64,000 nt of DNA from Actinoplanes sp. SE50/110 (GTDB taxonomy: Bacteria; Actinomycetota; Actinomycetes; Mycobacteriales; Micromonosporaceae), in the NCBI RefSeq assembly GCF_900119315.1, contig NZ_LT827010.1, positions 346,001 to 410,000 of the forward strand, given 5' to 3'. Below, one piece after another: positions 1 through 64,000 of this stretch. Position numbers and translations under genes: made by a program. The notes under the pieces were generated by a model. That model worked only from the letters and a program-made list of their open reading frames with translations, was not told the DNA's origin and made no database searches. How positions within the stretch are numbered: the stretch's first letter is position 1; each line of letters opens with the position of its first letter.

Positions 1-75
1 GTGACGATGCTGATGAACCTGTTCGGCGTCAACCTGTTCTTCGAGGGCCTGCACAGCTACGCCAACGCGCGCTAG
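1..75 (+). CDS. ccsB: CcsB/CcsA-type cytochrome c biogenesis protein, C-terminal end (partial)
   Basis: The frame is open from the first base and stops at 73-75. The visible tail reads VNLFFEGLHSYANAR. The GVN...GLHSYA pattern is typical of the last segment of CcsA/CcsB (ResC-type) proteins, integral membrane factors of the system II heme-ligation machinery for c-type cytochromes. Only 24 codons are visible, so the assignment rests on this short signature. A c-type cytochrome gene next to menaquinone genes makes respiratory sense. Its stop overlaps the stop of the convergent secreted-protein gene. Confidence 0.6.
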   Translation: MTMLMNLFGVNLFFEGLHSYANAR

Positions 76-935
76 CAGTCGCCGGCGTCCCAGGTGTCGA
101 AGCGGGTCACCCAGTTCAGGCAGTAACCGCCGCTGGTCTGCTGCAGGCCGGGGGCGACACCGGTGAGGGTGCCGACGTCCTCGCGCCAGAACCGCGGCGG
201 ACCGCCGCCGGCCGGGCGCAACTGCACGTTGTCCACCTTCACCGGGGGGACGTCGACCCGGCCCGGCTTGGTGTCGTCGACGTGGACCTCGACGTACTGC
301 TCGACGAAGGCACTGCCGCCGATCGGCAGCTTCTGCGCGGTCAGCAGGTTCCACCGGTTGCTCCACCACAGCCAGGCCTGCCAGACCCCGTCCGAGTCGG
401 TGTGCAGGTCCAGCCAGACCGTGTCGCCGGGCTTCACCGGATACTGGTCGTAGAACTGCCACGCCTTGGTGTTGGTGTTGTAGGTGTAGATGTGCGGGCG
501 TCCCGCCGACGCCCACCCGGTCTCCGACCACCCGGCCTCCAGCCAGGCGATGTTCCCCTTGCCCAGGTCCCGTTTCACCATGAAGCGGGAGGCGATGAAG
601 TCGTAGGTGCCGGGCCGGATCGTCGTGTCCACCACACCGAAGCGGCCGGACACGCCGCTCCACTCGGCACTGGTCGCCGCACCGAGGTGGTGGTAGCCGC
701 TCGGGGTGAACCCGGGCGGCTTGCTCACGCGTACGGCCGATTCGAGAACGTTGGCCCGGCAGGCGCCCGGTGCCGAGCGGGAGGCCGGCGCCGAAGGCGG
801 CCGGGTCGAGGGCGGACCGGCCACGCCGCAGACCGGCAGCCGGCCCGGACGCGCGGAATTCGCCGGGCTGGCCACCGCGAGCGCGGCCACCAGCCCGGCC
901 AGCGCGCACCAGCGCGCCACCCTGCGGAGCGTCAC
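72..935 (-). CDS. Secreted protein of unknown function
   Basis: 287 residues from a GTG start preceded by GAGGGG on the minus strand. Residues 1-27 form a Sec-type signal peptide: basic MTLRRVARW, then an Ala/Leu/Val core, then an AxA-like cleavage region. The next ~35 residues are Pro/Ser-rich. The body (about 75-250) is rich in Trp, Tyr, Gly and alternating hydrophobics, which suggests an all-beta extracellular fold. Four cysteines (two after the signal peptide, two in the last 15 residues) could form disulfides. I do not recognise the family; a carbohydrate-binding or peptidase-like beta sandwich is possible but unproven. It is divergent from the UbiD gene and convergent with ccsB. Confidence 0.8.
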   Translation of the reverse strand: MTLRRVARWCALAGLVAALAVASPANSARPGRLPVCGVAGPPSTRPPSAPASRSAPGACRANVLESAVRVSKPPGFTPSGYHHLGAATSAEWSGVSGRFGVVDTTIRPGTYDFIASRFMVKRDLGKGNIAWLEAGWSETGWASAGRPHIYTYNTNTKAWQFYDQYPVKPGDTVWLDLHTDSDGVWQAWLWWSNRWNLLTAQKLPIGGSAFVEQYVEVHVDDTKPGRVDVPPVKVDNVQLRPAGGGPPRFWREDVGTLTGVAPGLQQTSGGYCLNWVTRFDTWDAGDC

Positions 936-1014
936 GACCCCTCAACGCGAATCGCAGATCACGAGTGACGGCCCCCGGGAGCCGGCGGCGCGAAGCGGTG
1001 CCAGACTGGTGCGC

Positions 1015-2475
1015 ATGGCGTCTCGTGGGTTTCCCTATGCCGATCTGCAGAGTTTCCTGGCCGCCCTGGAAAAGGCCGGTGAGCTGCGGCGGGTCACCGT
1101 CCCGGTGGACCCGACACTGGAGATCAGCGAGGTGGTGACCCGCACCGTCCGGTCGAACGGTCCGGCACTTGTGTTCGAACGGCCGACCCGGGGCGAGATG
1201 CCGATCGCGATCAACCTGTTCGGCACCGAGAAGCGGATGGCGATGGCGCTGGGCGTCGAATCGCTCGACGAGATCGGCGACCGGATCGGCGCGCTGATCA
1301 AGCCGGAGCTGCCGGTCGGCTGGTCCGGGATCCGCGAGGGCATGGGCAAGGTGCTGCAGCTCAAGTCGCTGCCGCCGCGCAAGGTCAAGACCGCTCCGTG
1401 CCAGGAGGTGGTGCTCAAGGGCGACGAGGTCGACCTCGGGAAACTGCCCGGCCTGCAGGTCTGGCCCGGCGATGGCGGGATCTTCCACAACTTCGGGCTG
1501 ACCCACACCAAGCACCCGGAGACCGGCAAGCGCAACCTGGGGCTGTACCGGCTGCAGCAGCACTCGAAGAACACGCTCGGCATGCACTGGCAGATCCACA
1601 AGGATTCGACCGCGCACCACGCGGTCGCCGAGCGGCTCGGGCAGCGCCTGCCGGTGGCCGTGGCGATCGGCGCCGACCCGGTGGTCTGCTACGCGGCCAG
1701 CGCCCCGCTGCCCGGCGACATCGACGAGTACATGTTCGCCGGTTTCCTGCGCGGCGAGCGGGTCGAGATGGTCGACTGCGTCACCGTGCCGCTGCAGGTC
1801 CCGGCGAACGCGCAGGTGATCCTGGAGGGGTACCTGGAGCCGGGGGAGCGGCTGCCGGAGGGCCCGTTCGGCGACCACACCGGCTACTACACCCCGGTCG
1901 AGCCGTTCCCGGTGCTGCACATCGAGTGCATGACGATGCGCAGGAAGCCGATCTACCACTCGATCGTCACCTCCCAGCCGCCGCAGGAGGACCACGGGCT
2001 GGGCAAGGCCACCGAGCGGATCTTCCTGCCGCTGACCAAGCTGCTGATCCCGGACATCGTCGACTACGACATGCCGGCCGCCGGCGTCTTCCACAACTGT
2101 CTGATCGTGTCGATCCGCAAGCGCTACCCGAAGCACGCACAGAAGGTGATGAACGCCGTCTGGGGCGCCCACCTGATGTCGCTGACCAAGCTGATCGTGG
2201 TGGTCGACGAGGACTGCGACGTGCACGATTACGCCGAGGTGGCGTTCCGGGCGTTCGGCAACGTCGACTACGCGCGCGACCTGCTGCTCACCGAGGGGCC
2301 GGTGGATCACCTGGACCACGCGTCCTACCAGCAGTTCTGGGGTGGCAAGGCAGGCGTTGACGCCACCCGTAAGCTGCCGGCCGAGGGCTACGGCCGCGGC
2401 TGGCCGGAGGAGATGGTGATGAGTCCCGAGGTGACCAGCCTGGTGGACAAGCGCTGGAAGGAATACGGGATATGA
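1015..2475 (+). CDS. mqnL: UbiD-family decarboxylase of menaquinone biosynthesis (MqnL-like)
   Basis: 486 residues from ATG 1015. The open frame extends further upstream, but homology to UbiD begins at MASRGFPYADLQ. UbiD enzymes use prenylated FMN made by a UbiX partner to decarboxylate aromatic acids. The signature LPEGPFGDHTGYYTP near residues 283-297 holds the conserved Glu/Asp/Thr segment of the active site. The stop overlaps the UbiA-type prenyltransferase start (ATGA), with the UbiX gene next. With mqnA, mqnE and mqnC in the same window, the likely substrate is the naphthoate intermediate of the futalosine pathway. The substrate is inference; the family call is firm. Confidence 0.93.
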   Translation: MASRGFPYADLQSFLAALEKAGELRRVTVPVDPTLEISEVVTRTVRSNGPALVFERPTRGEMPIAINLFGTEKRMAMALGVESLDEIGDRIGALIKPELPVGWSGIREGMGKVLQLKSLPPRKVKTAPCQEVVLKGDEVDLGKLPGLQVWPGDGGIFHNFGLTHTKHPETGKRNLGLYRLQQHSKNTLGMHWQIHKDSTAHHAVAERLGQRLPVAVAIGADPVVCYAASAPLPGDIDEYMFAGFLRGERVEMVDCVTVPLQVPANAQVILEGYLEPGERLPEGPFGDHTGYYTPVEPFPVLHIECMTMRRKPIYHSIVTSQPPQEDHGLGKATERIFLPLTKLLIPDIVDYDMPAAGVFHNCLIVSIRKRYPKHAQKVMNAVWGAHLMSLTKLIVVVDEDCDVHDYAEVAFRAFGNVDYARDLLLTEGPVDHLDHASYQQFWGGKAGVDATRKLPAEGYGRGWPEEMVMSPEVTSLVDKRWKEYGI

Positions 2476-3362
2476 CGGCCGTCGCACCGGAGAAACCCGG
2501 CAAGGTCAAGGCGTTTCTGCGGTTGGTGATGATCGAGCACTCGGTGTTCGCGCTGCCGTTCGCCTACCTGTCGGCGCTGGTCGCGATCGACCGGGACGGG
2601 ACCGGGCGGCACTGGCTCGACCTGGTGCTGGTCACCGTCGCCATGGTGTCCGGGCGGACGTTCGCGATGGCCGCCAACCGGATCCTGGACCGCAGGATCG
2701 ACGCGCTGAATCCGCGTACGCAGAATCGGGAGCTGGTGACCGGCGCGGTGAGCGTCCGGACCGCCTGGACCGGCGCGATCGTCTCGCTGGTCGTCCTGAT
2801 CCTGGCCGCGGGCCTGCTCAACCCGCTGTGCCTGGTCCTGTCGCCGCTCGCGGTGATCCCTCTGGTGATCTACCCGTACGCCAAGCGGTTCACCGACTTC
2901 CCGCACTACGTGCTGGCGCTGGCCCAGGCGGTGGCCCCGGTCGGTGCCTGGCTGGCGATCACCGGCACCTTCCACGGTTCCGGCCCGGCCTGGGTGCTCG
3001 GGGTCGCGGTCGGCCTGTGGATCGGCGGCTTCGACATCATCTACGCCTGCCAGGACGTCGAGGTGGACCGGCGGATCGGGGTGCACTCCACGCCGGCCCG
3101 GTTCGGGGTGCCGGTCGCGCTGCACATCTCCACGGTCACGCACGTGGTCACGTTCGCGCTGTTCGTGCTCTTCGGCCAGCTCGTCGGACTGGGCTGGCTG
3201 TGGTGGATCGGGCTGGCGCTGACCGCGGGTGGCCTGATCTACCAGCACGTGGTGGTGACCCCGACCGACCTGTCCAAGGTCAACCGGGCGTTCTTCACCG
3301 CGAACGGGTTCATCGGCATCGCACTGTTCGTCTTCGCGGTGCTCGACCTGGCCGTCCTGTAA
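2472..3362 (+). CDS. mqnP: UbiA-family naphthoate prenyltransferase (MqnP-like)
   Basis: 296 residues, multi-pass membrane protein with about eight hydrophobic segments. It has the two Asp-rich motifs of UbiA prenyltransferases: NRILDRRID (about residues 74-82) and the DVEVDRR region near residue 195, which bind Mg-diphosphate of the polyprenyl donor. It should attach the isoprenoid tail to the naphthoate ring in the membrane. Its start overlaps the UbiD stop by 4 nt, indicating translational coupling. Placement between UbiD and UbiX homologues supports a menaquinone role rather than heme O or chlorophyll-type UbiA functions. Confidence 0.93.
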   Translation: MTAVAPEKPGKVKAFLRLVMIEHSVFALPFAYLSALVAIDRDGTGRHWLDLVLVTVAMVSGRTFAMAANRILDRRIDALNPRTQNRELVTGAVSVRTAWTGAIVSLVVLILAAGLLNPLCLVLSPLAVIPLVIYPYAKRFTDFPHYVLALAQAVAPVGAWLAITGTFHGSGPAWVLGVAVGLWIGGFDIIYACQDVEVDRRIGVHSTPARFGVPVALHISTVTHVVTFALFVLFGQLVGLGWLWWIGLALTAGGLIYQHVVVTPTDLSKVNRAFFTANGFIGIALFVFAVLDLAVL

Positions 3363-3372
3363 CACTGGGAAG

Positions 3373-3990
3373 ATGCGACAACCCTGGATCGTCGGTGTCT
3401 CCGGAGCCTCAGGCACCCCGTACGCGCGGGCGGTGCTCACCGCGCTGCTCGACGCCGGCGAGGCGGTCGACCTGGTCGTCTCCCGGGCGGCCCGGCTCAC
3501 CCTGCTCGACGAGACCGGGGCGACGATCCGGGATGCGCACTGGAAGGACGACGTCGCCGCGTGGCTCGGCCGGGACCTGGGTGACCTGACCTACTGGCCG
3601 GCCGGTGACCTGGCGGCCGGCCCGAGCAGCGGGTCGTATCCGGCGCGCGGGATGGCCGTGGTGCCGGCCAGCACGGCAGCGTGCGCCGGCATCGCCGTCG
3701 GTCTCTCCAAGGATCTGTTGCAGCGCGCCGCCGAGGTCAATCTCAAGGAACGGCGACGGACAGTCATCGTGCCGCGGGAGACCCCGGTGACGCGCAGTCA
3801 CCTGGAGCACCTGATCGCTCTGCACGATGCCGGTGCGGTGGTGCTGCCGGCCAGCCCCGGTTTCTACGGGTCCGGTGCAGACGCCACCGCACAGCAACTC
3901 ATCGACTTCATTGCGGGTAAGGTGCTGGACTCGCTGGGTGTGGAACACACCCTGATGCGGCGATGGAACGGGCGACTCGGCGAGCGCTGA
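3373..3990 (+). CDS. mqnM: UbiX-family flavin prenyltransferase (MqnM-like)
   Basis: 205 residues starting MRQPWIVGVSGASGTPYA, the canonical UbiX N-terminus with the glycine/serine flavin phosphate loop. A second family motif, VPRETPVT, lies near residue 136. UbiX joins dimethylallyl phosphate to FMN to make the prenyl-FMN cofactor needed by UbiD, so it should activate the UbiD homologue two genes upstream. It follows mqnP after 10 nt as the last gene of the trio and ends 2 nt before the end of the convergent bldC-like gene. Confidence 0.93.
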   Translation: MRQPWIVGVSGASGTPYARAVLTALLDAGEAVDLVVSRAARLTLLDETGATIRDAHWKDDVAAWLGRDLGDLTYWPAGDLAAGPSSGSYPARGMAVVPASTAACAGIAVGLSKDLLQRAAEVNLKERRRTVIVPRETPVTRSHLEHLIALHDAGAVVLPASPGFYGSGADATAQQLIDFIAGKVLDSLGVEHTLMRRWNGRLGER

Positions 3991-3992
3991 TC

Positions 3993-4268
3993 TCAGCGCA
4001 GGCCGTTCGGCGGGCCGTAACCCGCACCCGGGTTGGCCGGGCCGCTGTTCCGCGGCTTGTTGGCCGCGTCGTCCTCGCGCATCTCCTCGATCACGCCGTC
4101 GCCCTCAAGAAGGGCCTTGACTTCGGATTCGCGGAATCGGCGGTGTCCACCCGGAGTACGGATGCTGCCGATACGGCCGGCTGCGGCCCAGCGCGTGACC
4201 GTTTTCGGATCGACGCGAAACAATGCGGCCACCTCGCCCGGTGTCAGCAGACGGTCTCCAGTGTCCAC
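3993..4268 (-). CDS. bldC: BldC-family MerR-like DNA-binding regulator
   Basis: 91 residues from GTG 4268, preceded by a strong GAGGAGGGGG ribosome binding site. The core LLTPGEVAALFRVDPKTVTR (residues 7-26) and the following GGHRRF wing match BldC, a small winged-helix protein that delays sporulation onset in Streptomyces. The C-terminal ~25 residues (Asn/Pro/Gly-rich) extend beyond the 68-residue Streptomyces protein. It faces an AT-richer gap (4269-4481) that probably holds promoters for it and the Lrp gene. Confidence 0.9.
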   Translation of the reverse strand: MDTGDRLLTPGEVAALFRVDPKTVTRWAAAGRIGSIRTPGGHRRFRESEVKALLEGDGVIEEMREDDAANKPRNSGPANPGAGYGPPNGLR

Positions 4269-4481
4269 AACCCCCTCCTCGGTTCTGTTTTCTGGAGCGG
4301 CCGGTGGTCACACTGAGTGTCGGCATGCTCGATCGGGACGTAAAGCCATTAGAGCACCGCCCCTGAACCAAGTCCGTGAAATGCGGAAAAAGCCCCGATT
4401 GCGACAACGATCATTATCCTGCCCCCCATTCGCCGCTACCGGGCGTGAGTGCCGCCGGGCCACCCGATTAGGGTTTCAGGC

Positions 4482-4931
4482 ATGGACTCCATCGACCTCC
4501 GGCTGATCGACCTGCTACGGGAGAACGCTCGCTCGTCGTACGCCGAGCTGGCCCGCAAGGTCGGGCTCTCCGCCCCCGCGGTGCACGAGCGGGTCGGTAA
4601 GCTCGAGGCGGCCGGCACCATCCGCGGCTACCGCGCCGACGTCGACCACGAGGCGGTCGGGCTCGGCGTCACCGCGCTGATCGGCATCGTCGAGGACTCC
4701 GGCGCCGACACCGACGACGTGCTCGCCGCGGTGCGCGCCATGCCCGAGGTGGAGAGCTGCTATTTCATGGCCGGTGTGGAGTCGTATCAACTGATCGTCC
4801 GGGTCGGCACGATCGCCGAGCTGGAGCAGCTGATCGTCCGGATCAACCGGACGCCAGGGGTGGCCTCGACCCGTACGGCCATCGCACTTTCCACGAAATG
4901 GGAGAACCGGCCGCAGCCCGGCGTAGGCTGA
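4482..4931 (+). CDS. Lrp/AsnC-family transcriptional regulator
   Basis: 149 residues from ATG 4482. An in-frame upstream start at 4449 would add 11 residues with no family similarity. The N-terminal helix-turn-helix (about 1-60) has the family pattern IDLRLIDLLRENARSSYAEL and LSAPAVHERV. It is followed by the alpha-beta RAM ligand-binding domain (about 65-140), which typically binds amino acids and drives octamer assembly. It is monocistronic, between bldC and a peptidase gene. No specific ligand can be assigned. Confidence 0.9.
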   Translation: MDSIDLRLIDLLRENARSSYAELARKVGLSAPAVHERVGKLEAAGTIRGYRADVDHEAVGLGVTALIGIVEDSGADTDDVLAAVRAMPEVESCYFMAGVESYQLIVRVGTIAELEQLIVRINRTPGVASTRTAIALSTKWENRPQPGVG

Positions 4932-4977
4932 GTCTCGCAGTTCGGTGAATATTGACGCGCCGTGATTGAATCCGCGC

Positions 4978-6372
4978 GTGGAAGAAGCTTCGCATCCGGT
5001 GGCGCCACCGCTGGAAAGCCCGGCGGTGGCGCCGTTCGGGTCGCTGGACGGCCCCGTGCTCGGGCCGTGGGAGGGCCCGGCGCTCGCGCCCACGAGGCAG
5101 CGCCGGACGGCTTTTCTGGCCGCGGTGACCGCCGTCGTCCTCGCGGTCGCCGCTGCGGGCGCCGTGCTCCTCTGGCCGTCCTCCGACAAGCCGGCGAAAG
5201 CCACCGCCACCACGAGACCGAGCCGCCCCCCGACGCCGTTCGAGGAGGCGCTGGCGCTGCTGCAGGGGCAGGCGACAGCCCTGGAGAGGGGCGACCAGGA
5301 AGGCTGGCTCGCCCCGCTCAACCCGGCGAACACCAGGATGGTCGATCGTTACCGGACCATCTTCACCAACCTGCGGGCTCTGGAGCTCAGCCACGCGGAG
5401 TTCCACGCCACCCGGGTCCCGGACCAGGGCAACGACTCGACGATCGTCGCCGAGGTGCAGCTCGCCTATTGTCTCAGTGGCGTCGCCTGCCCCAGCTGGC
5501 GCAAATTCTCCTTCACCGAGGGGCCGCCCGAGGCCGCGTACCGGGTGACCTTCACCAGGGTCGCCGGGGTGTTCCAGATCGTCGCGATGACCGAGAAGAT
5601 CGCCTCCGAGGACAACGACCTGCAGCCGGCGCCGTGGGACGGACGGGAGCTGACCGTGGTGAAGGGCTCGCGGGTGATCGTGGCCGGCCCCGCCAATCAA
5701 GCCAAGCTGATCAGCCAGGTGCTGCCGATGGCGGAGAAGGCCGCCAAGGTCGTCGACAGGTACGCCGGCTACATCCACACCGAGCAGCGGCGCTACCGCA
5801 TCTACATCGCCGATGAGCAGGGCTGGAAGACCTGGTACGGGGGCGGCAACCAGAAGTGGGTGGTGGGCTACGAGATTCCGCTGAACGCCACCGGCGGCGA
5901 CGTCATCCTGCGAGCCAAGGTCTCCGGCGACTTCAGCGCGCTCGCGGTCACCATCCAGCACGAGCTCACCCACGTGGTGACCGTCGCGGAGGGCTACCAC
6001 GGCGATCATGACGAGCAGTGGCTGGTCGAGGGGATCGCCGAGTACATCGGCGCGCTGCCGAAGAAGCCCCAGGACACGATCAATCACCTGGTGTTGAAGG
6101 ACTCGTTCGCCCGGCGCGGGGTGCCGAAGAGCATCGCCTACCCGGCGCTGGCCCGCAACGCCGACGACCTGACCGTCGACACCCTGTACGCGATGGGCCA
6201 CTATGCCACCGCGTGCATGGCCGCCCAGTACGGCGAGCCGAAGCTGCTGCAGTTCACCAGCCAGGTGCTGCGCGACGGGAAGGCGCCGGACGAGGCTGCA
6301 CAGGCCACCTACGGCAAACCGTTCGCGGCGGTGGACAAGGCCTGCCTCAGCTGGATCCGCGAGCGGGTGTGA
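4978..6372 (+). CDS. Membrane-anchored gluzincin (peptidase MA-like) metalloprotease
   Basis: 464 residues from GTG 4978; a TTG at 4966 is an alternative, and neither has a clear ribosome binding site. A Pro/Ala-rich cytoplasmic tail (1-42) is followed by one membrane helix (about 43-66). An extracytoplasmic region follows, whose first half resembles an NTF2-like fold. The zinc site is HELTH at 328-332 with the third ligand Glu in VEGIAEY near 351, the HExxH...E arrangement of gluzincins. It probably acts on the outer face of the membrane; the substrate is unknown. Its 3' end overlaps the convergent gene by 26 nt. Confidence 0.82.
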   Translation: MEEASHPVAPPLESPAVAPFGSLDGPVLGPWEGPALAPTRQRRTAFLAAVTAVVLAVAAAGAVLLWPSSDKPAKATATTRPSRPPTPFEEALALLQGQATALERGDQEGWLAPLNPANTRMVDRYRTIFTNLRALELSHAEFHATRVPDQGNDSTIVAEVQLAYCLSGVACPSWRKFSFTEGPPEAAYRVTFTRVAGVFQIVAMTEKIASEDNDLQPAPWDGRELTVVKGSRVIVAGPANQAKLISQVLPMAEKAAKVVDRYAGYIHTEQRRYRIYIADEQGWKTWYGGGNQKWVVGYEIPLNATGGDVILRAKVSGDFSALAVTIQHELTHVVTVAEGYHGDHDEQWLVEGIAEYIGALPKKPQDTINHLVLKDSFARRGVPKSIAYPALARNADDLTVDTLYAMGHYATACMAAQYGEPKLLQFTSQVLRDGKAPDEAAQATYGKPFAAVDKACLSWIRERV

Positions 6373-6988
6373 CGACCCGCCGGGCCAGTCCCGGATAGTC
6401 GGTGACGAAACCGTCGTCGTCGACGGTCAGGTCGGCGCTGAACGTCTCGCTCGCGAACCGGATCCGGCCCTCGCCCAGCGGCGTGTAGATCTGGTCCGCC
6501 TGCACCACTTCCAGGCTGGGCACGAGCACCCACGCGACACTCAGCCGGTGGGAGACGCTTTCCCCGCTGAGCAGGCCCAGCCGGCGGATCGGCAGCGTGT
6601 TGGTCAGCGGGGAACCACCCAGGTCGGCGTCGAACGCGCCGTACAGCAGATCCGGGTCCTCGATCCCGGGCAGACCGGCCCGGGCGTGCCCGGCGGCCAG
6701 CAGCGCCGCATCCAGATCGCCCTGCTCGGAGGTGGTCACCCGCCACCGCCCGGCGGCCAGCTCCAGACGCACCCCGCGGGCCCAGCCGGCACCCTCGGCG
6801 CGCACATCCAGCCGCGCGGTCGCCCAGCCCGGATCGGTCTGGATCTCGTAGTGGCACGCGTAACCGATCGGCGCCGCGGCCAGCGCGGTGCCCTGCGCAT
6901 ACAACCCGTTCCGGGCGTCGAGGCGCACATGCTCGCTACCGGGGACATCCCGGCGTTCCCAGAACAACCCTGTGGAAAGAACGCCCAT
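6347..6988 (-). CDS. Putative glycolipid-binding family protein
   Basis: 213 residues, cytoplasmic, with no signal peptide or membrane segment. The layout (N-terminal RLDARNGLYAQG region, repeated beta-strand segments, ending with DDDGFVTDYPGL) matches the actinobacterial 'putative glycolipid-binding' family. That name comes from a mycobacterial structure, and the true ligand is not established. The start at 6988 has only a weak ribosome binding site. It converges on the peptidase gene and is separated from the helicase gene by the terminator at 7063-7086. Confidence 0.72.
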   Translation of the reverse strand: MGVLSTGLFWERRDVPGSEHVRLDARNGLYAQGTALAAAPIGYACHYEIQTDPGWATARLDVRAEGAGWARGVRLELAAGRWRVTTSEQGDLDAALLAAGHARAGLPGIEDPDLLYGAFDADLGGSPLTNTLPIRRLGLLSGESVSHRLSVAWVLVPSLEVVQADQIYTPLGEGRIRFASETFSADLTVDDDGFVTDYPGLARRVVTPARGSS

Positions 6989-7062
6989 ACCGGCAAGTTA
7001 CCCGGCATTCGAAACGATTGCGGTGGTACGCGTGAGCCAGCCCTGTGGATGACCCTGTGGAA

Positions 7063-7086
7063 AAGCCCCGGCTCGCGCCGGGGCTT
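7063..7086 (-). terminator. Intrinsic terminator of the DEAD-box helicase gene
   Basis: A perfect 10-bp stem (AAGCCCCGGC / GCCGGGGCTT) with a 4-nt loop lies 13 nt past the helicase stop. On the minus strand it is followed by a short U-rich tail. It is one of the few textbook rho-independent terminators in the window. Confidence 0.85.
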
Positions 7087-7099
7087 CACCTGGATTCGA

Positions 7100-9079
7100 T
7101 CAGTGGCTGCGGGCCGGGCGGGACGAGTTGAAACGTCCCGGGCCACCCTCGCGCCGGTCGATGCGCTGCCCGTCGCGGCGCTGGCCGGACGGACGGTCAC
7201 CGGTGCGGGCCGGACGGTCGGCGAAGTGCCGGTCGGTGCGCTCCCCGAACGGGCGGTCGGCGCGCGGCCGGTCCCGGTCGTTGAAGCCACCGCGGTCGGC
7301 GGCGGGCCGGTCGGTCCGGTCGCCGAAACCGCCACGCTCACGGTTCGGACGGTCGCCGCGGTAGCCGCCGTCAGCCGGACGGTCGCCGCGGTAGCCACCC
7401 TCGGCCGGGCGGTCGCCGCGGTAGCCGCCGTCAGCCGGACGGTCGCCCCGGTAGCCGCCGCCGGTCGGGCGGTCGCCGCGGTAGCCGCCGCCGGCCGGCC
7501 GGTCGCCGAAGCGGTCGTTCCGGTCGCCGTAGGACCGCTGCGGACGGTCGCCGTAGCGCGGACGGTCACCCCGGTCGCCACCGCCGAAGCGACGGCCGCC
7601 ACCGGACCGCTCACGCCGCGGCTCCGGCTCCTCCACCACCGGGACACCACTCGGCTCCTGAGCGCCGGTGATGGCGGCCAGCTTCTCGTCGCCGATCCGC
7701 ACCCGCACCTCGGCCGGGGACACGCCTGCCTTGGCCATCATCTGCTGGGTGGTCCGGCGCTGCTTGGGCAGCACCAGGGTGACCACCGCGCCGGACTCGC
7801 CGGCCCGCGCCGTGCGACCGGCCCGGTGCAGGTAGTCCTTCGGGTCCTTCGGCGGGTCCACGTGCACGACCAGGGAAACCCCGTCGACGTGGATGCCCCG
7901 GGCCGCGACGTCCGTGGCGACCAGCACGTTCGTCCGGCCCTCCTTGAACTCGGCCAGGGTCCGGGTGCGCACCCGCTGCGTCTTGCCGCCGTGCAGGGCG
8001 CCGGCCCGCACGCCGACCGCGTGCAGCTGCTCGACCAGCCGGTCCACGCCCATCTGGGTGCGGGCGAAGACGATGGTCTTGCCGGCCCGGTTCGCGATCC
8101 ACGAGGTGATCGGGAACTTCTCGGCCGGCGGGATCAGCAGCAGGTGGTGATCCATGGTGGACACGCTGGCCTCGGCCGGCGCGGTCGAGTGGGTCACCGG
8201 GTCGTGCATGAACCGCTGCACCAGCGCGTCCACGTCACCGTCCAGAGTGGCCGAGAAGAGCAGGCGCTGCGCGTTCTCCGGCGTCTTCGACAGCAGGTCG
8301 GTGACCTCGGGCAGGAAGCCCATGTCGGCCATCTGGTCGGCCTCGTCCAGAACGGTGATCTCGACGTCGTCGAGCTTGCAGGCGCCGCGCTCGATCAGGT
8401 CGGCGAGCCGGCCCGGGGTGGCGACGATCACCTCGACGCCGCGGCGCAGGGCGTCCATCTGCCGGTCGTACGGCACGCCGCCGACCGCGGTCTTCAGGAA
8501 GACACCGACCGCGCGGCCGACCGGCATCAGCGAGTCGGCGACCTGCATCGCCAGCTCGCGGGTCGGGACCAGGATCAGCGCCTTCGGGTGGTGCGGGCGG
8601 GCCTTGCCACCCTGCGCGGTGCGGGCCAGCACCGGAAGGCCGAAGGCCAGCGTCTTGCCGGAGCCGGTCTGGCCACGGCCCAGCACGTCACGGCCGGCGA
8701 GCGCGTCCGGCACGGTGGCGGCCTGGATCTCGAACGGGGTGGTGATGCCCTCACGGGTGAGCACCCGCACGATCTCGGCCGGAAGGCCCAGGTCGGCGAA
8801 GGTGAGGACGGGCGCCTGCTCGGCGGCGGGCTCCTCGGCCTGCTCGGCTGCCTGCTCCTCGGCGATGGCGGCCGGTTCGGCGGCGGCCTGCTCGGCAGTG
8901 GCCGGCTCGGTGGCCTGCTCCTGCTCCGTGGCGGCTGCGGCCTGCTCCTGCTCCGCGGCGGCTGCGGACTGCTCCTGCTCCGCGGCGGGGGCCGTGGCGG
9001 TGTCGACGGCTTCGGTGGTCTCGGTGCTGTTGCTCTCGAAAACGGACGGGAACGTGCTGGGATCAGCGAAAGTGGTCAA
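7100..9079 (-). CDS. DEAD-box RNA helicase with Arg/Gly-rich C-terminal tail
   Basis: 659 residues from TTG 9079, chosen because AGAGAGG sits 5 nt upstream and the homologous N-terminus MTTFADP begins there; the open frame runs on to 9190. Residues 1-90 are an Ala/Glu/Gln-rich low-complexity segment. The helicase core follows: Q motif near 93-121, Walker A GQTGSGKT at 136-143, DEAD motif in VLDEADQM, SAT, and an HRAGRTAR motif VI. The last ~190 residues are basic and disordered, with six YRGDRP-containing repeats likely to bind RNA. It resembles cold-shock or ribosome-assembly helicases (DeaD/RhlE type). A 260-nt gap lies upstream. Confidence 0.93.
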   Translation of the reverse strand: MTTFADPSTFPSVFESNSTETTEAVDTATAPAAEQEQSAAAAEQEQAAAATEQEQATEPATAEQAAAEPAAIAEEQAAEQAEEPAAEQAPVLTFADLGLPAEIVRVLTREGITTPFEIQAATVPDALAGRDVLGRGQTGSGKTLAFGLPVLARTAQGGKARPHHPKALILVPTRELAMQVADSLMPVGRAVGVFLKTAVGGVPYDRQMDALRRGVEVIVATPGRLADLIERGACKLDDVEITVLDEADQMADMGFLPEVTDLLSKTPENAQRLLFSATLDGDVDALVQRFMHDPVTHSTAPAEASVSTMDHHLLLIPPAEKFPITSWIANRAGKTIVFARTQMGVDRLVEQLHAVGVRAGALHGGKTQRVRTRTLAEFKEGRTNVLVATDVAARGIHVDGVSLVVHVDPPKDPKDYLHRAGRTARAGESGAVVTLVLPKQRRTTQQMMAKAGVSPAEVRVRIGDEKLAAITGAQEPSGVPVVEEPEPRRERSGGGRRFGGGDRGDRPRYGDRPQRSYGDRNDRFGDRPAGGGYRGDRPTGGGYRGDRPADGGYRGDRPAEGGYRGDRPADGGYRGDRPNRERGGFGDRTDRPAADRGGFNDRDRPRADRPFGERTDRHFADRPARTGDRPSGQRRDGQRIDRREGGPGRFNSSRPARSH

Positions 9080-9339
9080 GAGAACCTCTCTACGGGGGCG
9101 CATGCTCGCGAATGGCCCGCCGCGGTGGCCTGTGGAAACCGCCCGCTGAATTGCCCGCAAGAACGCCCGTGGCGCGCACCGGGTGGGCACGCCGCGTCAA
9201 TAACTGCCATAAGTGTACGGGTGAACGCTCCCGGCCCCGACCGCATTCCCGTCGGGTAGTGGGCAGGCTCACCTCAGAGCACAACCTCGCCAGCTTAGGG
9301 CAGCTGCCTCCGGACGGCAAATACCCGTAGGTGCAGGGG

Positions 9340-11274
9340 TCAGCCGCCGAAGCTCTTGAACATGCCGCTCAGGCTGCTGCCGACGGTCAGCACGAACACC
9401 AGGCTGACCGTGACCAGCAGCCCCAGCACGATCAGCATGGCCACGATGACCTTGAAATTGCCGCGCCGCTGGTCGACCTGGGCGTCGTGCCAACCCTGGG
9501 CGAGAATGTGCCCGGTCAGCGAACCGGAATTCTCCGACGGGTCGCTGACCGGCATCGTCATGTCGATCGACGGGTAGCCGCCGGTGCTGTAGATCTGACC
9601 GCTGCCGCGCTGCGCCGGACCCGGCTGGGTCGGCACGTAATTCACCGGCATGGTGGAGTCGATGTTGGTGGCCATCGCCAGATTCACCGGCATGGTCAGA
9701 TCGCCGTTCGCTCCGGCAAGGTGCACCGGCATCGTCAGGTCGGCGTTCGCCCCGGCCAGGTTGACCGGCATGGTGAGGTCGGCGTTCGCCCCGGCCAGGT
9801 TGACCGGCATGGTGAGGTCGGCGTTCGCCGCGGCCAGGTTGATCGGCATGGTCATGTCACTGGTGCCGGAGGCGGCGAGGTTCACCGGCATGGTCATGTC
9901 GCTGCCGGCCGTGGCCAGGTTGATCGGCATGGTCATGTCGGAATTACCGGGGGTGCCGTGGGACATGGGCGGAAGGACTCCCGTCGGGCCGCCGCCCTCC
10001 GGCGGCATCGTGTAGGAAGGCAGGCCGTTCCCGATCACCGGGGGCGGCGGGAACACCGGCGCCGGGCCGGGCGGCGCGGGCACCGGACTCGGCCCGGGCG
10101 GGCCGGGAACCGGGCTCGGCCCCGGTCCGGGTGGGATCGGGGAGGGGCCGGGACCCGGCGGCACCGGGCCGGGAGCCGGCACCGGCGGCACCGGCGAGGG
10201 GCCGGGACCGGGCGGAACGGGGCTCGGGGGATAGGGATCCGGCAGCAGCGGGCCGGGCCGGGTGGGCGCCGGAGCCGGCTGAGGGACCGGCGTGGGGAAC
10301 GGCCCGGGCTGCGGCTTGATCGGCTCGGGCTCGCCCGGCTTCGGAGCCGCGGGTTTCGGCGGGACCGGAATCGGGCGCGGCTCACCCGGGCGCGGCTCGG
10401 CCGGCTCAGGCTCCGCGGGCGCGGGCTCACCCGGCTCCGGATCGGCGGGCACGGCCTCATCCGGCTCCGGATCCGCGGGCTTCGGATCGGCCGGCTCGGG
10501 CTCTGTCGGCTTGGGGTCAGCCGGCTCAGGTTCGGCGGGCTCGGGTTCTGTCGGCTTGGGGTCAGCCGGCTCGGGTTCGGCGGGCTTCGGCTCATTCGCC
10601 CTCGGCTGCCGGTCGGCCGGCTCAGACCGTGCGGTATCAGGCTTGCTCGGCGTCGGCTGGCGGTCGGCCGGCTCGGGCTGGGCGGGGTCAGTCTCGCTCG
10701 GCGTCGGCTGCCGGTCGGCCTGCTCAGACCGTGCGGGGTCTGGCTCGCTCGGCGTTGGCTGGCGATCGGCCGGCTCGGGCTGGGCGGGGTCAGTCTCGCT
10801 CGGCGTCGGCTGCCGGTCGGCCTGCTCAGACCGTGCGGGGTCTGGCTCGCTCGGCGTTGGCTGGCGATCGGCCGGCTTAGACCGTGCGGGGTCAGTCTCG
10901 CTCGGCGTCGGCTGCCGGTCGGACAGGTTGACGTCGGCGGGCTCGGGGGCCGGCTTCGCGGAAGGGTCGAGGACCGTCGGCGACGGCCGGTCGGCGGGTG
11001 GCACCGGTGGGGAGTCGACGAGGGTCGGCTCGGAGGTGGCGACACCGTAGACCGCGGACTGCCGACCACCGTTCGGCGAGGCCCCGGGCACACTGACGCG
11101 CCCCGCGCCCGAGCCGGGAACCGCCGAGATCGGCCGGGACGAGGCGGCGGACGGCGCCCAGAGCGCTCCCGGCCCCGGCGGGGGCGGCGGCGCGTAACCC
11201 TCGGGCTCGTCGACAGGCCGGGCCGGTGGCGGCGTGCTGCCAGCGCCGTCCCTGGTCGCCTGCTGCTCGTCCAT
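9340..11274 (-). CDS. Proline-rich repeat protein with C-terminal membrane anchor
   Basis: 644 residues, no N-terminal signal. Residues 1-115 are Pro/Ser-rich. Residues about 115-240 hold 17-residue units of the form DRQPTPSE(T/P)DPARSEPA, then shorter (D/E)PEPA repeats and a PGPSPVPP-type segment. Residues about 440-575 hold nine units with core D(L/M)TMP(V/I)N. A single membrane helix (about 608-631) is followed by 13 residues, so most of the protein should be cytoplasmic and tail-anchored. No catalytic domain was found and I do not recognise the family. Regular third-position GC and a full-length frame support expression. The TMP units could be phosphorylation sites, but that is speculation. 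Confidence 0.78.
   Translation of the reverse strand: MDEQQATRDGAGSTPPPARPVDEPEGYAPPPPPGPGALWAPSAASSRPISAVPGSGAGRVSVPGASPNGGRQSAVYGVATSEPTLVDSPPVPPADRPSPTVLDPSAKPAPEPADVNLSDRQPTPSETDPARSKPADRQPTPSEPDPARSEQADRQPTPSETDPAQPEPADRQPTPSEPDPARSEQADRQPTPSETDPAQPEPADRQPTPSKPDTARSEPADRQPRANEPKPAEPEPADPKPTEPEPAEPEPADPKPTEPEPADPKPADPEPDEAVPADPEPGEPAPAEPEPAEPRPGEPRPIPVPPKPAAPKPGEPEPIKPQPGPFPTPVPQPAPAPTRPGPLLPDPYPPSPVPPGPGPSPVPPVPAPGPVPPGPGPSPIPPGPGPSPVPGPPGPSPVPAPPGPAPVFPPPPVIGNGLPSYTMPPEGGGPTGVLPPMSHGTPGNSDMTMPINLATAGSDMTMPVNLAASGTSDMTMPINLAAANADLTMPVNLAGANADLTMPVNLAGANADLTMPVHLAGANGDLTMPVNLAMATNIDSTMPVNYVPTQPGPAQRGSGQIYSTGGYPSIDMTMPVSDPSENSGSLTGHILAQGWHDAQVDQRRGNFKVIVAMLIVLGLLVTVSLVFVLTVGSSLSGMFKSFGG
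9545..9945 (-). repeat. Nine ~39-bp units encoding D(L/M)TMP(V/I)N
   Basis: Near-tandem 39-42 bp units inside the tail-anchored protein gene. The middle units differ by only a few bases, indicating recent duplication; the outer units are more diverged. The conserved heart is Asp-x-Thr-Met-Pro-Val/Ile. Confidence 0.85.
10565..10925 (-). repeat. 51-bp (17-codon) tandem repeats, some in 102-bp pairs
   Basis: About seven in-frame units encode DRQPTPSE-type 17-mers. Two pairs of adjacent units recur as a nearly identical 102-bp block, suggesting duplication of a two-unit block. Confidence 0.85.
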
Positions 11275-11461
11275 GGGTCCTCCCGACCGCCGCTGCCGAC
11301 GGGTTTAGGACGTCGGTCGCTGACCTTAACCGTGCCACATCAGTCGGTGTGAGCGCACCCGGCGTCGAGCCGACCAGTCCTACGACGGAAGGCTTGATTG
11401 CCCGATGACCGGGTCGGATTATCACCCGTTTCCCGGACGATACGCGGGCGGACGCAGCGGC

Positions 11462-11524
11462 GCTGCCCCGGTGACCGTGATCGGTCACCGGCAGCCGGGA
11501 ATCGGCGACCGCGGGCGGTCGCCG
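11462..11524 (-). terminator. Two consecutive hairpins after the NlpC/P60 gene
   Basis: Just past the NlpC/P60 stop are a 9-bp perfect stem (11502-11523, CGGCGACCG / CGGTCGCCG) and then a 10-bp perfect stem with TGAT loop (11468-11491), which can extend by four more pairs. Neither has a U tract. They are likely terminators or 3'-end stabilisers of the minus-strand transcript. Confidence 0.6.
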
Positions 11525-11546
11525 GCCGGTCCGCGGCCGGCCGCAC

Positions 11547-13391
11547 CTAGCCGGCCGAGCCGGAGCTGGTGGCGGTGGCCGACTTGGAGCTGGTGGCGGT
11601 GGCCGACTTGGTCGACTCGGGCTGCTTGGTCGACTCGGTCGCGGCGGTCGAGGAGGTCGACCCGCTGGACGTGCCGCCGCTGCTCGAGCTGGTCCCGCCG
11701 GAGCTGGTCCCGCCGGAGCTGGTCCCGCCGGAGCTGGTCCCGCCGGAGCTGGTCCCGCCGGAGCTGGTCCCGCCGGAGCTGGTCCCGCCGGAGCTGGTCC
11801 CGCCGGAGCTGGTCCCGCCGGAGCTGGTCCCGCCGGAGCTGGTCCCGCCGGAGCTGGTGCCACCGGAGCTGGTGCCACCGGAGCTGGTGCCACCGGAGCT
11901 CGTGCCGCCGGAGCTGGTCCCGCCGGAGCTGGAACCGCCGGCCGGCGTCGAGGTGCCGGTGCTCGGGCTGCTGCTCGACGGGCCCGGCGTGGGGGACGGC
12001 TTGGCCGGGGCGGAGCTCGCCGGCGGCCGCGGCTTCTTGGTCGGCGTGCTGGAGCCGCCGGTGCTCGGCTTGGTGGTCGGTTTGGTGCTCGGGGTCGCGC
12101 CGCCACCGCCGGTGTGGCCACCACCGTTGGTGCCACCGCCGGTGGCCGGCTCCTCCGGATCGGCGGTGCCCAGCGGGATGCCGGTCGTGCCGCCCTCGAC
12201 CGAGCCGAAGACCCGGGTGGCCTGGAAGAGCTGGCTCCACCGGACCGGCACGAGCCGCACGTTCAGCCCGGTGCGCGGGGCCTCGACCATCATGCCGTTG
12301 CCCGCGTACATCGCGACGTGGTGGATGCCGGTCCAGCTGTTGGTGTAGCTGAAGAACAGCAGGTCGCCGGGGACCAGCGAATACCGGTCGACGACCTTGT
12401 TGCGGGTCTGCCAGTACTGGTCGCGGGAGACGCGGACCATGGGATAGCCCACCGAGTGGTACGAGGCGAAGATCAGACCGGAGCAGTCGTACGCGTCGGG
12501 GCCCTCCTCGGACCACACGTACGGATCGCCGCGCTGGGCGAGCGCGAACTGCAGCGCCTGGATCGCCCGCGGGTCGGCTCCGCGACCGGCCGAGGCGCCG
12601 CCGAGATACTGCGCGCCGAGGGCCTGGTCGGCGGCGTTCGCGACGCTCTCGGCGGCGGCCAGCTCGTCCTTGTGTGCGGCTTCCAGTTTCTGCTGGGCGG
12701 CCTGCTTCTTGGTGAGCGTGGCGTTCAGCTTCTCGTACTGCTTGAGGACGCCGTCGTATTTCTCGGTGGCGAGGGTCTGCTCGTCGATCGCGATCTGCGC
12801 GGCGATCTCGGCGGACTCCAGGTGCTGGGCGGTCGTGGCGTCGGTCGGTTTCTCGCCGCGCTGCAGGCGGGCCAGCTGGTCCAGGCCGAGCAGGCCGGAG
12901 TCGAGCGCGCCGGGCGGGACCGCGGCGGCCTGCTGCATCGCCTGACCGGCCGCGGTGACCGCGTCGGTCTGGGCGCTCTGCAGGCCGGTCTGCGCCTCGC
13001 TCACCTTCAGTTGGGCGGTGCTCACCTGGCCCTGGGCGAGGTCGCGGTCGGCTTTCAGCTGGAGCAGCTGGTCACCGAGCTGGTCGACCTGGATGCGGCC
13101 CTGCTCGATCTGGTGGAGCACCTTGTTGGTCGCCGAGCCGGGGATGGTGCTGACCGGCGTGGTGCTGATCGGCGTGTTGGGCAGCACGAGGGAACCGACC
13201 TGGGTGGGGCGAGAGCCGGAATCCGGCACACCGGCCGAGATCGGCTGGCCGTCGCCGGGCGCGGCCATCGCCGGGATCGGCTGGAACAGCGCAGCCAGTG
13301 CTGCCGCGACAGCCGCCGACAGAGTGACGGGTCGGAGTCGCGCATGCACGGAGCGTGATGAATCCTGTCCGTACCGCAGTGCCTTCGACAT
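11547..13391 (-). CDS. NlpC/P60 peptidoglycan hydrolase with coiled coil and Ser/Gly/Thr repeat tail
   Basis: 614 residues from ATG 13391, with GGGGAG 3 nt upstream; the open frame continues to 13661 without support. A signal peptide ends near AMA at 41-43. Residues about 85-265 are coiled coil with long Ala/Gln/Lys helices, as in RipA/CwlO-type enzymes. The NlpC/P60 domain (about 280-410) has catalytic Cys303 in YDCSGL and His357/358 in GIHHVAMY. A Pro/Thr/Lys linker follows, then 17 in-frame pentapeptides (SSGGT). It probably cleaves peptide stems in the wall. The coiled coil may be regulatory and the tail a wall-spanning spacer. Confidence 0.93.
   Translation of the reverse strand: MSKALRYGQDSSRSVHARLRPVTLSAAVAAALAALFQPIPAMAAPGDGQPISAGVPDSGSRPTQVGSLVLPNTPISTTPVSTIPGSATNKVLHQIEQGRIQVDQLGDQLLQLKADRDLAQGQVSTAQLKVSEAQTGLQSAQTDAVTAAGQAMQQAAAVPPGALDSGLLGLDQLARLQRGEKPTDATTAQHLESAEIAAQIAIDEQTLATEKYDGVLKQYEKLNATLTKKQAAQQKLEAAHKDELAAAESVANAADQALGAQYLGGASAGRGADPRAIQALQFALAQRGDPYVWSEEGPDAYDCSGLIFASYHSVGYPMVRVSRDQYWQTRNKVVDRYSLVPGDLLFFSYTNSWTGIHHVAMYAGNGMMVEAPRTGLNVRLVPVRWSQLFQATRVFGSVEGGTTGIPLGTADPEEPATGGGTNGGGHTGGGGATPSTKPTTKPSTGGSSTPTKKPRPPASSAPAKPSPTPGPSSSSPSTGTSTPAGGSSSGGTSSGGTSSGGTSSGGTSSGGTSSGGTSSGGTSSGGTSSGGTSSGGTSSGGTSSGGTSSGGTSSGGTSSGGTSSGGTSSSSGGTSSGSTSSTAATESTKQPESTKSATATSSKSATATSSGSAG
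11686..11940 (-). repeat. 17 tandem 15-bp repeats encoding SSGGT
   Basis: Seventeen contiguous 15-bp units; thirteen are identical and the rest carry one to three changes. They encode the low-complexity tail of the NlpC/P60 protein. This is a minisatellite likely to vary in length between strains. Confidence 0.97.
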
Positions 13392-13659
13392 GAGCTCCCC
13401 GTCCGGGGCGACCGCCGGCCGCCGCAATTGGTTCCTTAAGGTTCTTACCCCACTCCGCGCACCGCTGTCGATCGAAAGAAGGTGAAAGGACCCTGAGAAT
13501 TTCTCGACTTGCCGCTGTGGAGCTCTGAAGCGGCTGGTCAACGCGCCGAATCCGGAGTGTGGCCGGCCACCGGGCGGCCCGGCCCCGTGCTCGTTGTCAG
13601 ACCCGGCACGTACTCTCGACCCGAGATTCGGCAAAGGCGCGGACATGGGAGGGGCGAGC

Positions 13660-14829
13660 ATGGACGCCGGTTTGAAGCGTGACCTCGAGGCGAAGGTCTA
13701 CGCCGGTGAGCGGCTCACCCGCGAGGACGGCATCGCGCTCTACGACAGCGACGATCTGGCCTGGCTCGGCCGGCTGGCGCACCACCGGCGCACCGAGCTC
13801 AACGGCGACCGGGTGATGTTCAACGTCAACCGCCACCTGAACCTGACGAACGTCTGCTCCGCCAGCTGCGCGTACTGCTCTTTCCAGCGCAAGCCGGGGG
13901 AGAAGGACGCGTACACGATGCGCATCGACGAGGCGGTCCGCAAGGCCAAGGAGATGGAGGACGAGCAGCTCACCGAGCTGCACATCGTCAACGGCCTGCA
14001 CCCCACCCTGCCCTGGCGGTATTACCCCAAGGTGCTGCGCGAGCTGAAAGCCGCGCTGCCGAACGTCAAGCTCAAGTGCTTCACCGCCACCGAGGTCCAG
14101 TGGTTCGAGAAGATCAGCGGCCTATCCGCCAGTGAGATCCTCGACGAGCTGATGGACGCCGGGCTGGAGTCGCTGACCGGGGGCGGCGCCGAGATCTTCG
14201 ACTGGGAGGTCCGGCAGCACATCGTCGACCACGCCTGCCACTGGGAGGACTGGTCGCGGATCCACCGGCTGGCCCACCAGAAGGGGATGCGGACCCCGGC
14301 CACCATGCTCTACGGCCACATCGAGGAGCCCCGGCACCGGGTCGACCACGTGCTGCGCCTGCGCGAGCTGCAGGACGAGACCGGCGGCTTCGCCGTCTTC
14401 ATCCCGCTGCGCTATCAGCACGACTTCCACGACTCGGCGGACGGCATCGTCCGCAACCGGATCCAGGCGCGCACCACGATGGCCGCCCCGGCCGAGTCGC
14501 TCAAGACGTTCGCGGTCTCCCGGCTGCTGTTCGACAACGTGCCGCACGTGAAGTGCTTCTGGGTCATGCACGGGCTCTCGGTCGCCCAGCTCTCGCTCAA
14601 CTTCGGCGCCGACGACCTGGACGGCTCGGTGGTCGAGTACAAGATCACTCACGATGCCGACTCGTACGGCACGCCCAGCACCATGCACCGCGACGACCTG
14701 CTGCACCTGATCTGGGACGCCGGCTTCCAGCCGGTCGAGCGCAACACGCGGTACGAGGTCGTCCGGGAGTATGAGAAGCCGGTCGGCCTGGCCGAGCGGC
14801 GCAGCGAACCGCAGAAGGTCTGGGCCTAA
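13660..14829 (+). CDS. mqnE: Aminofutalosine synthase MqnE
   Basis: 389 residues from ATG 13660, preceded by GGGAGGGG; upstream in-frame ATGs lack such a site. The radical SAM motif is C66-x3-C70-x2-C73 (CSASCAYC), binding a [4Fe-4S] cluster. The flanking NVNRHLNLTN and the later GGGAEIFDWEVR and ARTTMAAP segments are MqnE hallmarks. The enzyme joins the MqnA product (enolpyruvyl benzoate) to the adenosyl group of SAM to give aminofutalosine. Two small membrane-protein genes follow. Confidence 0.96.
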   Translation: MDAGLKRDLEAKVYAGERLTREDGIALYDSDDLAWLGRLAHHRRTELNGDRVMFNVNRHLNLTNVCSASCAYCSFQRKPGEKDAYTMRIDEAVRKAKEMEDEQLTELHIVNGLHPTLPWRYYPKVLRELKAALPNVKLKCFTATEVQWFEKISGLSASEILDELMDAGLESLTGGGAEIFDWEVRQHIVDHACHWEDWSRIHRLAHQKGMRTPATMLYGHIEEPRHRVDHVLRLRELQDETGGFAVFIPLRYQHDFHDSADGIVRNRIQARTTMAAPAESLKTFAVSRLLFDNVPHVKCFWVMHGLSVAQLSLNFGADDLDGSVVEYKITHDADSYGTPSTMHRDDLLHLIWDAGFQPVERNTRYEVVREYEKPVGLAERRSEPQKVWA

Positions 14830-14838
14830 GGTTTTCTG

Positions 14839-15264
14839 ATGACTCAGCAGCGGAGCGCAGGTGGCCTGCGGCGGGATTCCGGCCCGATGGCGACGGTGGG
14901 CGATCTGCTCGGTGCGGCCTTCGCCGGGCTGGTCGTCGGCATCGCCGTGGTGCTGGTGCTGGAGGGGATCCTGGTGCTGACCGGGGTGTCCCGGTTCGGT
15001 CAAACCAACGGCTGGCTGATCCTGATCCTGCCGGTGTGGCTCTTCGTCGAGCAGTTCCGGGCGGCCGGCTTCGGTGCCGACCGGGTGCTGGCGGCGGTGC
15101 TGGGCATCGGGTTCGGTGCGGCCGCCGGCATGACGATCGCCGGTGTCGTCGCACCGTATGCTCCTCCCCTGGTGAGCGGCGGCGCCGGTGCGGTGACCGC
15201 CGCGGTCGTCCACTGCTTCGTCTGGTTCTACGGCCTCCGCTGGCTGCGCCAGCGCTCCGGCTGA
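14839..15264 (+). CDS. Small integral membrane protein, unknown function
   Basis: 141 residues, with TAAGG 7 nt before ATG 14839. Hydrophobicity suggests four membrane helices (about 25-48, 58-72, 78-105, 112-130), with a basic C-terminus WLRQRSG. I do not recognise a family. It lies 9 nt after mqnE and 12 nt before the DUF4229 gene, so the three are probably co-transcribed, but nothing in the sequence links it to quinone chemistry. Confidence 0.75.
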   Translation: MTQQRSAGGLRRDSGPMATVGDLLGAAFAGLVVGIAVVLVLEGILVLTGVSRFGQTNGWLILILPVWLFVEQFRAAGFGADRVLAAVLGIGFGAAAGMTIAGVVAPYAPPLVSGGAGAVTAAVVHCFVWFYGLRWLRQRSG

Positions 15265-15276
15265 GGGAGAGAGATC

Positions 15277-15690
15277 ATGAGTCCCGCCGTCAAATACACG
15301 CTGGGCCGCATCGGCCTGTTCCTGGTGGTGTTCGCCGCGCTCTTCCCCTTGCCGCTGAACATCCTGGTCAAGGCGATGATCGCGTTCGTCGCCTCGGCCG
15401 GGTTCTCGTTCTTCGTGCTCCGTAAGTGGCGGGACGAGATGGCCGAGCAGCTCGGCGCGTCCGCCCAGCGCCGCGCCACGGAGAAGGCGCGGCTGCGCTC
15501 CGCCCTGGCCGGCGACGACGAGGCCGCCGCGGCCGGCGACCGGGTAGCGGCCGCCGACGCCACCAGCGGTGGCGACCGGATCGCCGACGCCGCTGCGGCC
15601 GGCAGTGCGGACACCGAGACGGCTGCCGCCGCCGGCGAGATCAAAACCGAGGGCGCCAAGGCGGAGGGCAGAACGGAAGCCGGCAAGTAG
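15277..15690 (+). CDS. DUF4229-type small membrane protein
   Basis: 137 residues with a good GGGAGAGAG ribosome binding site. Two hydrophobic segments (about 10-28 and 30-47) precede FFVLRKWRDEMAEQL, the hallmark of DUF4229 proteins often found near mqnE in actinobacteria. The rest is an Ala/Asp/Glu-rich hydrophilic tail. Function is unknown. Confidence 0.8.
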   Translation: MSPAVKYTLGRIGLFLVVFAALFPLPLNILVKAMIAFVASAGFSFFVLRKWRDEMAEQLGASAQRRATEKARLRSALAGDDEAAAAGDRVAAADATSGGDRIADAAAAGSADTETAAAAGEIKTEGAKAEGRTEAGK

Positions 15691-15864
15691 CCGTCCCGGA
15701 AGAGCAGAGCGGCGTCGGCAGCCGGAGGGCGCGCTAGTGACGCCCGGCGAGTAGGCGGCGCGGCATCCCTGGCAGGGCCGGGCGTGTGGGCGGGCAGCCC
15801 GGCGCGGCCGGTGAGCGCGCGGCTGGGGGGATGTGTGAGGCCTGATCACCGGCGGGCGGCAGGT

Positions 15865-16005
15865 GAGATAGCGTCTGAGCTGACCGCGCCACAGCGAAGC
15901 CGGTGGGAAACCGGAGCTGTCCCGCAACTGTGATCCCTCACCACGAGGTCTAGCCAGGTCGCCTCTGGCCGCGGTCGCGAACCAGCGCTCCCGGGGAGGG
16001 GCGCC
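15865..16005 (+). promoter_or_regulatory. Cobalamin (B12) riboswitch aptamer
   Basis: The core GAAGCCGGTG...AAACCGG...CTGTCCCGCAACTGTGA is seen at about 15895-15933, and the B12-box-like AGCCAGGTCGCCTCTGGCC at 15952-15970. Both are diagnostic elements of the cobalamin aptamer, in the right order and spacing. It precedes a BtuFCD-type importer, the classic target. No gene lies between the DUF4229 stop (15690) and btuF (16069), so the 378-nt gap is leader plus promoter. Confidence 0.95.
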
Positions 16006-16027
16006 TCGCGGGCGGCGGCCACAAGCC

Positions 16028-16063
16028 CCTGTCGGCGAAGCACCATGCCCGGCCGACAGGAGG
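16028..16063 (+). promoter_or_regulatory. Riboswitch expression platform: ribosome-site sequestering hairpin
   Basis: A perfect 9-bp stem (CCTGTCGGC 16028-16036 with GCCGACAGG 16052-16060) and 15-nt loop. Its 3' arm contains the first half of the AGGAGG Shine-Dalgarno (16058-16063), 5 nt before the btuF ATG. In known cobalamin riboswitches a loop-loop contact stabilises such a hairpin when B12 is bound, blocking translation. That mechanism is inferred here from position and pairing. Confidence 0.8.
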
Positions 16064-16068
16064 ACTTG

Positions 16069-16998
16069 ATGAAACGCGCGATCATCGCCGCTACCGCGGC
16101 TGCGCTGCTGCTCACCGGTTGTGGTGACAAGGCGGACTCGACGAAGGAGCCGGCCGCCGCGGCGAGTTCGGCCGGCACCGGCTTCCCGGTCACGGTCGGC
16201 CCACTCACCCTCGGCGCCCGCCCGGAGAAGATCGTCTCGCTGAGCCCGACCGCCACCGAGATGCTCTTCGCGATCGGCGCCGGGCCGCAGGTCACCGCGG
16301 TCGACGACCAGTCGAACCATCCAGCCGAGGCGCCCAAGACCGACCTGTCCGGCTTCAAACCGAACGCCGAGGCGATCGCGGCGAAGAACCCGGACCTGGT
16401 CGTGCTCTCCGGCGACGCCGACCAGATCGTCGCTCAGCTGGGCAAGCTCAAGATCCCGACGTTCGTGTCGCCGGCCGCGGCGTCGCTTGACGACACGTAC
16501 CGGGAAATCGACGAACTTGGTTCGTTGACCGGGCACAGCGGCGAGGCCACCCAGCTCAGCCAGACGATGAAGACTGAGATCGATCAGATCGTCAAGGGCG
16601 TGCCGGCGCGCACCAAGCCGCTCTCCTACTTCTACGAGCTGGGGCCGGAGCTGTACTCGGCGACGTCGAAGACGTTCATCGGCGGGGTGTTCCACCTGTT
16701 CGGGATGACCAACGTGGCCGATTCCGCCGATGCCGACGGCAGTAAGGGCGGCTATCCGCAACTGTCCGCGGAGACGCTGGTCAAGGCGAACCCGGACACC
16801 GTCTTCCTGGCCGACACCAAGTGCTGCCGGCAGTCCGCGGACAGCGTCAAGGCGCGCAAGGGCTGGGCGTCGATCACCGCGGTGCAGAAGGGCCGGATCT
16901 ACCCGCTCGACGACGACATCGCGTCCCGCTGGGGCCCCCGCACCGTCGACCTGGTCAAGGCCGTCGCCGACGCGGTGAGCAAGGTCCCCGCGTCATGA
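16069..16998 (+). CDS. btuF: Cobalamin ABC transporter substrate-binding lipoprotein (BtuF-like)
   Basis: 309 residues from ATG 16069, 5 nt after AGGAGG. A lipoprotein signal peptide ends in LLTGC with lipidated Cys18. The mature part is a type III (TroA/BtuF-like) binding protein with EKIVSLSPTATEMLFAIGAG and the long linker helix around AQLGKLKIPTF. It should capture corrinoid outside the membrane and deliver it to BtuC/BtuD. Siderophore-binding relatives look similar; the B12 riboswitch decides the assignment. The last 34 nt are duplicated just downstream. Confidence 0.92.
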   Translation: MKRAIIAATAAALLLTGCGDKADSTKEPAAAASSAGTGFPVTVGPLTLGARPEKIVSLSPTATEMLFAIGAGPQVTAVDDQSNHPAEAPKTDLSGFKPNAEAIAAKNPDLVVLSGDADQIVAQLGKLKIPTFVSPAAASLDDTYREIDELGSLTGHSGEATQLSQTMKTEIDQIVKGVPARTKPLSYFYELGPELYSATSKTFIGGVFHLFGMTNVADSADADGSKGGYPQLSAETLVKANPDTVFLADTKCCRQSADSVKARKGWASITAVQKGRIYPLDDDIASRWGPRTVDLVKAVADAVSKVPAS

Positions 16999-17043
16999 GT
17001 TCGGCCGCCGCCGACGCGGTGAGCAAGGTTCCGGCGTCATGAG
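16966..17043 (+). repeat. Direct duplication of the btuF 3' end (44-bp period)
   Basis: The 34-nt stretch 16966-16999 recurs at 17010-17043 with two mismatches. It includes the btuF stop codon and the ATGAG of the next start. It leaves a 15-codon ORF (16995-17042) whose ATG overlaps the btuF stop and whose stop overlaps the btuC start. Confidence 0.9.
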
Positions 17044-18082
17044 ACCGGCCGGGCTCCGCCCGGCCTGGCTGCTGGCCGGCGTGCTGTCCGTGCTGGTCGC
17101 GGTCACCGCCGGCCTCGCGTTCGGCTCGGTCTCACTGCCGCCCGGCGGCGTCGCGGCCGAACTGCTCAACCTGATCCCGGGGGTCCGCCTGCACAGCGGG
17201 CTCAGCGAACGCGACGTCGCGATCCTGATGGAGCTGCGGCTGCCCCGGGTCGTCCTCGGCCTGCTGGTCGGGGCGATGCTGTCGCTGGCCGGCGCCGCCT
17301 ACCAGGGTGCGTTCCGCAATCCGCTGGCCGACCCGCACCTGCTCGGGGTCGCGGCCGGCGCCGGCCTGGGGGTGACCGCGGTGCTGGTGCTGCGCCCGGC
17401 CGGTGCGGCCGAGGCCGGTCTGCCGATCGGCGTGCCGGCCGCCGCGTTCGCCGGCGCGCTGATCGCGGTCGCTCTCACCTGGGTGCTGGGCGCCGTCGGT
17501 GGCCGCGACCGATCGCCGGCCGCGCTGATTCTGGCCGGGGTGGCGGTCTCCGCGTTCCTCGCCGCGATGCAGACCTACCTGCTGCAGCGGCACGTCGAGT
17601 CGCTGCGCGAGGTGTATTCCTGGCTGCTCGGCCGGCTCGCCACCGCCGGTTGGCACGACGTGCTCGTGGTCCTGCCGTACACGGTGCTGACCGCGGCGAT
17701 CATGCTGACCCAGGGCCGCGAACTGGATGTGCTGACCGTCGGTGACGAGGAGGCGACCAGCCTCGGCCTGCATCCGCAGCGTAGTCGCTACCTGCTGATC
17801 GTCGCGGCGTCGCTGGGCACCGCCGCGGCGGTCTCCGTCTCCGGCCTGATCGGATTCGTCGGCATCATCGTCCCGCACACGCTGCGCCTGCTGGCCGGCC
17901 CCAGCTATCGCTCGCTGCTGCCACTGTCGGTGCTGTTCGGGGCCGCCTTCCTGACCCTTACCGACCTGCTGGCCCGGGTCGCCGGCGGCGCCGCGGAGAT
18001 CCCGATCGGGGTGGTCACCGCGTTCCTGGGAGCGCCGTTCTTCGTCGTCGTGCTGCGCACGACACGATCGGCCGCCACATGA
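17039..18082 (+). CDS. btuC: Cobalamin ABC transporter permease (BtuC/FecCD family)
   Basis: 347 residues with about ten membrane helices. Family motifs include LRLPRVVLGLLVGAMLSLAG (about 67-86), a GAxxQGxxRNPLADPHLLG block near 88-108 and GLIGFVGIIVPH (about 271-282), which contacts the ATPase. The start ATG overlaps the end of the 15-codon mini-ORF, and the stop overlaps the btuD start, so the operon is tightly coupled. It forms the membrane channel for corrinoid import. Confidence 0.93.
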   Translation: MRPAGLRPAWLLAGVLSVLVAVTAGLAFGSVSLPPGGVAAELLNLIPGVRLHSGLSERDVAILMELRLPRVVLGLLVGAMLSLAGAAYQGAFRNPLADPHLLGVAAGAGLGVTAVLVLRPAGAAEAGLPIGVPAAAFAGALIAVALTWVLGAVGGRDRSPAALILAGVAVSAFLAAMQTYLLQRHVESLREVYSWLLGRLATAGWHDVLVVLPYTVLTAAIMLTQGRELDVLTVGDEEATSLGLHPQRSRYLLIVAASLGTAAAVSVSGLIGFVGIIVPHTLRLLAGPSYRSLLPLSVLFGAAFLTLTDLLARVAGGAAEIPIGVVTAFLGAPFFVVVLRTTRSAAT

Positions 18083-18870
18083 GCAGCCCCGGTCGCGAGA
18101 CCGCGGCGATTGCGGTCGCCGATCTGGCGGTACGCCGGGACGGGGCGCTGATCGTCGACAACATCACCCTGAGTGTCGGCGAGGGCGAGTGGGTGACGGT
18201 GATCGGCCCGAACGGCGCCGGCAAGTCCACGGCGCTGCGAGCGGTGGCCGGCCTGCTCCCGTTCACCGGGTCGGTCCGGTTGTACGGCAGCCCGGTCGAC
18301 CGGTTGCACCGCCGGGACCGGGCCAAGGCGATCGCGGTGGTCATGCAGAACCCCGTCGTCCCACCCGCGATGACCGTTTTCGACTACGTACTGCTGGGCC
18401 GCACCCCGTACATCCCGGCGCTCGGCCGGGAATCCGCCGCCGACCTGGCCGCCGTCGACGAGGAGCTGGCCGCGCTCGACCTGGTCCCGTTCGCCGGCCG
18501 CCGGCTGGACACCCTTTCCGGCGGCGAACGCCAGCGCGTCTTCCTGGCCCGGGCCCTCGCCCAGGGCGCCCGGATCCTGCTGCTCGACGAGCCGACCAGT
18601 GCCCTCGACATCGGCCACCAGCAGGAGGTCCTGGAGCTGGTGGACCGGCTGCGGGCGGAGCGTGCCCTGACCGTGCTGGCCACCATGCACGATCTGTCCA
18701 CCGCCGGGGAGTACGCGGACCGGATGGTGATGCTCGCCGGTGGCCGGGTGGTGGCGGCCGGGACGCCGACGGAGGTGCTCACCGAGAGCAACCTGGCCGA
18801 GCACTACCGGGTCAGGGTCCGGGTGATCGCCGGCGATCACGGCCCGCTGGTGGTGGCGGTCCGCTCCTGA
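18079..18870 (+). CDS. btuD: Cobalamin ABC transporter ATPase (BtuD/FecE family)
   Basis: 263 residues. Walker A is GPNGAGKST (about 43-51), the signature is LSGGERQRV, Walker B is ILLLDEP, and the switch His is in TMHD. Together with BtuF and BtuC it completes the importer. It overlaps btuC by 4 nt. No terminator is obvious after it, so read-through to fliQ (136 nt on) cannot be excluded. Confidence 0.93.
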   Translation: MSSPGRETAAIAVADLAVRRDGALIVDNITLSVGEGEWVTVIGPNGAGKSTALRAVAGLLPFTGSVRLYGSPVDRLHRRDRAKAIAVVMQNPVVPPAMTVFDYVLLGRTPYIPALGRESAADLAAVDEELAALDLVPFAGRRLDTLSGGERQRVFLARALAQGARILLLDEPTSALDIGHQQEVLELVDRLRAERALTVLATMHDLSTAGEYADRMVMLAGGRVVAAGTPTEVLTESNLAEHYRVRVRVIAGDHGPLVVAVRS

Positions 18871-19005
18871 GCCGGCCGGGCTCGTTGCCGGTCGCGCGGC
18901 AGTGGTGCGGCCGACTTGAGGAAAGTGCGGGGTGCGAACCGAACCGCAACCGGGGCGCGACCGGTCTGCACTCCGAGGTGGCCCGAAGCGCCCGAATGTG
19001 CGGGC

Positions 19006-19275
19006 ATGACCGACACGATGGTGGTTGAGCTGGGACTGCAGGCCATGACGATCGCGGCGAAGGTGGCGGCGCCGGTGCTGCTGACCGCGCTGGCGGTCGG
19101 CTTCGCGGTGTCGCTCTTCCAGTCGGTGACGCAGATCCAGGAGGCGACGTTGGCGTTCGTCCCGAAGGCGGTGGCGATCGGTGCGATGCTGCTGTTCTCC
19201 GGCAACTGGATGCTGCACGAGATGATCACGTACACCGGTCAGCTCTTTGACAAGATCCCCGACCTGCTGCACTGA
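19006..19275 (+). CDS. fliQ: FliQ, flagellar type III export apparatus protein
   Basis: 89 residues from ATG 19006, the typical FliQ length; the frame extends upstream without homology. Two hydrophobic helices flank the family motif LFQSVTQIQEATLAFVPK (about 45-62). FliQ forms part of the FliPQR export gate of flagella. The hit is clear, but no other flagellar gene is in the window: the left neighbour is the B12 importer and the right neighbour a VOC protein. A terminator follows at once. The ribosome binding site is weak (GAGGTGG about 22 nt upstream). Confidence 0.9.
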   Translation: MTDTMVVELGLQAMTIAAKVAAPVLLTALAVGFAVSLFQSVTQIQEATLAFVPKAVAIGAMLLFSGNWMLHEMITYTGQLFDKIPDLLH

Positions 19276-19292
19276 GCGCGGGACACCGCAAG

Positions 19293-19314
19293 AGGCCGCT
19301 CCCCGGGGCGGCCT
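19293..19314 (+). terminator. Intrinsic terminator after fliQ
   Basis: 7-bp stem AGGCCGC / GCGGCCT with an 8-nt loop, followed by TCTCATT. It lies 17 nt past the fliQ stop and could serve both converging transcripts. Confidence 0.7.
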
Positions 19315-19344
19315 TCTCATTGTGCGGCGGCGCGCGGGTGGGGG

Positions 19345-20109
19345 CTATCGGCGGGCGGTGGTGAGCAGCGCGAAGGTGGCGCCCTGGGGGTCGGTGAGCA
19401 CGGCGTAGCGGCCGATCGGGATCGTCGTCGGCGGGCTGATGATGCGGCCGCCCAGGGCGAAGGCGTGTTCGGCGGCGGCGTCGCAGTCGCCGGTGGCGAA
19501 ATAGGTCAGCCAGTACGGTGAGATGTCGTCGGACCAGCCGTCCCCGGTCATCGGGTGGATGCCGGCGACCGGCCGGCGGCCGTTGTCGCACAGCAGGTAG
19601 GGCAGGCCGCCGACCTCGGCCGTGCGGAACGTCCAGCCGAAGACCGCGCCGTAGAAGGTGCGCGCGGTGTCCAGGTCGCGGGTGTTCAGCTCGTTCCAGG
19701 TGAGGGCGCCGGGGACGTCGAAGACCTCGGCGCCGCGCATCGAGCGGGGCTCCCAGACGCTGAACGGAGCGCCGGACGGGTCCAGGAACGCGGCCATCCG
19801 GCCCTGATCCATCACGTCGAACGGGGCGACCAGGACTTTCCCGGCGGCGGCCTCGACCAGGGCGGCGCTCCGATCGGCGTCGGCGGTGGCCAGGTAGGTG
19901 CTCCAGGCGGTGGGCTGCCCCTCGCCGTAGAGCGGGCCGGCACCGGCCACCGGCAGGCCGTTGAGCAGGAACGTCGTGTATCCGCCGAAGTCGTCGCCGG
20001 AAACGTCGGCGGTCCAGCCGAACAGGCTCGTGTAGAACCGGATCGCGGCGTCGAGGTCGGACGTGGCCAGATCCACCCAGTTGGGCCCGCTGGGCGATGG
20101 AGCGGTCAT
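19345..20109 (-). CDS. Two-domain VOC (glyoxalase/bleomycin-resistance-like) protein
   Basis: 254 residues from ATG 20109. Two VOC repeats are visible: NWVDLATSDLDAAIRFYTSL at about residues 9-28 and a second copy (NELNTRDLDTARTFYGAVFGW) near residue 140. This two-domain form is common in streptomycete hydrolase/lyase-like proteins related to hydroxylase CFP30B. The substrate is unknown. It is divergent from a GNAT gene, with a 183-nt gap between starts. Confidence 0.88.
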   Translation of the reverse strand: MTAPSPSGPNWVDLATSDLDAAIRFYTSLFGWTADVSGDDFGGYTTFLLNGLPVAGAGPLYGEGQPTAWSTYLATADADRSAALVEAAAGKVLVAPFDVMDQGRMAAFLDPSGAPFSVWEPRSMRGAEVFDVPGALTWNELNTRDLDTARTFYGAVFGWTFRTAEVGGLPYLLCDNGRRPVAGIHPMTGDGWSDDISPYWLTYFATGDCDAAAEHAFALGGRIISPPTTIPIGRYAVLTDPQGATFALLTTARR

Positions 20110-20292
20110 AGCCGCATGGTCGCATCCGGACACGGCCGCCCGGGCGAAACTGTCGCCCATCCACCAGCCGAGTGCCGGGCGGCATGAGGACGACGATCGG
20201 TCGCCGGACGCGAGCGGGGAATGGGCGCGTACGGAATCGGTCACTTCCCGCCGCCAAGCCGGACGCGCGGCGCGGGGTCCTAAGGTGGTTGC

Positions 20293-20730
20293 GTGGGAGA
20301 TGTGATCTTGCGAGCGGCGCAGGCTTCCGAGTGGAGCCGGATCCTGGATTTCTGGGCGTCGGCGGCGGAGAACGACAGCCGGCCGGCGGATACCCCGGCG
20401 GCGGTCGAGGCGCTGGTGGGTCGGGATCCGGAGGCGTTGATCCTGGCCGTGGACGGCGACAAGATCGTCGGCACGATCATCGCGGGCTGGGACGGCTGGC
20501 GGTGCCACCTCTACCGGCTGGCGGTCGCCCCGGACCGCCGCCGCGCCGGGCTCGGTGGTCGCCTGATCGCCGCCGCCGAGCAGCGGTTCCGTGCGCTGGG
20601 CGGTACCCGTGCGGACGCGATGGTGTTGGACGCCAACACCGGGGCGCACGGCATCTGGGCCGCGTACGGCTACCGGAGTCAACGCGAGTGGTCGCGTTGG
20701 GTGAAATCGCTCGGCGATTCCACGCAGTGA
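20293..20730 (+). CDS. GNAT-family N-acetyltransferase
   Basis: 145 residues from GTG 20293, with AAGGTGG just upstream. The acetyl-CoA motif RLAVAPDRRRAGLGGRL (about residues 76-92) matches GNAT motif A, followed by the AxxxYxxxGY-like IWAAYGYR. Substrate unknown. Confidence 0.9.
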   Translation: MGDVILRAAQASEWSRILDFWASAAENDSRPADTPAAVEALVGRDPEALILAVDGDKIVGTIIAGWDGWRCHLYRLAVAPDRRRAGLGGRLIAAAEQRFRALGGTRADAMVLDANTGAHGIWAAYGYRSQREWSRWVKSLGDSTQ

Positions 20731-20791
20731 GACGAATCCGCAATGGAGCGAGCCTTCCGCCCGGGTGCCGCAGGGGTCAGGATGCTCGTTC

Positions 20792-22006
20792 GTGGATGAC
20801 CTTCTGGTGGCGCTCTGCGGCAACCCCGCGCTGCCGCCCGCCCTGGTCGACCGCCTGATCGGGCTGGCCGCCGAGAACGCCGCCGCGACCGCCGCCGCGA
20901 CCGCCGGCAAGAACGCCGACGTCCGCGCGATGGTCGCGGGCAACCCGGCCACCCCGCCGGAGACGCTCGTCGTCCTGGTCGCGAACGACCCGCCGGCCGC
21001 GGTGTGCCGGGTCTGCGAGCAGGAGCCGATCCCGTTCCGGCACGACCCGGACTGCCTGCGGGGCGACTGCACCCTGCCGCCCGGCGCCCGCTGCACCGGC
21101 AGCCACGAATCCGCTGTCCACAACCTGCGGCACCGGGCTGTGGACAACCCGTCCACGCCGGCCGGGACGGTCGCGCGGCTGGCCGTGGATCCGCCGCTCG
21201 CCCTGCGGTATGCCCTGGCCGCACGGCCCGACCTGCCGCACTGGGCGGCCGAGCGGCTGGTCACCGACCCGGCACCGGGCGTCCGGCACACCCTGGCCGA
21301 GAACCCGGGCCTGGCGCCCGACCTGATCGAGCGCCTGGCCGGGGACCCGCTGGCACCGGTCCGGCAGCGGCTGGCCAGGAATCCGGCGCTGCCGCTGGCG
21401 GTGCTGGCCCGGCTGACCGGCACGACCCGGATCGGGCCGGTCCTGCTGCCCCGGGTCGCGGCCGCGACCGAGGCCGAGGTGCGCGATCTCGCGGCGAGCG
21501 CCGACCCGGAGCTGCGGATGCTGGTGGCGGTCCGGCGGGACCTGCCGGACGACGTGCGGGACGCGCTCGCCGAGGATCCGGACGCGAAGGTGGTCGCGGC
21601 GGTGGCCGGACATCCGGGGTTGGCCGGGGCGGTGCTCGGGAGGATGGTGGCGGTTCACGGCGTACGCGTCAATTGTCAGGTGGCCGGAAATCCGGACGCG
21701 CCCGCGGACCTGTTGCGGCAGCTCGCCCGGGGGATTCCGCGCGTGCCGAAGGCACTGCGCGAGATCGCGCGCCACCCGAACGCGGACGCCGCGACCCTGG
21801 AGCTCTGTCTCGCCACAGTGGAGCCGTCGGACTATCGGGCGCGGGCGATCGCGGCCGGGCACCCGGCACTGCCACCCGGGCGGATCGCCGCACTGCTCGC
21901 CGACCCGGACCCGCGGGTGGCCGAATCGGCGGCCGGCAACCCGTCGCTGCCGGTCGCCGCCATGATCCGGCTGGTCAGCGACCGAGAGCGGCCAGCGCGG
22001 CCCTGA
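20792..22006 (+). CDS. LRV-like helical repeat protein with embedded cysteine cluster
   Basis: About 404 residues from GTG 20792; GTG 20765 would add 9. The protein is built of ~22-25-residue units of the form NPxxPxxxLxxLAxDPxxxVRxxLA, like leucine-rich-variant (LRV) repeats that stack into a helical solenoid. Between units, at about residues 71-97, is C-x2-C-x12-C-x4-C-x8-C, suited to bind zinc or an iron-sulfur cluster. Azotobacter LRV protein has an N-terminal cluster, whereas here it interrupts the repeats. No signal peptide. Function unknown, probably protein binding. Its 3' end overlaps the convergent LLM gene by 32 nt. Confidence 0.82.
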   Translation: MDDLLVALCGNPALPPALVDRLIGLAAENAAATAAATAGKNADVRAMVAGNPATPPETLVVLVANDPPAAVCRVCEQEPIPFRHDPDCLRGDCTLPPGARCTGSHESAVHNLRHRAVDNPSTPAGTVARLAVDPPLALRYALAARPDLPHWAAERLVTDPAPGVRHTLAENPGLAPDLIERLAGDPLAPVRQRLARNPALPLAVLARLTGTTRIGPVLLPRVAAATEAEVRDLAASADPELRMLVAVRRDLPDDVRDALAEDPDAKVVAAVAGHPGLAGAVLGRMVAVHGVRVNCQVAGNPDAPADLLRQLARGIPRVPKALREIARHPNADAATLELCLATVEPSDYRARAIAAGHPALPPGRIAALLADPDPRVAESAAGNPSLPVAAMIRLVSDRERPARP

Positions 22007-22841
22007 CCTGCGGAACCGGATCGGGACCCAGCGGTCGCAGGACGATCGTCGCGGCGCCCGCCCCGGTCAGCGCGGCGACCTTGCCGGGCACCTCGGTGAC
22101 CGGGCCGATCAGCGAGAAAACCTCTTCCGGCGGTACGCCGAGCCAGCCGGCCTGGCCCTCGACCATCTGCCCGGTCACCCTCGCGGCGTCCGCCGGATCG
22201 TCGTTGACGTGCAGATACGTAAAGACGATCAGCTCGTGACCGTCGTCGGCGCCACCCCGCCGGATGTGCGTGAGCGCGTCCCGCAACTGCGCCGGGCCGT
22301 TGCCCTCGGCGATGATCGTGCCGTCCGCGACCCGGCCGGACAGCTCCAGCGAACGTGGCCGGACCACACCGGTGACGATCGGCGGGACGACCGCGGGCGG
22401 GTGCACCAGGCGTACGCCGTCGATGTGCACCTCCCGCCCGTCGAGCGTCACCGTCTCGCCGCGCAGCAGACCCCGGACGGCCCGGACCGTCTCCTCCAGC
22501 ATGGCCAGTTTCGACGTCGGCTCGACGCCGACCTGACGCATCCACTCGGACACCCCGTGACCGATTCCGGCCACCAGGCGGCCCGGCTGGACCCGGGCCA
22601 GCATGGCCAGCTCCATCGCGAGCAGCGCCGGGCTGCGCAGCGGGGCCGGGGCGATGCCGATCCCGACCCGGATCCGGGAGGTGGCGGCCAGGGCCAGTGC
22701 GGCCGCACTGATCGAACCGGCCCAGCCGAGGTCCTCCACCACCCAGAGGTCGTCGGCGCCGGCCTCCTCCACGGCGGTGGCGAAGGCCGGCAGGTCTTCG
22801 GGGGACAGATCGCGGTCGAACATCACTCCGAGGCGGGGCAT
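21975..22841 (-). CDS. LLM-class flavin/F420-dependent oxidoreductase
   Basis: 288 residues, one-domain TIM barrel of the luciferase-like family. Typical segments are GADDLWVVEDLGWAGSI near the N-terminus and RLVAGIGHGVSEWM near residues 86-99. In actinomycetes many such proteins use F420. Its ATG shares one base with the stop of the upstream HelD-like gene (TGATG), so the two are probably translated together. Confidence 0.87.
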   Translation of the reverse strand: MPRLGVMFDRDLSPEDLPAFATAVEEAGADDLWVVEDLGWAGSISAAALALAATSRIRVGIGIAPAPLRSPALLAMELAMLARVQPGRLVAGIGHGVSEWMRQVGVEPTSKLAMLEETVRAVRGLLRGETVTLDGREVHIDGVRLVHPPAVVPPIVTGVVRPRSLELSGRVADGTIIAEGNGPAQLRDALTHIRRGGADDGHELIVFTYLHVNDDPADAARVTGQMVEGQAGWLGVPPEEVFSLIGPVTEVPGKVAALTGAGAATIVLRPLGPDPVPQVRAALAALGR

Positions 22842-24853
22842 CAGGTGATGTTAAGCGGTTCAGGGAGCGGTGTGGCGTGCACGACCGACAGACGCGTGAC
22901 GGCCCGGGTGAGGACCACGTAGAGACGGTTCAGCCCGCGCGGCTCGGCGGCCACGATGTCGGCCGGCTCGTGCACGATGACATGGTCGTACTCCAATCCT
23001 TTGACCAGCGTGGCCGGCACGACCATGACGCGCGCCTCGGCCTCCGGGTCGTCGGGCGTCGCGTGCTCGATGCCGGCCGCGGTGAGGTGGCCGCGGAGCC
23101 GGTCCACCGCGGCGTCGGCCGCGATGATCGCGATCGAGCCCTCGTGCGTCAGCGCCGCGGTCACCTCGGCCAGCGTGCGCGCGTCCAGATCGGCCGGGTC
23201 GGCGACCGGGAGGACGGCGAGATCGCCGTCGCGGCGCAGCGAGACCGCCTCCGGCACGTTCACGCCCAACGCCGGCAGCAGGCGGTTGGCCAGTGCCACG
23301 ACGACCTCCGGCACCCGGAAACCGACGGTCAGCGGCACCACCGGCGCGCCGGATTTGCCCAGGTGGCCGAGGATGTCCTGCCAGTCCGTGGCGGCCCACG
23401 GCGCGGTGCCCTGCGCCAGGTCGCCGAGCAGCGTGATTGAGCCGTGCTCGCTGCGCCGGGCGATCGCGCGGGCCTGCATGGGCGACAGATCCTGCGCCTC
23501 GTCGACCACCACGTGACCGAAGCTGTTCTCCCGCTCCAGCAGTCCGGCGGCCTCGTCGAGCAGCAGCAGGTCGCCGGCGGTCCAGCGGGCCGACTTCGGC
23601 GTCTTCGGTGGCTTCACCCAGCGGATCGCCGCCTGCTCGTCGTCGGTGAGCAGGTCACCGGCCACCGACGGATCGGTCAGCACGTCCGCGACCAGGGACT
23701 CCGGGGTGACCGCCGGCCAGCACGCCTCCAGGAAACCGGTGACCGGGGCGATCCTGCCCATCTTGCGGAGCCAGGTCTCGCCCGGCGAATTCCCGGTGCG
23801 ATATTCCGACTGCCGTTGCAGCAGGCCGACCACCCGGGCGCGGACCCGCTCCCGGCCGACCGCATACGGCAAGCCCTCGCGGCGGGCCTCGTCGACGATC
23901 CGGCGCAGCGGCTCGACGTCGATCCGCCAACGGTACGACCCGTCGGACACCATGATCGGCTCGGTGGGCTTGGCGACCCGGCCCCACAGCGTACGGCTCA
24001 GCACCTCGGCCATCCGCACGTCGTTCTTGACCAGCGTCGCAGCGGCGGAATCGGCGGTCCTGACCGGTGCCCGCCCGATCAGCTCGTCCACGGTGGACTG
24101 CTGCACCTCGACCTCACCGAGGGTGGGCAGCACCGCCGAGATGTAGGAGAGGAAAGCGGTGTTCGGCCCGACGATCAGCACCCCGGACCGGCGCAGCCGC
24201 TCCCGGTGCAGGTAGAGCAGGAACGCCGCGCGGTGCAGCCCGACCGCGGTCTTCCCGGTACCCGGCGCGCCCTGCACACAGATCGACTCGGACAGCTCCG
24301 CCCGGACCAGCTCGTCCTGCTCCGGCTGGATGGTGGCGACAATGTCCCGCATCGGGCCGACCCGCGGGCGCTCGATCTCCGCGGTCAGGATCCGGCTGCT
24401 GGTGCCCAGCTCCTCGCCGCGATCCAGGTGCTCGTCCTCGAAGCTGGTCAGCTCGCCCTTGACGAAACCGAACCGGCGGCGGGTCGAGACACCCTGCGGG
24501 TCGCGGACACTCGCCCGGTAGAACGAGCGGGACAGTGGGGCCCGCCAGTCCAGCACCATCGGCTCGCCCGCGTCGTCGGTGACATGCCGGCGCCCCACGT
24601 GGTACGCGCTCTCCTCGATGTCGAGGCGGCCGAAGAAGAGCGGGGTGTCCGGGTCGTCGGCGAGCTCCTTGACCCGGCGGGCCATGTGCCGGCCCAGCTG
24701 CTCGGCGGTGTAGGCGTCGCCGGCCACCTGATTGCCGGTGGCGAACAGGGCCTCGGCCCGTCCCCGCATCCGTTTCAGCGCGGCCCGTGACTCGGTCAGG
24801 TGGGTGCGTTCGGCGTCGAGTTGAACATCGAGATCAGGCGCGGGCACGGGCAT
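22841..24853 (-). CDS. helD: HelD-like RNA polymerase-associated ATPase (superfamily 1 helicase fold)
   Basis: 670 residues. The N-terminal helical arm (1-60) is followed by ARRVKELADDPDTPLFFGRL and VGRRHVTDDAGEPMVLDWRA, characteristic of the HelD family. Walker A GAPGTGKT lies at 195-202 and DEAQDLSPMQ near 455. HelD proteins pry RNA polymerase off nucleic acid, and Streptomyces HelR also protects against rifamycins. I see no rifamycin-associated inverted repeat upstream, so the induced-resistance role is unsupported here. It is translationally linked to the LLM oxidoreductase. Confidence 0.9.
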   Translation of the reverse strand: MPVPAPDLDVQLDAERTHLTESRAALKRMRGRAEALFATGNQVAGDAYTAEQLGRHMARRVKELADDPDTPLFFGRLDIEESAYHVGRRHVTDDAGEPMVLDWRAPLSRSFYRASVRDPQGVSTRRRFGFVKGELTSFEDEHLDRGEELGTSSRILTAEIERPRVGPMRDIVATIQPEQDELVRAELSESICVQGAPGTGKTAVGLHRAAFLLYLHRERLRRSGVLIVGPNTAFLSYISAVLPTLGEVEVQQSTVDELIGRAPVRTADSAAATLVKNDVRMAEVLSRTLWGRVAKPTEPIMVSDGSYRWRIDVEPLRRIVDEARREGLPYAVGRERVRARVVGLLQRQSEYRTGNSPGETWLRKMGRIAPVTGFLEACWPAVTPESLVADVLTDPSVAGDLLTDDEQAAIRWVKPPKTPKSARWTAGDLLLLDEAAGLLERENSFGHVVVDEAQDLSPMQARAIARRSEHGSITLLGDLAQGTAPWAATDWQDILGHLGKSGAPVVPLTVGFRVPEVVVALANRLLPALGVNVPEAVSLRRDGDLAVLPVADPADLDARTLAEVTAALTHEGSIAIIAADAAVDRLRGHLTAAGIEHATPDDPEAEARVMVVPATLVKGLEYDHVIVHEPADIVAAEPRGLNRLYVVLTRAVTRLSVVHATPLPEPLNIT

Positions 24854-25027
24854 CCTCGGCAGGTCGTTGCTGCGGCTGCGCTCGCGTATCCGGTCGTGCG
24901 GATGGGCCGCCGCCGGCGCGGGGACGCCCGCTGCGGTGCATGCTCACCACGGCCGTCAAGCGGTCCTCCACGCTACGCCTCCCCGCAGCGCTGTCCACCG
25001 AATTTCCGGCGGTACGACAATGGGGGC

Positions 25028-25597
25028 ATGGCTGAGCGGGAGAACGTGCGGGTGTCGGATGCGCGGACGCTGCGGGCGCTGGCGCATCCGGCGCGGATCG
25101 AGATCGTGGATCACCTGAACGTCTCCGGGGCGACGGTCACCGCGACCGAGATGGCCGGCCTCGTCGGACTGTCGCCCAGCGCGACCAGCTACCACCTGCG
25201 TGAACTGGCCAAGTACGGGCTGGTGGAGCAGGCGCCGAGCCAGGGCGACGGCCGGGAACGCCGGTGGCGGGCGACCGGGAAGAACCTGTGGCTGGAGGCC
25301 GAGGTGGAGCAGCCGGAAGCGCTGGCCGCCGAGCGCGCGCTGATCGACATGTATCTGAGCCGGGACCGGGAGCGCATCTACGAGTGGCTGGACCGGCAGG
25401 GCACCGAGACCACCGAGTGGCGGGAGGCCAGCGTCATCATGGGCCAGCAGCTGCTGGTCAGCGCGGCCGAGCTGGCCAAGCTGAACGAGCAGGTCAGGAC
25501 CCTGATCGAGCCGTACCGGGTGCGTGATCGGCAGGAGAACCCGACGGACGGCGCGCGCCGGGTGGCGGTGCAGTATCTGGCATTCCCGATGGACTGA
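25028..25597 (+). CDS. ArsR-type winged-helix regulator
   Basis: 189 residues from ATG 25028, preceded by GGGGG; longer in-frame starts overlap the divergent HelD promoter. The N-terminal HTH contains LRALAHPARIEIVDHL and SPSATSYHLRELAKYGLVEQ (about 13-75). The C-terminal ~110 residues are helical. It is followed 49 nt later by an MFS exporter whose start lies inside a 13-bp inverted repeat. This is a regulator/exporter layout in which the regulator plausibly controls the pair. Confidence 0.88.
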   Translation: MAERENVRVSDARTLRALAHPARIEIVDHLNVSGATVTATEMAGLVGLSPSATSYHLRELAKYGLVEQAPSQGDGRERRWRATGKNLWLEAEVEQPEALAAERALIDMYLSRDRERIYEWLDRQGTETTEWREASVIMGQQLLVSAAELAKLNEQVRTLIEPYRVRDRQENPTDGARRVAVQYLAFPMD

Positions 25598-25620
25598 CCT
25601 CGATCCGGGGTTGCGTCCGG

Positions 25621-25646
25621 CAGATGTGAAGGATTACTTTCGAAGT

Positions 25647-25662
<16 letters not shown>
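25621..25662 (+). promoter_or_regulatory. 13-bp perfect inverted repeat spanning the MFS start
   Basis: CAGATGTGAAGGA (25621-25633) and its exact complement (25650-25662) are separated by 16 nt. The left arm holds AAGGA, the best ribosome site; the ATG (25647) is in the loop and the right arm is coding. It could be an operator for the adjacent ArsR-type protein or an RNA hairpin limiting translation. Confidence 0.75.
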
Positions 25663-27867
<2,205 letters not shown>

Positions 27868-27890
27868 TTGTGTTGTCCTTCGGCGGCGGC

Positions 27891-28847
27891 TCAGTCGGTG
27901 AGGATCTCGTCGAGGGTGGCCACGTCGGCCGCGGTCAGGTCCCAGGCGGCGGCCGCGGCGTTCGCGTGCACCTGGTCGGGGGTGGTCGCGCCGGCGATCA
28001 CGCTGGTCACCGCGGGGCGGGCGGCCAGGCCGGCGATCGCCACCTCCAGCAGACTGTGGCCCCGCTCGGCGCCGAAGGCGGTGAGCGCGTCGATCCGGTT
28101 CCAGTCGGCGTGCTCCAGCCAGGGCGCGTAACGGTCCTGGGCGAGCCGGGTGCCGGCGGCCGGCTTCTCGCCCCGCCGATACTTGCCGGAGAGCAGGCCG
28201 GAGTCGAGCGGGAAGAACGGCAGCAGGCCCAGGCCGAAACGCTCACACGCCGGGACCACCTCGATCTCCACGTCCCGGTGCAGCAGGCTGTAGCGGTTCT
28301 GTGCGCTGATGAACGGGGTCAGGTCCGCGGCCCGGGCGGTCCAGTCGGCGTCCGCGATCTGCCAGCCGGAGAAGTTGGAATTGCCCAGGTATCGCACCTT
28401 GCCGGCGCGGACCAGGTCGTCGAGAGCGGACAGGGTCTCCTCGATCGGGGTGGCCGGGTCGGGCTCGTGCAGCTGGTAGAGGTCGATGTAGTCGGTTTCC
28501 AGCCGGCGCAGTGACGCCTCGACCGCGCGGACGATGTAGCGCCGGGAGCCGCGAGCGCCGAAGTCCCGCCCGTTCAGCCCCGCCATGTCCATGCCGAACT
28601 TGGTGGCCAGCACGACTTCGTCCCGGCGGCCCTTGAGGGCGGCGCCGAGCAGTTCCTCCGAGCTACCGTGCGGGGTGCCGTAGATGTCCGCCGTGTCGAA
28701 GAGCGTGATGCCGGCGTCGAAGGCCGCGTCGACGACCTCCCGGGTGCCGTCCGCGTCGAGTTTGCGGCCGAAATTGTTGCAGCCGATCCCGACAACGGAG
28801 ACGACGAGGCCGGATTCGCCGAGGCGGCGGTAGCTCATCTCAGTCAT
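27891..28847 (-). CDS. Aldo/keto reductase
   Basis: 318 residues; M1 or M4 could be the start. The AKR tetrad is visible: Asp in LFDTADIYG with Tyr following, Lys in LATKFG and His in LYQLHEPD. The C-terminal NADPH-binding part includes VTSVIAGATTPDQV. It resembles bacterial YajO/PdxI-type oxidoreductases. No operon partner. A palindrome lies about 70 bp upstream of its start. Confidence 0.92.
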   Translation of the reverse strand: MTEMSYRRLGESGLVVSVVGIGCNNFGRKLDADGTREVVDAAFDAGITLFDTADIYGTPHGSSEELLGAALKGRRDEVVLATKFGMDMAGLNGRDFGARGSRRYIVRAVEASLRRLETDYIDLYQLHEPDPATPIEETLSALDDLVRAGKVRYLGNSNFSGWQIADADWTARAADLTPFISAQNRYSLLHRDVEIEVVPACERFGLGLLPFFPLDSGLLSGKYRRGEKPAAGTRLAQDRYAPWLEHADWNRIDALTAFGAERGHSLLEVAIAGLAARPAVTSVIAGATTPDQVHANAAAAAWDLTAADVATLDEILTD

Positions 28848-28911
28848 GATCCGACCCTAGCCCGCGGCGTGGTGACGTCCCAGGAAGACCCATATATCGG
28901 TCATTGTCTAT

Positions 28912-28926
28912 TGACACGGGTTGTCA
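28912..28926. promoter_or_regulatory. TGACA-N5-TGTCA palindrome upstream of the aldo/keto reductase
   Basis: A perfect 5-bp half-site pair with a 5-nt spacer in an AT-rich island, 65-80 bp before the reductase start. It may be a regulator site; no cognate regulator is adjacent. Confidence 0.35.
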
Positions 28927-29107
28927 CGCCTCGCATGCTTATGGGCACTGTCCGACAGGCAATCGGGTAGTCTCCGAGCCGCCGCGTCCATCGTGGACTC
29001 GCCCACGATCGGTCCACGCTGGACGCGGCCCTCGAAGCCCCGACCGCGGCCGGTTCACACCGGACGCCGCCCGGCAATGCCGCGTCCGCGGACGCTACCG
29101 GTCCGCT

Positions 29108-29188
29108 CCTTCCGCGGCCGGAGGCGGTGAGGCCCCTTCCGCGGCCGGAGGCGGCGAGGCCCCTTCCGCGGCCGGAGACGGCCGAGGA
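29108..29188. repeat. Three 27-bp tandem repeats
   Basis: CCTTCCGCGGCCGG begins at 29108, 29135 and 29162. The units are almost identical and end 4 nt before the SWIM-protein stop on the other strand. Confidence 0.85.
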
Positions 29189-29191
29189 TGG

Positions 29192-30028
29192 CTAATCCTC
29201 CTCCTCATGCGGCGTGCCCAACTCGCGGTAGAGCGGGCGCAGCAGGTCGATCAGCGGAATGTGTCGGACCCGGATCGGCGGCGGATCGAGGGCGCGAAGC
29301 AGCAGCTCCGGCGGGGCGCCACCGCGGGCCGGCCGCTCCCGGAGCCGGCCCAGGCTGATCCCGGGGGAGTAGAAGTCGGCGAGCCGGTCGTCCAGCGGGG
29401 TTTCGGTGACCTGCAGCGGGTCGATCGCCTCACCCGGGTCGGCGGTGCCGCGCAGTGCGTCGAGCAGCGGCTCCCGGGCCCGCCCGCGCCAGGCCAGGAC
29501 CAGGAACGGATCGTCGTCGAAGGCCTCGGCCAGCACGTACAGCGCGGCCGAGCCGTGCTTGCACGGAACGCCCCAGTCGGGGCAGGAGCAGTCGATGTCC
29601 AACGACTCCGGGAAGAGCGGGAAACCCAGGTCGGTGAAGAGCTCGACGATCTCCCGCGGCATCTCGCCGGCCAGCAGCGCGGCACGGTACAGCGCCTGCG
29701 CGCCGAGCGCCTCGGTGATCTCCGCCCACTGGGCGTCGTCGAACGCGCTGATCCGGATCGTCACCTGGTAGGGCGTGGGCCGGGATCCCTGCACCCGCGC
29801 GACCAGCTGTCCCGGCTGCAGCGCGAAGTCGATCACCTGCCCCTTGCGTGCGTACGCCCGACCGCGGGCGAGCCGACCCGGATCGCAGATCCCCTCCAGC
29901 ACGTCGACGAACCGCCGCGACCACCACTGCTCGCCGATCGCGCCGCGTTTCGACCGGACCGCGAGCCCGCCGTCGACCTCGATCGGCCGCGCCGCCTCGT
30001 AGAACTTGCCGGATCTGTCGAACGGCAC
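29192..30028 (-). CDS. SWIM zinc-finger protein, partner of SNF2 helicase
   Basis: 278 residues from GTG 30028. The SWIM zinc site is C147-S-C149-x6-C156-K-H158. The N-terminal part has FYEAARPIEVDGGL, and GRAYARKGQV lies near residue 55, as in COG4279-type proteins. It lies 65 nt downstream of a SNF2-family helicase gene on the same strand, the conserved arrangement of this pair in actinobacteria and bacilli. SWIM domains bind DNA or protein; the joint function is not established. Confidence 0.88.
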   Translation of the reverse strand: MPFDRSGKFYEAARPIEVDGGLAVRSKRGAIGEQWWSRRFVDVLEGICDPGRLARGRAYARKGQVIDFALQPGQLVARVQGSRPTPYQVTIRISAFDDAQWAEITEALGAQALYRAALLAGEMPREIVELFTDLGFPLFPESLDIDCSCPDWGVPCKHGSAALYVLAEAFDDDPFLVLAWRGRAREPLLDALRGTADPGEAIDPLQVTETPLDDRLADFYSPGISLGRLRERPARGGAPPELLLRALDPPPIRVRHIPLIDLLRPLYRELGTPHEEED

Positions 30029-30093
30029 GTCAGCCCACCGCCTCTCGGTCGAACCCCGGCCGATCGCACCCGGTCGCGTCCACCCGCCGCACC

Positions 30094-33000
30094 TCAGCCC
30101 ACCACCCCGGGGTCGAGGGCGAACAGCTCGCGCAACTGGTCGGTGCTCAGGTCGGTGATCCACTCCTCGCCGGTGCCCACGACCGCCGAGGCCAGCGCCT
30201 TCTTCCGCTCGATCATCGCGTCGATCTTCTCCTCCAGGGTGCCGGTGCAGATGAACTTGCGCACCTGCACGTCGCGCGACTGTCCGATGCGGAACGCCCG
30301 GTCGGTGGCCTGATCCTCGACGGCCGGGTTCCACCACCGGTCGAAGTGGACGACGTGGTTGGCGGCGGTCAGGTTGAGACCGGTGCCGGCCGCCTTGAGC
30401 GAGAGCAGGAAGAGCATCGGCTCCGGCGACGTCTGGAACCGCTCGACCAGCTCGTCCCGGCGGGACTTGCTGAGCCCGCCGTGCAGCCACAGCACCGGGC
30501 GGTCCAGGTGCGCCGCCAGGTAGGGCTGCAGCAGCGAGCCCCACTCCGCATACTGCGTGAAGACCAGGGCCTTGTCGCCGTCCTCGACGATCTCCTCGGC
30601 CAGCTCCTCCAGTCGGGCCAGCTTGCCGGACCGGTCGGGCAACCGGGAGCCGTCCTTGAGCAGGTGCGCCGGATGGTTGCAGACCTGCTTGAGCTTCATC
30701 ATCGCGGCCAGCACGTTGCCCCGCCGCTGGATGCCCTCGCTGCCCTCGATCTCGGACATCATGTCCTCGACCACGGCCTGGTAGAGGGTGGCCTGCTCGG
30801 CGGTGAGCGAGCACCAGACCTTCATCTCGTTCTTCTCCGGGAGGTCGGAGATGATCGTCTTGTCGGTTTTGAGGCGGCGCAGCACGAACGGCCCGGTGGC
30901 CCGTTTCAGTGCGGCGGTCGCGTCCTCGCTCTGGTTGATTTCGATCGGCTCCTGGAACCGGCGGCGGAACCGTTTCGCCGGACCGAGCAGCCCCGGATTG
31001 CAGAAGTCCATGATGGACCAGAGCTCGGCCAGGTGGTTTTCCACCGGGGTGCCGGTCAGGGCGAGCCGCGTGCGCGCCGGGATGGCGCGGACCGCCTGCG
31101 ACTGGCGGGTGCCGTGGTTTTTGATCGCCTGAGCCTCGTCGCAGGCCACCCGGCTCCACTCGACCTCGCGGAGCGCCTCCAGGTCGCGCGCCGCGGTGCC
31201 GTAGGTGGTGAGCACCAGGTCGGCCGCGTCCACCGCGGCCCGGAAGTCCTCGCCGCGCTGCCGGGTGGCGCCGTGGTGCACGTAGACGCGCAGGCTCGGG
31301 GCGAACCGAGCGGCCTCCTTGCGCCAGTTGGTGATCAGCGACATGGGGCAGATCAGCAACGTCCTCTCTGCCGGGCGCGTCTCGTCCGCCTGGCCGGTGA
31401 GCAGCAGCGACAGTGTCTGCGCGGTCTTGCCCAGGCCCATGTCGTCGGCGAGGATCCCGCCCAGCCCGAGCCGGCTCAGGAAGTGCAGCCAGGAGAGGCC
31501 ACGCTCCTGATACGGTCGGAGCGCGCCCTGGAAACCCGGCGGGGTCGGCATCGGGTCGAGCCGCTCCGAGGCCTGGCCGGACAGCAGGTCGCCGAGCGTG
31601 CCGTCGGCGTCGACCTCGACGAGCGGCAGATCCTCCTCGCCGCCCTCAACCACCTGCTGCAGGATCTCGGCGGCGGTCAGCTCGCCCTCGCGTCGCCGGC
31701 CGACCGCCTTGAGCGCCGCCTTGAGCTGCCGGTCGTCCAGCTCCACCCACTGTCCGCGGACCCGGACCAGGGGCACCTTGAGCCGGGCCAGCTCGGCCAG
31801 CTCCGCGGCGCTCACCACGCCGTCCCCGATCACCAGGTCGAGCCGGAAGGCGACGATCTCGCTGAGCCCGAAGCCGGAGTCGGCCACCGCCCGGGAGGTA
31901 CCGGCTCTGGATTTCGACCGGGTGGTCAGCTTGAGGCCGACACCCTTGCGGCCGGCCCAGGACGGCAGCTGCACCCCGAAGCCGGCGGCCTGCAGCAGCG
32001 GCGCGGCCTGGCGGAGGAAGTCATATGCCTCGGCGGTGTCGAGCGTCATGGCGGCCGGCTGCTGGGTGCGCAGCGCCTCGTGCAGCGCCGGGAACAACCG
32101 GACCGCCCGACCCAGCCCGGCCAGCAGTGTCTCATCCGGCCGGCGAGGCAGCCCGGGAAACCGCTCGCCGGCCCAGACCGCCTCGGCGGGCAGGTAGAGC
32201 GCGGAGTCCTCGGCGGACTGCAGGGCGAATTCCAGCTCCCAGTCGTCCTCGCCCGGCTCGGGCTCGATCAGTCGGAAACTGACCCGGACCGGCTCATTCG
32301 CCGCCTGGGCCGCGCGCATCCAGTCGTCCAGCGCCCGGCGCAGCTCACGCAGCTCGGCCGCGGCCGCACCGGGGAGTGTGGGGTCGGGCGCGGTGAGCGC
32401 GGTCACCCACCGGTCGGCCAGCGGAGCCCGGAGCCCGGCCCGGTGGCCGCCCAGGATCTTTTCCGGCAGGACGGACCGCGCGGCGGCGTCGAGCATCGTC
32501 TCCAGCGCGTCCCGCAGCGTCCGCCCGGCCTGCTGGCCGGCCGGCGTCACGGCCTGACCGGCCGGCGTCACGGCGCGGGCCACCGGCGGCATCCCGGCGG
32601 CGAAGTCACGGTACGTCGCGAGGTCGGCACCGGTGATCACGGAGCGCCACCGGGCGGCCGGCACGCCCTCCTCCAGGACGAGCTGCGGGAGCATCCGGCC
32701 GTGCCGGGCCAGGTCGCAGGCCCAGCCGGCGAGGAGGCCGAGATAGCGCAGGGAGGGGCCGGGAACCCACGGCGCGGCCGGGTCCGGCTCGGCGATCGTG
32801 GCCAGCACGGCCAGGGCGGCCTCACCGGGCACGGCGAGCACCGGCACGGTCCACCCGGCCAGCCGGACACCCCGCGGCGAGGTCGTCTCCACCCCGGTGT
32901 CCGGCGAGGGCAGCGGACCGCGGGCCGTGCCGGGCAGCTGGATCGTGGCGATCCCGGCGGTGGGCTCGGACGGCAGGTCGCCCAGGGCCGTGGTCAGGAC

Positions 33001-33144
33001 GGTGGCCGTGGCGGCGAACGGGTGGGGCCGCACCTTGGCACGGGACGCTGAGGAGGACTCCGTACGGGACGGCTCCTCAGCCCAGAGCAGCAACCGACCG
33101 GGCCGCCCGGACCCGGGCGCCCAGCCGCCGTGAACGACGAGCAC
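30094..33144 (-). CDS. SNF2-family DEAD/DEAH helicase
   Basis: 1016 residues. The N-terminal ~450 residues correspond to the SNF2-associated region of bacterial members and contain a short internal duplication (AVTPAGQ twice). Walker A ILADDMGLGKTAQT lies near 562-575, DEAQ near 668, TGTPVENHLAEL follows, and motif VI FRIGQSRDVQVRKF lies in the C-terminal RecA domain. It is an ATP-driven DNA translocase without a nuclease domain. Its operon partner is the SWIM protein. The pair is widespread, so a housekeeping or defence role remains open. Confidence 0.92.
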   Translation of the reverse strand: MLVVHGGWAPGSGRPGRLLLWAEEPSRTESSSASRAKVRPHPFAATATVLTTALGDLPSEPTAGIATIQLPGTARGPLPSPDTGVETTSPRGVRLAGWTVPVLAVPGEAALAVLATIAEPDPAAPWVPGPSLRYLGLLAGWACDLARHGRMLPQLVLEEGVPAARWRSVITGADLATYRDFAAGMPPVARAVTPAGQAVTPAGQQAGRTLRDALETMLDAAARSVLPEKILGGHRAGLRAPLADRWVTALTAPDPTLPGAAAAELRELRRALDDWMRAAQAANEPVRVSFRLIEPEPGEDDWELEFALQSAEDSALYLPAEAVWAGERFPGLPRRPDETLLAGLGRAVRLFPALHEALRTQQPAAMTLDTAEAYDFLRQAAPLLQAAGFGVQLPSWAGRKGVGLKLTTRSKSRAGTSRAVADSGFGLSEIVAFRLDLVIGDGVVSAAELAELARLKVPLVRVRGQWVELDDRQLKAALKAVGRRREGELTAAEILQQVVEGGEEDLPLVEVDADGTLGDLLSGQASERLDPMPTPPGFQGALRPYQERGLSWLHFLSRLGLGGILADDMGLGKTAQTLSLLLTGQADETRPAERTLLICPMSLITNWRKEAARFAPSLRVYVHHGATRQRGEDFRAAVDAADLVLTTYGTAARDLEALREVEWSRVACDEAQAIKNHGTRQSQAVRAIPARTRLALTGTPVENHLAELWSIMDFCNPGLLGPAKRFRRRFQEPIEINQSEDATAALKRATGPFVLRRLKTDKTIISDLPEKNEMKVWCSLTAEQATLYQAVVEDMMSEIEGSEGIQRRGNVLAAMMKLKQVCNHPAHLLKDGSRLPDRSGKLARLEELAEEIVEDGDKALVFTQYAEWGSLLQPYLAAHLDRPVLWLHGGLSKSRRDELVERFQTSPEPMLFLLSLKAAGTGLNLTAANHVVHFDRWWNPAVEDQATDRAFRIGQSRDVQVRKFICTGTLEEKIDAMIERKKALASAVVGTGEEWITDLSTDQLRELFALDPGVVG

Positions 33145-33171
33145 ATCAACCCCCTGAGCAGTCCGTCGAGA

Positions 33172-33564
33172 TTATCGGCCGGACCCGGGATCGGCCCACT
33201 CCACCAGCTCGTAAACGACCCCGTTCGGGTCGCTGACCAACAGCAGCCGCTCGCCCCACGGCTCCTCCCGGATCGGCAGGAAAGGCTCCACCCCCTCAGC
33301 GCGCAACCTGTCCTGCTCGGCGTCCAGGTCGTCGACCACGAACGCGACGATCGTGCCGGCCGTGTGCACATCGCGCAGGGTGGGCGGCAGCACCTCCAGG
33401 CCGCGGCGCATGAAGATCAGGTCGGGCCCGGTGTGGTCGCGCCCGAGGGAGGCGAATCCGTCGGCGGCCATCCGTTCGGTGTAGCCGAAGTGATCCGCGA
33501 GAAACTTGGTCGAGGTGGGGACATCGTCGACGGTGAGCGCAATGGCGGTGGACCTGACTCGCAT
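33172..33564 (-). CDS. Single-domain VOC protein
   Basis: 130 residues from ATG 33564, with GGGGAGG at the right distance; the open frame extends to 33831 through the promoter and is not coding there. It is a single glyoxalase-fold unit with AIALTVDDVPTSTKFLADHF and the terminal DPNGVVYELVEW. It is divergent from a TetR gene, with a palindromic operator between them, so it is the probable TetR target. Substrate unknown. Confidence 0.88.
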   Translation of the reverse strand: MRVRSTAIALTVDDVPTSTKFLADHFGYTERMAADGFASLGRDHTGPDLIFMRRGLEVLPPTLRDVHTAGTIVAFVVDDLDAEQDRLRAEGVEPFLPIREEPWGERLLLVSDPNGVVYELVEWADPGSGR

Positions 33565-33588
33565 GGCTGCCTCCCCAGGGCGTTTAGC

Positions 33589-33615
33589 TGTACGCCGTAC
33601 ACAATACGCCGTACA
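33589..33615. promoter_or_regulatory. Paired TGTACGCCGTACA-type operators between VOC and tetR
   Basis: A perfect palindrome TGTAC-GCC-GTACA (33589-33601) is followed 14 bp on, centre to centre, by a near copy (ATACGCCGTACA, 33604-33615). They lie between divergent starts at 33564 and 33635, where a TetR dimer pair would repress both genes. Confidence 0.75.
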
Positions 33616-33634
33616 AGAATGGAGTGCCACCCCG

Positions 33635-34396
33635 ATGGCTGAAGCGCGCCGCACCATGGACCTGCTCTGGTTTCCGGAGGCGGTCGAGCGCAAGCGAGGC
33701 CGCCGCCCCGGGCTGAGCGTGGCCCGGGTGGTCGAGACCGGCATCGCGCTGGCCGACGCCGAGGGCCTGGAGGGCGTGTCGATGCGCCGCGTCGCCACCG
33801 AGCTGGGTGTGGTGCCGATGACGCTGTACACCTACGTCCCGGACAAGGCGACCCTGCTGGAGCTGATGCTGGACCGGGTCTATCTCGCGATGCCCCGCGC
33901 CGAGCTGCCCGGCCGGTCGTGGCGCGACCGGGCGGCCGCGATCGCCGAGGAGAACCGGGCGCTGGTCGCCGCGCATCCCTGGGTGGCCGCGATGCCGGCC
34001 AGCCGGCCGCCGCTGGGCCCCGGCCTGATGGCCAAGTACGAGCATGAGCTGCGCGCCTTCGACGGCTGTGGGCTGGACGACGTGACGGTCGACTCGGCGC
34101 TCACCTTCCTGCTGGGCTTCGTGCAGGCCGCGGCGAGGGCCGCCGCCGAGGTGCGGGCCACCGCCGAGCGCGCCCACCAGACCGACTGGGAGTGGTGGCA
34201 GGAGCGCGGGCCGGCCCTGCAGGTGGTCCTCGACGAGCACACCTACCCCACCGCGGCCCGGGTGGGCGCCGCGGCCGGCGCGGCTCTGGGCGCGGCCTAC
34301 GACCCGGATCACGCGTACGAGTTCGGTCTGCGCCGGGTCCTCGACGGCCTGGCCGCGCTGATCGACGGCGAGCCCGCCGGTGACCCGGGCCGCTGA
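33635..34396 (+). CDS. TetR-family transcriptional regulator
   Basis: 253 residues from ATG 33635. The N-terminal HTH (about 18-75) has LSVARVVETGIALADAEG, then SMRRVATELGVVPMTLYTYV. The C-terminal domain resembles the tetracycline-repressor class C-domain. It probably represses itself and the divergent VOC gene through the palindromes upstream. mqnC starts 33 nt downstream. Confidence 0.92.
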   Translation: MAEARRTMDLLWFPEAVERKRGRRPGLSVARVVETGIALADAEGLEGVSMRRVATELGVVPMTLYTYVPDKATLLELMLDRVYLAMPRAELPGRSWRDRAAAIAEENRALVAAHPWVAAMPASRPPLGPGLMAKYEHELRAFDGCGLDDVTVDSALTFLLGFVQAAARAAAEVRATAERAHQTDWEWWQERGPALQVVLDEHTYPTAARVGAAAGAALGAAYDPDHAYEFGLRRVLDGLAALIDGEPAGDPGR

Positions 34397-34429
34397 CGAT
34401 TGTCGGAGGGGGGACGTACGCTTCCTCTC

Positions 34430-35671
34430 GTGACGGCGAATCGGGAGATCGACAGCATCCTGCAGCGCGGCGCCGACGGTGGGCGGATCAGCCCCGAGGA
34501 GGCCCTGCTGCTCTACACGGAGGCCCCGTTCCACGCGCTGGGCGAGGCGGCCGACACGGTCCGCCGCCGGCGCTACCCGGACGGCATCGTCACGTACCTG
34601 ATCGATCGCAACATCAACTACACCAACGTCTGTGTCACGGCGTGCAAGTTCTGCGCGTTCTTCCGGGCGCCCAAGCACAAAGAGGGCTGGTCGCACCCGA
34701 CCGAGGAGATCCTGCGCCGGTGCGGTGAGGCGGTGGAGCTCGGCGCCACCCAGGTGATGCTGCAGGGCGGCCACCACCCGGACTACGGCGTGGAGTACTA
34801 CGAGGAGCTGTTCTCCTCGGTCAAGCAGGCGTTCCCGCAGCTGGCGATCCACTCGATCGGCCCGAGTGAGATCCTGCACATGGCCAAGGTCTCGCAGGTC
34901 TCGATCGAGGACGCGATCGTCCGGATCAAGGCGGCCGGGCTGGACTCGATCGCCGGCGCCGGCGCCGAGATGCTGCCCGACCGGCCGCGCCAGGCGATCG
35001 CCCCGCTGAAGGAGAGCGGAGCGCGCTGGCTCGAGGTGATGGCGGTGGCGCACCGTAACGGGCTGTCCTCCACCGCGACCATGATGATGGGCACCGGCGA
35101 GACCAACGCCGAGCGGATCGAGCACATCCGGATGATCCGCGACGTGCAGGATCTGGCCGTGGCCAACGGGTACCGGGACGTGCCGGTCGAGGAGTCGCAC
35201 GACGTCGGTGGCTTCCGGGCCTTCATCCCGTGGACCTACCAGCCGGAGAACAACCATCTCAAGGGCCGCACCCAGGCCACCACGATGGAATACCTGCGGT
35301 TCATCGCGGTCTCCCGGCTGTTCTTCGACAACGTGGCGCACCTGCAGGCCTCCTGGCTGACCACCGGCAAGGACATCGGCCAGCTGTCGCTACACATGGG
35401 CGTCGACGACCTGGGCTCGATCATGCTGGAGGAGAACGTGATCTCCTCGGCCGGCGCCCGGCATCGGTCGAACCTGCAGGAGCTGATCTCGATGATCCGC
35501 ACCGCCGACCGCATTCCGGCCTGGCGCGACACGTGGTATCGGCACCTCGCGGTCCACCACACGGCGGCCGAGGATCCGACCGACGACCGGGTGGTGTCGC
35601 ACTTCTCGTCGATCGCGATGCCGGGCGGGGGCGCCGGGCGCACCCCGTTGCCGCTTGTCGAGGTCAACTAG
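34430..35671 (+). CDS. mqnC: Cyclic dehypoxanthinyl futalosine synthase MqnC
   Basis: 413 residues from GTG 34430; a 10-residue longer start lacks support. The radical SAM motif is C68-x3-C72-x2-C75 (CVTACKFC) after RNINYTN. MqnC hallmarks include MLQGGHHPDYGVEYYE and GAGAEMLPDRPR. It cyclises dehypoxanthine futalosine to the bicyclic naphthoate precursor. It follows tetR by 33 nt, so its expression may be linked to the TetR transcript or to a promoter inside tetR. Confidence 0.96.
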   Translation: MTANREIDSILQRGADGGRISPEEALLLYTEAPFHALGEAADTVRRRRYPDGIVTYLIDRNINYTNVCVTACKFCAFFRAPKHKEGWSHPTEEILRRCGEAVELGATQVMLQGGHHPDYGVEYYEELFSSVKQAFPQLAIHSIGPSEILHMAKVSQVSIEDAIVRIKAAGLDSIAGAGAEMLPDRPRQAIAPLKESGARWLEVMAVAHRNGLSSTATMMMGTGETNAERIEHIRMIRDVQDLAVANGYRDVPVEESHDVGGFRAFIPWTYQPENNHLKGRTQATTMEYLRFIAVSRLFFDNVAHLQASWLTTGKDIGQLSLHMGVDDLGSIMLEENVISSAGARHRSNLQELISMIRTADRIPAWRDTWYRHLAVHHTAAEDPTDDRVVSHFSSIAMPGGGAGRTPLPLVEVN

Positions 35672-35984
35672 CCCGCCGACCGCTACCGGATCGTTATCGG
35701 GAAACACCGTCCGGCCTGCGGAAAGATCTTGTCCGACGAGCGCGGACCGGCCCCTTCGGTGGGTCGCGCCTGACCGTTCGGCCAGGGTGGGGGTCGTCGG
35801 ACCGGTGAGGGCTGGATTGCTCCTTCGTAACGAGCCCGCCTGTTGGCTGTACCGCGCCGTTCCCGCTGGTTACGTTGCCTGCGTAAGGCATTGGCAAAAC
35901 CTCATGCGTCGCCAGGCGGAAAGCGTCGGTGACGAGCAGTCGGACCCGACCGATGGCGGTCGTATATATAACGCACAAGGTGCG

Positions 35985-36018
35985 GGCGGGATGGGAAACC
36001 ATCCCGCCTGTTCTGTTT
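35985..36018 (+). terminator. Strong intrinsic terminator with GAAA loop
   Basis: A 10-bp perfect stem GGCGGGATGG / CCATCCCGCC closed by GAAA (35985-36008), then TGTTCTGTTT. A small CGCAC-AAG-GTGCG hairpin (35972-35984) abuts it. It lies 313 nt after mqnC, so it ends either a long mqnC 3' UTR or a separate small RNA. Confidence 0.85.
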
Positions 36019-36210
36019 CCGGCCCGCGGCGGGTCCGGGCGGCCGGCTGAGCGCGGCGCGGTCAGCCGGTCCCGACCGTCAAAGCCGACTCGGGCGTACG
36101 CGATGAGCCGCCAAGCCGTGGCAGAAGCGGTGGGCCTGCATGCTCGCGATCATGGCGAGAGCCCCCAGGTCGCGGCGAGGGCGGTGAGCGCGTCCGCCCG
36201 GGATCACGGC

Positions 36211-36340
36211 GGTGGGCACGCATCCGGCGGTGAAAACGGCGGTGGGCACGCAAGCAGCCGCTTAAGCGGCGGTGGGCACGCATGCGGCGATGAAAGCGGC
36301 GGTGGGCACGCATGCGGCGATGAAAGCGGCGGTGGATGGG
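36211..36340. repeat. Four and a partial 30-bp tandem repeats
   Basis: GGTGGGCACG starts at 36211, 36241, 36271 and 36301, with a decayed copy at 36331. The third and fourth units are identical; the first two diverge. In one frame they would read [10 protein letters not shown], but no supported gene contains them. Confidence 0.9.
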
Positions 36341-36418
36341 CTCGGGCGCTGTGGGCGGCGGGGGCAGGCTGTCGGCCCGCGTGGGGTGGGTGGCGGAGAG
36401 AGTGGCAGAGTGGGCCGG

Positions 36419-37114
36419 GTGACGCGCGCAGACCTGGACAAGCAGCCGCACGAGGTCGCCGAGATGTTCGACGGCGTGGCCAAACGGTATGACCTCACCA
36501 ACACCGTGCTCTCCTTCGGGCAGGACCGGGGCTGGCGCCGGGCCACCCGGGCGGCCCTCGGGCTGCGGCCGGGTGAGCGGGTGCTGGACGTGGGCGCCGG
36601 CACCGGGATCTCCACCGACGAGCTGGGGCGGTCCGGGGCGTTCGCGGTGGGTGCCGACCTGTCGGTGGGGATGCTGCAGGCCGGGCGGGCGGTGCGGCCG
36701 GTGGTGCCGCTGCTGGCCGGGGATGCGCTGAAGCTGCCGTTCGCCGATGCCACCTTCGACGCGGTGACGATCTCCTTCGCGTTACGCAACGTGGTGGACA
36801 CCGGTGCTGCGTTGCGTGAGTTCGGCCGGGTGACGCGGCCGGGCGGGCGGCTGGTGGTGTGCGAGTTCAGCACCCCGACGAATCCGGCATTCCGGACGGT
36901 TTACATGCAGTATCTGATGCGGTCGCTGCCGGTCGTCGCGCGCGGGGTGTCCAGCAACCCCGACGCCTATGTCTATCTGGCCGAGTCGATCCGGGCCTGG
37001 CCCGACCAGGCGGGGTTGGCGACGCGGATCGCCGAGGCGGGACCGTGGGATCGCGTGGGCTGGCGGAATCTCACCGGCGGGGTCGTGGCGCTGCACCGGG
37101 CGATTCGGCGCTGA
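36419..37114 (+). CDS. menG: Demethylmenaquinone methyltransferase MenG
   Basis: 231 residues from GTG 36419, which aligns with the start of mycobacterial MenG (MSRAALDK-type N-terminus). GTG 36410 has better spacing from GGAGAG and would add three residues. The SAM-binding motif [12 protein letters not shown] lies near 57-68 and the UbiE/MenG signatures [12 protein letters not shown] and [10 protein letters not shown] are present. It methylates the ring in the final common step of menaquinone synthesis. Confidence 0.95.
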
Positions 37115-37358
37115 CCCACGCCGTACCGCCGATTCGCCGGACCGGGGGAAAGCGGCGCGTGACGCGCCGAACGGGCCGCAAGGTGGGGCGCGCCGCGGGG
37201 CGAAGTGGGACCCGGAGGTGGGTCGCGGCCGCGGGATGGTGGCAGCCGCGTGGTGCGAACGCAGCGCGCGCTGCGGCGGAAATGATCATCCCGCGCGTGT
37301 CGGTGACAAATCGGGCGTTTCGCGTACACGGTCCGTATCCACTGTTTAGCTCGATGTC

Positions 37359-37619
37359 ATGACGAAACTAGGGCAGCTAGAGGACACCGACATCGACATC
37401 GCGATCGACGAGGGCGAGGCCGGCGAGCGCCGGGCCAGCGAGCTCGCGAACCGCATCCGGATGGTCGCCGCCCAGGATCCGCTGTTGGCGCAAGACCTGG
37501 TAGAGGAATTGATCGTCGCTCTGGACCGGGCGATGGACGGCACCATTCGAGATCATCTCGAGGGTCCGGCACGTGGGATCGCGGAGCGCGTTTTGGGTGA
37601 TTCTGACCCGATCCAGTGA
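37359..37619 (+). CDS. Small acidic hypothetical protein
   Basis: 86 residues, strongly acidic at the N-terminus (TDIDIAIDEGEAGE), then amphipathic helices. It has no cysteines, signal or membrane segment. Third-position GC is high but lower than in neighbours, and there is no clear ribosome binding site. It lies between menG and the menJ-like gene. Antisense frames overlap it; I favour the plus frame because of the helical, charged composition. Unrecognised. Confidence 0.5.
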   Translation: MTKLGQLEDTDIDIAIDEGEAGERRASELANRIRMVAAQDPLLAQDLVEELIVALDRAMDGTIRDHLEGPARGIAERVLGDSDPIQ

Positions 37620-37693
37620 GCTCGCCACAACAATCAGGTCGACCTGGGTGTAAAGATCGTCGATAGTCGGCCTAGACTCCGACCGAGGCATGC

Positions 37694-37711
37694 TTGTGAA
37701 CTAATTCACGA
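37694..37711. promoter_or_regulatory. Rex (redox repressor) operator upstream of menJ-nuoA-N
   Basis: TTGTGAACTAATTCACGA matches the Rex operator consensus TTGTGAA-N4-TTCACAA at 13 of 14 fixed positions. It lies 25 bp before the menJ start and 16 bp after a TAGACT -10-like element (37673-37678), so a bound repressor would block initiation. In Streptomyces coelicolor Rex controls the nuo operon. NADH releases Rex. Confidence 0.85.
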
Positions 37712-37735
37712 GCACTGCGGATCGGAGGCTGCACC

Positions 37736-39022
37736 GTGAACGAACCCCTGCCCGTCGCCGGCGAAGCCGACGTGATCGTGGTCGGTGCGGGTCCCGGTGG
37801 CAGCGCGGCGGCTTACCACCTGGCCCGGCACGGGCACCGGGTGCTGCTGCTGGAGAAGACCGAGTTCCCGCGCGAGAAGGTGTGTGGCGACGGGCTGACC
37901 CCGCGCGCCGTCCGCCAGCTGGTCCGGATGGGCATCGACACCTCGGAGAAGGCGGGCTGGCTGCAGAATCGCGGCCTGCGGGTGATCGGCGGCGGGGTCC
38001 GGCTGGAGCTGGACTGGCCCGAGCTGGCCAGTTTCCCCAGTTACGGCCTGGTCCGCACCCGTCTGGACTTCGACGACATGCTGGCCGAGCGCGCGGTGGA
38101 AGCCGGCGCGCTGCTGCGCACGAACGTGAACGTCGGTGGTCCGGTCCTCAATGACGAAGGTTACGTGATCGGCGTCCAGGCCAAGGTCGGTCCGGAGAAA
38201 GAGCCGGTGCAGTTCCGCGCTCCCCTGGTGATCGCCGCGGACGGCGTCTCCGGCAAGTTTCCGCTGGCCATGGGCCTGGCCAAGCGCGACGACCGCCCGC
38301 TGGGGGTGGCTGTCCGGCGCTACTACCGCTCCGCGGTCAAGGCCGACGACAACTACCTGGAGTCCTGGCTGGAGCTGCGCAGCGCGCAGGATCCGAGCCG
38401 GCTGCTCCCCGGTTACGGCTGGATCTTCGGCCTGGGTGACGGCCGGGTCAACGCCGGCCTGGGCATCCTCAACTCGTCGAGCGCCTTCGGCAGGACCAAC
38501 TACAAGAACATGCTCACCGACTGGCTCGGCTCCACTCCCCAGGAGTGGGGGCTGCGCGGCGAGGAGAACGCAGAGGGCCCGACGCTGGGCGCCGCGCTCC
38601 CGATGGGCTTCAACCGGGTGCCGCATTACACCCGCGGGGTACTGCTCGTCGGCGATTCGGGTGGCATGGTCAACCCGATGAACGGCGAGGGCATCGCGTA
38701 CGCGATGGAGTCCGGCGAGCTGGCCGCCGAGGTGGCCGCGCAGGCGTTGGCCCGTCCGGCCGGTCCGGAGCGCGAGCGCGCCCTGCGCGCCTACCCGACC
38801 GAGTTGAGCCTGCGCTTCGGCGGTTACTACCGGCTCGGCGGTGTGTTCGTGAAGCTCATCGGGAATCCGCAGGTCATGCGGCTGGCCACGAAGCACGGCA
38901 TGCCGCACCCGACGTTGATGAGGTTCGTTCTCAAGCTCCTGGCGAATCTGACCGATCCGCGCGGTGGCGACGCCATGGACCGCATCATCAACGGCTTGAC
39001 GAAGGTGGCGCCCGCCGTCTGA
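37736..39022 (+). CDS. menJ: Geranylgeranyl-reductase-family flavoprotein (MenJ-like)
   Basis: 428 residues from GTG 37736, with GGAGG 7 nt upstream. The FAD-binding motif VIVVGAGPGGSAAAYHLAR is at 12-30, followed by EFPREKVCGDGL. GDSGGMVNPMNGEGI (about 304-318) is the second FAD contact. In Mycobacterium the homologue MenJ saturates one isoprene unit of menaquinone, and it too lies near menG and a polyprenyl synthase. An archaeal-lipid-type role is unlikely here. nuoA begins 82 nt downstream with no terminator between. Confidence 0.88.
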   Translation: MNEPLPVAGEADVIVVGAGPGGSAAAYHLARHGHRVLLLEKTEFPREKVCGDGLTPRAVRQLVRMGIDTSEKAGWLQNRGLRVIGGGVRLELDWPELASFPSYGLVRTRLDFDDMLAERAVEAGALLRTNVNVGGPVLNDEGYVIGVQAKVGPEKEPVQFRAPLVIAADGVSGKFPLAMGLAKRDDRPLGVAVRRYYRSAVKADDNYLESWLELRSAQDPSRLLPGYGWIFGLGDGRVNAGLGILNSSSAFGRTNYKNMLTDWLGSTPQEWGLRGEENAEGPTLGAALPMGFNRVPHYTRGVLLVGDSGGMVNPMNGEGIAYAMESGELAAEVAAQALARPAGPERERALRAYPTELSLRFGGYYRLGGVFVKLIGNPQVMRLATKHGMPHPTLMRFVLKLLANLTDPRGGDAMDRIINGLTKVAPAV

Positions 39023-39104
39023 CGACGGAATCGGGCACCCCGACCAGAGGGATACAAAAGCGAAAAACTAGTGTGAAGCGGCTAACAGTCGTACGGGAGT
39101 GAAG

Positions 39105-39470
39105 ATGACGATCAACCCATACGTCCCGATCGTCGGGTTGCTGATCCTCGGCGCGCTCTTCGCGTTGTTCTCGGTGTCTGTGGCACCGATCGTCGGGCCG
39201 AAGCGCTACAACCGGGCAAAAATGGACGCCTACGAGTGCGGCATCGAGCCGGCCCCACAACCGGTCGGCGGCGGCCGATTCCCGGTGAAGTTCTATCTGA
39301 CGGCGATGCTCTTCATCGTCTTCGACATCGAGACCATCTTCCTGTACCCGTGGGCCGTCTCGTTCGAGGCGCTGGGCCTGTTCGGATTCGTGGAAATGGT
39401 CCTGTTCATCGTCACCGTGTTCATCGCCTACACGTACGTGTGGCGACGCGGCGGCCTCAACTGGGACTGA
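39105..39470 (+). CDS. nuoA: NADH-quinone oxidoreductase subunit A
   Basis: 121 residues from ATG 39105 (GGGAG 5 nt upstream); GTG 39099 is less well placed. Three membrane helices, with the conserved loop [10 protein letters not shown] and [16 protein letters not shown] after it. It is part of the membrane arm of complex I near the quinone site. First gene of a complete 14-gene operon; nuoB follows after 5 nt. Confidence 0.97.
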
Positions 39471-39475
39471 TAACC

Positions 39476-40144
39476 ATGGGAATCGAAGAGAAGCTGCCCA
39501 GTGGCATCCTCCTCACCTCGGTCGAGAAGCTGTCGAACTGGGCCCGCAAGTCGTCGTTCTGGGGCGCGACCTTCGGACTCGCCTGTTGCGCCATCGAGAT
39601 GATGGCGGCCGGCGGCCCGCACTACGACCTGGGTCGCTGGGGCATGGAGGTGTTCCGCGCCTCGCCTCGCCAGGCCGACCTGATGATCGTCGCGGGTCGG
39701 GTCAGTCAGAAGATGGCCCCGGTGGTCCGCCAGATCTACGACCAGATGCCGGAACCCCGTTCGGTGATCTCGATGGGCGTCTGCGCCTCGTCCGGCGGCA
39801 TGTTCAACAACTACGCGATCGTCCAGGGCGTGGACCACATCGTCCCGGTCGACATCTACCTGCCGGGCTGCCCGCCGCGGCCGGAGATGCTGATCGACGC
39901 GATCCTCAAGATGCGCGAGAAGGTGATGGCCCAGCCTCTCGGCCCGAACGGCCGGAAGATGCTGGAGCAACGTCGTGCCGAGGGCAAGCTGCCGCTCGTC
40001 GCGCCCGGCGCCATGCCGTCGTCGTACCGCGTCGACAAGGCGCGTCGCGCGGAATGGACGCAGGCCGTCAAGGAAGGCCGCGAGGAGCAATTGCGGATCG
40101 AGAACTGGATGAAACTCCAGCCGCATTTGCGGGAGGGCAAATGA
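39476..40144 (+). CDS. nuoB: NADH-quinone oxidoreductase subunit B
   Basis: 222 residues from ATG 39476; the longer open frame overlaps nuoA. It carries the N2 [4Fe-4S] ligands: adjacent C37-C38 in LACCAIEMM, then Cys in VCASSGGMF and PGCPPRPE. N2 is the last cluster before quinone. The C-terminal tail (about 175-222) is charged and longer than in E. coli. It overlaps nuoC by 4 nt. Confidence 0.97.
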
Positions 40145-40860
40145 GTATTCAACCAGGAACTGACGGTAACGTTCCCGTCACCGCAACGACCGGCGCGAAT
40201 CTCGACGCACCCGCCCAGACACCGCCCAGCCCGGATAAGGGCATGTTCGGCGTCAAAGGCACCGGCGACGTCTCCGGTTTCGGCCGCCTGGTCCGCCCCC
40301 GGCCTGCTGTTTTTGACAGCCCACGGCCATACGGCGGGTATTTCGACGACGTCTATGACGCGTTGGAGGAAGCTTATCCGGCCTTCTCCGAAGCCATCGA
40401 GAAAGTGGTCGTGGATAGGGCGGAGCTCACACTTCACATCAGGGCCGAGAGAATCACGGATGTCTGTCAGGTAATGCGGGACGACGACTCCCTGCGGTTC
40501 GAGCTGTGCTCCTCGGTCGATGCGGTCGACTACCTGGGCAGCGACGAGCGGCGATTCCACATCGCCTATCAACTGACCTCGATGACGTACCGCCGGAGGG
40601 TCCGTCTCGAGGTGTCCGTCGCCGACGGCGTGCCGGTCCCGAGCGTCACCGGCATCTACCCGACCGCGGACTGGCAGGAGCGGGAGGTCTACGACATGTT
40701 CGGCGTCGTCTTCGCCGGCCACCCCAACCTCACCCGGATCCTGATGCCGGACGACTGGGAGGGCCACCCCCAGCGCAAGGACTACCCGCTCGGCGGGGTG
40801 CCCGTGGAATACAAGGGCGCCGAGATCCCGCCGCCCGACCAGCGGAGGGTCTACCAGTGA
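40141..40860 (+). CDS. nuoC: NADH-quinone oxidoreductase subunit C
   Basis: 239 residues. A Pro/Thr-rich N-terminal ~60 residues precedes the 30-kDa subunit domain, with [17 protein letters not shown] and [15 protein letters not shown] near the C-terminus. It is separate from NuoD, unlike the E. coli NuoCD fusion. It overlaps both neighbours by 4 nt. Confidence 0.96.
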
Positions 40861-42182
40861 CAACGTCGGAATACGCGAGCGCGCGCGAGACCACCGAGGG
40901 CCGGGTCTTCACGGTCACCGGCGGCGACTGGGACAGCGTGACCAGCGGCATCGACCCGCTCAGCAACGAGAAGATCGTCGTCAACATGGGCCCCCAGCAC
41001 CCGTCCACGCACGGGGTGCTCCGGCTGGTGCTGGAGCTTGAGGGCGAGACGGTGACCGAGGCCCGCCCGGTGATCGGCTACCTGCACACCGGGATCGAGA
41101 AGAACCTGGAGTACCGGACCTGGACCCAGGGCGTCACGTTCGTCACGCGGATGGACTACCTGTCCAACATGTCGAACGAGGCGGCGTACTGCCTCGCGGT
41201 GGAGAAGCTGCTCGGCATCACCGACCAGATCACCGAGCGGGCCACCACGATCCGGGTGCTCTTCATGGAGCTGCAGCGGATCGCCTCGCACCTGGTCTGG
41301 CTGGCCACCACCGGCATGGAACTGGGCGCGATCTCGATGATGCTGTACGGCTTCCGCGAGCGGGAGTACATCCTCGACATCTTCGAGGAGACCTCCGGCC
41401 TGCGGATGAACAACGGCTACATCCGCCCCGGCGGCCTGAGCCAGGACCTGCCCGACTCGGCGGTCAAGAAGATCCGTGACTTCCTCGTGTACCTGCCGAA
41501 GAAGCTCAAGGAGTACGAGGCGATGCTCTCCGGCCAGGTGATCTGGCAGAAGCGCACGCAGGGGGTCGCCGTCCTGGACGTGACCGGCTGCCTGGCGCTG
41601 GGCATCACCGGGCCGGTGCTGCGCTCCGCGGGCCTGCCCTGGGACCTGCGCAAGACGATGCCCTACTGCGGTTACGAAACGTACGAGTTCGACGTGCCGA
41701 CCGCGACCACCGGCGACGTCTGGGGCCGATACCTCGTGCGACTCGCCGAGATCAAGGAGTCGCTCAAGATCGTCGAGCAGGCGCTCGACCGGCTCAAGCC
41801 CGGGCCCATCTGGGTCGCGGACAAGAAGATCGCCTGGCCGTCCCAGCTCGCGCTGGGGGTGGACGGTCTCGGCAACTCCCTGGAACACGTCGCCAAGATC
41901 ATGGGCCAGTCGATGGAGTCGCTGATCCACCACTTCAAGCTCGTGACCGAAGGCTTCCGGGTCCCGCCCGGCCAAGTCTACGTGGCGGTCGAGCATCCGC
42001 GTGGCGAACTCGGCGTTCACGCGGTTTCCGACGGTGGCACCCATCCCTACCGGGTGCACTACCGCGAGCCGAGCTTCGTCAACCTCCAGGCCATCCCGGC
42101 GATGGCCGAGGGCGCGCTGCTCGCCGACGTGATCGCCGGCGGCGCGTCGCTGGACCCCGTGATGGGTGGGTGTGATCGCTGA
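40857..42182 (+). CDS. nuoD: NADH-quinone oxidoreductase subunit D
   Basis: 441 residues from GTG 40857. The 49-kDa subunit fold is related to hydrogenase large subunits: [15 protein letters not shown] near residues 43-57 and [12 protein letters not shown] at about 77-88 line the quinone pocket with NuoB. The C-terminus ends in DPVMGGCDR, as is typical. The stop shares one base with the nuoE start. Confidence 0.97.
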
Positions 42183-43296
42183 TGACCGAGCTTGCCGGGC
42201 GGCTTCGCCGCAACACAGAAGCAAGTGAGAAGCAGGTTGAATTCACCCCGGCTGCGGCTCCGCTCGCGGAGAAGCTGCTCGGGTCCGCGCAGGAGATCCT
42301 GGCGCGGTATCCGGCCGGCCGGGAGCGCTCGGCGCTGCTGCCGCTGCTGCACCTGGTGCAGACCGAGGAGGGCCACGTCAGCCCGGCCGGGGTGGCCTTC
42401 TGCGCCGAGGTGCTGGGCATCAACAAGGCCCAGGTCGGCGCGGTCGCCACCTTCTACACCATGTACAAGCGCCGCCCCACCGGCGAATACCTGGTCAGCG
42501 TCTGCACCAACACCCTGTGCAACGTGCTGGGCGGCCAGGCGGTCTACGACCGGCTGACCGAGCACCTCGGGGTCGGCCACGACGAGACCACCGCTGACGG
42601 CCGGATCACGCTGGAGCACGCCGAATGCCTGGCGGCCTGCGACTACGCCCCGGTGGTGACGGTCAACTACGACTTCACCGTCGACCAGGCCACCCCGGAC
42701 TCCGCGGTGGAGTTGGTCGACAGCCTGCGCAACGGCGAGCGGCCCACGCCGTCCCGCGGCGCGCGGATCTGCTCGCTGCGCGAGATGCAGTACCAGCTCG
42801 CCGGCTTCGCCGACCCCCGGGACGGCGCGGTCGGCGACGGGGTGGCCGGCGCGCCCACGCTGCGCGGGGTGCGCTTGGCGCAGGAGCACGGGATCGCGGT
42901 GGCCGGGTTCGACCCGGAGACCCCGATCACCCGGACCAAACCGGCCCGGGAGGGCGACGCGCAGCCGAAGCCGGCGCCGGACGGAAAGGCGGAAAAACCC
43001 GGCCGGGTCGCCTCGGTGGTGCACGCGGCGACGACCGCGGTGAAAGCGGTCGCCGGAAAGGTCGAGGAGCGCCGGCACGCCGGTCACACGACCGAGGATC
43101 CACAGGTCCGTACCGCGGCACTGCGCAATCCCACCGCGAGCGAACCGGCCGGTGCCGCGGCCTCGGCCGGCGGCCCGCCGCCGGAGAACGCCGCCGAGAC
43201 GGCCGGCGCCGCGGCCAACGCGCCGGCCGGTGACGGCAAACCGGCGGGGGACAGCCCGCGTACGCCCGACCCGACCCGTGGCACCGAGGAGGAGAA

Positions 43297-43300
<4 letters not shown>
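42182..43300 (+). CDS. nuoE: NADH-quinone oxidoreductase subunit E with long C-terminal extension
   Basis: 372 residues. The 24-kDa domain (about 1-190) binds a [2Fe-2S] cluster through C108, C113, C149 and C153. Residues about 225-372 are an Ala/Pro/Gly/Glu-rich extension absent from E. coli NuoE (166 residues) and probably disordered. It overlaps nuoF by 4 nt. The extension keeps the reading frame and base composition of a translated region. Confidence 0.95.
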
Positions 43301-44612
<1,312 letters not shown>

Positions 44613-44613
<1 letters not shown>

Positions 44614-47108
44614 TGACCGACGTAGCCAAGAGAGCCGACACCGTCAAGCTGACCATCGACGGCGTCGAGGTGGTCGCCGAGAAGGGCGAGCTGCTGATCC
44701 GGGTCGCCGAGCGGATGGGCATCGCGATCCCGCGGTTCTGCGATCACCCGCTGCTGGCCCCGGCCGGCGCCTGCCGCCAGTGCCTGGTCGAGGTGGAGGG
44801 CCAGCGCAAGCCGATCGCCTCGTGCACCCAGACGGTGGCCGACGGCATGGTGGTCAAGACCCAGCTCAGCTCGCCGGTCGCGGCCAAGGCCCAGGCCGGC
44901 GTGATGGAGCTGCTGCTGATCAACCACCCGCTCGACTGCCCCACCTGCGACAAGGGTGGCGAGTGCCCGCTGCAGAACCAGGCGATGAGCACCGGCCGCG
45001 CCGACTCCCGGTTCCACGAGCACAAGCGGGAGTACGAGAAGCCGATCCACATCTCCAGCCAGGTCCTGCTGGACCGGGAACGCTGCGTGCTCTGCCAGCG
45101 CTGCACCCGGTTCTCCGAGGAGATCGCCGGCGACAAGTTCATCGACCTGATGGACCGCTCCTCCGGCGAGCAGATCAACGTGTACCGCGACGACTTCTTC
45201 GGTGGCGCGGGTACCGGTGACGGCCAGGTCGGCGAGGGGGCGGGGGACGTCGCGTTCAACTCCTACTTCTCCGGCAACACCATCCAGATCTGCCCGGTGG
45301 GCGCGCTGACCGGCGAGCAGTACCGGTTCCGTGCCCGGCCGTTCGACCTGGTCTCCTCGCCCACCGCGTGCGAGCACTGCGCGGCCGGCTGCTCGATGCG
45401 GGCCGACCACCGGCGCGGGAAGGTGCTGCGCCGGCTGGCCGGTGACGACCCGGCGGTCAACGAGGAGTGGAACTGCGACAAGGGTCGGTGGGGATTCCGT
45501 TACGCCACGGCCACCGACCGGATCACCACGCCGCTGATCCGGGACGCGCGCACCGGGCAGCTGCGCGAGGCGTCCTGGAGCGAGGCGCTGGTCACCGCCG
45601 CCGAGGGGCTCAAGGCGGCCCGTGAGCGGGGTGTCGGGGTGCTGACCGGGGGCCGGCTCACGGTGGAGGACGCGTACGCGTACGCGAAATTCGCCCGGAT
45701 CGTCCTGGGTACCAACGACATCGACTTCCGGGCCCGGCCGGTGCGAGCCTCCGGCTCGCCGGCCGAGATCACCGAGGAGGCGGACTTCCTCGCGGCCGCG
45801 GTCGCCGGGGTTTCCGATCTGTCGTACGCCGATGTCGAAGCCGCCCCGAGCATCCTGATCGTCGGGCTGGAGCCGGAGGAGGAGTGCCCGATCCTCTTCC
45901 TGCGCCTGCGCAAGGCGTCCCGCAGGCAGTTGCGGGTGACCGCGGTGGCCCCGCACCTGACCCGGGGTTTCGAGAAGCTCGGCGCCACGCTCGTCGCGGC
46001 GGTCCCGGGTGACGAGGCCCGGCTGCTGAACACCGATCCCACGGTGGCCGCGGCGCTCAGCGCGCCGGGCAGCCTGCTGCTGGTCGGTGAGCGTCTGGCC
46101 ACCGTGCCGGGCGGGCTCTCGGCGGCCGCTGCGCTGGCCGCCCGAACCGGCGCCCGCCTCGCGTGGGTGCCGCGCCGGGCCGGTGACCGGGGTGCGGTGG
46201 ACGCCGGCTGCCTGCCGAACCTGCTGCCCGGCGGCCGCCCGGTCGGGGACACGTCGTCCCGGGCCGAGCTCTCCCTCTCCTGGTCGGTGGACGCCGGTGT
46301 GCTGCCGTCCCGGCCCGGCCGGGACGTCGACGCGATCATCGCGGCGGCGGCCGACGGGACGCTCGGCGGCCTGCTGGTCGGCGCGGTGGACCCGGGCGAC
46401 CTGACCGACCCGGCCCTCGCCGAGCGGGCGCTGGACGCGGTGCCGTTCCTGGTCAGCCTGGAGCTGCGGCACAGCGCGGTGACCGCGCGGGCCGACGTGG
46501 TGCTGCCGGTCGCGCCGGCGGTGGAGAAGTCCGGCACCTACATGGACTGGGAGGGCCGGCTACGGTCCTTCGGCACGGTCCTGCGCGGCAGCACGGCGAT
46601 GACCGACGGCCGGGTGCTGGAGGCCATCGCCGCCCTGCTCGACGTCACCCTGAACACCGGGGACGTGCAGGCGGTCCGCCGCGAGCTGGGCGCGATGCCG
46701 GCCGGTCAGGCCCGTCCCGCGCTGCCGTCGGTGGCCGCCGAGGCGGTCGCCGACCCCGGTGAGCGGTCCGCGGTGCTGGCCACCTGGCACCAGCTGATCG
46801 ACCTGGGCACGCTGCTGGACGGCGACGACGTGCTGGCCGGCACCGCCCGGCCGCCGGTCGTGCGGCTCGGCAAGGAGCTGGCCGAGCAGCTGCGTGTCGC
46901 GGACGGCGACCTGCTCACGGTACGCACCGACCGCGGCTCGGTGACCCTGCCCGCCGCGATCGCCGACCTGCCCCGGCAGGTGGTCTGGCTGCCGACCAAC
47001 TCGCCGGGTTCCACGGTGCGCCGCAGTCTGGGTGTCACCGCCGGCGCGGTGGTCCGGCTGTCGGCCGGCCTGCCCGGCCCGATTCTCGCCGAGGGAGTTG
47101 ACCGATGA
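44613..47108 (+). CDS. nuoG: NADH-quinone oxidoreductase subunit G
   Basis: 831 residues from ATG 44613. The N-terminal ferredoxin-like [2Fe-2S] domain has [15 protein letters not shown]. His/Cys-rich cluster sites [17 protein letters not shown] and CVLCQRC follow, then a 4-Cys site beginning CEHCAAGC. The rest is a molybdopterin-oxidoreductase-like domain without a visible cofactor-binding motif, as in other NuoG proteins. It overlaps nuoH by 4 nt. Confidence 0.96.
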
Positions 47109-48472
47109 TCGAGCTCCTCGCGGCCCACGCGACGGACCCGGCCCCCGAGTCGTTCGGGCAGGACGTCTGGTGGATCGCGCTGATCAAACTGGTCGGCCTG
47201 TTCGCCCTGCTGCTGATCCTGACCCTGTTCACGATCAACTACGAGCGCAAGGTCGTGGCCCGGATGGCTGTCCGGCCCGGCCCCAACCAGGTCGGTTTCC
47301 GCGGCTATCTGACCTCCCTGAGCGACGGCCTGAAGCTGCCGTTCAAGGAGGAGATCATCCCCAGGACCGCCGACAAGGTGGTCTACTTCATCGCCCCGGT
47401 GATCTCGGCGACCACGGCGTTCACCGCGTTCTCGGTGATCCCGTTCGGCGGCGTGGTGACCATGTTCGGGCACCGGACCGCGCTGCAGCTCACCGACGTG
47501 CCGGTCTCGGTGCTGGTGCTGCTGGCCTGCTCGTCGATGAGCGTGTACGGCGTGGTGCTGGCCGGCTGGGCCTCCGGATCGACGTACCCCCTGCTGGGTG
47601 GTCTGCGATCAAGCGCGCAGATGATCTCGTACGAGGTCGCGATGGGTCTGTCCATCGTCGCGGTGTTCATGACCGCGGGCACGATGAGCACCTCACAGAT
47701 CGTCGCGGCGCAGGCCTCGGGTCAGCCGGTCGTCCTGTTCGGCTGGCACGTCACCGCGCCCGGCTGGTACTGCGTGCTGCTGCTGCCGAGCTTCCTGGTC
47801 TACATGATCTCGGCGGTCGGCGAGACCAACCGGGCGCCGTTCGACCTGCCCGAGGCCGAGTCCGAGCTGGTCGGCGGGTTCCACACGGAATACTCGTCGT
47901 TCAAGTTCGCGCTGTTCTTCCTGGCCGAGTACATCAACATGATCACCGTCTCGGCGTTCTGCACCACGCTGTTCCTGGGCGGCTGGCGGGCGCCGTGGCC
48001 GATCACCGCGGTCTGGCACGGGGCGAACTCCGGCTACTGGGCGCTGCTCTGGTTCTTCCTGAAGGTGTTCACGCTGCTGTTCGGCTTCATCTGGCTGCGG
48101 GCCACGCTGCCCCGGATGCGCTACGACCAGTTCATGCGGTTCGGCTGGAAGGTCCTGATCCCGGTCAACCTGGTGTGGATCCTCGCGCTGGCGTTCTGGA
48201 AGGTCATCCGGCACGGCCTGATCTCCGACACGGTCAAGTTCAGCACCGTCGGCGTGCTGGTCGTGATCATCCTGGTGGCCGCCTACGCCTGGCCGTCGGC
48301 GGAGAAACCCCGGCAGCTCTCCCTGGAGGAGGAACTGGCCCGCCGCCCACCGGGCAGCTTCCCGGTTCCGCCGATCGACCTGCAGGTTCCCCCGAGCCCG
48401 CGTGCCCGCCGCGCGGTCGCCGAACGCGCCCCCGCAGCCGTGGGCGGCGACTCCGAGTCGAAGGAGGTGTGA
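47105..48472 (+). CDS. nuoH: NADH-quinone oxidoreductase subunit H
   Basis: 455 residues, eight or more membrane helices. Family motifs: [19 protein letters not shown], and [20 protein letters not shown] on the cytoplasmic loop that forms the quinone entry. The C-terminal ~45 residues are a hydrophilic tail longer than in E. coli. One base separates it from nuoI, whose AAGGAGG lies inside the nuoH end. Confidence 0.97.
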
Positions 48473-48473
48473 G

Positions 48474-49034
48474 GTGAACACGTTTACCGGCTCCTTCAAG
48501 GGCTTCGGTGTCACGTTCGCGCACATGTTCCGCAAGGTGGTCACCACCGACTACCCGTTCACCCCACCGAAGCCGGCTCCGCGGTACCACGGCCGGCACA
48601 TCCTCAACCGGCATCCGGACGGGCTGGAGAAGTGCATCGGCTGCGAGCTGTGCGCCTGGGCCTGCCCGGCCGACGCGATCTACGTCGAGGGTGGCGACAA
48701 CACCGACGAGCAGCGGTTCTCGCCGGGTGAGCGGTTCGCGAAGATCTACCAGATCAACTACACCCGGTGCATCTTCTGCGGGCTCTGCATCGAGGCCTGT
48801 CCGACCCGTTCGCTGACCATGAGCAACGAGTACGAGCTGGCCCGGGACAGCCGCCAGGACCTGATCTTCACCAAGGAACAACTCCTGGCCCCGCTGCTGC
48901 CCGGGATGGAGCAGCCGCCGCACCCGATGCGCCTGGGCGAGACCGACAAGGACTACTACGTCGGTGCGCTGACCAACCCGGGCACCTCGGCCGGTGCCGA
49001 GAAGGCCCCGCTCCACCGGGGGGACGAGCAATGA
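48474..49034 (+). CDS. nuoI: NADH-quinone oxidoreductase subunit I
   Basis: 186 residues from GTG 48474 with a perfect AAGGAGG 6 nt upstream. Two 4Fe-4S ferredoxin motifs, [16 protein letters not shown] (about 45-60) and [16 protein letters not shown] (about 97-112), hold clusters N6a and N6b linking the NADH arm to NuoB. It overlaps nuoJ by 4 nt. Confidence 0.97.
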
Positions 49035-49774
49035 CACACGTCTCCACCGGGGAACAGATCGCCTTCTGGATCCTCGGCCCGCTGGCCGTGCTCGGGGCGC
49101 TCGGCATGGTGCTGGCCCGCAACGCGGTCCACTCGGCGCTGTGCCTGGTCGTCACGATGCTGAACCTCGGCATCCTGTACGTGGTCAACCAGGCCCCGTT
49201 CCTGGGCTTCGTGCAGATCATCGTCTACACCGGCGCGATCATGATGCTGTTCCTGTTCGTGCTGATGCTGGTCGGCCGGGACGCCTCGGACTCGCTGATC
49301 GAGACCCTGCGCGGGCAGCGCGTCGCCGCCATCCTGCTCGGCCTGGGCTTCGCCCTGCTGGTCGGCACCGGGCTGGGCCGGGCGCTGAACCACACCCCGA
49401 CCGTGGGTCTGGACCAGGCCAACCAGAAGGGGAACGTGCAGGGCCTGGCCGCGCTGCTGTTCACCAGGTACGTGTTCGCCTTCGAGGTCACCTCGGCGCT
49501 GCTGATCACGGCGGCGGTCGGGGCGATGATCCTGGCCCACGTCGAGGTGGCCAAGGGCGACAAGGCCGACCAGGTGACCCGGATGAAGGAGCGCTTCCGG
49601 CCGGGCAACTACCCCGGGCCCAAGCCGGGCCCCGGCGTCTACGCGAACACCATGTCGGTGGCCGCGCCGGCCCGCCTGCCGGACGGCAACGGCACGGAGA
49701 ACAGCATCTCGCCGATCCTGCCGGTCCGGGAGCTGACGGCTTCCGAGGTCGCCCCGAAGGGAACCGAGAAATGA
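49031..49774 (+). CDS. nuoJ: NADH-quinone oxidoreductase subunit J
   Basis: 247 residues. Five membrane helices, with [20 protein letters not shown] (about 58-77), the conserved helix-3 pi-bulge region. The C-terminal ~70 residues are Pro/Gly-rich and hydrophilic, an extension typical of actinobacterial NuoJ. It overlaps nuoK by 4 nt. Confidence 0.96.
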
Positions 49775-50070
49775 CGCCCGACTACTACCTGATCCTGGCG
49801 GTCATCCTGTTCACCGTCGGGGCCGCCGGCGTGCTGGTGCGGCGCAACGCGATCGTCCTGTTCATGTGCATCGAGCTGATGCTGAACGCGGCGAACCTGG
49901 CGCTGGTCACCTTCAGCCGGATCAACGGCGGGCTGGACGGTCAGATCATCTCGTTCTTCGTGATGGTCGTCGCCGCCGCCGAGGTCGTGGTCGGCCTCGC
50001 CATCATCATGTCGATCTTCCGTACGCGACGCTCGGCGAGTGTCGACGACGCGAACCTCCTGAAGTACTGA
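49771..50070 (+). CDS. nuoK: NADH-quinone oxidoreductase subunit K
   Basis: 99 residues, three membrane helices. [14 protein letters not shown] contains the membrane Glu used in proton transfer, and [14 protein letters not shown] is the second conserved helix with Glu. Related to MrpC. An 11-nt gap with AAGGGG leads to nuoL. Confidence 0.97.
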
Positions 50071-50081
50071 AGGGGTCTGTC

Positions 50082-51989
50082 GTGGAACACACCTACGCCC
50101 CCGCGACGGGCGTGCTGAGCGGGATCTGGCTGCTCGTGGCCATCCCGCTGGTCAGCTCGGCGATCCTGCTGCTGCTCGGTCGACGCGCCGACCGGTGGGG
50201 ACACTGGCTCGGCGTACTCGCGGTCGCCGCGTCCTTCGTACTCGGCCTGATCTTCTTCATCAAGCTCGGCGGACTCGCCGCCGAGCAGCGGTCCGCGGAG
50301 CTCAGCCTCTTCGACTTCATCGACGTCGGGAGCCTGAAGGTCGACTTCGGTCTGCTCTTCGACCCGCTGGCCGGCGTGTTCGTGCTGCTGATCACCGGGG
50401 TCGGATCGCTGATCCACCTGTACGCGGTCGGCTACATGGAGCACGACCCGGGTCGGCGCCGCTTCTTCGGCTACTTCAACCTGTTCGTCGCGGCGATGCT
50501 GCTGCTCGTCCTCGGCAACAACTACGTGATGCTCTACTTCGGCTGGGAGGGTGTCGGTGTGGCGTCCTACCTGCTGATCTCCTTCTGGTACACGCGCCCG
50601 TCGGCGGCCACCGCCGGCAAGAAGGCGTTCCTGATGAACCGGGTCGGTGACGCCGGCCTGGCGATCGGCGTGTTCCTGATGTTCACCACGGTGGGCGGCA
50701 CGCAGTACTCCACGGTGTTCGGCAGAATCGGCTCGCTGGGGTCGACGACCGTACTCATCATGGGTCTGCTCCTGCTCCTCGGCGCCTGCGGCAAGTCCGG
50801 CCAGTTCCCGCTGCAGGCCTGGCTGCCGGACGCGATGGAGGGCCCGACCCCGGTGTCGGCCCTGATCCACGCGGCCACCATGGTCACCGCGGGCGTCTAC
50901 CTGATCGCCCGGTCCAATCCGATCTTCTCGGCCAACGACACGCTGCAGCTGGTGGTGGTCAGCGTGGGTGCGCTGACGCTGCTGATCGGCTGCATCATCG
51001 GCACCGCCAAGGACGACATCAAGCGGGTGCTGGCCTGGTCGACGGTCAGCCAGATCGGCTACATGTTCCTCGGCGTCGGGCTCGGCGGGGCGGCGTACGC
51101 GCTGGCCATCATCCACCTGCTGGCGCACGGCTTCTTCAAGGCGAACATGTTCCTCGGGGCCGGGTCGGTCATGCACGGCATGCACGACCAGGTCGACATC
51201 CGGCGGTTCGGCGGCCTCAGCAAATACATGAAGACCACCTGGCTCACCTTCATGATGGGCTGGCTGGCGATCATCGGCATCCCGCCGCTGTCCGGCTTCT
51301 TCACCAAGGAGCCGATCATCGCGGCGGCGTTCGACCGCCCCGGCTGGACCGGCTGGCTGTTCGGTGGCGCGGCGATGCTCGGCGCGGGCCTGACCGCCTT
51401 CTACATGACCCGGCTGTTCGTGCTCACCTTCCACGGACCGCAGCGCTACACCGAGGAGAACACGCACCCGCACGAGTCGCCGGCGATCATGACGATCCCG
51501 CTGATCCTGCTGGCGCTCGGTTCGGTGGTGGCCGGCTGGGTGATGTCGACGACCGTGGTCGACTGGCTCAACCCGGTCTTCGGCGAGCAGCCCGAGCACA
51601 CCGAGAAGCTGTGGATCACGCTGCTCAGCATCCTGCTGACGCTGATCGGCGCCGGCCTGGCCTGGGCCCGGTTCCGCCGCGGCACCGAGCCGGCACCGGA
51701 ACCGGCGGGGGTGGTGGTCACCGCGGCCCGACGCAACCTGTACACCGACGCGTTCAACGAGGCGGTGTTCGAACGGCCCGGCATCTACCTCACCCGGGCG
51801 CTGGTCTACCTGGACGGCAGGGGCATCGACGGCCTGGTCAACGGGCTGGCGGCGGCGGTGGGCGGCGGCTCCGGCCGGCTCCGGCGGCTGCAGACCGGCT
51901 TCGTCCGCTCGTACGCCCTGTCCATGCTCACCGGCGCCATGCTCCTGGTGGGCGCCTTCCTCGCGATCCAGTTGGGGTGGCTGGCGTGA
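50082..51989 (+). CDS. nuoL: NADH-quinone oxidoreductase subunit L
   Basis: 635 residues from GTG 50082. Antiporter-like subunit of about 16 helices with MLYFGWEGVGVASYLLISFW (pump Glu), GKSGQFPLQAWLPDAMEGPTP and the long C-terminal lateral helix. It is a proton pump module at the far end of the membrane arm. It overlaps nuoM by 4 nt. Confidence 0.97.
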   Translation: MEHTYAPATGVLSGIWLLVAIPLVSSAILLLLGRRADRWGHWLGVLAVAASFVLGLIFFIKLGGLAAEQRSAELSLFDFIDVGSLKVDFGLLFDPLAGVFVLLITGVGSLIHLYAVGYMEHDPGRRRFFGYFNLFVAAMLLLVLGNNYVMLYFGWEGVGVASYLLISFWYTRPSAATAGKKAFLMNRVGDAGLAIGVFLMFTTVGGTQYSTVFGRIGSLGSTTVLIMGLLLLLGACGKSGQFPLQAWLPDAMEGPTPVSALIHAATMVTAGVYLIARSNPIFSANDTLQLVVVSVGALTLLIGCIIGTAKDDIKRVLAWSTVSQIGYMFLGVGLGGAAYALAIIHLLAHGFFKANMFLGAGSVMHGMHDQVDIRRFGGLSKYMKTTWLTFMMGWLAIIGIPPLSGFFTKEPIIAAAFDRPGWTGWLFGGAAMLGAGLTAFYMTRLFVLTFHGPQRYTEENTHPHESPAIMTIPLILLALGSVVAGWVMSTTVVDWLNPVFGEQPEHTEKLWITLLSILLTLIGAGLAWARFRRGTEPAPEPAGVVVTAARRNLYTDAFNEAVFERPGIYLTRALVYLDGRGIDGLVNGLAAAVGGGSGRLRRLQTGFVRSYALSMLTGAMLLVGAFLAIQLGWLA

Positions 51990-53527
51990 AAGATTTCCCG
52001 TTCCTGTCAATCCTCACGTTGCTGCCGCTGGTCGGGGCGATCGGGGTGGCCTGCATTCCGCGGGCCAGGGCTGAGCTGGCCAAGCTGGTCGCGCTGATCT
52101 CCTCGCTGGTGGTGCTCGCACTCAGCATCTTCATGTGGGTGGGTTACACGGTCGACAGCAAGGACCGGTTCCAGTTCCACGAGTCGTACGCCTGGATCCC
52201 GTCCTGGCACGCCAGCTTCACCTTCGCCGCGGACGGCATCGCCCTGGTGATGCTGATGCTGGTGACCGTGCTGTTCCCGATCGTCATCCTGGCGTCCTGG
52301 AACGACGTGGACCAGAGCAAGCGGTCCGCGCCGACCTACTTCGCCCTGCTGCTGGCCTTCGAGTTCACCATGATCGGGGTGTTCGCCGCGGCGGACATCT
52401 TCCTGTTCTACGTGTTCTTCGAGATCATGCTGGTCCCGATGTACTTCATCATCGGCTCGTTCGGCGCCGGCCAGAAGCAGTACGCCGCGGTGAAGTTCTT
52501 CCTCTACAGCCTGGTCGGCGGTCTGTTCATGCTGGCCGCGGTGATCGGGCTGTGGGTCAACGGCGGACACACCTTCGACTTCGAGGCGCTCGTCAAGGCC
52601 GCGCAGTCGATCAACACGGACACCGCCCGCTGGCTGTTCCTCGGCTTCTTCGTGGCGTTCGCGATCAAGGCGCCGTTCTTCCCGTTCCACACCTGGCTGC
52701 CGGACTCCGGTGCGGCCGCCCCGGCCGGTGCGGCCGCCCTGCTGGTCGGCGTGATGGACAAGGTCGGCACGTTCGGCATCCTGCGGTACTGCCTCCCGCT
52801 GTTCCCCGAGGCGTCCCGCTGGTTCGCGCCGGCCGCCCTGGTCATCGCGGTGATCGGGATCATCTACGCGGCCCTGCTCGCGGTCGGTCAGAACGACCTG
52901 AAGCGGCTCGTGTCATACACCTCGATCGCGCACTTCGGATTCATCGGCATCGGCATCTTCGCCTTCACCACCCAGGGTGGCACCGGCTCGGTGCTGTACA
53001 TGGTCAACCACGGTCTGGCCACCGGCCTGCTGTTCATCGTGGTCGGCATGTTCGTGGCCCGCCGCGAATCGTCGCTGGTCAGCGACTTCGGCGGGGCCGG
53101 CAAGCTGGTCCCGGTGCTGGCCGGGGTGCTGTTCTTCGCCGGTCTGGCCTCACTGGCCCTGCCCGGCACGGCGCCGTTCGTCAGCGAATTCCTGGTGCTG
53201 CTCGGCACGTTCAGCACGCACAAGGCGTACGCGGTGGTCGCCACCGCCGGCATCGTGCTGGCCGCGGCGTACGTGCTCTGGATGATCCAGCGGACCACCC
53301 AGGGCACGCTCAACCCGGCCCTCGAGGAGAAGCCGGGCATGCGGATCGACCTCACCCTGCGGGAGAAGGTCGTGGTCGCCCCGCTGATCGTGCTCCTGCT
53401 GGTGCTCGGCTTCTACCCGAAGCCGGTCACCGACGTGATCAACCCGGCGGTGCAGATGACACTGCAGCACGACGTCGGCACGCAGGACCCGGCCCCGGTG
53501 GTCGCGGACGGAAAGGCTGGCCGATGA
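51986..53527 (+). CDS. nuoM: NADH-quinone oxidoreductase subunit M
   Basis: 513 residues from GTG 51986. Antiporter-like subunit of 14 helices with FYVFFEIMLVPMYFIIG (pump Glu), PFFPFHTWLPDSG and KRLVSYTSIAHFGF. Second proton pump module. It overlaps nuoN by 4 nt. Confidence 0.97.
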   Translation: MKDFPFLSILTLLPLVGAIGVACIPRARAELAKLVALISSLVVLALSIFMWVGYTVDSKDRFQFHESYAWIPSWHASFTFAADGIALVMLMLVTVLFPIVILASWNDVDQSKRSAPTYFALLLAFEFTMIGVFAAADIFLFYVFFEIMLVPMYFIIGSFGAGQKQYAAVKFFLYSLVGGLFMLAAVIGLWVNGGHTFDFEALVKAAQSINTDTARWLFLGFFVAFAIKAPFFPFHTWLPDSGAAAPAGAAALLVGVMDKVGTFGILRYCLPLFPEASRWFAPAALVIAVIGIIYAALLAVGQNDLKRLVSYTSIAHFGFIGIGIFAFTTQGGTGSVLYMVNHGLATGLLFIVVGMFVARRESSLVSDFGGAGKLVPVLAGVLFFAGLASLALPGTAPFVSEFLVLLGTFSTHKAYAVVATAGIVLAAAYVLWMIQRTTQGTLNPALEEKPGMRIDLTLREKVVVAPLIVLLLVLGFYPKPVTDVINPAVQMTLQHDVGTQDPAPVVADGKAGR

Positions 53528-55047
53528 AACTCCCACCGATCGACTACGGCGCACTGGCCCCCATGCTGATCCTCTTCGGGGTCGCCTGCCTCGGGGTGCT
53601 CCTCGAAGTGCTGGTGCCGCGGCGGTCCCGCAACGTCGTGCAGCTGTCGCTGGCCCTGCTGGGTGTCGCGGCGGCGCTGACCGTCCTGGTCATCCACCGC
53701 AACGACCGGCTCGTCACGATCGGCGGCGCGGTCGCGATCGACGGGCCGACCGTCTTCCTGCAGGGCGCGATCCTGTTGCTCGGCGCGGTCTCGCTGTTCC
53801 TGATCGGCGAGCGGTCGGTCGAGGCCGGCGGTGCGTTCGTGGCCCAGGCGGCGGTCGTGGTCGGCTCCGATAAGGACAGCCGGCAGTCGGCCGGGCAGCC
53901 CGGGCTCACCGAGGTGTACCCGCTGGCCACCTTCGCGCTCGGCGGCATGCTGCTGTTCGTCGCCGCGAACGACCTGCTCACCATGTTCGTGGCACTGGAG
54001 GTCTTCTCGCTGCCGCTGTACCTGCTGTGCGCGCTGGCCCGCCGCCGGCGCCTGCTCAGCCAGGAGGCCGCCCTCAAGTACTTCCTGCTCGGGTCGTACG
54101 CCTCGGCGTTCTTCCTGTTCGGTGTCGCGCTACTGTACGGCTTCGCCGGCGGCGTCCAGCTCAGCGTCATCCACCAGGCGGTGGTCAGCCCGCAGCGGGA
54201 CCAGCTGCTCCTCTACGGCGGTCTCGGACTGGTCGCGATCGGCCTGCTCTTCAAGAGCGCGCTGGCCCCGTTCCACGTCTGGACCCCGGACGTCTACCAG
54301 GGCGCTCCGACCCCGGTCACCGCGTTCATGGCGGCCTGCACCAAGGTGGCCGCGTTCGGGGCCCTGCTCCGGGTGTTCTACGTGGCCTTCGAGGGCGTCC
54401 GCTGGGACTTCCAGCCGGTCCTCGGGGCGGTCGCGGTGCTCACCATGTTCATCGGCGCGATCCTGGCGGTCACCCAGACCGACATGAAGCGGCTGCTGGC
54501 CTACTCGTCGATCGCCAACGCCGGCTACCTGATGGTCGGCGTCCTGGCGCTCAACGAGGACGGGCTGAGCAGCACGATGTTCTACCTGGTGGCCTACGGC
54601 TTCTCGGTGATCGCCGCGTTCGCGATCGTCAGCCTGGTCCGGGACGCCGACGGCGAGGCCACCCACCTGTCCCGGTGGGCCGGCATCGGCCGCAAGAGTC
54701 CGCTGCTGGCCGGCGTCTTCACCCTGGTCCTGCTCGCCTTCGCCGGCATCCCGCTGACCAGTGGCTTCACCGCCAAGTTCGCGGTCTTCGCGGCGGCCAC
54801 CGCGGGCGGGCAGACCTGGCTGGTCATCTTCGGCGTGATCAGCAGCATGCTGATCGCCTTCCCGTACGTCCGGGTGATCGTGCTGATGTGGCAGTCCGAG
54901 CCGAGCGAGAACACCCCGTCGGTCTCCATCCCGGGCTTCCTCACCTCGGCCGCACTGGGCCTCGGGGTGCTGGTCACCGTGGCGCTCGGCGTGGTGCCGG
55001 GGGCGCTGATCGACCTGACGCGGGATGCCGCCCAGTTTGTTCGCTGA
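53524..55047 (+). CDS. nuoN: NADH-quinone oxidoreductase subunit N
   Basis: 507 residues. Antiporter-like subunit with MFVALEVFSLPLYLLC (pump Glu), FKSALAPFHVWTPDVYQGAP and KRLLAYSSIANAGY. Third proton pump module and last gene of the operon; a long hairpin follows 12 nt after the stop. Confidence 0.97.
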   Translation: MKLPPIDYGALAPMLILFGVACLGVLLEVLVPRRSRNVVQLSLALLGVAAALTVLVIHRNDRLVTIGGAVAIDGPTVFLQGAILLLGAVSLFLIGERSVEAGGAFVAQAAVVVGSDKDSRQSAGQPGLTEVYPLATFALGGMLLFVAANDLLTMFVALEVFSLPLYLLCALARRRRLLSQEAALKYFLLGSYASAFFLFGVALLYGFAGGVQLSVIHQAVVSPQRDQLLLYGGLGLVAIGLLFKSALAPFHVWTPDVYQGAPTPVTAFMAACTKVAAFGALLRVFYVAFEGVRWDFQPVLGAVAVLTMFIGAILAVTQTDMKRLLAYSSIANAGYLMVGVLALNEDGLSSTMFYLVAYGFSVIAAFAIVSLVRDADGEATHLSRWAGIGRKSPLLAGVFTLVLLAFAGIPLTSGFTAKFAVFAAATAGGQTWLVIFGVISSMLIAFPYVRVIVLMWQSEPSENTPSVSIPGFLTSAALGLGVLVTVALGVVPGALIDLTRDAAQFVR

Positions 55048-55360
55048 CCGTTCCCGCCCCGCGGCCCCGGTGCACCAGCACCGGGGCCGCGGTCGTTCGG
55101 CGATGCGGTCCTTTCAGGATCGCCGCCGTGAGTATTCCGGCGCGGTGATCGACGTCGGCCGCACCCGCGGCGGATCCGGAGCGGCCGAGAATGTCAGGTC
55201 ATCACCCGCCACCATCCGGAACGCCGGAACCTGGCCCGCCCATCCATTTCGTGGGACGCCTACCGGGCGATCCGGGCAAATCTCAACCGCACTCATTCCT
55301 GATCTTGTGGCACGCACCCCTGGGACGGAAACCGGTGGGCCGGTATGGCATCGTGGGACC
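55048..55360. other. Intergenic region between nuoN and the polyprenyl synthase gene
   Basis: Holds the nuo terminator, then ~220 nt without a gene, ending in a TATGGC -10-like element at 55344-55349. That places a transcription start within a few bases of the GTG at 55361, so a leaderless mRNA is possible. Confidence 0.5.
55059..55092 (+). terminator. Long hairpin terminating nuoA-N
   Basis: A perfect 15-bp stem (55059-55073 with 55078-55092) closed by ACCA, core GCGGCCCCGGTGC. It has no real U tract, as is common in high-GC actinobacteria. Confidence 0.8.
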
Positions 55361-56377
55361 GTGGTGAGCACCGGTGAGCTGACGCTGTCGTCGCTGGGCC
55401 TCGACGTCGATCCCGCGATGGACGCGTCGGTGTCGGCGATGCTGACCGCCGTCGAGGAAGCGCTGCGGGTCCGCGTCGCCAGCGCCGACCCCCTGGTGAC
55501 CGAGGCGGCCCGCCACCTCGCCGACGCCGGCGGCAAACGACTCCGCCCGATCCTCGTCGCGCTCGGCGCCCAATTCGGCGACCCGGCCCGCCCCGAGCTG
55601 ATCGACGCGGCCAACGTGGTCGAGCTGACCCACCTGGCCACGCTGTACCACGACGACGTGATGGACGAGGCCCCGGTCCGCCGCGGCACCCCCAGCGCCA
55701 ACGCGCGCTGGGGCAACTCGGTCGCCATCCTGGTCGGCGACTACCTGTTCGCCCAGGCCGCCGAGCTGGCCGCCAAACTCGGCACCGAGGCCGTCCACCT
55801 GCAGGCGCAGACCTTCTCCCGGCTGGTGCACGGGCAGATCGCCGAAACCGTGGGCCCGCGGGGCACCGACCCGATTCAGCACTATCTGCAGGTCATCGCC
55901 GACAAGACCGGGTCGCTGATCGCCACTGCGGCGCGCTTCGGCGGGCTGTTCTCCGGGGCGCGGCCCGAGCTGGTCGAGGCGCTCGCCGGGTACGGGGAGC
56001 TGATCGGGCTGGTCTTCCAGCTCTCCGATGACCTGCTGGACATCGCCTCCGAGTCGGTGCAGTCCGGGAAAACGCCGGGGACCGATCTGCGGGAAGGGGT
56101 GCCGACCCTGCCGGTGCTCTACGCGCTGGCGGGGGACGACGCGGATCCGGCTGCGGTGCGGCTGCGGGAGCTGCTCTCCGCGGGGCCGATCACCGATGAT
56201 GCGCTGCACGCTGAGGCGTTGGGGCTGCTGCGGGAGTCGGCGGCGATGAAGCAGGCGCGGGAGACGGTGCGGGGGTATGCGGAGGCGGCTCGCGAGCGGC
56301 TGGCGCCGCTGCCCGAGGGGGAGGCGAAGCGGGCGATGGAGCTGCTCTGCGACTACATGGCCGACCGCACCAACTGA
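55361..56377 (+). CDS. Polyprenyl (hepta/nonaprenyl) diphosphate synthase
   Basis: 338 residues from GTG 55361; GTG 55364 is equally possible and no ribosome site is seen. Trans-prenyltransferase motifs: GGKRLRPILVALGA (about 52-65), first Asp-rich motif YHDDVMDEAPVRRG (about 93-106) and second motif QLSDDLLDIAS (about 222-232). It chains isopentenyl units onto an allylic diphosphate to form the menaquinone side chain. Chain length cannot be read with confidence. It resembles mycobacterial GrcC1. Confidence 0.92.
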   Translation: MVSTGELTLSSLGLDVDPAMDASVSAMLTAVEEALRVRVASADPLVTEAARHLADAGGKRLRPILVALGAQFGDPARPELIDAANVVELTHLATLYHDDVMDEAPVRRGTPSANARWGNSVAILVGDYLFAQAAELAAKLGTEAVHLQAQTFSRLVHGQIAETVGPRGTDPIQHYLQVIADKTGSLIATAARFGGLFSGARPELVEALAGYGELIGLVFQLSDDLLDIASESVQSGKTPGTDLREGVPTLPVLYALAGDDADPAAVRLRELLSAGPITDDALHAEALGLLRESAAMKQARETVRGYAEAARERLAPLPEGEAKRAMELLCDYMADRTN

Positions 56378-57244
56378 ATCACCGTTTGACGCGAGATCAG
56401 GGCCGCTGGCCCGTCCAGGACAAGCGCCGCGCCCTTCCACATCCGCTGTTGGTCGCGGAAACCATGCCGTGGGTCTTCCTGTCCTGGGTGGCGTCTAGCA
56501 CGTCGGCCGACGGTCTGGTCCATATTTCGGGATGGTGATCATTCGCAGGGTTCGACGGGCAGCTTTCGGGTTCGGCGGTTAGGCCGATAACGATCAGTGG
56601 CGTGCATCCCGCTCCGAGGCCCTGCCGCCCGAGATGCGGCTGGCCACGGTGCTGCCCAAGGCGCCCTGCCGCCCAGGACGTCCGTCGCCTGGGACGCTTG
56701 CGGTCAAGGCGCTCTGCCGCCGTCCAGGACACCGGCTGCCTGACACGCTCAACCGCGCGGGCCAATGCTTCCCGCGGTGGGGCGGACTCTCCACAGGGCT
56801 CTCGGCCGCCTGTTCGCGGCCGGGCCATCTCCTGCACGCCGCCGTGCGGCACCAGGGCCACCGCCGGCCCGGCGACGGGTTGGGATGGGGATGACGGCCT
56901 GCTGAGGTGTGGAGGCCGGGTAGACGGCCCGGCGGGGTGCGGGGCCTGGGTGGAGGGTTGGGGGCGGGCTGATCGGGCAACCCGACAGCCAGGAAGACGG
57001 GTGTCGAAACAGAAATGTGCATGATATGGGCGGCCGGTGGGGAGGGGAGGCGTTTTGCCTGGTGGATGCCGGTTTTAGTGGGCGATTTGGGGCAGAAGCT
57101 ATCGGATCAATTCGGGCACGTTCGGACACGCCGCGTTCTATTGATCACACCCGCTGTGCAAATCGATCGTGATCCACATGCTTTTGGCATTCCGTCGCCG
57201 GATGTTTCTTCATATGGTGTAAGTCCCTGGCCTCGGAGGTAGCT
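56378..57244. other. 867-nt gene-free stretch
   Basis: I see no ORF with coding character. Degenerate GC-rich repeats (CTGCCGCCCAGGACGTCC-like) occur at about 56660-56740. A lone GCCGATAA, resembling the -10 of flagellar/WhiG sigma promoters, is at 56583-56590, without its -35. The last ~200 nt are AT-richer and should hold the iclR promoter. Confidence 0.55.
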
Positions 57245-58039
57245 GTGCGTGACCCGCTAGCGGAGCCGTCAGATCTCATCCGGAGCGTGTCGCGTGCCCT
57301 GCGCGTCCTGGAGTCGGTCGGCCGGGCTCCGCGCGGGCTCACGGTGAAACAGATCGCCCGTCGCTGCGAGCTGACCGTCGCCACCACGTATCACCTCGTG
57401 CGCACCCTCGCCTACGAGGGCTACGTGATCCGCCGCGAGGACGGCACGTACATCGTCGGTTTGGAGATCGCCGACCGCTACCGGGAGCTCGTGTCGGCCT
57501 TCCGCGGCCCGCCGGCCGTCGGTGACGCCCTGCGCCGTGCCGCTCTCGACACCGGCTACAGCCACTACCTGGGCCGTTTCGTCGGCGGGCGGATCGCGGT
57601 CACCGCCTCCGCCGAGGGCGCCCGCTCCCCGTTCCTCGACGACGTCGCCCCCGGCTTCGACGAGGGCGGCCACGCCACCGCCCTGGGCAAGGCGCTGCTC
57701 GCCACGCTCACCCCCGATCAGCGCGGGCGATACCTGCGCGACTACGGGATGCGGGCGTTCACCCCCACCACGCTGACCACCCCGGAGGCGTTGGAGGCCG
57801 ACCTGGCGGCCGGCGAACGCCGCGGCATGCAGATCGAGATGGGCCAGTTCCGCCAGGGCCTCGCCTCCGCCGCCGTGGTCGTGGTCGCCGACCGGGACAT
57901 GGAACGCCGTCTGGTCCTCGCCTGCTCCATGCCCGCCGCCGAAATGCTCACCTCGGCCCGCGTGGTCCGCGCCAAACTCACCGCCGCCGCCCGCAACGTC
58001 GCCGAAGCCCTCTCCGGAGGCGAATCCGCCACCGCCTGA
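57245..58039 (+). CDS. IclR-family transcriptional regulator
   Basis: 264 residues from GTG 57245, with GGAGG 5 nt upstream. The N-terminal winged HTH (about 8-70) has SVSRALRVLESVGRAPRGLT and VATTYHLVRTLAYEGYV. The C-terminal effector domain (about 90-260) includes HATALGKALLATL. The effector is unknown, and no catabolic operon is adjacent, which is unusual for IclR proteins. Confidence 0.92.
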   Translation: MRDPLAEPSDLIRSVSRALRVLESVGRAPRGLTVKQIARRCELTVATTYHLVRTLAYEGYVIRREDGTYIVGLEIADRYRELVSAFRGPPAVGDALRRAALDTGYSHYLGRFVGGRIAVTASAEGARSPFLDDVAPGFDEGGHATALGKALLATLTPDQRGRYLRDYGMRAFTPTTLTTPEALEADLAAGERRGMQIEMGQFRQGLASAAVVVVADRDMERRLVLACSMPAAEMLTSARVVRAKLTAAARNVAEALSGGESATA

Positions 58040-58311
58040 CGCCCGTCACGTCCCGGCGCCTCGGCAGCCGGTGCCGGGCCGGATTCGGGGGTCGTTCGGG
58101 TTTGTGAATTTCCGCCGGGCGGTATGTTGGTTTCGATCTTTGCGGTGGGATTTTCGAGGTGGCTATTTCACGCGTTTTCCCTGCACCAGGAAGTTTCGGG
58201 TGACCGGATCGCTACAGCTTGAGGTGCGGGTTTAAGAGATATTTGAACCTCCCCGGCGCCTGTCGCGTACCAGAGTGCGGATGACTTGAAAGCCGGCTGG
58301 AGGCGGGACAG

Positions 58312-59013
58312 ATGCGGTGTGAGGACGGGCACGACGACGCCGCGTACGTCCTCGGCGCGCTGTCGCCGGCAGAGCGGGCGGCCTACGAGCAGCATCTGGC
58401 GACGTGCTCGTTCTGCCGGGAGGCCGTGGCCGATTTATCCCGTGTGCCGGACATGCTGGACCGTCTCGACGCGGACGAGTTCGCGCGGCTGCTCGACCCG
58501 TCACTGCTCGACCAATCGCCGCCCGCCCGGCCGTTCGCCGCTCCGGCCGCCGAACGGTCACACCGGGCGACTCCGCCGCCCAGGGCCAGAACCTTTCCGG
58601 TACGCCTGCTGAGCACCGCCGCGGCCGTCCTCCTGGTCATGATCCTCGGGGTCGGCGTGACACTGTGGCTGATGAACCGGGCCGAGCCGGGCAGCGCCGC
58701 CTCCGGGCCGGCGGTCGCGATGGCCGCCGTGAACAATTCCTCGCCGATCTCCGCCAACATCCGTCTGACCGGGACGGCCGGCGGCACCAAAATCGAGATG
58801 GTGTGCCGGTACGCGGAGTCGGAGAAGCCTTACACGTTCGGCCTGATCGCCTACGGCCCCGACGACCAGAGCGAACAGGTCGGCTCGTGGACGGCCCACC
58901 CGGGCGCGGAATTCCGGATGCTGGCCAACACCCACTTCACCATTGAAGGTCTCGACCGCATCGACCTGGTCCGCTTCGACGGCAAGATCATGCTCACCTA
59001 CCGTCCCCGCTGA
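58312..59013 (+). CDS. Zinc-finger anti-sigma-like membrane protein
   Basis: 233 residues with GGAGGCGGG before ATG 58312. The N-terminal ZAS domain has H28-x3-C32-x2-C35 (HLATCSFC). A linker follows, then one membrane helix (about 97-119) and an extracytoplasmic domain (about 120-233) ending in a beta-rich segment. Such proteins hold an ECF sigma factor at the membrane. No sigma gene lies next to it, so the partner is elsewhere or the protein has another role. Confidence 0.85.
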   Translation: MRCEDGHDDAAYVLGALSPAERAAYEQHLATCSFCREAVADLSRVPDMLDRLDADEFARLLDPSLLDQSPPARPFAAPAAERSHRATPPPRARTFPVRLLSTAAAVLLVMILGVGVTLWLMNRAEPGSAASGPAVAMAAVNNSSPISANIRLTGTAGGTKIEMVCRYAESEKPYTFGLIAYGPDDQSEQVGSWTAHPGAEFRMLANTHFTIEGLDRIDLVRFDGKIMLTYRPR

Positions 59014-59232
59014 TCCCGGCGCAGCCGAGTCCCGCCTGACTACGGGCTCCGCAGTCTCGGCTGACCGGCGGCCGCGGCCATGGCTGACTGCCAGGTCTCC
59101 GGAGCGGCGGGTCGGACGTAGGCGGTGCGGTGGGGCAGCGCAGCGCGCGGGGATGTGCTGAACGGGGCGGTTCTGCAAGGCAGGGCAGTGTGCCCGGCGG
59201 GGTGAGGTTCCGGCGTACCAAATAGGTGGGCT

Positions 59233-60138
59233 TCAGACGCGGGTGGTGGCTCGCTGGCGGGCGGTGGTGCGGGCTGAGTGGATGCCGTGGGCGGTGAAGA
59301 TGATCAGGGCCAACCAGACCAGGGCGAACCCGGCGAGGCGGGCGGGCGGCATCGGCTCGTGGTAGATCAGGATGCCGCAGGCCAGCTGGAGGATCGGGGC
59401 GATGTACTGCAGGATGCCGAGGCCGACGAGGGGAACGCGGTTGGCGGCGCCGGCGAAGAGCAGCAGCGGGACGGCGGTGGCGATGCCGGAGAAGAGCATC
59501 AGGGCGGTGTGTACGCCGGAGACGTGGCCGAACTTCGCGCCGTGACCGAGGTTGAGCCAGGTCAGGTAGGCGAGCGCGGGCAGCGCGAGGACGGCTGACT
59601 CGACGAACAGGCCCTCGGCGGGCGGGAGTGACATGCGCTTCTTGATCAGGCTGTACGAGCCGAACGACGCGGCCAGGATCAGCGCGATGTACGGCAGGCG
59701 GCCGTAGTCGACGGTGAGGATGGCGACCGCCAGGCCGCCGATGCCGACCGCGATCCACTGCCAGGGGTGCAGGCGTTCGCGCTGGACGGTGACGCCGAGC
59801 AGGACCACGACCAGCGGCGTGATGAAGTAGCCGAGCGCGGCCTCGACGACCCGGGACGAGTTGACGCCGTAGATGTAGGTCGCCCAGTTCACGCCGATCA
59901 GCAAAGCCGCGGCGGTGACGCCCCCGAGCAGGCGTGGGGTGCGCAGGATCCGACCGAGGAAGGACCAGTTGCGCATCGCGGTGAGCAGCAGCGCGACGAA
60001 CACGACCGACCAGATGATCCGGTGCGCCAGGATCTCCAGGGGCGGGGACGGCTTGAGCAGCTTGAAGTAGATCGGGAAGAAGCCCCACAGCACGTACGCC
60101 GTGATGCCGTACAGATAGCCGCGCCGCTCGTCGCTCAT
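59233..60138 (-). CDS. rarD: RarD (EamA-family transporter)
   Basis: 301 residues from ATG 60138 with GTAAGGG upstream; a start seven residues longer is less likely. Ten membrane helices in two EamA repeats. RarD signatures: RRGYLYGITAYVLWGFFPIY at the N-terminus and NWATYIYGVNSSRVVEAALG (about 90-109). RarD is named for chloramphenicol sensitivity in E. coli; its physiological substrate is not established. Confidence 0.93.
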   Translation of the reverse strand: MSDERRGYLYGITAYVLWGFFPIYFKLLKPSPPLEILAHRIIWSVVFVALLLTAMRNWSFLGRILRTPRLLGGVTAAALLIGVNWATYIYGVNSSRVVEAALGYFITPLVVVLLGVTVQRERLHPWQWIAVGIGGLAVAILTVDYGRLPYIALILAASFGSYSLIKKRMSLPPAEGLFVESAVLALPALAYLTWLNLGHGAKFGHVSGVHTALMLFSGIATAVPLLLFAGAANRVPLVGLGILQYIAPILQLACGILIYHEPMPPARLAGFALVWLALIIFTAHGIHSARTTARQRATTRV

Positions 60139-60245
60139 GCCCTTACCGTAAGGCCGCAACGGTGCCGCGCTCCTTGCATATATTCCACCTCACAGGGCCA
60201 ATCCGGGGGCTTTGGCCCGCGCTCGCGGAACGGGGTGGGTGCGCG

Positions 60246-60279
60246 CGAGCGCGGGACGCCGTGTGGCATCCCGCGCTCG
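60246..60279 (-). terminator. Hairpin downstream of the holin-like gene
   Basis: Perfect 11-bp stem CGAGCGCGGGA / TCCCGCGCTCG with an inner GCC-GTGT-GGC hairpin. It lies 47 nt past the stop of the minus-strand gene. It has no U tract. Confidence 0.55.
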
Positions 60280-60325
60280 TGAGGTCCTGCTGTGCGCGGC
60301 CGCCGGGGGGTGGGGCCGCCGGCGG

Positions 60326-60712
60326 TCAGTTGTCGTCGCCGCCGTCGGGGACGAGCATGTTGAGAACCCAGCTCACGATGCCGACGAGCAGCGCGCCGAG
60401 GACCGCCGAGGGCCAGAAGTGGTCGACGTGGAAGCCCAGGTCGAACTGGCCGGCGATCCAGCTCGTCAGCATGAACAGCAGGCCGTTGACGACCACCGCG
60501 ATCAGCCCGAGCGTGAAGACGTAGAGCCCGCAGCCGATCGTCTTGATGATCGGCCGGAGGATCGCGTTCACCACGCCGAAGATCACCGCGACGGCGAGGA
60601 GGGTGCCTGCCTTACTCGTCGCGGTGTTCGCGGTGAGGTCGATCCCGTCGATGACCAGGGTCGAGATCCACAGCGAGACGGCCGTGATCACGAGCCGGAT
60701 GATGATGCCCAT
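60326..60712 (-). CDS. Small four-helix membrane protein (phage holin 4-2/YvlD-like family)
   Basis: 128 residues from ATG 60712; ATG 60730 would add six. Four hydrophobic helices with the family patterns FGVVNAILRPIIK (about 44-56) and VVVNGLLFMLTSWIAG (about 73-88). Despite the family name these are ordinary chromosomal membrane proteins of unknown role, and no phage genes are nearby. Confidence 0.88.
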   Translation of the reverse strand: MGIIIRLVITAVSLWISTLVIDGIDLTANTATSKAGTLLAVAVIFGVVNAILRPIIKTIGCGLYVFTLGLIAVVVNGLLFMLTSWIAGQFDLGFHVDHFWPSAVLGALLVGIVSWVLNMLVPDGGDDN

Positions 60713-60811
60713 GGCACGGGATGGTGCCACGGCCGTGCCACCGGTGGGTACGACACTCCGCGATCTTCATCCGTCCGCCGCCGGATATTCCGACATATTG
60801 AGCTCTATCGC

Positions 60812-63328
60812 TCAAATGTTCCTCCGGGTCAGGTCTCCGATCAGCACCTTTTCGATGGCCGTGGGAGCCAGCATCGCCCAGCGGATGCCGTGCGGACCGG
60901 CGATCCCGATCATCCCGGAGCGCATCCGGCTGAGCAGTCGCGCGGCGTCCCCGAGCGGCAACGCGTCACCGGCCCGTTCGGCCTCGTCGGCCCGCAACGG
61001 CTGCAACAGGACCAGATCGGCGTCGGTCGCGGTGCGGCCGTCCGAGGCGGCGAACTCCCGCCGGAGCATCAGGGTGGCCTCCCAGGGGCCACTGTCCTGC
61101 ATGCATTCGAGCCATCGGTCGGTGTCGTCGTCGGTCTGGTCCGCGGTGTCGCGCCCCGGCGGGTCGTCACCGGTCGTCGCGATGTGGCCGCCGTCGCCGG
61201 GGGCGCCTGTGCCGAGCGCGTATACGCCGGCTGTGACCGAGGTGGCTGTGGCGGAGGCGGCTGTGGCTGGGGTTGCTGTGCCCGGGGTCGCTGGGGTGGT
61301 GGGGGCTGGGGTGGTGACCGAGGAAGTGGCGACGACGGGGTGGGTGACGGCCGGCTGGGGTCTCGGGCGAGGGCTAGGGCGTGGACTGGGACTCGGAGAC
61401 GGGCGGCCGGGGCCGGGGCTGTGGCCGCCGGGATGTGGCCCGGGCGCGGGAAGCGGGTCCACGTCCAGGATGGTCAGTATCGGGCGCAGCGGGGAAGCGA
61501 GCGGCAGGTCGACCGGCCTGTCCGGTGGCACGATGCCGATTGCGACGCCCGGCGAGGCGGTGGCACGAGCGAACGCGGTCCAGTCGCCGGGCCGCAGGGT
61601 GCGCACCAGTACCTGGGCGCCGACCGCCATCGCGCGGAAGGCCAGCAGCTGAGCACAGCGGAAACCGCCGACGACCAGCACCCGGGTCGGCGCCGGCCGG
61701 AACAGCGGGATCAGCACGGGTTTGCCGTGCCGATCCTGGCCGACGGCGACACCGGAGCTTCCGGTGGGCAGCGTCAGCCTGCCGAACTGCTCGCTGGTGA
61801 TCGAGGGCCGCGGTTCGGATTCGCCGTCGGATGGCTCGGGCGCGGGCGGGTGGAGCGGCGCGGAGGGCCGGGGGTGGGTGACCGCGCCTCGCCGCATGGT
61901 CGGTTTCAGGCGGGGATCGACCAGGCCGCGCCGTCGTCTCGGCGACCTGGACCGGAAGGGCTCCGGCTGCACCGTGTCGGCGGAAGGCGCCGGTTTCTCG
62001 CCGCGGAGGCCGGGATCCCGGCGGAAGCCGGTCGTGCTCGGTGAGACCGGTGCGGGGGCGAGGGCGCTACGGGTCGTGCCCGGTGCAGCCGATGCCGTAT
62101 CCGGGGCGTGGTGGGTCGTGCCCGGGGCGGCGGCTGATGTCGGATCCGGGGCGTGGTGGGTCGTGCCCGGGGCGGCAGGCGCCGGGTGGAGAGAGTCGCT
62201 GTGCCGGACCGGGAGCAGGGCCAGATCGAGGGGATCGCCGGTGAGGACGGCGGAGTCGCCGGGCAGGGCCAGGGGCAGGGTGGCGGTGAGGCCGTGCAGG
62301 TGCTCGCCGTCGCGGCGGCGGAGCTCGATGCGCTCGGCGCGCGCCAGCCGGGTCAGGGTCTGCGCCGCGGACTCCAGGGCGGCCCGGTCGGGTGCGGTCA
62401 GGCGGACCGACAGGGAGATCCGTGGCGGCTCGGAGGACTCGGGCTCCGGCAGGTCGGCGGTGACCGTGACGGTGGTGGCGGTGACCGGGAGCTGGAGCAG
62501 CCGGGTGAGCAACCCGGCGGACGGTGCCACGTCGGCCCGGGGGCGAGCCTGGAAGGTCACCTGGGACAGTGGGCCGGCCCGCAGCACCGGCCACTGCTCC
62601 TGGACCTCGGCCGCGGGATCGGCGTACGTCAGATCGGCAAGCGCCCGGACCGCCGCGGCCTGGGGCAACGGCCGGGCCCTGAGCCGGCTGGCGAGCTTGC
62701 GTGCCTGGCCCCGCAGGGCCTGGCGCAGCTCGCCCTCGGTCCAGCCGTCGGTGCGCAGCACGCGGACCGCGAGCACCGTCCGGGTGTATCCGAGGGTGGC
62801 GCCGCCGGTGAGCATCCGGTACGAGCTGGCGACCGGCCCGGGCCCGGCGGTCACCGGCGCTGCGGTGAGCAACAGCTGAATCCGGCTCGGCGGTCGCTGC
62901 TGGGCGTCGCGCAGCAGCTCCCAGGGGGCGGCCAGGCCGGAGCGGGGCTCGGCCAGCGGGCCGGCCGGATCGCCGAGCTCGAGAAGCATGGTCAGGCCGA
63001 ACTCGTCGGCGAGCACCGCGGCGGGGCCTCGCGGCAGGGCGATCGAGGTGACCTGGGCGCCGGGGGCGGCGAGCTCGAGCATCGTGGCGCCGGCACGGCG
63101 ACGGGCGCGGAAACGCCAGTCGGCGGCGAGCCACTGGAACGCCCAGCGTCCGCGGACGCGCAGCCAGGTCATCGTGAGCAGGGCGGCGGCGCCGGCAGCG
63201 GCCGAGATCAGGACGAGGCCACCCGCCGCGGCGCCGATCAGGAGCAGGACCACGGCCGCCTGGGTGGCGATCACCTGGTGGAGGCGCACAGCGGAGAAGC
63301 GTGGTGCGGTGGCCGGGCCGGTCGTCAC
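60812..63328 (-). CDS. eccE: Type VII secretion protein EccE with enlarged C-terminal region
   Basis: 838 residues. Two N-terminal membrane helices (about 22-56) are followed by the basic WLAADWRFRARRR and the EccE domain (about 70-350), with WELLRDAQQRPPSRIQLLL and SSYRML. Residues about 375-500 are low-complexity, with APGTTHHAPD repeats. A second folded-looking segment follows (about 505-620 and 735-838), ending LIGDLTRRNI, split by a Pro/Ser/Thr linker. EccE sits at the edge of the ESX membrane complex. It is divergent from a WXG100 pair. Confidence 0.85.
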   Translation of the reverse strand: MTTGPATAPRFSAVRLHQVIATQAAVVLLLIGAAAGGLVLISAAAGAAALLTMTWLRVRGRWAFQWLAADWRFRARRRAGATMLELAAPGAQVTSIALPRGPAAVLADEFGLTMLLELGDPAGPLAEPRSGLAAPWELLRDAQQRPPSRIQLLLTAAPVTAGPGPVASSYRMLTGGATLGYTRTVLAVRVLRTDGWTEGELRQALRGQARKLASRLRARPLPQAAAVRALADLTYADPAAEVQEQWPVLRAGPLSQVTFQARPRADVAPSAGLLTRLLQLPVTATTVTVTADLPEPESSEPPRISLSVRLTAPDRAALESAAQTLTRLARAERIELRRRDGEHLHGLTATLPLALPGDSAVLTGDPLDLALLPVRHSDSLHPAPAAPGTTHHAPDPTSAAAPGTTHHAPDTASAAPGTTRSALAPAPVSPSTTGFRRDPGLRGEKPAPSADTVQPEPFRSRSPRRRRGLVDPRLKPTMRRGAVTHPRPSAPLHPPAPEPSDGESEPRPSITSEQFGRLTLPTGSSGVAVGQDRHGKPVLIPLFRPAPTRVLVVGGFRCAQLLAFRAMAVGAQVLVRTLRPGDWTAFARATASPGVAIGIVPPDRPVDLPLASPLRPILTILDVDPLPAPGPHPGGHSPGPGRPSPSPSPRPSPRPRPQPAVTHPVVATSSVTTPAPTTPATPGTATPATAASATATSVTAGVYALGTGAPGDGGHIATTGDDPPGRDTADQTDDDTDRWLECMQDSGPWEATLMLRREFAASDGRTATDADLVLLQPLRADEAERAGDALPLGDAARLLSRMRSGMIGIAGPHGIRWAMLAPTAIEKVLIGDLTRRNI

Positions 63329-63580
63329 GCGGGCCTCCTTCCGATCGTGCAGGCATCGATCGACTTGCGCGGCTCATGGTAGAGCGAAATCCGGATCACC
63401 CGTGTCCGTTGTCCACAGGCGAGAGTTATCCACAGGTCTGGATTCGGGGGTTTCGCTGCCGTCCGCCGATCGCCTAGCGTCGAAGCCCGGGCGGTGACCA
63501 GGTGATCACGCTCAGGATCCATGCCTGGTCTCGCCCGTCATTCCGATGTCCACAGCAGAGAACGGGGGGTGACCTCAGAA

Positions 63581-63898
63581 ATGGCTTACACCCAAGCGGA
63601 GACCACGGTGATGGCCCGCACCGCCGGGAAATTCGACCAGGTCAACGGTGTCCTGCAGGTGATGCTGGGCACGCTGATGACCGAGCTCGCCGACCTGAAC
63701 GGCACGTGGAAGGGCCTCGGTGCGGCAGCCTTCGAGCAGGTCAAGAGGCAGTACGCGGAGGATCTGCAGCGCCTCAACAACGCACTCGCCGAGACGGCCG
63801 AGTCGATTCGGGCGTCCGGGGCCGGCTATCACGCCGCCGACTCCGAGGCCGCCAGCCGGGTCGCCCGCACCGGTGGCACCTTCACGCTGCCGCTCTGA
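63581..63898 (+). CDS. WXG100-family ESX secreted protein
   Basis: 105 residues from ATG 63581. A helical hairpin protein with W43-K44-G45 at the turn (LNGTWKGLGAAAF). The C-terminus has YHAADSEAASRV, holding a YxxxD/E-type secretion signal. It is expected to pair with the next protein, exported by the ESX system whose eccE lies divergent at 63328. Confidence 0.93.
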   Translation: MAYTQAETTVMARTAGKFDQVNGVLQVMLGTLMTELADLNGTWKGLGAAAFEQVKRQYAEDLQRLNNALAETAESIRASGAGYHAADSEAASRVARTGGTFTLPL

Positions 63899-63954
63899 CT
63901 TTTCAGCACCACCCCGCTCCGGCCCGCTCTCCGATTCACTCCAGGAGGATTCTC

Positions 63955-64000
63955 GTGAACGACGGACTTCTGCTCGTCAACTTCGGCGCCCTGCAGCAGG
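63955..64000 (+). CDS. Second WXG100-type protein (partial, runs off the window)
   Basis: GTG 63955 follows AGGAGG by 6 nt and opens a frame reading VNDGLLLVNFGALQQ to the window end. Position 56 nt after a WXG100 gene and the helical start suggest the partner Esx protein. Too short to confirm. Confidence 0.6.
   Translation, partial: MNDGLLLVNFGALQQ

Follow-up and report, generated by a model that had tools for sequence, protein, structure and literature searches.

A candidate Rex operator before a geranylgeranyl reductase-family gene and the adjoining complex I operon of Actinoplanes sp. SE50/110, and its conservation in the actinobacterial phylum

The GGR-nuoA locus, its palindrome and its relatives

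The window, that is the whole 64-kb stretch of DNA analysed here (346001-410000 of the single 9.24-Mb contig of Actinoplanes sp. SE50/110), carries a gene of the geranylgeranyl reductase (GGR) family that is followed on the same strand, after an 82-nt gap (39023-39104), by nuoA and the further genes of the complex I (nuo) operon, among which nuoA, nuoF, nuoH and nuoL were confirmed individually (Table 1). An 18-bp near-palindrome, TTGTGAACTAATTCACGA, ends 24 nt (37712-37735) before the GTG start of the GGR gene. A Rex operator (ROP) is taken here as an 18-bp palindrome that departs from TTGTGAANNNNTTCACAA at no more than about two positions, and direct sequence comparison found one mismatch between the site and this consensus. 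No other site in the window comes within three mismatches, against an expectation of 0.18 from shuffles, and just four Rex-like sites with two or fewer mismatches occur in the whole 9.24-Mb genome, as judged by pattern scans, which is all that the genome-wide searches for sites comprised. The reading of this DNA from its letters only (the sequence-only reading) had given the sequence and coordinates of the site exactly, had noted its one-base departure from the Rex consensus, and had put it about 25 bp before the GGR gene and nuoA 82 nt after that gene, all of which agrees with the comparison and the distances measured here.

Table 1. Features of the GGR-nuo locus, in window coordinates
Feature	Position	Strand	Details
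menG, demethylmenaquinone methyltransferase	36272..37114	+	NF001241 380.6 bits (cut-off 327); upstream of GGR
Degenerate iron-box-like palindrome TCAGGTCGACCTGG	37634..37647	.	Family consensus TTAGGN4CCTAA; centred about -44 from predicted start
-10-like element TAGACT of putative GGR promoter P1	37673..37678	+	15 nt before operator; predicted start about 37685
Predicted Rex operator (ROP) TTGTGAACTAATTCACGA	37694..37711	.	18-bp near-palindrome; one mismatch to TTGTGAANNNNTTCACAA
GGR-family gene ('menJ' of the sequence-only reading), candidate menaquinone side-chain reductase	37736..39022	+	428 aa; GTG start; GGAGG 37724-37728
Second -10-like element TAGTGT, candidate internal nuoA promoter P2	39069..39074	+	With conserved CACCCC 39036-39041
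Degenerate ROP-like sequence GTGTGAAGCGGCTAACAG	39071..39088	.	4 mismatches
nuoA, first gene of complex I operon	39105..39470	+	NF005922 208.9 bits (cut-off 155)
nuo operon span	43297..51989	+	nuoF 43297-44613, nuoH 47105-48472, nuoL within 49866-51989; NCBIfam above cut-off
Polyprenyl diphosphate synthase-like gene	55025..56377	+	NF042417 365.6 bits, below cut-off 600; after nuo genes

The GGR protein passes the geranylgeranyl reductase family model TIGR02032 (243.8 bits versus a cut-off of 158.8), but falls below the cut-off of the MenJ equivalog MkRedMenJ, NF045655 (230.4 versus 700 bits). Therefore, of the name menJ given by the sequence-only reading, the family and a plausible menaquinone role stand, while membership in the MenJ equivalog does not. 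The neighbourhood includes mqnC, menG and the polyprenyl diphosphate synthase-like gene, the last of which could serve quinone tail synthesis, and these neighbours make a menaquinone role likely for the GGR gene, a candidate menaquinone side-chain reductase. The mycobacterial menaquinone reductase MenJ belongs to the same FAD-dependent GGR superfamily and its proposed reaction is on the menaquinone tail; the window protein differs from it in reaching only 230 bits against the equivalog cut-off of 700, and in this comparison the sampled f2 genomes gave no match at E 1e-80. A second GGR-family gene lies elsewhere in the genome (467277), and a small ORF of 86 aa was seen on the + strand between menG and GGR (37359-37619).

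The sequence-only reading had suggested an alignment of the region across Micromonosporaceae, and the operator proved to be kept in 80/80 other loci of this family, always at one mismatch. In the 496 kb of these 80 related loci, each locus has a single one-mismatch site, 80 in all, and no site with zero, two or three mismatches occurs; the two half-sites vary little or not at all, in contrast to the four central bases and the flanking sequence. Class-wide, 84/107 GGR genes of the Actinomycetes sample have an operator with 0-2 mismatches within 250 bp, and the best match at the other 23/107 has at least six mismatches, so that the counts are bimodal; coding-sequence control stretches of equal length never came below five mismatches to the Rex consensus. 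Where nuoA adjoins GGR, the operator (0-2 mismatches) precedes GGR in 83 of the 88 sampled Actinomycetes genomes. In the other classes of the phylum, it was found at 13/20 loci with 0-2 mismatches, six of them perfect, and the GGR proteins of the operator-bearing loci outside the class are only 45-55% identical. Such conservation in family, class and phylum lies far beyond chance, and the arrangement of operator, GGR and nuo is phylum-wide rather than special to this genome. It points to an old arrangement, with the predicted operator retained in most of the actinobacterial phylum sampled.

Putative promoters, the GGR-nuoA gap and the probable reach of the operator

Each of the 81 family loci has a single TA[GC]ACT element at a distance of 13-16 nt upstream of the operator, a motif present in 1/2384 background blocks, and in none of these loci does a TANNNT follow the operator. 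Across the class, such a -10-like element precedes 79/84 operators by 1-17 nt, in most cases by 10-17 nt (background 10/3941), and the Streptomyces-like locus L240 resembles them in carrying TAGGAT 15 nt before its operator. Since the conserved -10 precedes the operator, the latter would fall within the leader of the GGR transcript, at about +9 to +27; only -10-like hexamers place the start site and the two putative promoters, P1 and P2. The alternative that ROP serves as a -35 element was rejected at the GGR locus, because TA[GC]ACT precedes it and no TANNNT follows it in the whole family. The sequence-only reading had it overlapping the expected start of a promoter, and this placement gives way to one after the conserved TAGACT. 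In S. avermitilis, the Rex footprint at nuoA1 was mapped at -42 to -16, and the Rex operators of nuoA1 and atpI overlap the -35 while cydA1 and wblE have theirs past the start (PMC5355995). Therefore, both positions are known for Rex, although the predicted position of about +9 to +27 differs from that at S. avermitilis nuoA1.

GGR adjoins nuoA in 81/81 Micromonosporaceae loci, with a gap of 59-197 nt. A search of 37100-39200 revealed no U-tract terminator, in agreement with the earlier claim that none separates the two genes, and the window gap holds no strong stem, the best being 6 bp, so that transcription could plausibly read through from GGR into nuoA. A conserved terminator between the genes was likewise not found, stems of at least 11 bp occurring in just 8/81 loci; in some Micromonospora gaps, stems of 11-14 bp stand just past the GGR stop.

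The gap also holds the TAGTGT element, which recurs in 78/81 loci (background 1/2827) amid surroundings that vary. Class-wide, -10-like TAG[GA][AC]T elements occur in 40/78 gaps versus 7/940 coding blocks, and TAGTGT-like elements are found in the gaps of about 20 families. The best Rex-like matches in the gap have 4-8 mismatches in the 81 loci, and the idea of a further operator at nuoA in the window was rejected, given that GTGTGAAGCGGCTAACAG has four mismatches and is not conserved; this sequence is probably not an operator. Conservation of TAGTGT without a conserved operator makes a Rex-independent nuoA promoter likely. A conserved CACCCC was also observed about 27 nt before TAGTGT (39036-39074 in the window), a spacing unlike that of a usual -35, so that the candidate internal nuoA promoter may involve a further element.

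If nuo had such a promoter of its own, Rex could in practice control GGR only, with the two genes being mere neighbours. The gap hexamers in family and class, the lack of a conserved operator beside them, and the Micromonospora stems would all suit this reading; the window gap, with neither a U-tract terminator nor a stem above 6 bp, does not, and neither do the genomes in which GGR and nuo are apart. The f20 genomes are taken as Streptomyces because the operator published for S. avermitilis, TTGTGACCTGCTTCACAT, is present in them; here GGR and nuoA are at least 1.9 kb apart and the operator lies about 70-125 nt before nuoA. In L239 of genome G250, where GGR is 1.8 kb from nuoA, two tandem Rex operators (one and zero mismatches) precede nuoA (6978-7027), and no operator was found at GGR in the f20 genomes or G250. 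The operator thus stays with nuo, the quinone gene coming under it where it adjoins nuoA, and this makes control of GGR to the exclusion of nuo rather improbable. Conversely, nuo could be driven only from the operator-bearing GGR promoter, TAGTGT being no promoter at all. The constant adjacency, the gap of 59-197 nt and the missing terminator in the window would be expected under this arrangement, but a hexamer invariant in nearly all family gaps while its surroundings vary, and similar elements in the gaps of about 20 families, argue against it, and we regard it as unlikely. Taken together, the sequence comparisons suggest that control by Rex would probably be full for GGR and partial for nuo. 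The sequence-only reading had placed the whole nuo operon under the one operator; the adjacency and the lack of a terminator are in keeping with this, but the conserved P2-like TAGTGT without an operator leaves it unsupported in that form.

In these comparisons, the constant Rex target appears to be nuo, with quinone tailoring coupled to it through adjacency. The earlier proposal that the operator couples quinone tailoring to complex I would therefore hold for the genomes where GGR and nuoA are neighbours and be lost in Streptomyces and G250, while its premise that Rex control of nuo is established in Streptomyces is borne out by S. avermitilis, where nuo is a proven Rex target and the nuoA1-N1 operator was shown by EMSA, ChIP and DNase I footprint (PMC5355995). 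That system shares with the present locus the 18-bp motif, the regulator family and complex I as the target operon. It differs in that the operator stands directly before nuoA and not before a GGR gene adjoining nuoA, and in the Streptomyces-like loci GGR is separate, parted from nuoA by an opposite-strand NlpC/P60-like ORF (identified by eye). In some f18 genomes, e.g. L178 and L182, a second Rex-like site (2-4 mismatches) was observed in the GGR-nuoA gap in addition to a perfect one before GGR.

Identity of the regulator

Rex is an NADH-sensing repressor. A single clear rex gene is present in the genome (NF003995, E 8.7e-75), and its product resembles solved Rex structures (3ikv, E 2.9e-48) and contains the nucleotide-binding motif GVGNLGHA. 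This gene heads a rex-hemA-hemC-hemD cluster with its own operator upstream, the same gene order and operator placement as in the autoregulated rex-hemACD operon of Streptomyces, and the third strong Rex site of the genome precedes a WhiB-family gene. The proven Rex targets of S. avermitilis include rex-hem, wblE and nuo (PMC5355995). Three genomes without detectable rex (G006, G190 and G022) lack the operator as well: among genomes with GGR next to nuoA, the operator was found in 56/59 rex-positive and 0/3 rex-negative ones (Fisher p = 5e-4, uncorrected for phylogeny), a joint absence that rests on three genomes. The regions analysed from three rex-positive genomes in which GGR adjoins nuoA, G042, G023 and G058, hold no operator with up to three mismatches. 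From its sequence, its conservation, the resident rex gene with an operator of its own and the joint absence in three genomes, the 18-base palindrome is almost certainly a genuine Rex binding site.

Alternatively, the palindrome could serve a regulator other than Rex that recognizes a similar site, e.g. a protein of the CRP/FNR family, whose site is TGTGA-N6-TCACA. TTGTGAAN4TTCACAA indeed holds TGTGA-N8-TCACA-like half-sites, and the two-mismatch site at 2491656, which looks LacI-type (TGAAACGTTTCA), indicates that the pattern can be met by others. However, the spacing of the half-sites fits Rex and not CRP, genomes without rex are also without the site, the 18-mer is found at nuoA in Streptomyces-like genomes, and Rex footprints the same 18-mer at nuoA1 in S. 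avermitilis (PMC5355995), so that a different regulator appears very improbable. That the palindrome is a chance match is next to inconceivable: 17/100 window shuffles did yield one or more sites with up to three mismatches, but its invariance at the same place in all 80 relatives and its recurrence across the phylum already rule against it. The site at 2491656 (G000:C1:2491656; L003, L008) stands before an aldolase-like ORF; it reads by eye as LacI-type, was set aside, and is probably not a Rex target.

The proposed control, its meaning and an iron-box lead

Based on these findings, we propose, with good though not full confidence, that the palindrome is a genuine Rex operator through which GGR would be controlled fully and complex I partly, via P1 and P2. 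We infer Rex binding, repression, the NADH response, read-through, the activity of P2 and the substrate of the enzyme as parts of the following scheme. At a low NADH/NAD+ ratio, a Rex dimer would bind the operator at about +9 to +27 of P1 and block either the start of RNA polymerase or promoter clearance. When NADH is high, e.g. upon oxygen limitation, Rex would be released, GGR would be transcribed and its transcription would read through into nuoA-N, while P2 in the 82-nt gap, being operator-free, would probably give nuo a Rex-independent basal supply. GGR would share this control because it sits directly before nuoA, complex I being the conserved target.

As predicted here, both the kind of control and the operon are known ones, a quinone-related gene would come under the same control, and the locus would be a new member of the known Rex regulon. 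With the operator before a GGR gene adjoining nuoA across most of the phylum sampled, the usual actinobacterial layout would raise a quinone-tailoring enzyme alongside complex I when NADH accumulates; Streptomyces, with GGR split from nuo, is the notable exception. This raises the question whether menaquinone side-chain saturation tracks NADH/NAD+ through Rex. No earlier report of the operator-GGR-nuoA arrangement was found in a search that did not cover the 2012 study by Ravcheev, reportedly the main comparative study of Rex regulons, and priority is thus not established; an expression paper on Actinoplanes SE50/110 mentions neither nuo nor Rex. The ggr-nuo locus of Actinomyces oris is alike in having GGR beside nuoA and menG/ubiE nearby, and transposon hits in ggr and nuo came from the same screen with the same phenotype class, in a paper with no mention of Rex or an operator (PMC5478893).

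Upstream of P1, a second palindrome, TTAGGN4CCTAA, matches at eight or more of ten positions at a fixed place in 77/81 Micromonosporaceae loci (L009-L088 and the window), against a control maximum of 6/10, and the window copy scores just 7/10 at that place. The iron box of DtxR/IdeR is a 19-bp TTAGGTTAGSCTAACCTAA-like site, and the relatives hold only its TTAGGN4CCTAA part. The genome has one DtxR-family gene, and similar palindromes in it adjoin genes for aconitase, a siderophore-interacting protein and an FTR1 iron permease. At the corresponding place of the GGR promoter, the palindrome was not seen outside Micromonosporaceae. It is a doubtful, though conceivable, idea that in this family the GGR-nuo promoter integrates the NADH/NAD+ signal of Rex with a DtxR/IdeR-type iron signal from an activator position at about -44; if true, Fe-S-rich complex I and quinone saturation would be made only with both reducing power and iron at hand. 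Since the window box is degenerate, such dual-signal control may not hold in this strain, and given this copy and the absence of the palindrome outside the family, the iron box is offered as a lead only. A perfect GTTAGGTTTGCCTAAC palindrome was observed just upstream of the minus-strand aconitase gene (L251 about 1501, G000:C1:2026259).
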